Source of the DNA: Saccoglossus kowalevskii
Lineage: Eukaryota > Hemichordata > Enteropneusta > Harrimaniidae
DNA length: 64,000 nt
Reading direction: 5' to 3'
Assembly: GCF_000003605.2 (NCBI RefSeq)
Contig: NW_003156241.1
Location: forward strand, 274,773-338,772
The notes under the pieces: generated by a model
Databases searched by the model: none
What the model was told of the DNA's origin: nothing
Seen by the model: only the letters and a program-made list of their open reading frames with translations
In this document: in pieces, positions 1 through 64,000 of the stretch
Numbering within the stretch: the stretch's first letter is position 1
Layout: each line of letters begins with the position of its first letter
Translations under genes and position numbers: made by a program

Positions 1-3000
1 TGACAGTTTGCAATCATCTAACTGGCTACTTTCTATGCAGTAGGAAAGTGATTAGACTTTTTTGATGCAATACTAAGTTTTTATTTCATTTATTCTTGTT
101 TGTTTGTTTCAAGAGCCACTTTATTGTTCTTTAGCTAAGTGTTAAACTGCTGTTTTCATAAAAAATTCTTCAATAGTTGTGAATTAATCATGTTTTCAAA
201 ATTTCCACTAATCATGTTGAAAATTATATATATAGCCATGCAAGTCTACGAGAAGAGGATTTCAATTTGACAGGTTTACAACTTGCAGCTTTTACTGTAT
301 TATAGACATTAGGGAGTAATGCATATATTCCTAAATCTGAAAACTTCCATGTTCATTTTCAAGTCTCTTCGAGGACTCAGATCACAGGAAGTGAGTGAGG
401 ACACTTAAAAAAAAAAAAAAAAGATCTTTTCTTAATAGATTACTACCTAGAATCTATACTTCTCTAATGCCTGGCTACAATGTTGTAATATCTCGCCATT
501 GCCACCAAGTAGACTGCATGATGTAAAAAATTCCTGGCCTATGGTCTTGAAGCTGTATTTGATATCCTATAGTGTGTGCTGTTTGCATAAATCTGAATAT
601 GTAATGAGATATTACTAGCATCATATCTAGGCATGGAGTGGTGTATAGATCTTGGGGAAAGTGTTTATTACGACAGTTAAATTTTAGGAACAAATTGTCT
701 ATCGGCCCAATTGTATATGATCTTACAATTTGAAAAATTACATGTCTGGAAATCTGCAAATGATCTTTGGGAAGATGCTGGTATGATAGAAGAAAATTCT
801 TAGTTTGTGCAAATTCAGTTGATGTAGAACAGCGAAAGTGGACATGTTTGCCCATTTCCACTTTGTGGAAAGTATGCTAACATAGTAGGTTGTGTGACAT
901 GTAGTACCTAATACAAAGTTGTATTTCACTTGCCTTCATTTTTAACTTATTTCACAGACTTCCCAGCAGTTCTCAATTAAGTGTTTATATTTTGTTGTTG
1001 ATAGTTTGAACATTTTTAGCTCTGCATAACAGGAGCATTCTATATACCATAATCCTTCCATCACCCGTTTTTTTTTGACTGAAACATTTTTTTTTAATGG
1101 AAGGATTCACTATCATTGTTAGATTCGGAGAATATTGCAACCGAATGTGTTAAACATGGTTAGCAAGAGACCAAAATGCTACTTTTATAATGTGCAGGAA
1201 ATACTGACATTTCATAAAGAACCGCTTCCACCAAGGCATGACACAAATTAGGTTTCATACTATGTACAACCGTTTAAGAATGTACATCAGAATTTTGGAT
1301 GAGAAACTCAATCATTTTCAGCTCGACTGCTTGAAATGCAAGCTGGTAGCTCCAGCTTTCGTAAGGTTTATTTGGACTGTTTTAATAAATTAGGAAATTG
1401 TTATGCGATCATGCCCCACACCAGCATTGTAGTTTCACAACTTTTTTTGTGTATACAAACACAGGTGGTGGAAGGGAGACAATTTAAGTAGTTCATTGTT
1501 AAAACTTTATATTTTGTTATTTTAATAAATGAAACATTTTGTGAATGTCTGGTTCTATGTATAACTATTTGTAAATGGTTTCCACACATTTGTTAAAACT
1601 TTATGCTAGATTTAAAAATTAACTTTCTCAGACAGTTCAATATGGCCGCCTTTATGTTGACAGCTTATAATTGATACCTACTTGCAGTACACTTTTTTTT
1701 CTGATTGATATTTATTGAGGGTGGTGTGCCCATCTTCCTTATTATGATGGCATGAGCTTTCCTGGAGTTGAACAGGTGTAGTTGAATCCTTTCCTAAGGA
1801 TTTGTCACAAAGCGACCCCAGTTAGGATTTCAAAGCATAGCCAGTTGATGTAACTGATGTTTGTTGACTTGATCGTTAAAATATTTTGACAAGATATGCC
1901 AGTCATGCAATTTACTCGAAAACATTGACAACTGATTTGTCGACATGTCCTTTCCTACATGAAGATAATCTCCCCTCAAAATTGGAAATTTTTATTTCCA
2001 CAAGGACAAAGACATTTACAATTGTAAACTTAGTGTACCAGCTATGTTCCAGACCAAATGAGAAATTAGCCAACGCTCGTCTTATAAATGACATACTACA
2101 AAATAAACTGAATAATATACAAATTGCGTTTTTTCCAGATTCCACCAAATTGATGAAAACTTGTAAGTTACTTAACAGCTACTCACAACTGAAAGAATTA
2201 CACTTTTAAATCTTCCAAAATACACCAATCTACTTTAATACTGGTGGTCTATTTTTCTATGCAGTTCATATAACTTCTGTCGAAACTGTTTTTTGTAATT
2301 TTTCATTACAAAAAAAAAAGATGTGTTGGGGGAAAAAAATCAATTCTAAAAAGAGTGGTAAATCTGCACACTCGCCATGAACACTTTCTGTTTTCTGAAC
2401 ATAAAGACCTCAGAAACAAAAGTTATATAAGCACCACTTTAATTGTTACCTGTTCTCAAAATCGGCATTTTACAGAGTCTTGATGAGAAACTCAATCAAT
2501 ACTATTAGTGACTTGAATAAATGGAAAGTAGCACGTGAAGAAAAAAACAACACTTAAAAGACAGTAGTCGACACGCTGCGCATGTGCAACAATTGTGTTG
2601 ATAAACATTGTCAGTTTCTTCCAATCCAATGCGCTCTTCCAATGGAAATCCCAAGTACGTGGTTTGACCTGGGTGCGACTTGCATTAATTACCACTGACG
2701 ACTCCGTCGATACCTCCAATCACCTAAAAAAATACCTAATTAAAGCTTGGTAACGTCTCAGTTTGTACTCATTGATCCGCTCAACAGTCAAAATCGCCAT
2801 CTTTGTTTTTATGAGACGTATATCTCGTGCATGCCTGGCGTGACGACTACCGCCCTTTAACTAAAATACAGCTTACCATGGAAATGAGATTTGTTAAGAG
2901 CCAAGGAAACAAGAACGAAAAAAGACAAACTTTAAAAAATGGAAATCCAAGTAATTTGAGAATATAATACATATTTTAAAATACTAGGGTGATGGTAAAA

Positions 3001-3030
3001 AAGAAAAACATTCCTATGTTTCAAAAATTG
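1..3030. other. ZDHHC6 3' flank / probable 3' UTR and intergenic DNA
   Basis: Minus-strand AATAAA or ATTAAA poly(A)-signal candidates occur near 2435, 2235 and 1990, but none can be singled out. A 307-bp TTAA element begins about 170 bases after the stop codon. A 34-bp stretch near 600-636 (GAGATATTACTAGCATCATA) recurs near 22540 in intron 1. No coding gene is seen. Confidence 0.6.
2554..2860 (-). mobile_element. TTAA miniature transposon, family B, copy 1 (307 bp)
   Basis: TTAA at both ends; termini AAGACAGTAGTCG and (reverse) AGGGCGGTAGTCGTC. The minus strand holds an ATG-started frame similar to that in the 56337-56643 copy (MAILTVERINEYKLRR). Inserted just past the ZDHHC6 stop codon. TTAA duplications are typical of the piggyBac superfamily; assignment to it is inference. 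Confidence 0.75.
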
Positions 3031-3172
3031 TTATAATTCCTTTTTACCACCCACTGTCAAATCCATCCCATTATTAAACATCTCTTTAGCACATCGCCGT
3101 GGAAACCATCCGCGTACTCTTTGTTTGCCATCTGCATTCTCCATAATAATTTTGTCACCATATAACCAATAC
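3031..3172 (-). CDS. ZDHHC6: ZDHHC6 terminal coding exon 9 (residues 339-385)
   Basis: Finishes the SH3-like domain with YWLYGDKI and VRGWFPRRC (human YWLYGDKI, IRGWFPRKC) and ends KKEL before TAA. K at -4 and -3 is the KKxx ER-retrieval signature, equivalent to the human KKNR end. The acceptor has a long T tract ending CAAG. No open frame from ATG covers this exon, so it is easily missed. Confidence 0.95.
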
Positions 3173-6100
3173 CTTGAAAAAAAAAAAACGAAGATAAATT
3201 GCACCACTAATGTTGAAAATAGAAATTCTTTTGTTTTTATGAAGCTTTGTAATGAATGACATGATTTTCGGCAGCTGCCAATAAAAGTTTCTCATAGTGC
3301 TATCATGTGCGTTTTTTTTTTTGTAAAAATTTTCAGAACTTTGCCATTAGAAAATTAGAACCGTAAATATACAAAATAGAGGAAAAATCTTGTGGTATCA
3401 CAGTGCTTTGTTACTACATGTACGACTTGCAAGTGCTAATGATACATATTGCCATAGAAACCATATTCCATATTTGTTATTATGTGAAAGATGTGTGTGC
3501 AACTATCGTCCAATCATAATGACAGTTCAATGTGTCACTACAGCATCATCCAAGCCTGGTTGAATGCAAGCACCTGCAGACCTTAAAGGTTACTCCATTA
3601 ATAAGTTCTCGATCAGTGGCGTAGCATCACCATTGAGTTGGTGGCAAACTTGCACAAAGTTGACCATGTTTTCTGTGTTCAACCCTAGAAAATATCGACT
3701 GAAATTCGAGACATTCGAATACTTACTTTTTCCATCTCGTCACTAAAATAATATCTCCTTTGTATAAAGTAATTCTGGGTTCATCTGTACAGGGCGCAGT
3801 TATACACGTTTTACAACCTTTAGTGATGGGGAACACTGAACCACTGTAATTTTCAGAGATGGTCAACTCCATCTGAAATGCGAGTGAAAAAAAAAAAACA
3901 GGTTGTAAGAAAATAAACAATCTGTTCATATACATGTGCATCATTTTATTTTACAATCCTTTATAATTATAATGGCTGATTGGCAGCCATTTTAATATTA
4001 AAGGTATTGCATCCAGGACCAAATATTTTATTGATATAGTTTTGCTGGAATTAATAACTGACTAATTCTTAGTATTTCATTTAAAAAAAACATGACAAAG
4101 AATTGTGCGATACCAACTAAAAATCTACTAAACTTCACTAAAAACCTCAAGATGAATTTGTAAAAAGTACATTATGTGTACAGGAAATGTTCACCATTTG
4201 TTGTTTTCCCGTTCTCAATTACTGTATTTGCTCTACTGTAAAATCTGTATTAGAAGCCGCAGTTTCTATTAAAATGGTACAATGCAACAGAGGGGATTCT
4301 ATCAGAACATCTACACATATGAGAAATGGTGATTTTTGGTTCTCAATTGTTCAAAAAGAATGGGTGCGACTTCTATTAAGGATGCGGTTTCTAATACAGA
4401 TTTTACGATATTAACAGTGCATACGCTTACACAAATAACAGCAGTGTGTCTATGACCAAAAAAATGATTCAGCATCCAACAAATACAATTGATTGTTAAA
4501 ATGCTTCAAGATTGGAGCCACAAAATAAATATTTTATTTTGTAAACAGACAGCAAGTAAGTGTATCTGAACATGGGTGAAGACAGGCACATTCCGCCCTC
4601 CTTTTTTCCTTTCATTCAGATAAAAAAAACTTTTGGAACTGACATCCTTCTCAAACAGCATCGTCCAAATCGCACAGTCCTGTGTCTTCGATCTATAGGC
4701 CTCCACACGATACCGTGCGGGATCGCATAGGCTAATTGCGTATCTTAAAACAAGGCGCCCAATCAGCTTGGCTTACCAAATTATGAAACAAAATTCCACT
4801 TCCTGTTTTTGTCGCTATGAAGACATCCTTCCCACATAAAACTGCATCGATTGCCTGTACCTGATGAGGCTTGAGAGCACCAACACCGAAAACTTTCGCA
4901 ATTTTATCATCACAAATATCACGATTCATGGGCGCCGCCATTTTGTTTAAAATGAAACGCCAAAGAGGGATTTGTAACACGCAAACTGATTGGACAATGA
5001 TTAGCCACAACTAACTACTGGGGGCGCTGTTAGAATACGCATATTTGATGGTCATTCTGCCAAGGTCTGTTTAGAGGCTTGGAATAAACTTAGACCTTGG
5101 CTAGTGAAGATGCTCAACCAGAAACGGATTTACTTTTTTTTTTTTATTGGTCTAATGAAGATGATCACTCACAGTGCGGTTCCTTTTCTCTTCTTTCTGT
5201 TGTAGTTGTTCAATCTGTGAACAAATATAATATTTGGTACATGTTAAAAGTTGTATTAAAGTTTATAATCACTTGCAAAATCTGTTTTGCTGGATGGCAA
5301 AAATTGGTGTTTACAGTTTGACAGCAGTTAACATAATGTGATGATGCAGACGTCCTGTCTAAAAAACATTTTCCATAATTCATGAAATTCACTTTGAATT
5401 CTACAAGGAAAAAATACAAGGGAATTCACTTCAATTACATGAGGGAAAATTTCACAACAGTAAACATTTCATTGCTGTTTTTGTGGAGTCAATTTTATTT
5501 TCACAAAATTGCACGCATACTGACATCTTGACCATTTAAAGCCAGTATGAATTTCACCTTTCACGAAATAAACTTAACAAAAGATGTAGCCAATGCTAAA
5601 TGATGTCCACTTATTCTAAAATTAAAGAAATTACAGAATATTAAATAATATACAAAATATTGCTCCAAAAATGATTAAATAATGCAAAAATGAAAATTTA
5701 CTGTAATACTCACTGTCAAAGTGTACTGATTGCATCCATTCACTACTGGCCATGTTATTCCATCCCCACGTGGCGTGCCTTCCCATCGGAATATCTCCAA
5801 TAAATTACGTTTGCGACCAAGATCATAGGGATAAATAAACTCATCATCTCTAGGCCTATCCGCCTGCATACAAAGAAACACAGTTTATAGCAGATAGATT
5901 CATCAGATAAAACAAATGTTTGTGTCATGCAATATTTTAATGAGTTTGTACATTGTGAATAAAAAGTAAAAGAGGGAAATGAGGAGTAGAGTGCGTATTC
6001 ACAGGTATAAATGATTGCATGTGTTGTCTAAAATAAACATGTGTAAGTAGCAAAATTAATATGTGAACTTTTTTTCAAATTTTCCATTGCAACAAACGCC

Positions 6101-9100
6101 TAAAATGATGTTTTTTTTCAAGTGTTTGTTTTCAAGTGGAAATTGCACATAGTTACTCAAATTACATAAACATTAGAAATGTAGCACTACTGTCACTTTC
6201 TAGAATCCAGATTTCAAAAAAATGAATTTTTCGTTCTGAGCAGGTGAGATTGTAACAGGTCACTCGTATCATTTTGTGATATCCACTATTTACTGTACAA
6301 GCATCAATTATTTGCTGGTTTTTAATTTCGCCTATTTCGCAGGTAAGTATAAAATCTGCTAAATTAAATCCATGTGAACACGAATCAAAAATAACAATAG
6401 AATTCATTGTTTCCCAGCCAAATTTGTGAATTTAAAACACAGTGCATTTACTCAAGACATCGAAATAGTGAAATTAAATGGCAGTGAAAATAAAGGATTT
6501 TACAATATTACCTTCTCTTTAATCCAGGTTTCAATCCCAGTCTCGTTGTACCATATACTTTGTAGCTAAAATCAAAGAGGGGAAAAGACAATATACAGTT
6601 ACTGAAATGTATTAACCCTATTCATACTCAGTCTATGCTCTCATTAGTATCATAACACAACTATAACACACCATATCCAATTTCTGTGATCTGATTGGTC
6701 AATCCACTGTCACATGAGATGACACAATTTTACAATGTTCAAAAGAAACAGTTTTCAAACTGCAGCTCTAAAAAGACCTAAATCTTAGATACATTTAAAA
6801 ACTATGAAACGGATACATGAGGAAAAATAATTAAATCATTCATAGATATTCCTGAGATGTCTTATGTAATATGTTAAGCTTTACCTAACAGGACATACAT
6901 GTAATGTTATCTCCTGATATGACGTTCGCAGAGTTGCTGATACGAGTGACATCATTAAACCATATTAAGGTGAGTGTGGATAGTACAGCTTATGTAGTCC
7001 CCCCCCCCTCTGAGTATTAGCAGCTCTACGAATATGACAATTCCAACAACAGAAAAATCATGATTTTATGGAACTATGCTTACGAATGATGTGCTAATTT
7101 ATGCAAATTTGCCATGACGTCTAAGTGTGTCGGTGAACCCACATATGCAGTTACGACCGACATCGCTTTTTTAAATCAACGGAAATATTGCCCTTCGTAG
7201 CAATATTTTTTTCAGACTGATGACATTTACCGCGCATATAAGCTATGTTTAGTGTGAAATATGAGTTAGTAATATTTGACACTAAACACTACTGTGAATG
7301 ATAGGGCACCATGGTCAGGTGTGAATACCAGGTGGATACTTACCTGGGCAAAGAAGAGAAAACCTACAGACAAGGTAACGCCTATAGCAAGGCCCAATGC
7401 AAAGAAAGTCAATATAAAAGAATACACTGTAAACGTTAACCAGGCTTTGGCCGACATCACATGGTACAAATAACGACTCTGAAAACAAAACAAGAAAATT
7501 CGCATTTATATTCTTTCAAGACACCAAGACTGGATGTATTCATACACAACAATGCTGCACAACTGTGTGTATCCTTCCATGCTCAAAAAAGAAAATAGTC
7601 CCCAGTGTTGTCAAAGTGACTATTATTAACCCTTGGTGGCCATTTTTTATTTATTCCATAAAAAGATACAAGAAATGGTCAGTGATTTGTATTTTTTTTT
7701 TCAAACCATATGAATCAGGTGGAATAACATTCCCAACCATAAATCAAACAGTGGAAAGTCAAATGGAAGAAACTACAATTTCAGGAACACAAACACAGCC
7801 ATGCACAAAATATGATCAGTGAAATACAGTAACCTGACCCTGGAGGCACAGCACTATAAATTACCCAGAATTCTCTAAGATTTGTACCATTTGACATTGA
7901 TTTCTCTAAAACTTCAACTTTTTTATTGGTTTACTATTTTTGACCTTTTTATATTTCTACAGAGTCTGCTATATTTATTATTCAAAAATATGATTTGCAA
8001 AGTCAAATTTACCTCAAATTTATAATTTATAGAGGTGCTAAAAATGTTGTGAATCGCTGGGAAATATTATCACCACCATAAGAACTCACCCTCATCACCT
8101 GGCAGCTAATTTGCATACTTATTTGTTTTATCCATTACTAATACATACAAGAATTATATAGCATGGTTATGAACTAAGTTTGGTTTACAGTAGACAAAAT
8201 ACTCTCAAGACTACTCCAATAAAACATCAAACTATTCATCATTTTGGAGAAAAGAAGAAAAAATAAAACATTTTGAAATGAAGTTTATTCGCAGATGGCA
8301 TTTACCAAACTTTTTACCCACCAATATCTGTTAGTATATGCGCTTCTAATGGAGATGTACTTCTAATAAAGCTAATACTGTATTTGTAAAATTATAGAAC
8401 ATAAATCTGAGCAAAGTAATAAATGTGAAAACAACAAAGGCTCATTTCAAGATTTTATATTTCAACCACAACTCTCTGAAGATTATTCATCACAATTTGA
8501 ATATCTACACAAAATAAGTGTAGATATTGAACTTTTAAAATTCAAAATGGCTAGCAAAGATGGTGCTAAAAAAAAAAATCACAAAACTAGCTTCCATGGA
8601 AACAACCCTTAGGAACCTCATTGATTTTAGTTTCATTATGTAACAATGATGGCAGCATAATGGACATACACAAATCATTTATACATTTGAGACGTACTGA
8701 TGTTTTAGTAGCGCTACTTTTGTCACTCAAAACAAGGGTCAATGAACATCAGTTAAAACTGAATAATCAGTGTTTAAAAAAATGCAACAGAAATATTTTT
8801 AGTGTAATATACTATGAGGTTATGACTTGCTCAAGGAGTCGGTTGTTCTAAGTAACATCATAGGTTGGTAATATCCACCCACCAAAGGCAAGAGGGTAAT
8901 AATAGCCCATGATTCCATGTGTATCAACTAGCATTACAAATAGGTGTTATATAACTGCATCATACAAGTTATTGTTGGTATCTAGTCCCAAATTATCACA
9001 TCACTGTGATATCGTGTGTGATTCGAACAGCAACCGAATACTACCCGAATTCCATGATGATACAATAGATCAGATCGTATTTAATTCATTCTCATGTGAA

Positions 9101-12100
9101 ATATTGCATTGAAGTCAATAATAAACTATGAATACTAAAGCTAAAAAAACACGGTCCTTACAGAATTGTTATCAATATTTCATAGTAACTTGCATTTATC
9201 TTTAGAATCTCTTGGGACGACAGGTCTCTGCATTCAAGATTGCAACATACTAGTATTCATTTTTGAAACAGTTTTTCGAGTAAACGCTAAATATTAATAG
9301 TCTAATTATGTTAACATATTTGTGTAGTATTAGTACTAAATCTGAGTTACCCCGGTATATAGCAATGTTTGGTTTATGTTTTTCGATTGGTGACTTTCTT
9401 GTATATAGCACATTTAAAAATAAAGATTTTTGTTCAAATTTCTACTTTTTTTTTGTGATTTCTGTGATGGAAAACGACCAAATATCAATAGAGTATGTTC
9501 CTATATTGCGACGTATGCAATATAAGTACCGGCATAACCTGTACACACAAGAAAATTGCAGATTGATTTTACTAGTCAAACATTTTGCCCAAATTTGACA
9601 TTCTCACCAAAATATATTTGAAATTCGGTAATTTTTTTTTTCATACAACCATTTAGATTTTTTCATTTGTATTAGACATTCTATTATTTGAATGAAGCTT
9701 AATACTGAAATTCAGAGATGTGTGTTGATACTGTCAGCACCAGCTGATTGTACTGACCAAGTACTTTAACCTTTTCTCCACTAGAAATTTTTCTGCACTT
9801 TTTTCTTATATTTTTCAATATTTCTGGAAATGAACTCTAATTTTGCAAACAGACAAAAATTTAAGTCAATTTTCAGTTTCTACTCAAAAAACTTGTTTTG
9901 TTTTTCCAAACTATAAATGGGACTGTTTTGTGATGATAAGAGAAAACTGGGGTGAAAAGGTTAAGATATCTGTGGAAGAACAACAACTTTCTTAATCACT
10001 ATGCAAATTGAATAATTAATATGGTTTTCAACCAAAACCTGATCAGGTCAGCATATTATTCCTGAGCACTATGTACCAACTATTACTGTAAATAAACAAT
10101 ATGTCATAATATGCACAGGACTTGTGTAACATTGCAACTCTTATTCACTATATTTGGATATAGCAAATGACAGACAATAATGACAAAGTTCACAAAAAAC
10201 CTAATTAACCTAATGCTAATTTTCTCAAATGAATACACTGTTATGCAAATTAGGTAATTAATATGCACAGGAATTGTGCAACATTGCAACTCCTATTCAC
10301 TCTATATTTGTATATAGCTAATGACAGACAATAATGACAGAGTTCAGAAAAAACCTAATGCTAATTTTCTCAAATGAATACATTGTTATGCAAATTAGGT
10401 AATTAATATGCACAGGACTTGTGTAACATTGCGACTCCTATTCACTCTATATTTGTATATAGCTAATGACAGACAATAATGACAGAGTTCACAAAAAAAC
10501 CTAATGCTAATTTTCTCAAATGAATACATTGTTATGCAAATTAGGTAATTAATATGCACAGGACTTGTGTAACATTGCGACTTCTATTCACTCTATATTT
10601 GGATATAGCAAATGACAGACAATAATGACAAAGTTCACAAAAAACCTAATAAACCTAATGCTAATTTTCTCAAATGAATACATTGTTATGCAAATTAGGT
10701 AATTAATATGCACAGGAATTGTGCAACATTGCAACTCCTATTCACTCTATATTTGTATATAGCTAATGACAGACAATAATGACAGAGTTCACAAAAAACC
10801 TAATGCTAATTTTCTCAAATGAATACATTGTTATGCAAATTAGGTAATTAATATGCACAGAACCTGTACAATATTGCAACTCCTATTCACTGTATATTTG
10901 TATATAGCTAATGACAGACAATAATCACAAAGTTCACAATAAACCTAATCAGGTCTACTAAATTTCTCAGAGCAACAACTATTCCTCACAATGAATAAAT
11001 CTATATGCAAATTAGATGATTAATATGCACAATTCTACTTACCCTATATAGCTGATGATAGATAGTAATGATGAAAATTACAGCACCATGTATACACCCA
11101 GCTGGTGCAAAAAATAGAAAATATATAAATCTTGTATGGTTGGTGTGCCCACAACACGTGTTAATCCACGGACAGTGGTGATCCATCTTCATCACGCACC
11201 TGTAATCAGTGGAAAAACAGAAAAGTTGAAGTAGTAAAATTTGAATGAAATATTTCTATAGAAACATAAGATTATAATTGATAATTTAATTAATTTATTT
11301 ATTAATTTCATTCATTAATATTGTTTTACAATTTCTGATATTGACCTGTAGACAATGGACAGTTTCAAAGGTACCCAAAAAAATCAAATAAAAATACAAA
11401 TATACACTATAAGGTGGGAAACATGTCTGTGAGTAAAAAAACATGATATAATCTATGGACAACCTTGCCTGTGATAAATTGGCCACAAGTAATTGACAAT
11501 GTTGACTACAACAACAGACATGATAGCCACTACACTTTCCCTTTCATTTAGTCAGCGACCTGTCTATCATTTTAGATACTCCTTATTAATTTAGAAAATT
11601 AATATATCTAACATGTCAACTTTTGATTGAACATTTCATTAACTTAAAATAGCAATGAATTATCAACAAAAATAGATTACTTATTAATGGCTAAAGACTA
11701 CTGACTTTCATTTCAGTAATAATTTTAGACGGGTACTTATCATTTCTGGGTATAACCCTGATTACAGGCAAGTTAAAAACACTATCAGGCACCGTATATC
11801 ATTACATGCAATTTGAGTAATTCAATTTGGAGTGTGGGATAATATTCAACGACAGTTTGTTGTCTAACTATTATGTACTCGTACATAGGGCGACGTAGTG
11901 GAAACTCAACAGACAACATTGTCGTCAGGATTCTCTAAGTATTACCCAAGTTTGCTGAGATTGAAGCAACTCTAATTAACAGTACCTTCCGCTCCTCTTA
12001 CATGAAAGCAGCACAACTTTGAATTTTTGGCTCCAAAACAACAGGAGGTAGTGTTGTATCAGTGTCCATCCGTTCATTTGTGTTTGTGCGTCTGTGTGAT

Positions 12101-15100
12101 GGTTGGATTGCAATGGAACTTTGTATGTACTACCGGTATATCATGATCCTGTAGCACTTACAGACTACATGTCAGTTGCTACAGTCTTTCATTTCAATAA
12201 TGATTATAGACACACACTTTTCAGTTTCTGATTACAGGCAAGTTAAAACAGCGTAACAGACATAGTGTAACATTACATCTAATCTGAGATAATATTAACG
12301 ACAGTTTGTTGTCTAACTATAATGCACTCATGCATGAGTAATGCAGTGGAAACCCAACAGATTACATTGTCAGCTGTATTGCCAATGTTCACAGAAAAAC
12401 TTATTTGAAGTAGACCCAGGTACCTCCCCTCCCCATCCCATCCCATCCCTTCCATTTTTTATATGAAAGAAGCAGAATCTTTGAATTTTTGGCTCCTAAA
12501 CAGGAGGGTAATGTTGTATTGTTGTCCATCTGTCCGCCTACTCGCCTGCCTGTGCGTCCATTTATGTTTGTGCATCTGTCAAATATGTTTCACAGATATC
12601 TCAAGAACCAATAGTTGGATTGCAATGGAACTTGGTACACACCTACTACACATGTACATGTAAATGACGAACACAAGACCTTATATTACATGTAGATCTT
12701 GTTTATGAATGTCATTGGTATTATTTTCAGATTTTTAGAAAGTTGATAAGGTTCAAAATACAAACCGCATATTCTTCGCCTGACCATATTGTAGAAATTA
12801 TTAATACACTTGCTTTTAATAAACAACAAAAGCTTCATCCAAAAAAACAACAAGTCCTTGTTTTTGAAAATGAAACAATCAAATTTATTCCAAATGTAAT
12901 ACTTTTCATTTTCGCTGAGCTTTGACAAATTGAGAATGCCTCTTAAAGATGTCAAAAATGTTTACAGTACCTTCCACATTTTCTGCAGTGATGAGATCTT
13001 GGCGCTTTGTAACCCTCACAGATTTTACAAAATTGCAGAAACTTCTCATCTTCAGGATTCTCCTAAAACAAAACAAAACAAATGGTAAGTAAGGTCTAAT
13101 GTCAAACTGAAAGACATCTCACTAAAAGATCACTACTTCCATTAAGTTGTAAAAACCACATGTCTGTAAATGTCAAACAACCTGAATGTCATAGAGCATC
13201 CCTAACCTCATGACAATTACTTCTATGTTGCAGAGCATCTTGTTAAAGAGCCCACCTAACCTCATAATCATTATCTGCATGTAACAGATTATCTCTACCT
13301 GCTCAACCACTTCTTGGGTTGCTAAGAATCCCCAACTTCACAATTAATTCATGTACACATTTTGCAAAGCCCCCTAACCAACCATATTATCAGACACAAT
13401 CTAATCGTATAAACATTGTATGTTGTGAGGAAAGGATACAGAATTTTAATTTACCCAGTTTGTTTGTTTGTCTTTTTAAAACTAAAATTGATTAGAAAAA
13501 AGTTTTAAAATATTCACACAAACCCAATGAATCTCCTCTATATACACCCTAAACTCAACATTGAATGTTGCAGAACATCCCTAAAGTTGACATTAAATGT
13601 TGCAGAACATCCCTAAACTCAACATTGAATGTTGCAGAACATCACTAAAGTTGACATTGAATGTTGTAGAACATCCCTAAACTCAACATTTAATGTTGCA
13701 GTGTAGCCCTAAAGTCAACAATGAATGTTGCAGAGCATCTGGGATTCCCTAAACTCAACATTGATTGTTGCAGGGCATCCCTAAAGTTGACATTGCATGT
13801 TGTAGAACATCCCTAAAGTCAACATTGAATGTTGCAGAGAAACGCTAAACTTGACATTTAATGTTGCCGAGCATCCCTAAAGTTGACATTGAATGTTGCA
13901 GTGTAGCCCTAAAGTCAACAACATTGAATGTTGCAGTGTAGCCCTAAAGTCAACAATGAATGTTGCAGAGTATCTGGGATTCCCTAAACTCAACATTGAT
14001 TGTTGCAGGGCATCCCTAAAGTTGACATTGAATGTTGTAGAACATCCCTAAAGTTGACATTGAATGTTGCAGAACATCTCTAAACTCAACAATTATTTTT
14101 TTCAGAGTACCCTATTCTATTCAACAATTATTTTTTTCAGAGTACCCTATTCTATTTAATTAGTTACATGTATATACTATGTGTTGCAAAGCATCTCTGA
14201 CATGGAAAATTTATTTGGCTACACATGCATTCTCAATGTGATGCGAGTTATAGGTAGAAAGGCAATAATAATAATCATATTAAACATTTAATAATATTTA
14301 GTATGGATGGATAATGAGATATTAATTTTGAACAATGTATGTTCTACGTTTAGGATCGGTAGGCTGTTTTGAGCTTAGCTTCAATAAGTCAATCCAGTGT
14401 GAAAATAACAATCAACAATGCTTTATTACCAAATAGATTTATTTTGTTATTAGGGCAATTGGTTAATGTATTATTCAATGAGCTCCACTCAAAATGCAAG
14501 GAAGAATGTATATAAATTCTTCATCTAGCAAATTTTGTTATCTATCTTAGGATTAATTTTTTTTTTCATCTACTTCATTTATCCTCAAAAAACATTATTT
14601 TGATATTTACCAAAAATAGAAATTTCTGAACTGCAGAAGAATTAAAAATATTTTTTTTTTTAAATGGCAGTATTGTCATGAAATAAAAATAGTGATTGAC
14701 AGAGGTTTGGATCAGATAATTAACTTTAAATTTTTATCAATATTTTATTTGGGAAAAAAGAAGACTATGAACTGAATTCTTTTGTAGACTGTGGCTGAAG
14801 TTGATTGGTGTTAAAGAATTAAGCCAAATTCCAAAGTGGCCAGTTGTAGAGTGCAGGCTGAATAAATATGACAAGACACTGTCCGCTGTTTTTACGATCT
14901 AGTTTGATTTTATGGCACGTTTTACATAGCATATATAAATAATTAATAACATTGTAAATTTATTATTTATAAACTATTTAAATAATTCATAATAAAAACA
15001 AATTGATACCCATTAAACCTACTCTGCTGCGATTTAAAAATCAAAGTTTAGAATTATTCTATTAAATTTTGCGATTTTAGGATTGAAGCAGATGTGATTG

Positions 15101-18100
15101 TCTCTACATGTTGTCATGTTTTAATTTTTATTTGAATTTCAAATGTCTGATACACTTTTTATGAGATACTCCTCTCGCTGGTGTAAATCTATTGCTCTAA
15201 AGTGAGGTGAAATACTCTATCATTTGGGATTTATTTTCTCCTCACAAATTTCCTGAAAAACTAATTTAACTACTCAAAAAAAAATGCACATTTTGTAGTA
15301 GTGTACATTTCATTTGGGATGTTTAAGACAGTGACTCACACTGACTTTTTCTGTGGTCCAAGGGAGTCAGTGACTTTCATTGTGGTTCTAGGGAGTCTCA
15401 ACTAACTTTCGGTGCGGTCCTAATGAAGTCACGGTGACTTTCACTATAGTTCTAGGCAGTCACAGTGACTTTTTGGGAATTTTATTCACACAAAATCTCT
15501 CGGAGTATCAAATCATGACAATGGATACGATTCTTGGTCATTGTTCCGAAGAAATCCGCAATCATCTCTGCCTTATATTAAGCAGATTGTAAACAGCTAT
15601 GTTTGTATTCATATGCAGAGTGTGATTGATATATAAACTTTTAAAGCGGGGAGGTTGTCACCTGTGCACACGCTGAAATTGAGTCCCAAACGACGATAAC
15701 AACACACGCTAAAAACGCAAAGGCTCATGGGTAGACGCTTGTTTGTAAACAATGACATGCTATGGCCATCTGACGCATGCGCAGGTGATGACTCCCCAGC
15801 TTTAAACAAGCATGGTTTTCGCAACATAATAAAATTGTAAATCACATCTCCGTGTTGACAAGGAGTCTGCAAGTTGACAAGAAGATAAAGTTCTTTAACG
15901 ATTGGAAAATTTGACCTAAGCTGAGTTTGAAAACAACATCAACCACAGCAGGTAGAGCCATTATTGGCCGAGTTACAAAATTCCAGTGGTTCTCGGCAAA
16001 TTACACGCATTTCAATGTCACCTGGTATGCATTGTATCATCCATGATCAAATGACTAAGCGTATACCCGCATTTATGTGAATTCCATTCAGGACTGTGCA
16101 TGGCTCAACATAACTACTGCAAAATGATTATTTTTCACTGGGTTTAAATTTCGCTGATTTAGCATCTTGGGCCCATTCAGTGGGTTTTAAATTCATGGTT
16201 TTGTACTTTGGATAATGTGTTCTATGCTAAATTTTACATATTCACTGGGTTTTAATTTGGCTCATTTTCCAGTCAGTGGAATAAGCAAAATTAAAACCAA
16301 GTGAATAGTTAACTCCTTTACAGTACTTGATGAGTCTGACAATTTTAAGGTTTTCGTCACTGCTGAAATTTAAACTTTAGTTTAACAAAAACGTTTTACG
16401 TTGGTTTACAAAAAAAACCTTGCTTAGGTTTGAATTATGCGAGTTACAAAAATTCAGTTTATCATGTAAACCAATGGCCACTTATTAGCTTTCCTGTACT
16501 TACCTTTCTATTATAATTAATCTAATTAAAACAAGTAACCTGAAGAATGCTGTGTGGATAATATTTTTATATTGATTTTTTGCAGCATTTGCAGCAAATA
16601 GTTACCAAACAATGAGAAATCTATAAGATTGGATTTATCTCTCGGCTGGCTTCAAATACATAGTTCAAGCCTGCCTAACCGGTGCTTATACCAGGATTTA
16701 GTTACAGCATCTAGATGGTCTGTGGTTACAGCTTCATGTTCCGAGTAATCGCAAGAAATTGACATTACAATAGAAAATAAAAGACTGGCACTCCCATACA
16801 ATTAATAGCAAGTGAAATTCCTGAGATTGAAACATAGATTTTGAAGTCACTGATGTAGGCGATGAATAACTTCAAATTGGCATAAAGACGAGGTAGTTTA
16901 TTTCATCAGTGCTGAACTAGAGGCTTAAATTATAATTAAGTTCGTTGTCATATAATTTGTTTATTTCAATTTCTCCTGAAGTCATATAGAATACACTGAT
17001 GAAAGGATGTTTTGGGGTGTAGTTTACGTTGTGTATAGAGTGGTAGGGTTGGGTTTTATATAATTTGTTCATTTCCAACTCTCACAAAGTCACATAGAAT
17101 TTCACTTAATTTAGTTTCGATGAAGTTTTCAAACATTACGTGTGAATCCAATTTTCACTGTGCCGTGTCAATTCTCAATAGAGTTTGAGGGAAATTTTCA
17201 CTGGAATTTATTTTAGCGGAAAAATGTTTATATTGAAAATGTATTCCACATTATTACATATGTACTGCAGTTTATTTTGATTCGTCCCTGAAATCAAAAT
17301 CGGTATCACCACACCCCATATTCAAATGAGGTCTGGGAGCAAACAAAGTAGTCTTTTCAAGAGTAGCGTTTTTCGAAACATCGCAGAAATAAACAATATT
17401 TAGAACTACGGTATTTTACCCTATGGGTACATGAATATAATTGCCGAGTGAAATGAAATTTGAACAACAGTAATGGAACTTCTAGGCAGTCACTTATTTT
17501 GACCACCAATGCAATAATCTTTTTGGTATTTTCATGATCAATATGCAAATGAACATGGTATTGGCGATCCGCTTCACTACGATTGCCATTAAAATCACTT
17601 TTGTGTGTCTTCCAGTGTTTTCACGTATAAATTCTTCTGTGTGTTTTTGGCTTGGCCGATTTTGCTCAAACTTAGCAGGTACATGTAGGTCACACCTTCA
17701 CCCACTGTTGCCATAGCAACAAAAAAAAAAAGATTTTTGGATAGCTTCGCGCTAAATGTCCTGCTACAAATTTAGGATACAACACCTCAGAAATAGCTCA
17801 TTCTACTCAGCTTGAGTGTGAGCACAAAGTTACTATTTGTAAAATCTGAAAACAAATTATGACCACAGTTTCCAGCCCAAAACTGATTTTTTGAATACCT
17901 TTACGCCAAATGTATCACCACCCTACATTTCTATGATTAAAAAGCACAGACGTAGCTCATTCTACTCAGCTTGAGTAGACGCTTGTTTGTAAACAATGAC
18001 ACGCTATGGCCACCTGACGCATGCGTAGGTGACGACACCCCTGCTTTAACTCCTCTGAGATTTTTTTGGCTTGGCTAATTTTATTCATACTTGACAGGCA

Positions 18101-21100
18101 GGTTGTACCGTCACTAATTGGAAAAACAATCCTGGCCCACAGCTACCATGGCAACAGCAAAAAACTGTTTTTTGAATACTTTCGCTCCAAATTTATTACC
18201 TCCTACCAGTCTTGTAATAGCTATGTTCAAATGATTATGCCTTTTATTTTGGCTACGTTGCACACTGGTAAGAGATCACCGGCGCCGACATTGTTACACT
18301 GTATCAAAGTAATCTCAACGCAACTTTGAACTTTGAGTGAAATGTAAATGCTGTCTCCAATCTAGAAAATACTATCGCAAAACGGTTGGAAATACTCGTA
18401 ATATATCTAACGACAGAATACGTCCTAGCAATAAAATAAAGTGACTTCTAAAGACTGAATGCTTTTTTGCGAACTTCGTATACGGTGCCCGGTTTTAGTT
18501 ATAAACCGACGTTAGCTTCACGTTCATGTCCTACATTGGCAACAGCTGATAACATATTGCTTGTTTTTTGAGCGGAGCGGATCGCCAACCAGCCTACTGG
18601 CTTGTTTTCATTGGCAACCGGACTATTTTTATTTTGTAAACAAATTTTTGTCTGCTAATTTTATCCAGTTCAAATCATTCAGCAACATTTTTGGCATATT
18701 AGGTGTACATCACATGGAATACTACGATTGAGAGAACTTGATGTATGTTGACTGAGTTTTATAAACCCTGAAGGGCTCTTTGAAGATCCACCCGCAGTAA
18801 AATTAGCGATTACCATGGAGGCGCGACCATCAAAATCAAAATACCAGGTGGTTTCTGCTGGCGATGTTGCGATGTTACCCAGTTCCAAATAAAGATTACC
18901 AATGCCAAAAGAGCAACATTTTAACTGGCAACCAAGGCTCATTCAATCCACGGCTAACAAGCAACATCACAAGCGAAGTTGTAGCGTGCAGCTCAGCAAC
19001 TACCGCTGACGACGTAAATCATCCCGTCAGTGGAGTACCGCAGTAGCACGGCGTGTCTGCCTTCACCATTGTATTTAAACGAATCACCTGGTTTGCCGTT
19101 CTGCTTCAAACCCGAGATTCGATCAATAGGGGAGTTTCAGTAAAAAAAAAAACATCACAAATCATGCAAGTTCAACATTTTCAAACCAGTATACTAAAAC
19201 AGAAATGCCCAATTACTCCTGTGTAAAATGGACTAGCCTCTTTTCATGTTGACATTCAGACTAAAATCACGTGACAGGCTGTTAAAATTGGCTGTTGCAT
19301 ACTCTTTCGCCAGTCTGGAAAATGTGTTTAATTACCTCTCATTCAAGCAACAATGCAGATTTCCCAGTGGGAGTGAAACTATTTCACTCTGCCATTAAAA
19401 AATAGGGGTGTTTTCAGCAAAAAAACTAATAACCCTGGAATGCACACAACATACTGAATTTCGGAACAAATCGTGCATTCTTACAGCGGCAGAATACCAC
19501 AGAAATATCAGACGAAACATGAAAACACTGTATGTTGTATTTCATCCTGAACCCTCTCTATTGCAATTCCAGGAATTACCCCCATATATGCATCTATTTT
19601 CCACCTTGGTATCACCCACCCCTGAAAACAAACTCTTAATACCACACTGAAGCATTTGGTAACAATGCGTCTTGTTTCTAAGTTAAAAGCCACATCACCC
19701 TTTTCATCATCAGTTCCCTCTTTTCATCAAAAAATTCACAAGATTCAAAAGATTGGGATAAAAATAGCTAAATTTCAGTAAAAACTGAAAATATTAAAGA
19801 ATATGAGAAAAAAATGACGAAAAATTTGGTCGATAAAGCTGGTGCAGTTCACACAAAATCATGTTCCATCTCCTATGTGTTAGTATGTATATCTTAATGT
19901 CCTAATTTTCAGTTGATACATATATTTACTCATAGCCGAAGCACTAAACTGAAACTCAAAGAATCTGCAAATTTAAATAATTAGAATTTGTTTTTTCACA
20001 AATTGATGAATTTAAATACCTTGTGAATATCCCTGCAACATTAAATCCACTTATATTAAACCTAGAGAATATTTCCCCTTCGACAAAAATGCAAACCTTT
20101 AAAAATGTTAATACCTTTAAAAAATTTGGTGACCTATTATTTTTAAACTATTCAATATTTAGAGTTAAAAAAAATATTTGAAACAGTTTTTTTTTACCAT
20201 GTCATTATTCTGGGTACATTCATTAAAATGCGAGTTATTACATGCATGCTGTATCGTGCTTGATGCGGGTTCTATGCTACATGTACAAAGCGAGTAAAAT
20301 ACATAATTTATTTACACAAAATTTGAACATGAACTGACTATGACAGGCTTCATGTAATAGTATCTTTTCAAAAATGACTTCCATAACCACCATCTTTTAT
20401 ATTTGCTGATATTTTTTTATAATAAAAAAATCTTCCAGTGTGTGCAAAAAAATCAGAAAATTTACATCAGATTTGTGGAACTGCCATTGTCCCTGAATTG
20501 ACACTGTTATCTAACTGTGGGCGTACATAGAGGGGGATAACAACCAAAACAATGTTCACAGCAAAACATATTTAGAGAGCTACTAAAAGACTGGTACGCA
20601 TTTATATGCAGGGTAGTACATGCATGTACAATACATTTTACCAACCAAATTGTGTTAAGTATGAACATTTAGTTGGCAAAGGAAGTGCATTTTTTTCGCA
20701 ATTTTTGTCGTTTTTGAATTGGTTTCTAGACATCGCACAGATTAGTTCAAAAAACATCACAACTTTTTTTCTACATTTTTGCACTATTTGAAATCAATAT
20801 TTCCCGCAACCTGTATGCTAACAGCACAAGTCCAGATCATGTGACCAGACAACTAATCACTGTAGATGTTACATACCAATCATTTCGGCTGTCCGTGGCT
20901 TTTAGCAAGCAATGTGTTATGTAATGAGAGAGGTCCACATATAGTACCTATATATGTAATATCAAAGTAATCTGAGTTGTGGTTTTTAACAAGAAGTCAA
21001 AAATATCACTTTTTACCAAAACTGACAAAAATATTCATCAAAATTAGAGAATTGAAGATATCACGAAATGAAGAAATCTGGGAGAGGTCCACATATAGTA

Positions 21101-23819
21101 CCTATATATGTAATATCAAAGTAATCGGACTTGTGGTTTTTAACAAGAAGACGAAAAAAATCACTTTTTACCAAAATATTCACCAAAAATATTCACCAAA
21201 AATAGAGAATTTGAGATTTTGACATGAAATGAACAAACCTGAGAAAGAACCATCCAAGGTACTTGCATATCAAATTTGAAAACATTCTGACAGTTTTGAA
21301 GAAGAAGTTGAAATTGTAAAGTTGACGACGACGGAAACGATGACGGACATGAATATGACGAATATGAAAAGTCAGCAAATGTCAGTTGCCCGTGCCATGA
21401 GAGCCGGCCACAGAACCAAAACAATTTGTCACCCTTCGCCGCCCACAGCATTGATTTTATATGGCATAGAAATGAACACTACATGCAGCTATCCCGATCA
21501 GCAATCAAATCATCAATCTTTATGAGTGATGTAACTGGTATTTCCACCTATTTGCTTAGTGGTCCGTAAGTGAATGTTGTCAAGTTCGAGAGTGTGTTTG
21601 AACGTACAGTAACGTGAACATTATTGCTACAATTTTGGGCTTGAACATGTTCTATATTCACCCAAAACAACGAACCTGAAACAAAAGTAACCGTCCGATC
21701 TAAATGACCCGAGTCTATGAAAATTAAGTCTCATCTCCCTTGCGCTTCCGATCGAGAGAAGGTTGCATGCTGCAGACGACCAAAGCATGTTGTTGTTGTT
21801 TACAAACAAGCATCTACCTACCCATGAACCTTTGTGTTTTTAACATGCGTTGTTATCGTCGTGTGGGACTCAATTCCCGCTCATGCACAGGTGATGACCC
21901 CTCGGCTTTAAAATTTTATCAAATAAACATTAATTAATCAAGATTTTTAAAATAATTTTATTGCACCATGTCATGTTCGGAATAGGACCCATGCGACATA
22001 CACAATAGGAGTAAAAAATTGTTAATGTGACATTTGAACACGAGCTGCATGACGGTATTTTAATAGGTTTAGCAAATAACAGATGCATAGGTTATATTCT
22101 CCTGCACCCTATCTTCTAGAAAATGTATAATTGCTATGGTTACATATAAATTACAAAGTATCTTCCTCTTTCAGTACATTGTGTATGTCGCATCAGGGAT
22201 GCCCACGGTATCAAATAGTAGACATGCATACAAATAATATGACATACTGTTTTTTCACATGATATCTACATGCACAGCATAGAATCTATACCAGACCACT
22301 GACACCGAAGTATATGTTGTACACCGCTAGTACATTTCCAATTTAAATTTATGCAAACGACGCACACACTATGAGAAGTCATCAAGTTATGAGAAATGAA
22401 ATGCTCATTGATTAGTTTTAAAATGATGTGCATGGTATTGCCCACAATCCACATTCTCTGATAATTAACAATGATTCAATCAACTGCATTTTCATTCAAC
22501 CAATCAAATGATCTATAGTCAAAGGCTGACTGTGATGAGATATTACTAGCATCATACCTAGGCATAGTTGATGACATTTTCAATCAACCAATCAAATTTA
22601 CAGTCCATAGCTGACTGAGATGAGATATTACTACAACTGTACAGTAGCTAGGCATTTGTGGAATGGATTATAAGGATACAGCAAAACATAAATTCTAGGC
22701 AGTCACTTGTTACCATAACTAAATAAAGGTACATTTGTATAAGATTATAAATTGACCCTTTTATGCTACACTAAATCGCTTAATTTTCATTTCTAGGAAT
22801 TTCCATGATTGGATTATTTTATGGCACTTGCCTTGACAAAATTTCACGAAAGTCGCTGACACTCCACATCTTACTGCCACAAAAAAATCATGAAAATATA
22901 TCTCTCACTAAATTAATGCGATTTACATTTTCTCCTCTTATTTAGCACACAGAAGTAGTCAGGAGCAAATAGATTAATATTACATTCTACTTATGTAAAG
23001 AGCAACTGTGCTTGACATGTAGGCGTGATTGGCGCGCTCACCGCCCGACTGCATCAGACCCAAATAAAGCCTGACAGAATAGTGTATGTCTCACGGGCAG
23101 ATCAATACTGCAATACTGAGTTTCAATAAATATTCATTTTGGTGGTCATGGTAACACCGTCAATCAAAGTCGTTTTTGCATTGTCGGCAATAATCACAGA
23201 CTGTTTTCAACAAGATGATAAACATTGTGCGAAAATTTTCACACATTATGTCAACAAACAAATAAACTCTGCCGTGAATGGTTACTCTTTGATGGCTGTC
23301 ACTATCTGACGTTTCTGCAATTTTATTGGTACCAACAGAAAATCATCAGGGAACTGAAAAACTACATCGTTCTGTCAGACGTGTGTAGAGTTCGGAGCAC
23401 CACGGAGGGCGCAGCTTGTGCAAACTTGTCAGGCTACTGTAATTGTATGCAAGGTATACTATTAATTAGCTAAATAGATAAGAATTAGGATTTACACGGA
23501 GTTTAGAATTGCAAATATTGGTATATTCTAAAAACAAATCTACTGTAAAAAAAAAATATCAGGAAGTAGCAACACTTACTGGTTTCCATTTGAGTGGCAC
23601 AAACCCAGGACCAAGAAACGCCGCTTGGAAGAAGTTGTAAAGAATGAGAAATATCCACATAAATATGGTACCTAGATGAATAATACTGCAAATATCGTCC
23701 ATAGCTGGGGGCCACCATACCAAGGTACACACCACGGCCATTGATGTGACAAACAGGATGATAAATAGGGCCAGTAACGGACCCCAATGGATGAGTTGTT
23801 TGATTTTAGATATTTGCAT
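3031..23819 (-). CDS. ZDHHC6: Palmitoyltransferase ZDHHC6 (DHHC + SH3), complete, 9 coding exons
   Basis: Exons (minus strand): 23819-23580, 13062-12971, 11199-11043, 7478-7344, 6565-6512, 5863-5714, 5214-5173, 3872-3727, 3172-3031. They join in frame through GT-AG introns to 1158 coding bases, 385 residues; human ZDHHC6 has 413. Seen: two N-terminal membrane segments (about 15-36 and 50-70), GPGFVP at 70-75, a cysteine-rich domain (about 92-134) with DHHC at 117-120 (catalytic C120), two more membrane segments (about 131-158 and 176-206), an SH3-like C-terminal domain (about 291-365), and a final KKEL. The ATG is fixed by an in-frame TAG four codons upstream. Known for the family: ER-membrane S-acyltransferase that works with selenoprotein K on calnexin, IP3 receptor and transferrin receptor. 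The order of domains and similarity along the whole length make orthology near certain. The loop between membrane segments 3 and 4 is about nine residues shorter than in human. Confidence 0.96.
3727..3872 (-). CDS. ZDHHC6: ZDHHC6 coding exon 8 (residues 291-339), SH3-like domain
   Basis: First part of the SH3-like domain: ENYSG, TKGCKTC and APCTDEPRITLYKGDIILVTR. It lines up with human EDYSGACCPLNKG and TSPCTEEPRIQLQKGEF. The human palmitoylated pair C328/C329 is replaced by Val-Phe (303-304), while C343 is kept (C318) and extra cysteines occur at 310 and 313. Acceptor TTTCAG, donor GTAAGT in phase 2. Confidence 0.96.
4777..4941 (-). pseudogene. RecQ-type DNA helicase first-exon fragment
   Basis: Reading from an ATG in good context (AAAATGGCGGCG) at 4941 gives a peptide with a RecQ-family 'motif 0' (FGVGALKPHQVQAIDAVL) followed by GKDVFIATKTGSG, the start of a Walker A loop. 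The family expects GKS after TGSG; here the Lys-Ser pair is absent and the frame continues ILFHNL to a plausible donor GTAAGC at 4776. No further helicase exons are seen before ZDHHC6 exon 8. It lies inside ZDHHC6 intron 7 in the same orientation. Most likely a captured or retained fragment of a dispersed RecQ-like gene, not a working helicase; an alternative is an unused alternative exon. Confidence 0.65.
5060..5100. repeat. Hairpin beside the RecQ-like fragment
   Basis: CCAAGGTCT (5060-5068) pairs perfectly with AGACCTTGG (5092-5100); GTTTA and TAAAC extend the stem after a two-base bulge, leaving an 11-base loop. It may mark the end of the element that brought in the helicase fragment. Confidence 0.6.
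5173..5214 (-). CDS. ZDHHC6: ZDHHC6 coding exon 7 (residues 277-290), 42-base microexon
   Basis: Reads IEQLQQKEEKRNRT, matching the human linker IEQLKQKADKRVRS before the SH3-like domain. Acceptor TTCACAG, donor GTGAGT, phase 0 at both ends. It is too short to be seen as an open frame and was found by homology and flanking splice sites. Confidence 0.93.
5714..5863 (-). CDS. ZDHHC6: ZDHHC6 coding exon 6 (residues 227-276)
   Basis: Encodes the cytosolic segment with FIYPYDLG, GDGITWPV and GCNQYTLT, all diagnostic of ZDHHC6 (human FVFPYDMG, GDGLEWPV, GCHQYSLT). Acceptor TATGCAG, donor GTGAGT, phase 0. Confidence 0.96.
6512..6565 (-). CDS. ZDHHC6: ZDHHC6 coding exon 5 (residues 209-226)
   Basis: A 54-base exon reading LQSIWYNETGIETWIKEK, matching the human stretch after membrane segment 4 (the TTxE-like region). 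Acceptor GATTTTAG, donor GTAATA, phase 0 at both ends, so skipping it would keep the frame. Confidence 0.93.
7344..7478 (-). CDS. ZDHHC6: ZDHHC6 coding exon 4 (residues 164-208)
   Basis: Encodes the short loop and membrane segment 4; FFALGLAIGVTLSVGFLFF aligns with the human FALGLALGTTIAVGMLFF. Acceptor TTTTCAG, donor GTAAGT, both phase 0. Confidence 0.95.
7479..11042 (-). other. ZDHHC6 intron 3
   Basis: The exon-3-proximal end is an array of about 146-bp units (10109-11030). The rest (7479-10100) is AT-rich with short low-complexity tracts; open frames of 60-96 codons there look random. Confidence 0.8.
10109..11030. repeat. Tandem array, about 146-bp unit, six copies, derived partly from exon 3
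   Basis: ATATGCACAG recurs at about 10111, 10263, 10408, 10554, 10708, 10853 and 11023 (spacing 145-172). Each unit has a segment like TATATAGCTAATGACAGACA that matches the 3' end of ZDHHC6 exon 3 (TATATAGCTGATGATAGATA) and a segment matching the start of intron 3. Each also has ATGCAAAT. The array abuts the exon 3 donor. Confidence 0.85.
11043..11199 (-). CDS. ZDHHC6: ZDHHC6 coding exon 3 (residues 111-163), catalytic DHHC
   Basis: Carries the catalytic core MKMDHHCPWINTCCG and membrane segment 3 ending HQLYR. Acceptor ATTACAG, donor GTAAGT in phase 0. The last 40 or so bases of this exon recur, degraded, in the tandem array immediately downstream in the intron (about 10109-11030). Confidence 0.97.
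11200..12970 (-). other. ZDHHC6 intron 2
   Basis: Almost half is a direct duplication of a sequence of about 485 bases (11690-12660). The stretch 12660-12970 is AT-rich with no recognised element. Confidence 0.8.
11690..12660. repeat. Direct duplication, two copies of about 485 bp
   Basis: Shared landmarks in the same order: CTTTCATTTCA(G/A)TAAT, GATTACAGGCAAGTTAAAA, CGACAGTTTGTTGTCTAACT, TTTGAATTTTTGGCTCC, GTTGGATTGCAATGGAACTT. The copies differ by many substitutions and small indels, so the duplication is not recent. Confidence 0.8.
12971..13062 (-). CDS. ZDHHC6: ZDHHC6 coding exon 2 (residues 81-111)
   Basis: First half of the DHHC cysteine-rich domain: FCKICEGYKAPRSHHCRKC provides the zinc-binding Cys/His ligands. 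The acceptor is a T-rich tract ending TTTTAG and the donor is GTACTG, splitting the codon for R111 in phase 2. No initiation codon or long open frame marks this exon; it was found by splice phase and homology. Confidence 0.95.
13547..14095. repeat. Minisatellite, 32-bp unit, about 16 copies, two alternating forms
   Basis: Unit CATCCCTAAA + (CTCAAC or GTTGAC) + ATTGAATGTTGCAGAA. The two forms alternate through much of the array, giving a 64-bp higher period. CAACATTGAATGTTG is nearly palindromic. Degraded units extend back to about 13185. A 36-bp duplication with CAACAATTATTTTTTTCAG follows at 14086-14157. Confidence 0.85.
15331..15472. repeat. Short tandem repeat, unit about 38 bp, four copies
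   Basis: GTGACTTTCA-(C/T)T-(G/A)T-(G/A)GTTCTAGG-AGTC pattern repeated four times with changes; the last copy ends TTCTAGGCAGTCACAGTGAC. Confidence 0.7.
15641..15805 (+). mobile_element. TTAA miniature transposon, family A, copy 1 (165 bp)
   Basis: TTAA-flanked, termini AGCGGGGAGGTTGTCACC and (reverse) AGCTGGGGAGTCATCACC. The middle has the family signature GATAACAACACACGC and CGCTTGTTTGTAAACAATG. Lies in ZDHHC6 intron 1. Confidence 0.8.
16135..16309. repeat. Fold-back repeat with inverted TTCACTGGGTTTTAATT ends
   Basis: TTCACTGGGTTTAAATTTCGC at one end faces GCAAAATTAAAACCAAGTGAA at the other; two further direct copies lie between (near 16177 and 16240). A small non-coding element. Confidence 0.65.
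17562..18589. mobile_element. Repeat family D, copy 1: inverted ends, X-box-like motifs (about 1.0 kb)
   Basis: Ends are inverted copies of TTGGCGATCCGCT (17562 and 18589). Inside are two degraded direct repeats, each with 'GGCTTGGC', then an X-box-like sequence (GTTGCCATAGCAAC near 17707; GCTACCATGGCAAC near 18142), then a run of A and TTTTTGRATA. A half copy of TTAA family A separates the repeats. No coding sequence seen. A non-autonomous DNA element is likely. Confidence 0.6.
17974..18049 (+). mobile_element. TTAA miniature transposon, family A, half copy inside another repeat
   Basis: Only the right half is present: GTAGACGCTTGTTTGTAAAC through GCATGCGTAGGTGACGAC to CTGCT-TTAA. It sits within the X-box repeat element 17562-18589, so it entered after that element or was copied with it. 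Confidence 0.7.
20936..21320. repeat. Three-copy tandem repeat, units of 146 and 159 bp
   Basis: GAGAGGTCCACATATAGTAC begins at 20936 and 21082; a third, weaker unit begins at 21241. Each continues to a run like TTTTTAACAAGAAG. The array ends in GACGACGACGGAAACGATGA. Confidence 0.75.
21745..21911 (-). mobile_element. TTAA miniature transposon, family A, copy 3
   Basis: Opposite orientation to copy 1. Right end GGTGATGACCCCTCGGCT-TTAA is clear; the left end has diverged, so its start is approximate. The conserved TGTTTACAAACAAGC and GTTGTTATCGTCG are present. Confidence 0.7.
22484..22655. repeat. Two-copy repeat, unit about 88 bp
   Basis: CATTTTCA(T/A)TCAACCAATCAAAT followed by GCTGACTG and GAGATATTACTA occurs twice. 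The last part also occurs near 600-640. Confidence 0.7.
23580..23819 (-). CDS. ZDHHC6: ZDHHC6 coding exon 1 (residues 1-80)
   Basis: This exon encodes the cytosolic N-terminus, membrane segments 1 and 2 and the GPGFVPLKWKP stretch that leads into the cysteine-rich domain. Donor GTAAGTG follows in phase 0. The residues HWGP at 11-14 and GPGFVPLKWKP match the human ZDHHC6 N-terminus. Confidence 0.95.
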
Positions 23820-24300
23820 CTTAACGCACTAGTCAGCTGATCTCCTCAAAAAATGTGGCTTCTGGCTTGTATCTCATACATCAAGCCTGCCTACCACGAA
23901 AAATATAGACTCGGTTAATACTGAAAAAAAAATGATGAAGATGATATGTTGGCGAGAAAATATGCCTTTTGTCCGTCAACTGTTGTCAATAAAGCTGTGG
24001 GGGAATTCAGCCTGCAGTGAGTCGAGAGCAGTCTTGATAAGGAATCGATTATGTTACGTTTGCAGGGGTAGATGGAAACTAGTGACAGCGTTGATACGAA
24101 CTGGTGACGCGCGGAGGAGTATGTTCGTTGCAGGGTCACGGCGAACTATTTGCTCATTTCTGCACTAAGCAAAAGAAACATACACACTGGGGGAAGTCGT
24201 GCAGTGTGTTTGTTTGTTGCGTCTGTTCTCGGTTCATATAATTGCATTAGCCGTCGCATGCTGGCGCTGTTGTATCAACCGTGATAGAGTCCCGGGATAG
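23820..24300 (-). promoter_or_regulatory. Probable ZDHHC6 leader and promoter region
   Basis: In transcript orientation, a strong acceptor (nine T then CAG, at 23921-23931) lies about 100 bases before the ATG, suggesting that the leader is split and that a non-coding first exon sits further right. The stretch 24040-24300 is richer in CpG than its surroundings, as expected near a start site. No TATA box was identified. The position of the true start is unknown. Confidence 0.4.
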
Positions 24301-25089
24301 AGTCCCTGACTTGTATGCATGTTTTTTTTTTTTGACATATTTTTTCCAAACGTCAACTACAACTAAAATTTTGAATACCTGATTATCGATGCACCAGTGT
24401 AGTCAGCGAACCGGAAGTTACGTAATTATGTGGAATGTGTTCTGTGTACCAGCATATTTTCTTGTCATGATATGCAAATAATTACCACGTGACAATTGTA
24501 GCGTTCAATTGTTGGTCACAGTCATTCTACGTTAGAGGGTAGGTATAAATGTGAGTGAAATTCGGTCACCGGGTCAGATAAGGAATTCGCTCGTTTTTCA
24601 TAGTAAGCAACATTTCTCACCAAAAAATAACAACTTTTAAATAAATAGGGATGAGTTGAAGAAATTAGTTCCTATTTGTAACATTTATATTTAGAGGTCA
24701 AGTGAGTCTGAATAAAATCTTCTCTGAATAAAATATGGTAGTCAAGATGAAGTGAAAAAACGCGCAAAAGGGGTGTTATTTAGTTATTTGACGCGTGTAC
24801 CGTGTTTAGCGTCGAATATTTTAAAATACATAAAAAAAGTGTGAAAAAAGAATCTCATGAATTCATGTTACCTCAACTTGGAAACAGTGTGATTTTAGTA
24901 TGTATATAGGGTATCTATTTTAAGTTTCTGCACTTGAATAATTTCACGAAAATAAGTACGTGTTTAGGTTTTTTTGAAAAGCTATACTGGGCATGGGTAC
25001 CAGGTCCGACTTGAAGTACCCCCCCGGGAAATGGGTGGTTTGGAAATACATATACCCTTATACTATGTCAGAAGGCGCACTTCGCGTGA

Positions 25090-25475
25090 TTCTAGCACCA
25101 TACACATGGAGTTAGAATAACTGTAGTGAAATTATTTAAAAAGCTTTTACATACCGAGATTATGACGATATTCTGTGTCACAGGTGATAGAGGGATTGTG
25201 ACTGTGTCAAACTTATTAGCTTTCTCAACTCCCAAGCAAGCATACAACCGCGGTTGTATGTTCCCTTGGGAGTTTAGATAGAATGGGATAAGCACCAACT
25301 TCGTGAGTTCATACCGGGGTCCGATTCACTCCTGTGTAGAGAGAGGCAGTAGGAGTGAGGTACCTTGTCCACGATACAACATTATGGTATAGCCATGACT
25401 CGAACTCAAAACTGTGTGATTACCATGTCAGGGAGAGAGATAATTGTACAATGATGCCTGTAACTGCACTATTTG
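25090..25475 (-). mobile_element. Possible tRNA-derived SINE
   Basis: Reading the minus strand, TAGTGCAGTTACAGGC (near 25478) resembles RNA polymerase III box A, and GAGTTCGAGTC about 45 bases later resembles box B (consensus GGTTCGANTC). A non-tRNA body follows, with ACCTCACTCCTACTGCC, then a 48-bp palindrome. The layout is that of a tRNA-headed SINE; only one copy is in the window. Confidence 0.45.
25227..25274. repeat. 48-bp palindrome with no spacer
   Basis: Central 20 bp (25241-25260, half-site CATACAACCG) is a perfect palindrome; outside it, after four weakly paired bases, AACTCCCAAG faces CTTGGGAGTT. Confidence 0.9.
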
Positions 25476-26494
25476 TTGTTGTTGTGTTTTTTTTTGGGGG
25501 GGGGGGGGCTTTCATAATCTGTGTAATCTGATTGCTGATTTGTTTGTTTCATCTATCCATCTATCCGTAGCGGATTTTTGATAGTTGTGGCGTTGATTGC
25601 CCAAGGAGTACATACACTAGTCCTGCAACCAATATAGGACCCAGATGTTCAGGGAAGAGTTTTAACATCTAACCAATGTTCAGTTTTCGGCCCTTGAAGG
25701 TTTTATCGGTGATGGTTGATAGACGGTGAAAATGTCTAATAACACACCGTTCCTAAACGTCGCGCCCTCCAGCGACAAAGCGATTATGTGACGTGATGCG
25801 TGTAGCGTGTGCCATTCTTGCGAACTCCGCACAGTTACTTCTGATCATTGCACAAAACCTCTTTGCATACCTCTATATGACCCAAATTAGTCAAGGAATG
25901 TGGAATGTGTTCCAGCATTTCTCCCTCTTCTAATGACAACTGTCACTGTTTCACTCACATTTCCATTCACTTCAAAGCCACTTCCTTCACAATCACTAGC
26001 GTCACTGGGGGTATCCACAGAGATCGGAACAATATGATTCCCATGATCATCACTGTTGGTTGATGTGAAATGGTTATGGTCGGCTCTGTTTGTTATACCG
26101 CCCTCAACGATATTTGTTACTTTTCACAGGAATGTGGAGACTGGTCACCGGGCGCCGAGGCTGGGTTACAGTAGCGTTGCAGTAAGAGAGGGAACCGAGT
26201 CAAAGACAAATCATTTCATCAGGAAAAAGGGCATCTTAACTCCAGCTCTAACTCATACATGAAAAAATCTGAACCGCAGCTGAAATATTTATGAGAATAA
26301 AAGAGAAAATGTAATGTTTTTCTTTACGTGCCATACATTACTATATTTTGTCAAATTGAAACATTTTGTGTTTTGGAAATTGACGAAATGAGTCACGTTT
26401 ACCCAATATCACAAAAATGGTTTTGTTCATGTTGTAAGCGGATGATCAGAAAATCTATCAAAAACGCATTAGGGTTCACGTGTGACATCTCTAA

Positions 26495-26658
26495 TTAAAG
26501 CGGAGGGGTCGTTAACTGCGCACGCGCTGGAATTAAGTCCCAAGCGGCGATAACAACACACGCCCAAAACGAAAAGGCTCATGGGTAGACGATTGTTTGT
26601 AAACAATAACACGCTAAGGCCACCTGGCTCATGCGCAGGTGACGACTGTCCGCTTTAA
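26495..26658 (+). mobile_element. TTAA miniature transposon, family A, copy 4 (164 bp)
   Basis: TTAA at both ends, termini AGCGGAGGGGTCGTTAAC and (reverse) AGCGGACAGTCGTCACC; well-preserved middle. Lies upstream of ZDHHC6. Confidence 0.82.
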
Positions 26659-29175
26659 AAGATGCAATATAGATTAGAACATGAAATTTTCATAACTTTG
26701 GTTGATTCCGTATTTTGATAAATACGTTGGATGATTTATTGCGACCTGTAAACACCGTGCTTGCAGCGCACTAGCTATTTTGATACGTACTGCACATGCT
26801 TATGATTTTTCATTAAACGAATACTGTTTCGTGTCATGCAAACGTAACATTTTTAGTTTATGGCTAATAATGATCTGATTTGGTCTATGGAGTATAAAAA
26901 GGAATATTTGTTTTCGTCCATATTGCATCTTTAATTATTTGTTAGTAATAAAACAACAAAAAATAGAATAAAAATCAGCATTGTTTTAGTCAATTAGTGG
27001 AAACAAGAAAATGTATTTAGCCTCTGGTGTAGTGGTGTGTTGTTCCAGTTCCTTCAATCTTTTAAAAACTCCACGACGAAGCAATACCGCAAGCTTGATG
27101 TATTTTGAAAATCAAGTGTTGTCAAAAAGGATTGTGTTATATTGGACGACTGCGGTTTTCGTCATGCCACTACTCGACGATTAGCCACATGAGCAAGAAA
27201 TGGAAGTTATTTTTTTAAACACAATACAATCCACAATATAATGCCTTTGCTTCCGTTTCCGTAAGTTGGAGGTATAACGAAGAATTCTCATTCCGATTCA
27301 CCGAGCTCGCTGCTGTTGCCGAGTCTTCAACTCAGATCGACGCCGACGGGCGTGGATACGTTTAATACAGTAACGTATACTGTACAAACAAAACGACCCT
27401 TTTCAGGTCCACCAAATATTTCAAAAAGAGAACTACCGCTGTCTTTACACAAAATACAAACTATATAACAATTTACACGCCTGATTTAAAAATGCAAGTA
27501 AAATAAAGATTATTTGATTATGTAGTGTCTTTCGGTGACGAGATATTGGAGTTGACTACGGTATTATCGTAACGACTAGTAAATTAGTGTGTTTTTCACA
27601 ACATTTTGGGGGTTTTACGGAGAAAAATTATACACATTTTTGTTCTTTGTAAATTATAGTAGTAGTATAAAAAAATGTTTTATTCTGTCGGAGATGGTGC
27701 AAACTTGTGTTCAAATGACATGAAGTTATTCAAGCTTTGCTACCAACCGTCTGTGAATTGAATTGTTTCTACGCTGTCAGTTTATTCACAAACATTACAA
27801 CTCGTGTGCCAAAATAGTTGATAAATTCGTACTTTGCCATATTTAGAAAGGTAACATAAAATATACAAATAATCAGCCTGCTCTTATGGGTTAACAAACA
27901 AATGTGGAACGACGTAAATGCCTTACTGGATTTCGTTTAAGTAAATATTATTTGAATTTTTTTCCCGCATACATATGGAATACATCGGAATTTGCCAGGG
28001 AGACACAGTTTTTTTCACTCGGGAAAAATCGAGATACGTATGGCAATAATCGGGCACACGCTCGGGATGTATCGCTTTGGATTCGGAATATGTCGACTGA
28101 ACCCCCTATATATCAGATGAGATATATACGGGAGTGCATCTACGTGTAGGGGTAATTGACATTCAAGGGAGCGCACTGTACGGTACGAACACAATCAACA
28201 AGGTCATGTCCTCGACCTTGATTTGCCTGGCGCCTGACACTATCTCAATCCATTTGCTGACTCACAAATTTAACATATGTCTTCAACGTATGTGTTATTC
28301 CTGCCGAAACTGTTGAACATATTTGCTGTTGACCGTCCCGTCACTTTTGTTTCTGTCTGGACATATATTTTTTTTCAATAGAAAGAGGGTTTTAGAGGTT
28401 GTGTATTTTATCCAATCAGTTTTGAGCCATGCTTTCTTTTAACAATTTTTTTTACAAACGTGTGTGTTTTTTCAATACATTATTTTTCTAAAATTTTCCC
28501 TGAAGATTGTTGTTTCTAATATTTTCTCTGTGCAGATTTGCTTTCAAAATCACCATCTATCACCGCGTATTGCACTGATATAAGTGTTAGTAAGGCAGTC
28601 GTGAGAGAGATTGTTGTTAATTTACTTCAGTATTGACAGCTACTAACTCAGGAAAATCAAGAAAAATCATTTCCACAGAATTGATAGTAAGAAAAAAAAT
28701 CTGTTATTAAAAAAAATTAATGTTCAGAAATGTTCTCAGGACAAATATCTCTGTCACAGTAGTATGAAAAAGGGTATGCAATTGAGCAATTTCGTCCAGT
28801 TCCCTCCCCAGATAAAAGACCAATATAGATTTTGGCTTGCATTATCTCCTTAGGCGACCCGAACTGTCTCTGACGGCACGAGGTCAACCAGCGGGCGTGT
28901 CGACAAACGTAATGCACACCTCTGGACTGTGACCTAATTTTTCCAAATACCTTAATGGGATTTGAATTCTGCCAAAGCTTCACAATTACCAATATACTTC
29001 TGTCATATTACAGTACATACAGATTAGACAAGCAGTTAGTCCCAACCCACTTGACAACGGACATTACAGTGGCGGCGGCACCGAGGGGGGTGGGGGTGGG
29101 GGTGAGGTTCGCCCTCTAAATCAAGCTGAAACCTTTTGTGTCAGCAATATGTGCCCCTTAAAATGCAGGAAATAT

Positions 29176-32100
29176 CCATGCCAACTAGTCCCAACACAGT
29201 TGGTACTGCACATTAGTACCCATCAATGCCAACTAGTCCCCTACAGCTGGTACTGTACATTAATACTTACCCATGACGACTAGTCCCCCACAGTTGGTAC
29301 TGCACATAAATACTTACCAGTGCCAACTAGTCCCAACACAGTTGGTACTGCATATTAGTACTCACCAATGCCAACTAGTCCCCCACAATTGGCACTGCAC
29401 ATTAATACTTACCAGTGCCAACTAATCCCACATAGTTGGTACTGCACATTAGTACTTACCCATGCCAACTAGTCCCAACACAGTTGGTACTGCACATTAG
29501 TACTCACCAATGCCAACTAGTCCCCCACAGTTGGTACTGCACATTAATACTTACCCATGCCAACTGATCCCAACACAGTTGGTACTGCACATTCGTACTT
29601 ACCCATGCCAACTGGTCCCAACACAGTTGGTACTGCACATTAGTAGTCACCAATGCCAACGAGTGGCCACACAGTTGGTACTGCACATTTGTACTTACCA
29701 ATGCCAACTAGTCCCCCACAGTTGGTACTGCACATTAGTACTTACCCATACCAACTAGTCGCAACACAGTTGGTACTGCACATTAGTACTTACCCATGCC
29801 AACTAGTGGCCACATAGTTGGTACTGCACATTAGTACTTACCCATGCCAACTAGTCCCAACACAGTTGGTACTGCACATTAATACTCACCAATGCCAACT
29901 AGTCCCCCACAGTTGGTACTGCACATTAGTACTTACCCATGCCAACTAGTCGCCACAGCTGGTACTGCACATTAATACTGACCCATGCCAACTAGTCCCC
30001 CACAGTTGGTACTGCACATTAGTACTTACCCATGCCAACTAGTCCCAACACAGTTGGTACTGCACATTAATACTCACCAATGCCAACTAGTCCCCCACAG
30101 TTGGTACTGCACATTAGTACTTACCCATGCCAACTAGTCCCAACACAGTTGGTACTGCACATTAATACTCACCAATGCCAACTAGTCCCCCACAGTTGGT
30201 ACTGCACATTAGTACTCACCCATGCCAACTAGTCGCCACAGCTGGTACTGCACATTAGTACTCACCAATGCCAACTAGTGGCCACATAGTTGGTACTGCA
30301 CATTAGTACTTACCCATGCGAACTAGTAGCCACATAGTTGGTACTACATATTAGTACTTACCAGTGCCAACTAGTCCCCTCACATTTGGTACTGCACATT
30401 AGTACTTAACCACGCCAACTAGTCCCAACACAGTTGGTACTGCACATTAGTACTCACCAATGCCAACTAGTCCCCCACAGTTGGTACTGCACATTAGTAC
30501 TTACCCATGCCAACTGGTCCCAACACAATTGGTACTGCACATTAGTACTCACCAATGCCAACTAGTCCCCCACTGCTGGTACTGCACATTAGTACTCACC
30601 AATGCCAAATAGTCCCAACACAGCTGGTACTGCACGTTAGTACTCACCAATGCCAACTAGTGGCCACACAGTTGGTACTGCACATTAGTACTTACCAATG
30701 CCAACTAGTCCCAACACAGTTGGTACTGCACATTAGTACTCACCAATGCCAACTAGTCCCCCACAGTTGGTACTGCACATTAGTACTTACCCATGCCAAC
30801 TGGTCCCAACACAATTGGTACTGCACATTAGTACTCACCAATGCCAACTAGTCCCCCACTGCTGGTACTGCACATTAGTACTCACCAATGCCAAATACTC
30901 CCAACACAGTTGGTACGACATATTAGTACTTACCAATGCCAACTAGTCCCCCACAGCTGGTACTGCACATTAGTACTCACCAATGCCAACTAGTGGCCAC
31001 ACAGTTGGTACTACACATTAGTACTTACCCATGCGAACTAGTAGCCACATAGTTGGTACTACATATTAGTACTTACCAGTGCCAACTAGTCCCCTCACAG
31101 TTGGTACTGCACATTGGTACATGCCAATGCCAACTAATCCCCCACAGCTGGTACTGTACATTAGTACTCGCCAATGCCAACTAGTGGCCACACAGTTGGT
31201 ACTACATATTAGTACTTACCCGTGCCAACTAGTCCCCTCACAGTTGGTACTGCACATTGGTACATGCCAATGCCAACTAATCCCCCCCAGCTGGTACTGC
31301 ACATTAGTACTTACCCATGCCAACTAGTCGCTACACAGTTGATACTGCACATTAGTACTCACCAATGCCAACTAGTCCCCCACTGCTGGTACTGCACATT
31401 AGTACTCACCAATGCCAAATAGTCCCAACACAGTTGGTACGACATATTAGTACTTACCAATGCCAACTAGTCCCCCACAGCTGGTACTGCACATTAGTAC
31501 TCACCAATGCCAACTAGTCCCCCCACTGCTGGTACTGCACATTAGTACTCACCAATGCCAAATAGTCCCAACACAGTTGGGACTGCACATTAGTACTTAC
31601 CAATGCCAACTAGTCCCAACACAGCTGGTACTGCACATGAGTACTCACCAATGCCAACTAGTCCCCACAGATGGTACTGCACATTAGTACTTACCAATGC
31701 CATCTAGTCCCCACAGCTGGTACTGCACATTAGTACTTACCAATGCCAACTAGTCCCCTACAGCTGGTACTGCACATTAGTACTTACCCATGTCAACTAG
31801 TCCCAACATAGTTGGTACTGCACATTAGTACTTACCCATGCCAACTAGTCCCCTCACAGTTGATACTGCACATTAATACTTACCCATGCCAACTAGTCCC
31901 AACACAATTGGTACTGCACATTAGTTCTTACCCATGCCAACTAATCCCAACACAATTGGTACTGCACATTAGTACCCACCAATGCTAACTAGTGGCCATA
32001 CAGTTGGTACTGCACATTAATACTTACCCATGCCAACTAGTCCCAACATAGTTGGTACTGCACATTAGTACTCACCAATGCCAACTAGTCCCCCACAGCT

Positions 32101-35100
32101 TGTACTGCACATTAGTAATCACCTATGCCAACTTGTCCCAACATAGTTGGTACTGCTCATTAGTACTTACCCATGCCAACTAGTCCCAACACGGTTAGTA
32201 CTGCACATTAGTACTTACCCATGCCAACTAGTGGTCACACAGTTGGTACTGCACATTAGTACACACCAATGCCAACTAGTCTCTCACAGTTGGTACTGCA
32301 CATTAGTACTTACCCATGCCAACTAGTGGCCACAAAGTTGGTATTGCACATTAGTACTTACCCATGCCAACTAGTGGTCACAGTTGGTACTGCACATTAG
32401 TACTCACCAATGCCAACTAGTCCCCCACAGCTGGTACTGCACATTAGTAATCACCCATGCCAACTTGTTCCAACACAGTTGGTACTGCTCATTAGTACTT
32501 ACCCATGCCAACTAGTCACCCACAGCTGGTACTGCACATTAGTAATCACCCATGCCAACTTGTCCCAACACGGTTAGTACTGCTCATTAGTACTTACCCA
32601 TGCCAACTAGTCCCAACACGGTTAGTACTGCACATTAGTACTTACCCATGCCAACTAGTGGTCACAGTTGGTACTGCACATTAGTACTTGCCCATGCCAA
32701 CTAGTCCCAACACGGTTAGTACTGCACATTAGTACTTACCCATGCCAACTAGTGGTCACAGTTGGTACTGCTCAATAGTACTTACCAATGCCAACTAGTC
32801 CCAACACAGCTGGTACTGCTCATTAGTACTCACCAATGCGAACTAGTCCCCACACAGTTAGTACTGCACATTAGTACTTACCCATGCCAACTAGTCCCAA
32901 CACGGTTAGTACTGCACATTAGTACTTACCCATGCCAACTAGTCCCAACACAGTTAGTACTGCACATTAGTACTTACCCATGCCAACTAGTCCCAACACG
33001 GTTACTACTGCACATTAGTGATTACCAATGCCAACTAGTCCCAACACAGTTAGTACTGCACATTAGTACTTACCCATGCCAACTAGTGGTCACAGTTGGT
33101 ACTGCACATTAGTACTTACCCATGCCAACTAGTCCCAACACGGTTACTACTGCACATTAGTGATTACCAATGCCAACTAGTCCCAACACAGTTGGTACTG
33201 CACATTAGTACTTACCCATGTCAACTAGTCCCAACAGTTAGTACTGCACATTAGTACTTACCCATGCCAACTAGTCCAAACACGGTTAGTACTGCACATT
33301 AGTACTTACCCATGCCAACTAGTCCCAACACAGTTAGTACTGCACATCAGTACTTACCCATGCCAACAAGTGGCCATACAGTTGGTACTGCACATTAATA
33401 CTTACCCATGCCAACTAATCGCCACACAGTTACTACTGCACATTAGTGCTTACCAATGCCAACTAGTCCCCCGCAGTTGGTACTGCACATTAGTACTTAC
33501 CCATGCCAACTAGTCCCCTCACAGTTGGTACTGCACATTAGTACTCACCAATGCCAACTATTCCCCACTGCTGGTACTGCACATTAGTACTCACCAATGC
33601 CAAATAGTCCCAACACAGTTGGTACTACATATTAGTACTTTCCCGTGCCGACTAGTCCCAACACAGTTGGTACTACATATTAGTACTTACCCATGCCAAC
33701 TAGTCACAACACAGTTAGTATTGCACATTAGTACTTACCCATGCCAACTAGTGGCCACATAGTTGGTACTGCACATTAGTACTTACCCATGCCAACTAGT
33801 GGCCACATAGTTGGTACTGCACATTAGTACTCCCCAATGCCAACCAGTGGCCACACAGTTACTACTGCACATTAGTGATTACCAATGCCAACTAGTCCCC
33901 CACAGTTGGCACTGCACATTAGTACTCACCAATGCCAACTAGTGGCCACACAGTTGGTACTGCACATTAGTACTTACCCATGCCAACTAGTCCCAACAGA
34001 GTTGGTACTGCACATTAGTACTTACCCATGCCAACTAGTGCCCTCACAGTTGGTACTGCTCATTAATACTTACCCATGCCAACTAGTCCCAACACAGTTG
34101 GTAGTGGACATTAGTCCTTACCCATGCCCACTAGTCCCAACACAGTTGGTACTGCACATTAGTACTTACCCATGCCAACTAGTGCCCTCACAGTTGGTAC
34201 TGCACATTAATACTTACCCATGCCAACTAGTCCCAACACAGTTGGTACTGGACATTAGTCCTTACCCATGCCAACTAGTCCCAACACAGTTGGTACTGCA
34301 CATTAGTACTTACCCATGCCAATTATTCCCAACATAGTTGGTACTGGACATTAATACTTACCCATGCCAACTAGTCCCAACACAGTTGNNNNNNNNNNNN
34401 NNNNNNNNNNNNNNNNNNNNNNNNNNNNNNNNNNNNNNCTAGTCCCAACACAGTTGGTACTGGACATTAGTCCTTACCCATGCCAACTAGTCCCAACACA
34501 GTTGGTACTGCACATTAGTACTTACCCATGCCAATTATTCCCAACATAGTTGGTACTGGACATTAATACTTACCCATGCCAACTAGTCCCAACACAGTTG
34601 GTACTGCACATTAGTACTCACCAATGCCAACTAGTGGCCACACAGTTGGTACTGCACATTAGTACTTACCCATGCCAACTAGTCCCCCACAGTTGGCACT
34701 GCACATTAGTACTCACCAATGCCAACTAGTGGCCACACAGTTAGTACTGCACATTAGAACTTACCCATGCCAACTTGTCCCAACACAGTTGGTACTGCAC
34801 ATTAGTACTTACCCATGCCAACTAGTGCCCTAGCAGTTGGTACTGCACATTAATACTTCCCCATGCCAACTAGTCCCAATACAGTTGGTACTGGACATTA
34901 GTCCTTACCCATGCCAACTAGTCCCAACACAGTTGGTACTGCACATTAGTACTTACCCATGCCAACTAGTCCCAACACAGTTCGGGTACTGGACATTAGT
35001 CCTTACCCATGCCAAATAATCCCAACACAGTTAGTACTGCACATTAGTACTCACCAATGCCAACTAGTGGCCATACAGTTGGTTTTGCACATTAATACTT

Positions 35101-35322
35101 ACCCATGCCAACTAGTTCCAACACAGTTGGTAATGCACATTAGTACTCACCACGGCCAACTAGTGGCCATACAGTTGGTTCTGCACATTAATACTTACCC
35201 ATGCCAACTAGTCTCAACACAGTTAGTACTGCACATTAGTACTTACCCATGCCAACTAGTCCCCACAGCTGGTACTGCACATTAGTACTTACCCATGCCA
35301 ACTAGTCCCCGAACAGTTGGTC
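29176..35322. repeat. Large minisatellite, 48-bp unit, about 125 copies
   Basis: The unit begins CCAACTAGTCCCAACACAG and continues TTGGTACTGCACATTAGTAC then TTACCCATG. The region between AGT and AGTTGG varies in length and sequence (CCCAACAC, CCCCCAC, GGCCACAC, CGCCAC, GGTCAC); the rest changes little. The other main variable site is TACTTACC versus TACTCACC. Higher-order repetition of several units is evident, for example around 29950-30250 and 34020-34600. Because 48 is divisible by three, stretches stay open as a 16-residue repeat, which is not evidence of coding. Confidence 0.97.
34389..34438. other. Assembly gap (50 N) within the 48-bp array
   Basis: A round 50-base gap; the 162 bases before it and after it are identical, so true copy number is unknown here. 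Confidence 0.98.
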
Positions 35323-35499
35323 CATATTGCATTGAACATGCAAGTGAATCGGCTGGATAAACGTTCCTGTCTCACGTGAAACACGTTATTGGTCCTTGTA
35401 TAGTCAATCCTGTAGTACGTACTTACCCATATTCCACACAATAATGGGTATTTGTTATATAAACCGTTGCTACCTGATGCACATCTTTGCTTATTCAAG

Positions 35500-36363
35500 A
35501 AATCCGCTCCTCTGAAAAGTAAAACATTTTTTTTCGGCTGTTGTCATGGTAATAGTAGAACAGATATTTTTTTCAAAATGTGTCCACCTAATTAGAATGC
35601 CGGTATGGTCCAGCCTTGACACGCACTAAATTTTGAAATATTTGGTGTAATTTGGTGCAATGGTGATATCCACACGGGGCCAGATGTACTACGTCATACG
35701 TGGTCATCTTGTAATTAACCTCAATGAATGATGCGATCACTATGCGATTGCATGGGGCATGAAATCAGAGTCCAAGTGGTACACATGGTTGTATGATCGG
35801 AATAGAACATTTTTGAACGTTTTGACTTAAAAAGTAAAAGTAAAAGCACTGGCGTCAACTCAAAAACAAAATAGTAACTTTAGGCACACACTCAACCAAA
35901 TTAGAATGAGATATGTCCGGGGTGTTGACTCAAAGATTTGTACAAAGTTTTCGGCCGTTGTCATGACAACAACAGGACAAAACTACTTTTTTTTTCAAAT
36001 TTGTCCACATTCATCGAGTGTAGGTGTGACCTGCCTGTCAAGTTTGGCCAATATCCCCCCAATCACGGACAAGTCGTATGTGGCAAAAAATTACCCCAGC
36101 TTCGAAGTCAAATGTCTCAACAATGAAACCAGATATGCAAAAAGCTTAGTACAACGAGATATGTCCGAGATTGTTATACCAAGATTTGTAGGAGAGATAT
36201 TTGGCTGTTGCCATGACAATGGTCGTCTAAAAATTGACCACCTAACTAGAGTGAAAGTGCCAAGTTTGAACGAAATCGGCCCAGCTAAAAAAAATCACAG
36301 AAGAGTTAAGACGACGCACACACAACAGTTATGAGGGAAAACCTAGCGGAGCGAATTGCCAAT
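35500..36363. mobile_element. Repeat family D, copy 2 (about 0.86 kb)
   Basis: Right end GCGGAGCGAATTGCCAA matches the right end of the 17562-18589 copy (GCGGAGCGGATCGCCAA); a weak inverted match, AATCCGCTCC, lies at 35501. Contains three X-box-like sequences (near 35540, 35962, 36205). Starts about 180 bp after the 48-bp array. Confidence 0.5.
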
Positions 36364-36420
36364 AAATTGGCCATCTGTAATGAATACGGATTTTCTGAAA
36401 ATACAAATTCCATGTGTAAC

Positions 36421-36460
36421 ACCACACACAAACACACACACACACGCACATGCACGCACT
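36421..36460. repeat. CA-rich microsatellite
   Basis: Imperfect (CA)n with interspersed CG and TG. Confidence 0.9.
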
Positions 36461-39460
36461 CACATTGCAGACTAATCTTAGCTCTTAGAAGTCGATAAGA
36501 AATATATTCCACAAAATCTTACACATTTTTAATTGGATTTATTCAAAATCAATTACTGAAAGGTCAGCCTGAGTGAGCATTGACCTAAAAAGGGAAATGT
36601 CACATAAGATAAGGTGTCACATTACAACTAAGCAGCATAAAGATTACTTGGTAAAGAACACAAATACACATTTGCATTGTTCGTAATTGAGCGTAGGTCC
36701 TTAGAGGAACACTCCTATGATAAAAATAACGCTCTTAAAAAAAGAGCACCGAAAATGATTCAATACCACGAATTAGCCAGACACATAGATCATGTGAACA
36801 CGCAGAAATGAAATTATCAGACCCTGACCGGTTAACAAAGCGAATTTAATAATCGACGAGAAAGACATTTTAATGATATGATAGGACTAGCGCTCATTAA
36901 TTCAACGTGGGTGGGCTTAAAATCATATGTTTAAAGAAACTGATAACATGGCCCTATTTGTTGCTGGGACAACTACTGGCAGACGTTAATAATAGATTAT
37001 ACATTTATTATCTGTCCAGGGTCGGAATAAATGTTCAACCGGAATTGGATAAAAATCTACAAAGATGTTATTCTTGGTATTGCAAAATTCGTTTAATTCA
37101 GTTTATCGTTAAATATTTTCTATATGTTGCTTGGCAACTGTTGCTGTGCAACAAACCTATTCCGGAAGCGTTTATAAAATATAGAATATACAAGGCCGGA
37201 ACTTGCAGAATATTATTAGATGAAATAAACAATAAAAAATCAATTACATTGCCGTGAAAACAACTATATACAGACGCTTCATTATAATATTGGCACTTTC
37301 GCAAATATATATGCAAATTTGAACACTTAATATGATATGCCATAACACTTTTTTTTTCCAAATCAATTATTAAAAAATAACAATCCATATTTGTTTTGAG
37401 AAAAAGGAAAGAACCAGATAATATTAGTAACGAGAAATTTAGATATGAATTTACCATAAGCAGTGTTAAATTTCTATGTTGTATTATATAATAAAAACAC
37501 ACGAATCTACCGCTATGTACCAACACAGAAATGATACAATACATTCGAGAACGACGTCAATACAGTTACTGAGGTAGCTAAGACGAGGTAGCTAATAACG
37601 TGAGGTAGCCTAGACAACGGACAATACACGAATTTCGCTGTGTTTTCACATTTATCTATCTGATAACGTGCCTCCCATGCCTAAGGGAATAAAACGTGCA
37701 CGTGTATATATATACAAGTGAGATATATAGCAACGATCGTTTAACATGAAATATGTATGTTTTTTTTTTTAGCTTCACAACAATCCTGACGTAGATATAT
37801 TTCGTTATATGCAACACAGTATTAAATACCTACTAGGGCGCTAAACTATAGTAGTTTGAACGTAACTATATCAGTATAAAATACGAATGAAATATCATTC
37901 ACAAATCAAATAATGACGCTATTTAAATGTAAAATTAATGAAGTATACAAGAGGTCTGTGACACCAAAATGGTAAAACCTCACTCAAACAAAACAAAGAA
38001 ATGAACATAATATTGCAAACGACTTCTAACAAGTTGATGAGGTACAAGTTGAAAGGTAGAATTGTTGTTGAGGTAATTTACACCCGTTTCACAAAGTATA
38101 ATGTAGATTTATCAGCGGAAAAAACAGTATATTTCACCCTGTCCAACGAAAATGTGATATACGTAACATCTGCGCGAACTAGACAAAGTAAAGCTATTTA
38201 TACGAAATCTCAGTATATATTTAAATCTCAAACATTCGCATGTCATGGTCTACAAATGTGTCATTTTCAGTCCACTGCGGGATCCCATTTTATTATGAGA
38301 TCGAACGTAAAAACGGGACAAGCATCGCTTAGGATTCGATGAACGAGAAAGTATTTTTGTGATATTTTCATGCTTAATAAACGTGCTAGACGCATTTGAT
38401 AATGGTCCATTTTGATGAAAAGGATTTCGGGATTTATGCAGTGAACGGAAATTCATCTAGGTGCAGAAAACGATGTGTTCAAATCAAATAGAAATACAAA
38501 TACTAACATACAAACTCCTCACGGGAGATAGTAAAATTCATCACAGATGAATTCGTCACTTATGAATTGAGAGTATATAAACATTCCAATCCTGGCATAT
38601 AACCTTATCTTTTATAAAATTTACATATCTTGAAACAGTGAACCAATTAGTGAGTACAATGTGCCTAGGTATAATCACACTGCAATGAGGTATATGTCAA
38701 CAATGAGAATATTTAGAGGTAAAGACAAATATAGTGATAAAATGTCCATGAATATTAAATTACATTACATACACGACGTATCATTTATTTTAATTCAATT
38801 TTTTGAGTGTGCGCTACGTGTCCAAGTTCGCCTACACAACTAAATGAGAAGCAGTCCAATTCCACAGTTTCTTCGTGTCACTGGATGTCTTTGATACGAG
38901 GTCCCTGGAGGACATATTGATGATGGTACTGTCAATATATCACTAAACTAAGCCACATCTTTTTCGCCATGAGGTCATTTACTGTGAACAACATTCTAAT
39001 ATAGCCTAATAATTAGTACCAATCATTTGGAGGTACTCAATTCCTTTGAAGATGTAATGTCATTTTCAATACTGTTTGCTACTGTTTATGAGTACAGTGC
39101 ATTTTATTTTATCATGAAATATATAACATACGCTATTATTCGTTTGGTTTAATGCGCATGCGTATTGATATATTTTTCATACGTATAATAACAAATGGTG
39201 CACATGTACAGAATTTGTTTCTCATCGAATGAATACTTTTGTGTGCTGCAAAAGACAAAAAAAACAAAAACATGTTTTGTGGAGGTTCATATCGTAATCT
39301 AATGCAGCGTCAGTCTAAATAACATTAAGCTAAGCAATATCAAAATTCACATTCATCAAATGGAATTTACAAATTACATTTCCTAGAACGTTAAATCAAA
39401 TGACAAGTAAACTACAATCCACAAAACTATTCAAAGGCACAAAATGAAACAAAAAGAAAA

Positions 39461-39482
39461 AACAACAACAACAACAACAACA
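39461..39482. repeat. (AAC)n microsatellite
   Basis: Seven tandem AAC units. Confidence 0.9.
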
Positions 39483-40194
39483 GCTGACAAATAAATCACA
39501 ATACAAAGTTAACAAATACATGTTCCCGTCCACACAGGACTTGTAAATACCATAGCACATTGTGAGTTTTCCCGACATTACAGTGCGGGCATCATCAGCA
39601 AAATGAACAGCAACAGAAAATGACGTTTGGTGTGCCACGATTCTGAAAATAATCAAAATACAAAACATAACATTAAGAACGTTCACACAATTATTGTATA
39701 TGAAATATTCCTTACACACTCTTCTATTTTCCTTGTAATTGAAAACTAAACAGTAACTGACCCAACCCGTTCATGAAACTTCTAAAATAAGTGGCATCAT
39801 TATCCCAAATCAAAACGTTATTCTGTGCCCGTAGGACAAACAAACATGGGAGAAAACGAAAATGAGAAAGAAAACAAACAAACAATCAACAATAGTAATT
39901 ACAGGCAGATTATTAAAGTTACCAAAATGAAATGAACAAAGTTTAATTTGCATGGTAAAAACAAAAACAACTTTCAACATGGGAGGGAGACAGGCGGTTT
40001 TCCTATTTGAGTCGGTGACACAGTGGCCCAAAATAAGCCTACATATTCTCATGCCTAACCAGAGCGTTAATTCTTGAATGTGATATTATTCAAATGCATT
40101 ATTCGAAATTTCCAATAGGTGACGATAGTGCAATCATTTATACTAAATGCAAGTCTAGAATGTTTAGAATGTTTGTATAGCTTACATTATACTG

Positions 40195-43100
40195 TTAGCC
40201 TACGTGATCTGTATTACCCATACTCAGGTCTAGTGGTTCACATTGCAGCTCACAGATCTCTTTGGTAACATGACGTTTAGGTAAAGTACCATCCTGTGCA
40301 TCACGCGTCTGCATTGGTTGTTGAACTAACCCATCTGTGCTATCTTGTATCAATATTTCTGTCTTTTTTATCTCGTCTTCCACTGGAAAATTCAATTCCC
40401 GATAGGCATACTTAATCTGCTTCTCCATGAAAGCCATCCACAATGGCTTAGATGAGAATTTCCCATCATGTTTTTCAGTTGTTTCCTGTGATTTCGCATG
40501 CGTACGAGTGGCATCTATAATTGGAGTAAAACTCACGTCCGGTAGATCTCTATTTTCTGCAATCCATCTTCCGGAATCTTCACTGATGCTGACTTCACTC
40601 CTGTCACCAATTTGTTTGTTTTTCTGTTGCTTCGTAACATTTGTATGTATATTCCTCTCTCCTGCTTTCCACTTCTGTTCTATGACAGCATCGTTCTGCA
40701 GTGCCGTGACAGAACCAAGTTTGGGTAGTTCGCCAGTTAGTGCTTTTGAAACTACCGTGGCTACAAACTGTTCAAGGGTTGTTTCTACATACGCGGAAGT
40801 AAATTCGTTATGATGAGGATTCCGTTTTTCTTTTATTTGGTCACTGTTGAATTCTTCTTCCCCCAGTAACTGAATGTTTGTATTTTTTAAGAATAGTGCT
40901 TCCATGCCGTGTGGGGATTTCTGAAGATTCCTCTTAGTTGTAGAACAGTGGTTAGTCTCACTTATTTGCGCAGGTACCTCTTCCAATTGACTCAATTCGT
41001 CAGGGCATACAGAATTGTGAGCATCATTTTCTGCATTCCAGGTGTCAACATCTACATCTTCTTTGTAATTCACACTTGGACATGGTTTAGCAGTAACAAC
41101 AGAGTTTTCACGTTCGGTAGCTTTTTCTATTTCTGGTGATTCTGTCATTAAAGTCTTTCCATTTCTACAAGCATTCCCACCTTTCATGATAGAATCCATG
41201 AAATTATCAAAGGTTCTTTTAAAAATCTGTTTTTGGTCAGTCTGACATTTTCTGGTATCAGTTTTACATTCCAAAAACTGATGATTTGGTGTACTTTGTT
41301 GGCAAGTATTATCATTAATAGAATTATCTCTGTTCAACAATGACCGCAGACAGCCTCCACCACTTTCTGTCCTGGCTGGAGTCTTTTCAGAATGATCAAA
41401 GTAGGAAAAAGAACTTGCACTGTCTCCTTCATATCCAGACCCATCACTGTCATGTATGTTTTTGATGTTGCTAATATTTCTTGCACAAACAATACACTCT
41501 GAGTTATCATCATTATGACAGTTGTGTCTCATCTTTTGAGAGTTGCTGTGATGCTCAGTTTCTGCGCAATGTGTCTGTTCATATCTCTTCACAGTTTGAT
41601 GCCTCATAGGACAGTTAGTCAACTGGTGACGCTTAAGTCCACAATATAGACGATATCTTCTTCCACAGTCAGGACATTCAAGTGACTTCTTAACATGCTG
41701 CTGAATACAATGCATGTGTAGTGCATGTGGGTGAGGAAAGCTGACATCACACGATGTACATTGGTATATGGATGGGTTTTGTGAAGCTGAAAGAGTCACA
41801 GTCGTTGGTGGAGAGGAATTGCATGTCACATTACTTCTCCTATCATCATCAGGCACACTTTGTTGCGACTTTGAGTTGCCTAGTAATTGCTGAAATTCTT
41901 TCCAATGCAAATCTGTAGTACTTTTTGCACTTTCATCCAGATGCAGTCGTGGTTCCTTGGTTTTTACCTCTTCCATTAAGCTGTGGTACATGTGTGGTGG
42001 CAATGGTCTCTTTTTCGGTAAGCGTTTAGCACTATCTTCCATCGCTTTGGCACCATCTTGTAGCATACTATTAAGCATGTGCTGTTTAACATAAGATCCC
42101 TCTGGAGATGATGTAGTACTAGACATTCGCGGATGAAGATCATCCTTATGTGGTTTCCATTCTGGTGTGTCCTTTTTGAACGTGCCAGTATCAGTTATTA
42201 GCGGAAGAGGAGATGTTTGGGATGGTTTAACATTAACATGACACATATCATATTCAGATTCTGACTTATCAATGGGAAAACATCTCTGCTTCTCTGGAGA
42301 TGACAAAGGAATACTTGCACCTTGCTTCATCATTTCCTGACTCAACTGGGTGTAGTAACCAACTCTTGCCTTGTTCAAAATAGGAGGAGGAGATCTCATA
42401 GCAGATGCACCTACAGATATCTGACTAGTACTTCTGGGTGAAAGACTTGGAGTACTATCCTTTGAAACGCTGCTGGTGTTCATAGCTGAATTTGTATTAC
42501 TTATTTTTTGCAAATCTGTAAAGAACCGCTTTTGGATGTAGTCCATTTTATCGGAATCTGAATGATCACTACTTGGTGAAACTAAGTCACTTAGCCTATC
42601 CTCAGACTGTGCGGTGTTTTGCAGTCTAGTATCATCTACTGATTCATACTTTGAGATATTGCGATTGACACCACTCGCGCTGGTTTCTATACTTTTTGAG
42701 CTGGCAGACTCAGATTTGTCATCATCACTCCTGGCTGTAGTTAAAATGTTTTTAAATGCAGTAAGATTTGCAAGATGGACCAGTGCTTTACTGAACGTAC
42801 CGAGTTTACTATTTGTAGGGGAATCGGCAACTGTAGTAGGAGGATCTTGATGATGTCTCCTTAGACTAGTCTCACGCAATACACGACTGAATTTAAATAT
42901 TTCCTCTGATTGTCCTGCTATGAACGTATTCAAGTCAGGTGATCTTTCTTGATTTGGCAATGTATATGTCTCTGTTTTAAGTGAGTTGAGTTCAGCTGAT
43001 TGTTTTTCTTTGAAGTCCAGTTTTGTCTTGTTATTGACTTTAGAAGAATAACCACGTGCGAAACGAGCTGACCTTGCTTCAGTTACATCGCTATTTGGTG

Positions 43101-43215
43101 CGTCATCAGAGTGGTCACTGATGACGATTCTTGTGTTGCTTCCTGTACTTTGTTGATTGTCGCCATTAAGTAAAGGTGTACCACTATGTTGATTTAATCT
43201 GATTTCCATCATCAC
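40195..43215 (-). CDS. C2H2/C2HC zinc-finger protein with C-terminal PLDLS (CtBP-type) motif
   Basis: One uninterrupted 1006-residue frame. Two adjacent fingers: C486-x2-C489-x12-H502-x4-H507 and C514-x2-C517-x12-H530-x4-C535 (the second ends in Cys). A basic run KRLPKKRP at 397-404 could be a nuclear localisation signal. The C-terminus has EPLDLSMG with PLDLS at 994-998, the PxDLS motif known to bind the CtBP co-repressor. The rest is Ser/Thr/Asp/Glu-rich and probably disordered, with a helix-like stretch around 812-834. The ATG is preceded in frame by TAG three codons upstream, so the start is firm. A splice acceptor lies 63 bases upstream; the coding sequence is in one exon. Inference: a sequence-specific nuclear repressor. 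I cannot name an orthologue; two fingers plus PxDLS is shared by several unrelated families. Confidence 0.9.
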   Translation of the reverse strand: MMMEIRLNQHSGTPLLNGDNQQSTGSNTRIVISDHSDDAPNSDVTEARSARFARGYSSKVNNKTKLDFKEKQSAELNSLKTETYTLPNQERSPDLNTFIAGQSEEIFKFSRVLRETSLRRHHQDPPTTVADSPTNSKLGTFSKALVHLANLTAFKNILTTARSDDDKSESASSKSIETSASGVNRNISKYESVDDTRLQNTAQSEDRLSDLVSPSSDHSDSDKMDYIQKRFFTDLQKISNTNSAMNTSSVSKDSTPSLSPRSTSQISVGASAMRSPPPILNKARVGYYTQLSQEMMKQGASIPLSSPEKQRCFPIDKSESEYDMCHVNVKPSQTSPLPLITDTGTFKKDTPEWKPHKDDLHPRMSSTTSSPEGSYVKQHMLNSMLQDGAKAMEDSAKRLPKKRPLPPHMYHSLMEEVKTKEPRLHLDESAKSTTDLHWKEFQQLLGNSKSQQSVPDDDRRSNVTCNSSPPTTVTLSASQNPSIYQCTSCDVSFPHPHALHMHCIQQHVKKSLECPDCGRRYRLYCGLKRHQLTNCPMRHQTVKRYEQTHCAETEHHSNSQKMRHNCHNDDNSECIVCARNISNIKNIHDSDGSGYEGDSASSFSYFDHSEKTPARTESGGGCLRSLLNRDNSINDNTCQQSTPNHQFLECKTDTRKCQTDQKQIFKRTFDNFMDSIMKGGNACRNGKTLMTESPEIEKATERENSVVTAKPCPSVNYKEDVDVDTWNAENDAHNSVCPDELSQLEEVPAQISETNHCSTTKRNLQKSPHGMEALFLKNTNIQLLGEEEFNSDQIKEKRNPHHNEFTSAYVETTLEQFVATVVSKALTGELPKLGSVTALQNDAVIEQKWKAGERNIHTNVTKQQKNKQIGDRSEVSISEDSGRWIAENRDLPDVSFTPIIDATRTHAKSQETTEKHDGKFSSKPLWMAFMEKQIKYAYRELNFPVEDEIKKTEILIQDSTDGLVQQPMQTRDAQDGTLPKRHVTKEICELQCEPLDLSMGNTDHVG

Positions 43216-43278
43216 AGGCTACGTGACATTTGTTTGACTACATTCTTACATCGACTGTATTACTGGCGACCCGTCGAT
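43216..43278 (-). other. 5' UTR part of the zinc-finger coding exon
   Basis: TATGTTTTTCAG ends at 43279, a good acceptor, and the following 63 bases lead to the ATG with stops in frame. So at least one leader exon lies at higher coordinates. Confidence 0.7.
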
Positions 43279-43579
43279 CTGAAAAACATAATACATCAAA
43301 ACCAAATATTATTTATTAATAATCGACTAAGTTCCTGGTATTTACTTTGCTTCCAAAAAAATGATTAAATGACAAGTGCTGGTACCCAATACACTGACTC
43401 AATAATACATTTATCTCCAACAACTTTTTACTTTTAGCTTCAATCTTCATGGTCCAACATTTCGTTACTGGCATTTCTGGGTATTTTGGAATGAGTACAT
43501 CATATCCAATTCTATAAATAATCGAACAACAGCATGCTGTACACATGGGATGTCATGCAGCGAAAAACAACCCAGGTAC

Positions 43580-43752
43580 TTAAAGCGGGGGGGGGGGGGA
43601 TTCGTGGCCTGTACATGCGTCAGATGGCCATAGCGTGTCATTGTTTACAAACAAGCGTATACCCACGAGCCTTTGCGTTTTCAGCGTGTGTTGTTATCAT
43701 CGCTTGGAACTCAATTACCGCGCGTGCGCAGATGACGACCCTCCCGCTTTAG
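43580..43752 (-). mobile_element. TTAA miniature transposon, family A, copy 5 (173 bp)
   Basis: Left end TTAA-AGCGG followed by a G run, right end ACGACCCTCCCGCT-TTAG (one change from TTAA). It lies about 300 bp upstream of the acceptor of the zinc-finger coding exon, so it is in that gene's intron. The G run lengthens it relative to other copies. Confidence 0.8.
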
Positions 43753-46700
43753 GAATATGAACAGCTTGATCAATATAGTAGTACTAAAGTAACGAATTCT
43801 GATAACAGTGATATTTTAGTTGTCAATATATCGACAGTTGTCATATGAAAAACGTGACAAGCACATACCTACAAATATCAAAGAGTTCAAACCATGATGC
43901 CTCGCACTTGGCCACCGATTTGGAAACAGATGCTTCACCCATTAGTAACTAAATGACACCCCCTGTCTTATAAGCACATATGACCCAGAGCTGCGGCCAA
44001 GTGCTGACAAATAGCATCACGTATGTCTAATGCGCACATAGATAACATCTATAAACTTAGGTTAGACTAGAAAAAGTCAACTAAACAGTCATCCTGTAGA
44101 TGACCCGTTTGTCACACCCCATTGGGGAATTACATTAGTACATAATAAAATATTTATATATAACTCATAAAAAAAGAAATGAACAAATTAATGACTAATT
44201 ATAAGAGGTTGGATGGAATCGGAGTCAATAGTTTAAGTCGATTAGATATAATACAGATAATGTGTAAACTGACAGGACATGAAACTACCATTGTGCTATT
44301 AAATTTATTTATAAACAGTGGCACTGTTTTTTCGGATTGCAAATTATCTCTCACACCTTGTTAAGTAGCTGTTGTGTGCCAACACTAGTTATCAGGGCCG
44401 CAAGACATTGTCCTTGGTAACTTCCCCTATGATTTATGATCAAGTCTAAAGGTCCGCCAGTCAAGGTCACTGGTACGACCTAGATTGATAGGTACATATC
44501 TGGGTTACACACTTGTATGTACAATAAGCAAACTGTTTGAAATTGTGACATAGTTTTGCCAGTTGTTTGATAGCGCTCATACGAGAAGGCTGATCGTTAG
44601 AATACTAGAGAACTCAAAGTACACGAATCCAATATACAGGACATTCAATTTGAATTTGAAATTTAGTCGAGCGAGCGTATACATCAACAAATCACGCCCT
44701 TTGACAAGCCTGTCTACACTTACAGACAAAGTTCAAACACCATTCTGTAAATATCTTCAGAAATTCAAAACAAATATTATATTAATATATGGGAAGCTTG
44801 TTACAATTTTGAAAATACCATCTCCTAGCAACAAGCTTAAGTTATGGGATGAGATAATAGATGAAAATAAATGAATTTAATCCAAGTGCGCCTATGCCTA
44901 CAAGTAGGACTACATCTAGACAAAAATAGTAGCAACAGGGCAGCAGGCATGTATGACAATAATACAAACTTCAGGTCGACAGAAAAAAACAATACCACGT
45001 GCATAACACAGAAGTATCACATGATGACAATAAGAGTACAAACCATACAAATAATTTGTGTTCCTGAAAATTAAAGCAGAATTTGCATATGACAAATATC
45101 CGAATACAATTAACTGACGAAACTCAGATTAAGTGCTCACGTCCTTCAAATTGAGAAAAGGGCAAATGTAATAACATAAATGATAGAACCTGCTCAGTTT
45201 GTGAACCAACAGGAAATAGAAAATAAAAAACAATTTCTTATCAAATGCAACCTACTAGTATATAAAAAGCGAGAAAACATGGCTAATTTGAGTAAAACCA
45301 ACCCCATGGCAGATTATGAATCTCTAGAAGATCTGCTAAGAAGTAAAAATAACAAACAACCGTCGAGCGAGCTAAATTCATCCACACTTGTTTCAGAATG
45401 AGACAAGACAAAATCCTAAAATACCAGCTGCCTCAACCAACCAACGCTTAAGGAAATCGTTTCATTCTCGTGTACGTTATCGCACATACACAATACTAAA
45501 ATTTAAATACGTGCGAATAGACAAATAGCATAAGATCTTGGATTTGTATTTACTTCATTTTGTGTTGCCACGCAGCTATTCCGTCACTGTGACATTCTAA
45601 GCCGATTAATTCTAATGTTCAATATATATGCCTATATATACATATATAATTATACTCATAGAAACAAGGAATTACGAATTAGAAAATTAAGCTTTTAACC
45701 CGCACACACACAATGGTGAATTATATCAATGACGCTATACCCTTAGGTGATGATCTCTTATTAAATGAAGTAGAGATTAAATGACATCGGTTTCCATAAC
45801 GATATCATAATAATACTATAAATGACATAGACCCCCATCAATAATTGTCAAGTTAGTTTTCAACTATGACATTTAGAAATTGTATGAAGTCACTGAGATG
45901 AAGCTGAAAAACAAAGATTTTAGACAGTAACTGACAACCATTTATGTACTTTCCCCGAAAACGGGAACAACTGCATGCATAGAATATTATATTATTGGTA
46001 TGTTCGAAAATTGGCACTGGAAAATATTTTAAGTACTAGTAGTATCAGTGACACGTCATATAAGGAAAAAGTGAACGAAATATTACTTTTCTGGAAAATA
46101 TAAAACATTTCGACTTCCGGTTCTGAAGTATAAGTTGAAAATATCAGTTTTACCCAAAACAGAACATTTTCATCAATTCTAATGTACATGCACGGTGGTG
46201 AATATGAAGCATTCTGGTAAACAAAGATGTAATTAGAAAAATCATAAAATGAAATATATGTAGTGTGAGCAAATGCAAACTAAAAAGAAGAGCCGCGCAC
46301 TGCAACCTGGTACATTTTTTCTCAAAAAAGAGATAATCAAATACAATTTTAAGGACAACGTTGACTGAAAATAATAACTAGGCCAGTTTTAATAAACAGA
46401 GAAATCTGAGAACCATTTAAGGCATGATGATTATGGTTTTGAGTTCAAAATATCAGTTCAGTTTTTACCACAAATGAACAATAATTGGTTAAAAACTGGC
46501 TCAGGTATCATCTTGACCTGGCTTCCCAATTAAAAATCGACACCATAGAACAGCATCAAAGACGACATCATCGTTCTTGATAGCTCATTTTCATAATTTT
46601 GTGGCGCCGGGCCAACTTCTCACGAACAAAATCCTAGTTACTGTACACGAAACTCAATTTTATGAATTGGCCCACGGCCCAATGAATGAATATATAGTCA

Positions 46701-47638
46701 TCGGACGGGTGAGTGAACTTTTCTGGGACATAGCATAATCGTTCTGTTTTGGTTTTTTTCGTAAAAAAATATACCTCGAAGATGTTTGAAAATTGTTGGA
46801 CGAAGGCACAGTTCCTCAAAGCGCAATCCTGTTGCAAATGTAACATTGGCTACGTCAGAACCGTTATTATTATCGGTAATAAGCAATTTTTAATGAAAGG
46901 CGGACTTTATTAATATTTACCCTTTGTGAGTGCATACGGCTTTATGTACGACCGGGCGAAGAGAGAGCCAGTAATACACAAATACTTCGATTATGTTGAT
47001 CACTCATTGAGAACGTGACAACACGTAATGCGGTTACTATGCTATATATGTCAAAGGTCAAACCTTGGCCGTTGAATGCACTCGGTGAAAACAGGCATGA
47101 ACTTACACACGCAAACCAGTTCATTTTAGCGCGTTCAATAAACTTAGGACAAACCATTATTTCTGACATAGAGAGGTCGTAGGGAAAATACTAGAATAAT
47201 GCGTACATATACATGAAGGTCCAACTGAAACGTCAGGTCATTCATTTCTCGCTGATCGGGGAATTTAAATATCAGAGACTGGGAACAGAATGTACAATCA
47301 AACACAAATGGTAACCCCTAGTGTACTTGTCGCCCTACCTCACAACACAATACATCGACGACAGTCGATTGTTTGTCTACAGCGCCCGCGGCATGACTAA
47401 TCTAAATACTGTCGATGAATGTATTAAATCGGGGTCATCCGGGGTCACTGCCACATTATGGGACCTGGCATGGGTGTCTATTCTCGGCCCCTAACGAGAA
47501 AAATACTGAATAAAACTTGATGGTCAATGGTAATAATGCATTGACCCTTTGAGCGCAAAAGTCGACTTCAAACACCATCCACAAAATTACAGAAAATGTT
47601 AAAAAAAATAAAACAACCTCGAATTGAGTTAAAGCGTG

Positions 47639-47758
47639 GTCGTCGCGCAGCGCGTGTTCGAAATTCATGGAAATAAACAATGTATTTTTCACGCGTTGTA
47701 TACGTCGCTATGAGTCCCATATCGAACAGGACGCGGCACGACGACTGCCGCCCTTTAA
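47639..47758 (+). mobile_element. TTAA miniature transposon, family C, copy 1 (120 bp)
   Basis: TTAA at both ends; termini AGCGTGGTCGTCGCGC and (reverse) AGGGCGGCAGTCGTCGTG. Middle ACGCGTTGTATACGTCGC shared with the other two copies. Confidence 0.82.
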
Positions 47759-48700
47759 GTCTGCCGACAAGGATTCTCTGTTTGATCTAAATTATGTATA
47801 TGCGTTTTAGATAAATGACCATATGTACGTCAACACACACCCCTACCACCCCGGACAAACAACGAATATAAGAATAGTTGTCGGCCCAGTTAATGATTCA
47901 ACAACTTGATTATTTCTTTAGAAAACAATACTAGAATATATCCTTCAATTTAGTTTCAAATTTTCTGTGAATAATTTTGATTATGAATTTAATATTGTTT
48001 TGTCAATGAACGCACTACACTAATTGGGACATAAATTGACTTGTTATTCGCGTCGCAGCGATAACAGTACAGTAACTACAACAGTTCAAACACAAAATAC
48101 GATAACATCAACATATTTGGCAATGTGCCAAGAGTCAGAGGTTATGTCATGACAGGGGTTATCAAGATTTCTTCAGACAAGCTCGTGGTTCACGTCTGTT
48201 GTCGTCTGGATCTTTTATCGCAGTAGATCTTAAATTGTCAATTTGTTTGTCAAAACAACAAAGAAGTAACATACGATCTTGGGCTGCAAACGACGTAGCG
48301 GGTGCCATCCGTAAACAATGTGAATGGTATACAGTCTGGAAGTTCATTTTCTGTTACAGTCAAAACAAATTAAATTAGAAAGAACTTGGTGGTTATAAAT
48401 AGAACGCTGCTCATGCGTTTCCGACATGCGCACATATTTTAACGCATATACAAGTAATCTTTGAGACATTTGTTCATGTATATGTCAAAATAACAGGGTA
48501 GGACGTGGTAAAAATTGATGCGATTCAGGCATTCTCTAAATGTTACTAAGCATACTACTTTAACAACCAAAACACCATCTTGAAACTTAGATATTCGTAA
48601 TAATGTTTGATGTTAACTGACAGACAATTTCGCTAATATGTGTTTTTTTTCTTCAAAACAAATGATTAACAAAACAACTGGCGCTTTCACAGTGTATTAT

Positions 48701-49139
48701 NNNNNNNNNNNNNNNNNNNNNNNNNNNNNNNNNNNNNNNNNNNNNNNNNNNNNNNNNNNNNNNNNNNNNNNNNNNNNNNNNNNNNNNNNNNNNNNNNNNN
48801 NNNNNNNNNNNNNNNNNNNNNNNNNNNNNNNNNNNNNNNNNNNNNNNNNNNNNNNNNNNNNNNNNNNNNNNNNNNNNNNNNNNNNNNNNNNNNNNNNNNN
48901 NNNNNNNNNNNNNNNNNNNNNNNNNNNNNNNNNNNNNNNNNNNNNNNNNNNNNNNNNNNNNNNNNNNNNNNNNNNNNNNNNNNNNNNNNNNNNNNNNNNN
49001 NNNNNNNNNNNNNNNNNNNNNNNNNNNNNNNNNNNNNNNNNNNNNNNNNNNNNNNNNNNNNNNNNNNNNNNNNNNNNNNNNNNNNNNNNNNNNNNNNNNN
49101 NNNNNNNNNNNNNNNNNNNNNNNNNNNNNNNNNNNNNNN
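48701..49139. other. Assembly gap (439 N)
   Basis: Unknown bases; any frame that crosses it is meaningless. Confidence 0.99.
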
Positions 49140-49710
49140 ACGTCAATTTCTCCACAACACAGAACGGCGACATCGATCCAATAATGTTATTCAATTTTTC
49201 TTAATTATAACATAAAACAGAAAATCTACAAACATTAGGGAAATAACATGGTGTTTATAGTATTGTCAATTAATATTAAAATCATTTCATTTCACACATA
49301 TATAGATGAAAATTAAGATTTTTGTCTGCACTTATTTTCAGTATTTCTGGATATAGACCCTAATTTTGGAGCCAACAGTAAGTTTTCAGTTTTTACTCAA
49401 AAATCGTTGGCCATTTTTGTCCCAAATTTCCGAAGAAAAGTGCAGACTATTTTGTGGAATATTTTGTGAATTTGTGATGAAAAGTTGGAACTGGTGTTGT
49501 AAATGTGAAGTTAATATTCAGCAATTTAACACTGCAATTTGTGACAAAGGATTCCTGGGATTCCTAGGATCCTGGCCGGTGCACGATTCAGCGAGTTTCC
49601 CTTATGCCCGATACGCCGTCCGATTGCGTCACCTAATTGTAGGCACGTTCGTTGTTGGTTCATAACGCGAATGATCATCGTCTCGAGCAGATCAGTAAAC
49701 AAAAGAGAAC

Positions 49711-49932
49711 AAAGTGATCGTCGCGCAACGCATGCGCGAGATATGGATGGCGACTTAGACTGTTACGCAGAACAACGAGTACAAACTGAGATGTTACAAA
49801 GTGTGATTAGGTGATTTCTTTGGTGACTGGAAGGTATCGAAGGAGTCATCGACGGTAATTAGTGCATGTCGCGTCCAAGTCAAAACTCGTAATCGTGATT
49901 TCATTAGAAGAGCGCATTGGATTGTGGGATTT
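49711..49932 (+). mobile_element. TTAA miniature transposon, family B, copy 2 (one end lost)
   Basis: Matches copies 1 and 3 from the ATG-side terminus (GTCGTCGCGCAACGCATGCG) through the conserved middle to GAAGAGCGCATTGGATTG, then stops matching. The flanking TTAA is not preserved, and the ATG frame has an early stop. Confidence 0.65.
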
Positions 49933-50955
49933 AAAGCAACTCAAGACTTTTTTAGTCATTATTACACGAATAGCTACGAACGCGACAGCAATGCCACGTG
50001 ATATTGAAACCTCAAAGTTGTCTACTGAACAACTTAGTAGGAGTGCATTCATACATCATAGGTCACATACAATGTTATTAGTCACGTGACTTTATTCACG
50101 CATATTAACAACACCTTCTTTACGAACCGATTTACTTACACTTCAGTGAAAAATGACGTTAGTTCAGATGTCTGGCCAATTTATTAACATTTTTTAATTT
50201 CAACAATAAATATATACCATATCATTTGCCCAGGTGGTATATGTGGTCAAAATGACAGCGATAATTAAACTGTTTATGAAAACAACACTAACCACAGTAG
50301 ATCTCGCGGGAATTCTCGAGATTTGCAATTGCGCGTCTTCCTACTCCGACTCTCAAGTATCTTCAATGTGTGTATATACTGTTGGATGCTCGGCATACAA
50401 CTATTTTAAAAAATCTGTTCGGCATGGCGGCAAGGTCAGCATCGGGTAACAAAACTAAGTAATGCAAAATTCTGCCTTGAACACAGACTGGAATGTAACT
50501 ACGGGGATACGTGACACAGACAAAAATGCTTCTAAAAATTGAGACTTTCGCTCAGCATGGTATCCCTAACGTATTACAATATTTGTTAAGCGATACAAGA
50601 ATATTCTTGACTTATTTATATAAGCATGAAACCTGTTTGATCTGAATGACGCGGATGTGTCATGCGCAGTACAGTGCATCCGGGTCTCTTGTTTCCTCGG
50701 TTCGTATTTCACAGCGAAAACCACCAAGATTTTGTCATTGAGATTACTCTGAATGTTATAAGATTAGAACAACTGATTACATGTTCACATAGTTTATATC
50801 AGTCATAGTGATCTAATCAATTAATAAACGTCAACACCAGTTATCGATATCGAGAAAAAAAAAACATTTAGGGAAATTATAGAAAACTTTTCACTGAACG
50901 AGTTTACCTAATTTTAAACATTAAGAACGTCCGACCCTACGGAGTGGAATTTTGT

Positions 50956-51008
<53 letters not shown>

Positions 51009-51009
51009 C
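50956..51009. repeat. (AAC)18 microsatellite
   Basis: Eighteen uninterrupted AAC units. Confidence 0.97.
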
Positions 51010-54000
51010 CAGAACGTCATAATGAAAAAGTGATGGCGATACTTTATTGAATCAAAACAGACGAGAAACATATTATTTTGATATCGAAATATATGGTATC
51101 AATTTCTGACAACATGATTTTAGTTCGTGACATGTACGTCTGTGGGTCACAACGTGCAAACATTAATCTATTTATTTCCGGTGCAATAGTAGGTAGTATA
51201 ATCCCTCCAATTAATAACGACGTCACCTCTTGTACATCATCGGCATCGCGCGAGTTTGGAATTACATCCCAGAATACTCAAATGCTTGACAGTATTTGAC
51301 AGTTTCCAGTTCATCAAATCTAGGCAATGTTAAAATCAGTAAGACATGACGAAAATAACCGACATTTGCCGAAAATGTTGACTGGGAAATTATGAATGCA
51401 GCAACATGATCAACAAAGCAAAGAGTCGAGGCCCCGGGACATGTATAACTAAGGTTACGGTGAATTTTCTACGTTTCATAAATTAGCGGGTCATTTTATT
51501 CAAGTAATATAATACACGTTGTGAAGTTTAACACAAATCTGCAAAATCCCAGGGACGGGGAAATTCAGGACCACGCCGCGTTTTTTGTTGAATTATTTGC
51601 AGCCACGGGCAATCCTGATTTCTGGATAGCATTAATTGTCACGCCACAAGATTCACGGATCCCCGTTTGAAAACCGTTGGTTGTATGGGTGGTGCTGGAG
51701 AGAACAACAAAACTAAAACATAATGTTAAATAATTTGGAAAAAAAACAGAATATTTGCCACAAACCAATTTTCCCCAGCCCCCAGTTTCAAACGTGAAAC
51801 CCATTATTATTCCAATACATTAAGCGACTAGGTGTCGTAAAGAGGTTACGGTTTACGGCGCTGGTACGGCCTTCCATTTTCTTACAATGAATAATCTACA
51901 AGAGCTGGCAATCATCGTTGATCCGGGCGAGGGAGAAACCATCATAAACTCACTGCATTCAAAGCTCATAATACAGTAATTGTGTTAGAAGACGATCTAC
52001 TACAATTCACAGGTCCAAGACCAACTAAATTCCATGACTGCATTTAGTAGCTAACAAAGGAAAGTAGATCAATTCACGGCGGGAGATAAGGAAGAAAGTA
52101 CACTGTTCTTTAATATGAATGCTCGCTCTTAATTGCACTGGAACCGCCTTTTCACAATTACCGACAAATCGGGCAGTATTTTCAAAATGGCGTCCCTGTA
52201 TTTGATAATCAGGTAATCATAACCAGGTGTTTTCTCAGAAAAACAACAACGCCCCCTTGTTCTAATATATTACGTCAATTATGAACCACGCCTTTACAAG
52301 AGGTCATAGTTGGGGCATGACAACATCGGAGTCATCCAGGCGGCATGGTCGCACGAATGGCAGCGATTTGAAGACAACGAACGAACAAAAAAACGCAATC
52401 TATAAAAATGCCGATAACACGGATAGGGAACCGCCCATGCTACATACATATGCATAATCATACAAAACAAGAAAGAACAGCAAACATATGTTTTCACCAA
52501 TCGAATGGAATTCAATATGCTGGGGGTGAAAACAATTTGTAAATCGATCACGGTGAGAGAAGTTCCTGCTAAAACCCTTTATAAAGCATAACGGGTGGCA
52601 AGATGCCATTTTGGGAGAAATAGGGAGAGAACAGATCAATACAAACATGCCTCCTTTGCCTAGAAACTGATTTTTCGCTGCCATATCACAGAGTAACACG
52701 CAGCTTGCACAGTTACCCCCCAGCTTCCGACCGCCGCTCCTGACGGGTAAAATCAACCCTTGCCTCGCAACACACTTAATCAGAACAGTTACCCGCGCCC
52801 GCGCCGAACAATAAAACAACCAACAATTTAACGACATGGACACAAGTTAACGCGAGTTGCTATGCAAGGAACATAAAGATAATGAAATATACCACGGCAT
52901 TCTTTGCAAAGCTAGGACACAGTTCAAGTCCAGAGAATAAACATTCAACTTGTTGACGGATCTGCTTTGCCAACCAGCATACTCACCCCCTTGTGATAAC
53001 AACATAAAAACAATATTACAGGCATTCACGCATCGATATATGCATCACCATCATCTACGCAATGTTGATTCCAGTAAATATGATCAACTTTATTTATTTA
53101 AAAGAATCTTCGGTGCCAAGTGTTGCTATCGCGGACTCTGGAACCGTGTTTTACTAAGTATCTGTCTGGGTGTCTGTAAAATTACTGGAAGGGCATGATC
53201 TGTCTGGGTCGCGGGTACGAATTGGCATTTATTCGTTATGGTCGTTATCTAAGCAAACTCTAATTACAAATAAATGGACTGTTAAAGAAAAACATATTTT
53301 CGCATTTTTTTTTTCAAATAGTTCCTTTATTTTCATAACATTACACGTTCAAATTATGAATTTAACTTTACATATTTCGTCGTGCAGAATTACGGATCGC
53401 TTTATACCAAAACGAATTTGAAAAATAATACACAAAAACAGTTGTATTACGTCAATGTACGTAACAATCAGAGTGACACTGATTAATGGCGGCAAACTGT
53501 TTACAATCCTCTCTAACACCTTTGGACAATGATAACCTACATGCACGTTGTAATTACTAGTATATCACACTATTAAATATGCCGCCTCAATTTATCGATT
53601 ATGAAGTCATTTTATTACCGACTCGATGTTTGGAATAACGGGATTTGAAAATGTTGTGTGGACTTCGCAACAGTTGAAAGACGCTCAAATGAATATACCA
53701 CGTGTATATTAGCAGTGAGTGACATTATGCGACAAAACCATGCCATTGAAAGCGATATATCAGTCAACAAATATGTAAAAAAAGTTTAAGCACCTGCAAT
53801 CATGTGAATGTTTCCCCCCCCCCGAGTATTCAAAGTAAAAACATTTAATGAGCGAAATCAGAAGATCACATTGTAACCATTTCTTTGATGCGTAATTATC
53901 TATTTTGTCAATTTTCATACGAAACGTAGGGTATTCAAGCGTTCATTTTGATTAGAAAATTCCTTATACTGCCCAATGTGAAGGTGTGCGGCCATCTTCT

Positions 54001-56336
54001 AATATATCGTGATTCGCGTAATACCTTGGCACAAAATTCCTTATTTTGAAACCAATATTTGTTACGGATTATACTGGACTTACAAGAACGGAGCAAAGCC
54101 GTTAAAGCGCAAATTTGCCAACATAGTAGTCCTAATGATATTTCAATGTCATATAAAATAACGATAACAAACTTGTAGCCCGGGTGACTTGCTGCTACTT
54201 TTAACAACCGATCAGTAACACAAAACGAACATGTGCAATACTGAAATTCGAACAAAAATCGGGGAGAAGGTCAAGAACACATACCTAGGTGAGGTTCCTT
54301 GCTTGAGCGTAGAGAAACAAGCTCCCATTACAAAATACGCAATGAGAGTCGATTTCACCTATGTGCAATCTGACTCACCTTTGCCACTTTAAACTTCTAA
54401 TTGATCCAGTTCATTTGACGCGGGTATAGAAATCATAACACCATATTTGGTTGACAGCTGCCAACTACGTCCCCAACCATACGCACTTGAAGGATGCTCT
54501 GATTCACTGGAGCATAGTGCGCTAACTTACATTACAAAATAAAAAAACAAAACCGCGGCACGTTTGTCTAGACTAAAGGTCGCATAAGGTCATATATGCA
54601 GTACGTAGCCAACCCGGGGTTAAGGTCGGGGCTAGTTGATATGCCCATAACACTGCGGCGTTTAAACCTGGAGCATCACCAAGATTCACGAACGAAAGTT
54701 AATGAACGTACACATGTTCCCGAAATTAATTATAAATAAAACAGAGTAGTTAAACGATTTACCTACACGTTAAAGGTAGACTCGGTATCATGTGACTGCG
54801 TACGACGACAGCACCGCCATGATGAAATAATGGCTTTGAAGTTGCACGCGGGCCACCTAACTCCGTATATATATATCGCTATGGCTACCTATCTTTTCGT
54901 TACAACAACCAACTGTTGTGCGGCAATGCGCCAACTGGAGAACAATTGAAACTGAGTAGCCGGTGTCCACGTCTGCTTGTAAGCTGAGATAATTTAGCGT
55001 AACAACGCAACTCTTTTTAAATTATTAATAAAGAACTGTTCTTCACAGCTTTCGAAAAGTGAAACAACATGCCAAACTATTTTCACGCCAGTTAATGGTC
55101 CTTGACTATAAATAATGCTACGATTGCGCAAATACCACCCGGCACACAGGACGGGTGAAACATAAAATAAGCATTGAACGGTGAAGATAAAGGCTCTTGT
55201 GCGACTTGACCAAGCGTGGCTTAGTGTTTGAGTAATAAACCGACAGACGTCATTAAACAGACCAGTAAAAAATTACGACCAATTCAAAACTAGCGTGTTT
55301 TTTTCTAAGATCCTCGGCAGTACCCAGACAACATTTAACTCGAATAATTATACTTATACATCGGCATTAAGAACATATGCTAACCAATAAAATGCAAATG
55401 AAGCATGACCTGGCCTAGTTACTATGTCATTGCTATGACCGAGTTCTGACCTATACAGCAATCGGTTTTCATCGTGTACTTACGTAGGCCATTTGTTGGG
55501 CTGGTAAATCTGATCCACATATTCAACAGGGTGTCAACGGATGAATGAATTATAGTTCTAACTTTTGTTACATTCATTAACAGAATTATTTTATTTTAAT
55601 CATTGTAGGTTGCATTTCACTGATCAAGTTGTATACACAGCGTGATATTAATATCAGTTACCCAGGCAACGTCGACGTACTGACTAGAACGAAATATTGA
55701 GCGAATATCTAGACAAGATTTGATTACCAGAATGGAAGCAGTGGTTTATTTTTATTTTTAGAAGATGGTGATCTCAAACGTCAGCAATACAACTACATTG
55801 TATTTTCACTCAATTTTGTTTCCACCGGCAACTGTTGATATTGTATTTCAAGCGTATCTGCAACACTTGTGCTGGCATTTTGCCAATTTCTCTACTGAGT
55901 TCGAAAGTCACAGGTAACAGATTTCGTGTACGCATCAATGGCCAGGGTTTAAATCTAACTCTTCTACTAGTAGCCAAGCACCAGATTTGAATTTATTTCT
56001 TTAACAATTACGGCATCCTTTCGATGCAATCATTCAACAATGAGTTATAAATATTCTCTTGACGCAATAAATGCATACATTTATCTTTATAAATATATAT
56101 AACATCCAATGGAAGTTGAATCAAATCAGCCAATCAAAGAGCAAGATTTTAAATGTTATTCGATCAACCAATAGAAACCTCTCGTTTCAATTTGAATTGT
56201 GAAATCTAAAAAATATTATAATGATGAATGAAGAATTCCTTTGTTGTGCCGAGAGTATATGTAGTTCTTAGGCGAATCTCCTGGTCAGAATACAACCATT
56301 GCTTCCAAATCAAAACAGTACAGGAAGTAATTTGGG

Positions 56337-56643
56337 TTGAAGGGTGGCAGTCTTCGCGCTGCGCATGTGCGACATTTGTGTTGATAAACATTGATTTTCC
56401 CACAATCCAATGTGCTCTTCTCATGGAAATCACAAGTATGAGGTTTGACCTGGGCGCGACATGCACTAATTACTGTCTCTGACTCTTTCGATACCTTCCA
56501 ATCACCTTAAAATTACTTAATTAAAGCTTGGTAACGTCTCAGATAGTACTCGTTGATCTGCGCAACAGTCAAAGTCGCCATCTTTGTTTGTATGAGACCC
56601 ATATATCTCACGCATGCGTGGCACGACGACTACCGTCCTTTAA
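56337..56643 (-). mobile_element. TTAA miniature transposon, family B, copy 3 (307 bp)
   Basis: Same length as copy 1. Ends are TTGA (one change from TTAA) and TTAA, with termini AGGGTGGCAGTC and (reverse) AGGACGGTAGTCGTCG. On the minus strand, CAAAGATGGCGACT starts a 22-codon frame (MATLTVAQINEYYLRR and onward) ended by TAA. Confidence 0.78.
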
Positions 56644-57199
56644 GATAGAAATCTTTTTATAATTCTTTGAGAACATAGCCCATAAAACACATGATAACAT
56701 TCATCGGTATATTATGTATAATTGTGAAGCTCAATGATAACTTGAAGCGGCACTGTTGACTAACGGTACCGTTTTTTTTATTAGCCAACGATAAAAAACG
56801 GTTTTGTAAATTTGTAAAACCCAGATTGTTGTGAAAACCAAATAATTTATTATAACAAAATTACTCCCCTACAATATATAAATTGTTCACCTCGTGTCAC
56901 CAGTCTACAATTTGGGATATGGCATAATATCTCCTCTATACTTGTAAAACACATCCCAACGCTGACAAAATGGCTTCCGTTTCTTAAAGTATCGTTTCTA
57001 GGAAAATAAATAGGCTGGTGATTCCAAACTTATATAAAATCATTGTTCTTATATTAACGAGGGGTACATTTTTTTGCATACCCATTTTAAATCATTCAAT
57101 ATCTTTCTATTTTAATTACCACGATTATCTGATTTTAAATCACTGAATATAGTCTTTCCAACATTCAATGGTCGGTCAATAAGTAGTCTCTTCTGACAT

Positions 57200-58420
57200 T
57201 CTAGACCAATAACCACCTCTGTAATTCTATTTACACATATAACCGGAATTCCTTCAACACTCAACGCTAATTCAATGTAGTCCTTTAGTAATCAGTCAAC
57301 ATACATTTATACAGGAATTCAATCACTCTCCGACCAATTATCGTGAATTCAGTTTGGTTATTCACATCAGAGCAGGAGTCCAATATATTTGTAATGTTGG
57401 TTTTCGCCAATCACTCTTCGGCCACCAGGACGCTGATGTATTTGTTTCTTCAATGACCATGGACATCACCGGGAATCCAGTGTAAATATTTACATATTTA
57501 TTTGTATATGTTTGTTCACCCATCACCAGGAATATAATACAATTCACTTAGAACCCAAAGTGATTTTCAACATACTGCTGGGCCAAAGGTTGCATCAATC
57601 ACTAACATTCCTTCAATCACTGGGCTTCTTGGACAACGTAGGGGGAATTGCATCTTATCTTTATGCAAGATGTCGATGGAGATCAACGCGCTCAGTCGCT
57701 TCTTTATTCGGCAAGGAAGTGCTAATACAAGTATTCAAATACAGAAGCCAACCATAGGTGGGCATATTCATCTATGTTTTGGGTTCAGTTCCATGTGCCT
57801 CATTACAGCACAGATATGGCGTGAATACCTCGTTGGAGAAGTTGTCTGGAAATCCAGCTTGAAACCTAGTCCCAGTTTTCAAGATCAAGTGAGGGTAGAC
57901 CTTGTGAGGTTTCAGTTCAATAACCTCAACTATTCACCAATAATTTAAAGTTATTTATCTCCAATCACCAGGAATGTATTGTGCCTTTTCACCAATCACC
58001 AAGAACCACCTCACATATCTTCAGCAATCTCTAGCAGTCACCATAAACTCAATTCCATTGAAACGCTGAGAAAATTTGCATTATTGTGTTGATTTTTGGT
58101 AAAATTATTTGTTCATAACTAAAAATTGTGCTCAGTAGCGATGCCATATTTTATTATCGATTTGAAACCTAATATGTAAAATCAGTTAATTGTTCTGGTA
58201 TGGTATTAGTTTTTATTATAAACAATGTAAAGTTTATTCCCATAATGCATTATAAATATGCAGTAACTTGCTCATTGGTGGAAAATTTGAATTCGGTTCA
58301 AAATGTTTCAATTAAAACTTGTTTCAAACAAACAATTAATTAATTAATATCGATGATCCGTTAATTTAGTCACTAAGATTTTGATTTTTAACTAATCCTT
58401 TAATCACCAGGAATTCAAAT
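57200..58420. repeat. Degraded interspersed-tandem words (CAATCACCAGGAAT-like)
   Basis: ATCACCAGGAAT or close variants occur near 57524, 57966 and 58404, with weaker forms (ATCACCGGGAAT, ATCACCAAGAA) between. Spacing is irregular; an old, decayed array is one explanation. Confidence 0.4.
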
Positions 58421-58909
58421 GCACTACACCGAATGAGATCAATTTCGTTTGTTCTACAAGATATAAAATAACTAGAAGCATACGAATCATTCCAAATAAT
58501 TCACCTGCGCCATCATTCTTATATACCAACCCAATAAAGCTCAGCACCATTTTCGACAAAATCAATATGACGTGCAGCATACAGCCTCGTTGCATGAATA
58601 TATGACAATTGTTATTTATATAATCTCACTCAAATTGAGCAATCAGAAAATGATTTAGTGGATTCATATTTGACAGTGTTGATATAAATACATTTGACAA
58701 GTTCAACACATGTATTCAATCATATTCATAGTCACAAAATGTCATGAAACAAAAACAGTATTTACTACCCTTATATTAAAATATGTTTTGATATTTAAAG
58801 AAGTAATAAATTTTCACTTCAGGTAAAAAAAAATACCACGAATATTGACTTTTGAGATATAATTTGCCAGAGCAACTGCACATAATGACACAAAAAACAT
58901 TAAAGCGCG

Positions 58910-59027
58910 ATAGTCGCCGCGCAGCGCGTGTTCGAATTTCATGTAAACCAACAATGTATTTTACACGCGTTGTATACGTCGCTATGAGTCCCATATCGAA
59001 CAGGACGCGACGACTAACGCCCTTTAA
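58910..59027 (+). mobile_element. TTAA miniature transposon, family C, copy 2 (118 bp)
   Basis: TTAA at both ends; same orientation and middle as copy 1. Confidence 0.82.
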
Positions 59028-59464
59028 TTCTCAACACGGGACCAGTTACAGCGACAGAGCTATTCACTTCGAAAGCTACTCACCGCTAAAGCTACTAGTT
59101 AGTTCACTAAAATAAATATGTTCCATACGCATACAAGCGTTGACATATGGCTCAAAAGGTAACATCTGTCTAACAATTATTTAATTACTACTAGATGACC
59201 TTCCACTGACCTCAACCACCTAACGGTCTAGTTGAACTGGTTTCTAATGAATCAGAATTCCATCTTAAGCCACCACGCAAAACATTGAAATGTGACATAT
59301 CATCACCATAGTAACCAATGACCAAAATGTTGTACAACTATAAAATCGCCGCCCATGTCGACGTCTGTATAAATAACCAACATTTTCTCGAAATGACCCT
59401 CAATTTGTTTACGGCAGTTAGACAAATTTGAGATATACTTTACTTTAAGTAGCAGACATCTACT

Positions 59465-59594
59465 TTAAAGGGCGGCAGTCGTGCCGCGTCCTGTTCGACA
59501 TGGGACTCATAGCGACGTATACAACGCGTGTAAAATACCTTGTTTATTTACATGAAATTCGAACACGCGCTGCGCGACGACCACCGCGTTTTAA
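59465..59594 (-). mobile_element. TTAA miniature transposon, family C, copy 3 (130 bp)
   Basis: TTAA at both ends; inverted relative to copy 2, about 440 bp away, so the two copies can pair. Confidence 0.82.
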
Positions 59595-62500
59595 GTCGGA
59601 AATACGCATAACAGGAATGACATAATGAATTATTAGAGGTTTCATTGATATTTGATTATTTTATTTATTTATTTCTGAATAAAAGTCAAAGGTTTTCGAG
59701 AAACTTCACATTTCAACACTTTCCCATGGCGAAAAAGCACGGGGAGTATACGTCACGCCCGAAACACGGTCTTGTGATCGAAATGCGGCTGGTATTTATG
59801 TCATTTATTTCAGGCGATTGCCTATGCAGCAGTAAACACGTCTAAATGCCCAGAATTGTTGCTTTCCACTCTTTCGGTAGAAAACTCGTGAATGTTATCG
59901 TTTCGTTTTGAATAAAATTGGTAAGAATGGTTACTAATATAATGTATCCCGGCGCCATTGGAAGTTATATTTATTCTACCATAGGTAAGCAAGGGGTCGT
60001 CACGTTGAAATCGACCATTCATCGATTTCACTTTTAGCAGTGTAGTGGTGTGAAAAGTCGGAAAACGGGACCATGATAAACGTTATTAAATTCTATTAAA
60101 TGGTAGTGTTTCAATTTTCCGCCATTAAGTGATAGTGGGCGTTTGACACAAACCGGTAATATGTAACACTAAGAATAATTTGTTTAGTTTTGTGCGCGAT
60201 GAATTTCCTCTGAAACCAATTTGCATTAAAATTGATAAATAAAACCCACATTTTTATCAATAGCGTTTGTTTCAAATGGCGACACTTAGCAATACGTCAG
60301 TTAATTAATTATTTACGATGACTTCGATTCGAACACAGGAGTAAACAAAAACAGAGACATGCATATTTATGCATAACTGTTATGGCGTTAAACTAATTCC
60401 TCAAGGGCTTTGTTTGGACAATAAACTTCCTTGGAATTCACAACAAATCACCGAGAATCAAGACAAAGTACGAAGTTGGGGCTGAAATGTATTGTCTGAA
60501 CACGTGGACCTCATCTGATCTCTCCCGTGCGCTATACACTGATTTGTAGTTACGCCATTTCTATTTTTTAAGTAAGATCTCGCAATTGTGGCATTTGGTG
60601 CAAATAAATAACAAAATAATTATATAAAAATGTGTCAATTGCTCTGCCAGAATGTTTTGGCGGGAGGAGGGGGGTGATGTTGTTCAAGGGATTAATCCAT
60701 CATGGGGAGACCAACGCCTAATTAGTCCTACCACAATGTGGTTTATAGACGCGTGAGTTCAATTGCGTCAGGTCTCGACCTATTTTCTCTGACAAATTGA
60801 TCATTCACTCGGAAATTAAACCAAACTGTGAAGCCAGTTCCATTGTAGTCCACAAATAGATCTGAATCATCAATCACCGTGTGCCACATACGCAGCCCTG
60901 GGTTCTAAAATCTAACCTGCCTGTCACATATATAACTGCAGTTATGTGGCCTAAGTCAGTAGCGTTTAGTTTCGTTGTAGTTCGTTTTTTTTTCACTGTC
61001 GGAGCTAAGGGAGCGACCTCATGAAATCATGGAGGTGGCTGGAAGATTTGTTTTAAAAACAAATTCAAGCCAAGCACAGAGAGAAATAAGTTGCATGAAA
61101 GTTGTTGCAGTTGTGCAACATTGTGGCACCTTGAAGAAAAAAATACCTACAGTCAAGACATTGCACTGTTCTCGTTCTTCCAGTCACCCCCAATAGTAAT
61201 TAAAATGGTTTACCCCTAACCCACACAAACCGGTCGGCTCACGACGCTCAGGCAATACCGGGAGAAAATGGGGCTGCCCCTAAAACACTTCTGTCCTGGT
61301 GTTGACGAAGCACGGAGTATTGGAGTATTTAATCAGATACAATACATAGTGACATTGCAGTGAGCTATATTACGTCATCATTTGTGCAACGCAGGCAGGA
61401 TATTTAAGAGGAGAAAAACGTTCGAGTGGAGTAATTTTATCTCACTCACTCAGCATCGATCTGTTATCCGTGATAGCATGCTTGAAATAATTGCCCTACT
61501 TTCAGCGACCCTTCTATGACCTCCGCTGTCGCGCCCAAACGAGACACGGCATTTATACCTCGTACTTTGCCTGTCTATATGAAAGGTCACCACGGGTCAC
61601 ATCGTCACTGTGGATGCGCCGTGAATTGAAATTAGTTTTAGAGTACCCTTAAGTGAGTGGTAATTCCCAACGCTATTGACTGCACCCAACTCAACAATAA
61701 ACAGTCCTGCCTATAATACACGCCCCGCTGGTCTTTTACAAGAGCGTATTATTATAAAAGGAACTTGAACATAATGTGGGAGTTGTCCACAACGTCTGTG
61801 TATGTCTGGGAATAATAAATGGTAAAACATACCAAGTTTGTGGGGCTTGAATATTTAAAAATAACATCCCCCGTACAACTGCAATGTATGCTCGGCGAAT
61901 GAGTTCTACGCAACCAGACTATGATTTTGCCCCCTCCCATAGAGCGTACAGGCAACAATTGCGCTGCAAAGTGATCGTACCGATTTCAGACTAAATTAGT
62001 GGTCTGTGTACCAATCACCTTCGACGGTGTCACTATTTTCAACTGATTTGAGAAAAAATGTATAAATAATTATTTGTATTAACTATGAAGTATATTAACA
62101 GCTGCCGGTGCGACACAGCTGTGAAAATACGAGATATAACTCACGTTCTGCTTCGTTTGACAATGAACAACACGACGCCTGACTTGACGGGTCAAGTGTC
62201 ATCACCAAGACGCTGCTTGGTCAACGTTATGGTGTCATTACCCAGATAAAAAAACATACGAAAAACATGTGTTTTTCCACCATAATTCCATAAATGGTAC
62301 TTCCCTCTGCCAAATACGGAACTGACTATTAACAACTCTGGGCGTGATAGATTTAAAGAAAATCGGCACATATACAATTTGGAGCAGCATCATCAGAGGC
62401 AAAAATTATGTACAATCTTACCATCCCGGAAGTTCTAAAGAGGGCAAAAAGAAACCCATTAAGAACAAAGGCCAACATTTGTAGAAATTGGAGAAACATA

Positions 62501-64000
62501 TCATATATTTTATCTGTTTTTTTCGTGGGTTTGTATTTTGTTTTTGTGAACAAAATGCGATTCGAGTTCCCTGGTAGAGTGCGTGTTAATACACACCCTT
62601 GATGTTAATATCGCAACGTGGGAGAGTGTGATCGGTCGTTTGTGAGAACGTTTCCAGCAATTCAAAAACTCTGAGGGAGGGGTTCAGAACTACTGTGAAC
62701 ATTTCTGTAATTTTCCCTGCAGAACTTTTTTTTTATAAATGTTTTATCTGTGCAGATTTTATTCTTCAACATCCATCATCCCTACCCGTTGCTTTCTAGT
62801 GGTCAATCCCTAAATATAGTTTTATCCTTGTTTCTCTTTGTATGCCGGAGTGTACGCATAATTACCAAGTAGTCTCGTCTCCTGTCTCAATTTCAACGCC
62901 GAGGGTGGTTAAGAAATTAACAGGGCAGGGCACCAGACTAGGATACCAAATTGACACAAATTATATAAAATTTATATAATAAATATTTCGTAAACGTTTA
63001 ACGTGGATGTCGTCTAATTACTCTATATAAAACATTTTAAATGCCACAGTTTTTCCCGCCAAAATTGTGTTGCATCATTTTGCATATTAGAATGTACATT
63101 TCTACAATGTTTTAATCTTATTTTGGGCCAAATGGACATAATTTCTTACTTACTACAGGTAATTTTTGCACATTTTAGACCAAAAAATGAAAAAAGTTTA
63201 CTTTTGTGTTTAAAGTTAATTTGCCAAATAACATGCTTTGTTAGGAATTTAATGTTCATATTCAATTGGACTCATTCATGGAATAGTACCCGCCATTTAT
63301 GACAAAACACCAATACATCCGACCCCGAGGAGGCAATTTTCACTGTTATCGCGGGAAGTATTCCGTGTCGGGAAGATAGGGTTAATTAGGGGCCGGACAT
63401 TTGAAGTCTTGGGGTGGAAGAGTGCGATCAGTACAATTTTATTTTTTGAAGTATCTTGTCCGTACATTTTTATTTTTCTTGAATGTTCAAACATTTTCCT
63501 GTTTGGATTGAATTTTTTTTACACACATTTTCTATCCACCTCATGATTTAAAACGACCCCTTATTACATTCACCCATCTCCGACACACTCCACATGGTCG
63601 TTTTGTCTGTGGTTCCAACTTGAATCGATTTATTTCAGGACGTATCGAAAACGCACAACGCTCACTACCGCATTGTTCTTTATCCGAAAACTGTGTTGGT
63701 GTGTTTCCACAAAGACTGGATCAACATATTCGCGAAATCATCCAAGATCGTAAAGATGATTTCAAACCCATTTTGGCATGCTCTTGGTGGAGTTACTTCC
63801 AATGTCTTGCACTTGGCTGTTATACCACGTGCGTAGTGCAATCCGATACATCACCATGACAATCAGCAACCTGGGACAACCTGATAGTCTGCCGGGCACT
63901 AATGTTTCGGCGGCTTAGTGTTCTATTCCTGATTCTTCAATTAAATAACACAAATTAATACTGCAAAATACTTTATTTTCGCTTGGAATTAATTTTCGCC

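Follow-up and report, generated by a model that had tools for sequence, protein, structure and literature searches.

The repeat unit of the 31 bp VNTR of human CBS spans an exon/intron junction. This VNTR is placed at exon 13-intron 13 in PMC1395315 and, as far as that account goes, it resembles the locus described here in being a tandem array at an exon/intron junction; its unit is short, whereas the copies described here are old and decayed. Also in human CBS, 844ins68 is presented in a passage of PMC2630376 as an intron/exon-junction duplication that yields a pair of splice sites and a preference for one of them. A segment across the junction is duplicated in both cases, but 844ins68 is a single 68 bp duplication with a usable splice site, for which that passage mentions no amplification, whereas here the segment appears amplified. 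Tandem duplication crossing an intron-exon boundary can, in the part of PMC4974935 concerned, give rise to a new intron from the copied signals. Compared with intron gain as set out there, the copies considered here stay within an intron that was already there, and the donor they carry has decayed.

A section of PMC7004042 describes satellite arrays fed by dispersed repeats that contain tandem units, and the family found here is similar in that a scattered repeat supplies short arrays. Unlike the repeats of that section, however, the array here is a local hybrid with an exon fragment. The satellite-filled introns of Drosophila, as far as they are covered in an excerpt of PMC6508621, have no bearing on the origin of the array. 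No paper on an array of this type was found, by title, among the matches listed for ZDHHC6 with intron and tandem repeat. The array in the intron of the ZDHHC6-like gene most likely arose by tandem duplication across a splice junction, and its analysis separates two look-alikes: a repeat scattered through the genome, and a splice junction duplicated at one place.

The host gene and its intronic array

The window is the whole 64,000-nucleotide stretch of Saccoglossus kowalevskii DNA that was analysed, and all coordinates are positions within it. The array lies on the minus strand, in a ZDHHC6-like DHHC palmitoyltransferase gene in which exon 2 (13062–12971, minus), exon 3 (11199–11043) and exon 4 (7478–7344) keep the reading frame across their joins. 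Joined exons 2 to 4 match Pfam DHHC at 1.7e-28, the DHHC zinc-finger catalytic domain being present, and exon 3 alone (52 codons and one base, with in-frame junctions) matches it at 1.3e-13. A C-terminal variant SH3 and a KKXX-type C-terminal end are traits that we take to be marks of ZDHHC6. The two 3'-most exons found match SH3_2 (variant SH3) weakly, with an E of 6e-4 and 19.9 bits, below the curated cut-off of 21.8, and the terminal residues of the last exon are KKEL. ZDHHC6 is a fair name for the host gene. Exon 3 ends at 11043 as AGG/GTAAGT, with the donor starting at 11042, and this GTAAGT (11037–11042, minus) is the true 5' splice site of intron 3, which extends from 11042 to about 7479. 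The array occupies the first 1.1 kb of the intron. Judged by their sequence, exon 3 of the gene and its donor appear still to be intact.

TRF reports a period of 145 with 5.6 copies at 10107–10943. Unit alignment places six hybrid units after the junction unit U0, within 10108–10938 on the minus strand: U1 (10794–10938), U2 (10640–10793), U3 (10494–10639), U4 (10349–10493), U5 (10195–10348) and U6 (10108–10194), the last truncated at the core. Spacings from U0 to U6 are 144, 145, 154, 146, 145 and 154 bp. The preliminary description, of about six minus-strand units of 146 bp with the real exon/intron junction as the outermost unit, agrees with these results, U0 at the edge being the genuine junction between exon 3 and intron 3. 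A hybrid unit consists of an exon-like segment, 28 extra bases, a core and a short tail. The exon-like element is 38 nt long, and a seventh, divergent copy of it, at 11045–11082, lies inside the true exon 3. By coordinates, the distance between exon-like segment and core is 15 bases in U0 and 43 in U1–U5. The approximately 28 extra bases, earlier given as a gain of about 30 at the copied donor, are made up of 8 and 20 and are common to all six copies, with U6 lacking two nearby bases.

The hybrid units are 90–98% identical to each other (U2 is 98.1% identical to U5, and U3 96.6% to U6 over 87 columns), while U0 is only 70–73% identical to U1–U6. A block of 300 nt is found twice, 97% identical and offset by 445 bp, which is three units. 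Folding of three whole units was no better than that of shuffles (z of +0.24 to +0.64); of the cores folded alone, that of U1 forms a small hairpin with a z of -2.5 and that of U0 has a z of -1.5.

A dispersed repeat family

The 26 bp core, TGCATATTAATTACCTAATTTGCATA, is near-palindromic. Allowing at most 2 mismatches, it is found 3,853 times in the 572 Mb genome, and six of these occurrences are in the window; a reversed-pattern control gave 0. Searching the genome with the array itself gave at least 54 further matches, all of which overlap a core, from 40 scored candidates out of 80. From 88 units in 39 fetched loci with core matches (L009–L047), a family profile was made that matches all 39 of these loci, 38 of them with two or more matches, and the matches are one-stranded in all but the mixed locus L037 (38/39). 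They span about 0.2–1.4 kb of the fetched stretches, the exception being L044 with one 40-base match. All three loci outside profile building (L055, L057 and L058) are positive, with 4–6 matches each; L056, which overlaps a used locus, was left out of the independent loci. Core-to-core spacings lie between 115 and 165 bp in 102 out of 128 cases, with a range of 20–806. The family therefore mostly forms short head-to-tail arrays where examined. Over 215 matches the core is 92–94% kept versus 69–82% for the rest, a difference biased by the picking of loci through core matches. None of the papers searched contains the six strings of the repeat that were looked for. Some family units have a AGGGTAAATAATTG-type string before the core that is like a 5' splice site, and in the family consensus the core is followed by TAATTTTCAG, which resembles a 3' splice site. 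Within the family core is ATTTGCAT, which we take to be POU-octamer-like.

In the array, the core is that of the family in five units and in U0. The start of intron 3 in U0 (11004–11036, minus) is a core of this family (profile E of 5.4e-5; 24/26 to the consensus), and the long tail beyond it (10939–11003, minus) is family-type repeat sequence, its score against the family consensus being reached by 0/2000 shuffles, with a profile E of only 2. At the far end, degraded family-type repeat is present at 9961–10090 on the minus strand, with profile matches at 10090–10000 (E of 1.3e-9) and 10023–9961 (E of 9e-6). This far end resembles the U0 long tail, none of 5000 shuffles being as good. Both flanks of the array, the U0 tail and 10090–9961, thus look to be family sequence. 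An array was confirmed within the originally proposed extent of 10109–11199, but degraded repeat continues beyond it to about 9961. Likewise, each unit had been said to continue with a copy of intron 3, and a core is indeed shared with U0, but that core is the genome-wide repeat. A further family fragment is located inside intron 2 on the opposite strand (12586–12647, plus; profile E of 1.7e-9).

The spacers between the cores are of a different nature. No family match was found when the U2 and U4 spacers were compared with the family consensus by shuffles, and the possibility that the spacer is a diverged family spacer was rejected, the score of U2 being reached by 1977 out of 2000 shuffles. 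The mean score of five spacers to the family is 19.4 here versus 64–171 in 28 loci with two or more spacers (the other 11 of the 39 were dropped), and neighbouring spacers in the array score 190 to each other. By these spacer scores none of the 28 comparable loci looks like a hybrid of the kind seen in the array. A whole-genome search with one core-to-core spacer containing the exon-like segment (10713–10831, minus) returned only the six local copies, in a heuristic search where no match does not prove rarity, and the best match of a spacer profile in the 39 fetched loci has an E of 0.37. Absence from the rest of the genome holds for the exon-bearing spacer only, the core being dispersed. The array, in which core and spacer do not both match the family, does not appear to be a full member of it. 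Since the spacer search returned only six local copies, the spacer is most simply explained by an origin at this locus.

The exon-like segment and the copied donors

The units had been described as carrying a degraded copy of about the last 40 bases of exon 3. Exon bases 11082–11045 (minus strand) match the consensus of U1–U6 at 29 of 38 positions, which bears this out, although the tests with loose gaps are weak. Of the nine differences, eight are transitions (P = 0.001 for an expected share of 1/3), and the nine are split evenly, three per codon position. Where exon 3 has a CAG codon, four units read TAG and the other two TTG. Identity of unit to exon against shuffled sequence, the comparison by which the idea was originally to be judged, favours the match: at a fixed alignment 29/38 is reached by 0/100,000 dinucleotide shuffles and by 607/100,000 synonymous recodings, though the register was picked after inspection and the 0/100,000 therefore overstates the case. 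Homology may run on from the donor into a decayed second core, as an aligner suggested for U0 against U6, but comparison of the intron start with the right half of the U2, U3 and U4 spacers gave scores not above shuffles.

The spacer might instead be diverged repeat or unrelated local DNA that resembles exon 3 by chance in AT-rich sequence. With loose gap costs, at which 1–9% of shuffles pass, the six spacers against the exon are equalled by 22–113 and 53–172 of 2,000 shuffles, and in a further test 94/3,000 shuffles, 4/3,000 recodings and 268/6,158 window pieces are as good. Across the window, and with no register imposed, the best match of the spacer profile to the exon tail has an E of only 0.12. 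All of this would fit chance. With strict gaps, however, free alignment of the whole exon against the U2 and U4 spacers (two of the six) is equalled by only 0–2 of 4,000 shuffles, and under a transition-favouring matrix none of 1,846 window pieces matches the exon score. Window pieces overlapping the array region or containing N were left out, and the strict test was also without the 48 bp array at 29.1–35.4 kb. A transversion-favouring matrix loses the exon signal (360–488 of 4,000 shuffles as good), in keeping with the excess of transitions, and among window 38-mers on both strands, with the array and exon 3 excluded, none is above 25/38. The match also falls at the very end of exon 3, in the same strand and order as the junction. 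Chance resemblance is therefore considered improbable, and the exon-like segment is likely, though not certainly, homologous to the exon 3 tail. The unit appears to hold the exon end and the adjacent intron start in order, as a tandem duplication spanning the junction would, with the donor-to-core stretch not significant alone and the exon end weaker under loose gaps. Amplification of a junction-spanning segment, as first proposed, is probable given this homology and a spacer found only locally.

The direction of transfer could also be reversed, the gene having received its exon 3 end, together with the donor, from the repeat. GGGTAA is present within 20 bases before the core in 26 of 167 family units, and in L023, L026, L034 and L027 the core is flanked by AGGGTAAATAATTG or a one-base variant, similar to AGGGTAAGTAGAATTG at the donor. 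GTAAGT, however, precedes the core in 0/167 family units, and a genome search allowing as many as 3 mismatches found the donor-core string once, at this locus. The exon tail has no match to the family consensus (307/2000 shuffles as good), and the fit of exon 3 to the DHHC profile reaches residue 50 of 52, which suggests that the coding tail is old. A repeat-derived exon end is thus hardly credible, although the repeat may have contributed bases of the intron that follow the donor. Scarcely better placed is the original proposal that exon 3 with its own intron seeded the array and that loss of decoy donors was required for correct splicing. The junction-spanning homology is in its favour, as is the much weaker pairing of the copied donors with U1 snRNA, the duplex being -9.5 kcal/mol for the true donor and -1.9 to -2.7 kcal/mol for the six homologous copy sites. 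Seeding by exon 3 does not fit the finding that the core, which is the intron part, and the array edges belong to the dispersed family; the exon end was rather captured into the repeat. Nor were the donors simply lost. GTAAGT has changed to GTGAAT, but the GT is kept in 6/6 copies, and some other GT sites that pair better with U1 snRNA (up to -5.6 kcal/mol) persist in the units. GTGAAT and the extra bases are common to the six copies, so the donor decayed once, before amplification, and from a single decay event selection cannot be shown. The base two before the donor differs in U1 and U6. Donor positions have changed at 3/9 in U2–U5 and 4/9 in U1 and U6 versus 9/38 for the exon-like segment, so no special pressure is seen and drift would give the same. 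Selection against decoy donors is therefore without support, and the fate of the copied donors looks neutral.

Proposed origin of the array

The reading preferred here, and held to be quite probable, is that a dispersed repeat adjoined the donor and that a junction-spanning duplication diverged and was re-amplified as the hybrid unit. One copy of the repeat family, whose units are usually arranged head-to-tail, directly abuts the 5' splice site at the start of intron 3. A tandem duplication would have started about 40 bases inside exon 3 and run across the donor into the repeat, so that the exon tail was copied into the intron; homology and local uniqueness both point to this. The copied tail would then have been free of coding and splicing constraint. 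The junction copy may have fallen to about 76% identity, with the GT retained but the donor consensus lost, and either it gained the 8 and 20 bases or U0 lost them. The hybrid unit would later have multiplied to six, an order shown by the identities, presumably through unequal exchange or replication slippage; in one or more of these steps about three units (445 bp) would have been copied together. Edge units of tandem arrays are usually divergent, and the outer units here would have stayed so. By the identities the array has two ages: the junction copy is old and decayed once, and its multiplication came later. This graded series of one old copy and six younger ones shows what becomes of donor sites after they are copied, and an exon end appears captured into a growing array while its own exon and donor remain intact in sequence. 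The array most likely has no splicing function and would be removed with intron 3. Most likely it came about by tandem duplication of an ordinary kind over a splice junction, and nothing indicates that splicing drove it.

A more active role for the repeat is conceivable but doubtful. The near-palindromic core might be a point of breakage or template switching that grows arrays wherever it lands and pulls neighbouring DNA, in this case the end of a coding exon and its splice site, into hybrid units. If so, exon-fragment arrays and intronic decoy splice sites would quite generally stem from repeats of this sort.

Other features were seen in the window. A 48 bp tandem repeat of about 129 copies with 84% matches is present at 29176–35321, interrupted by a 50-base N gap (34389–34438), and a 32 bp tandem array at 13547–14091 has a longer-period structure of 136, 168, 200 and 235 bp. 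An open frame at 4732–5010 (minus strand) has no Pfam match; it reads, presumably, like part of a DEAD/RecQ-type helicase.
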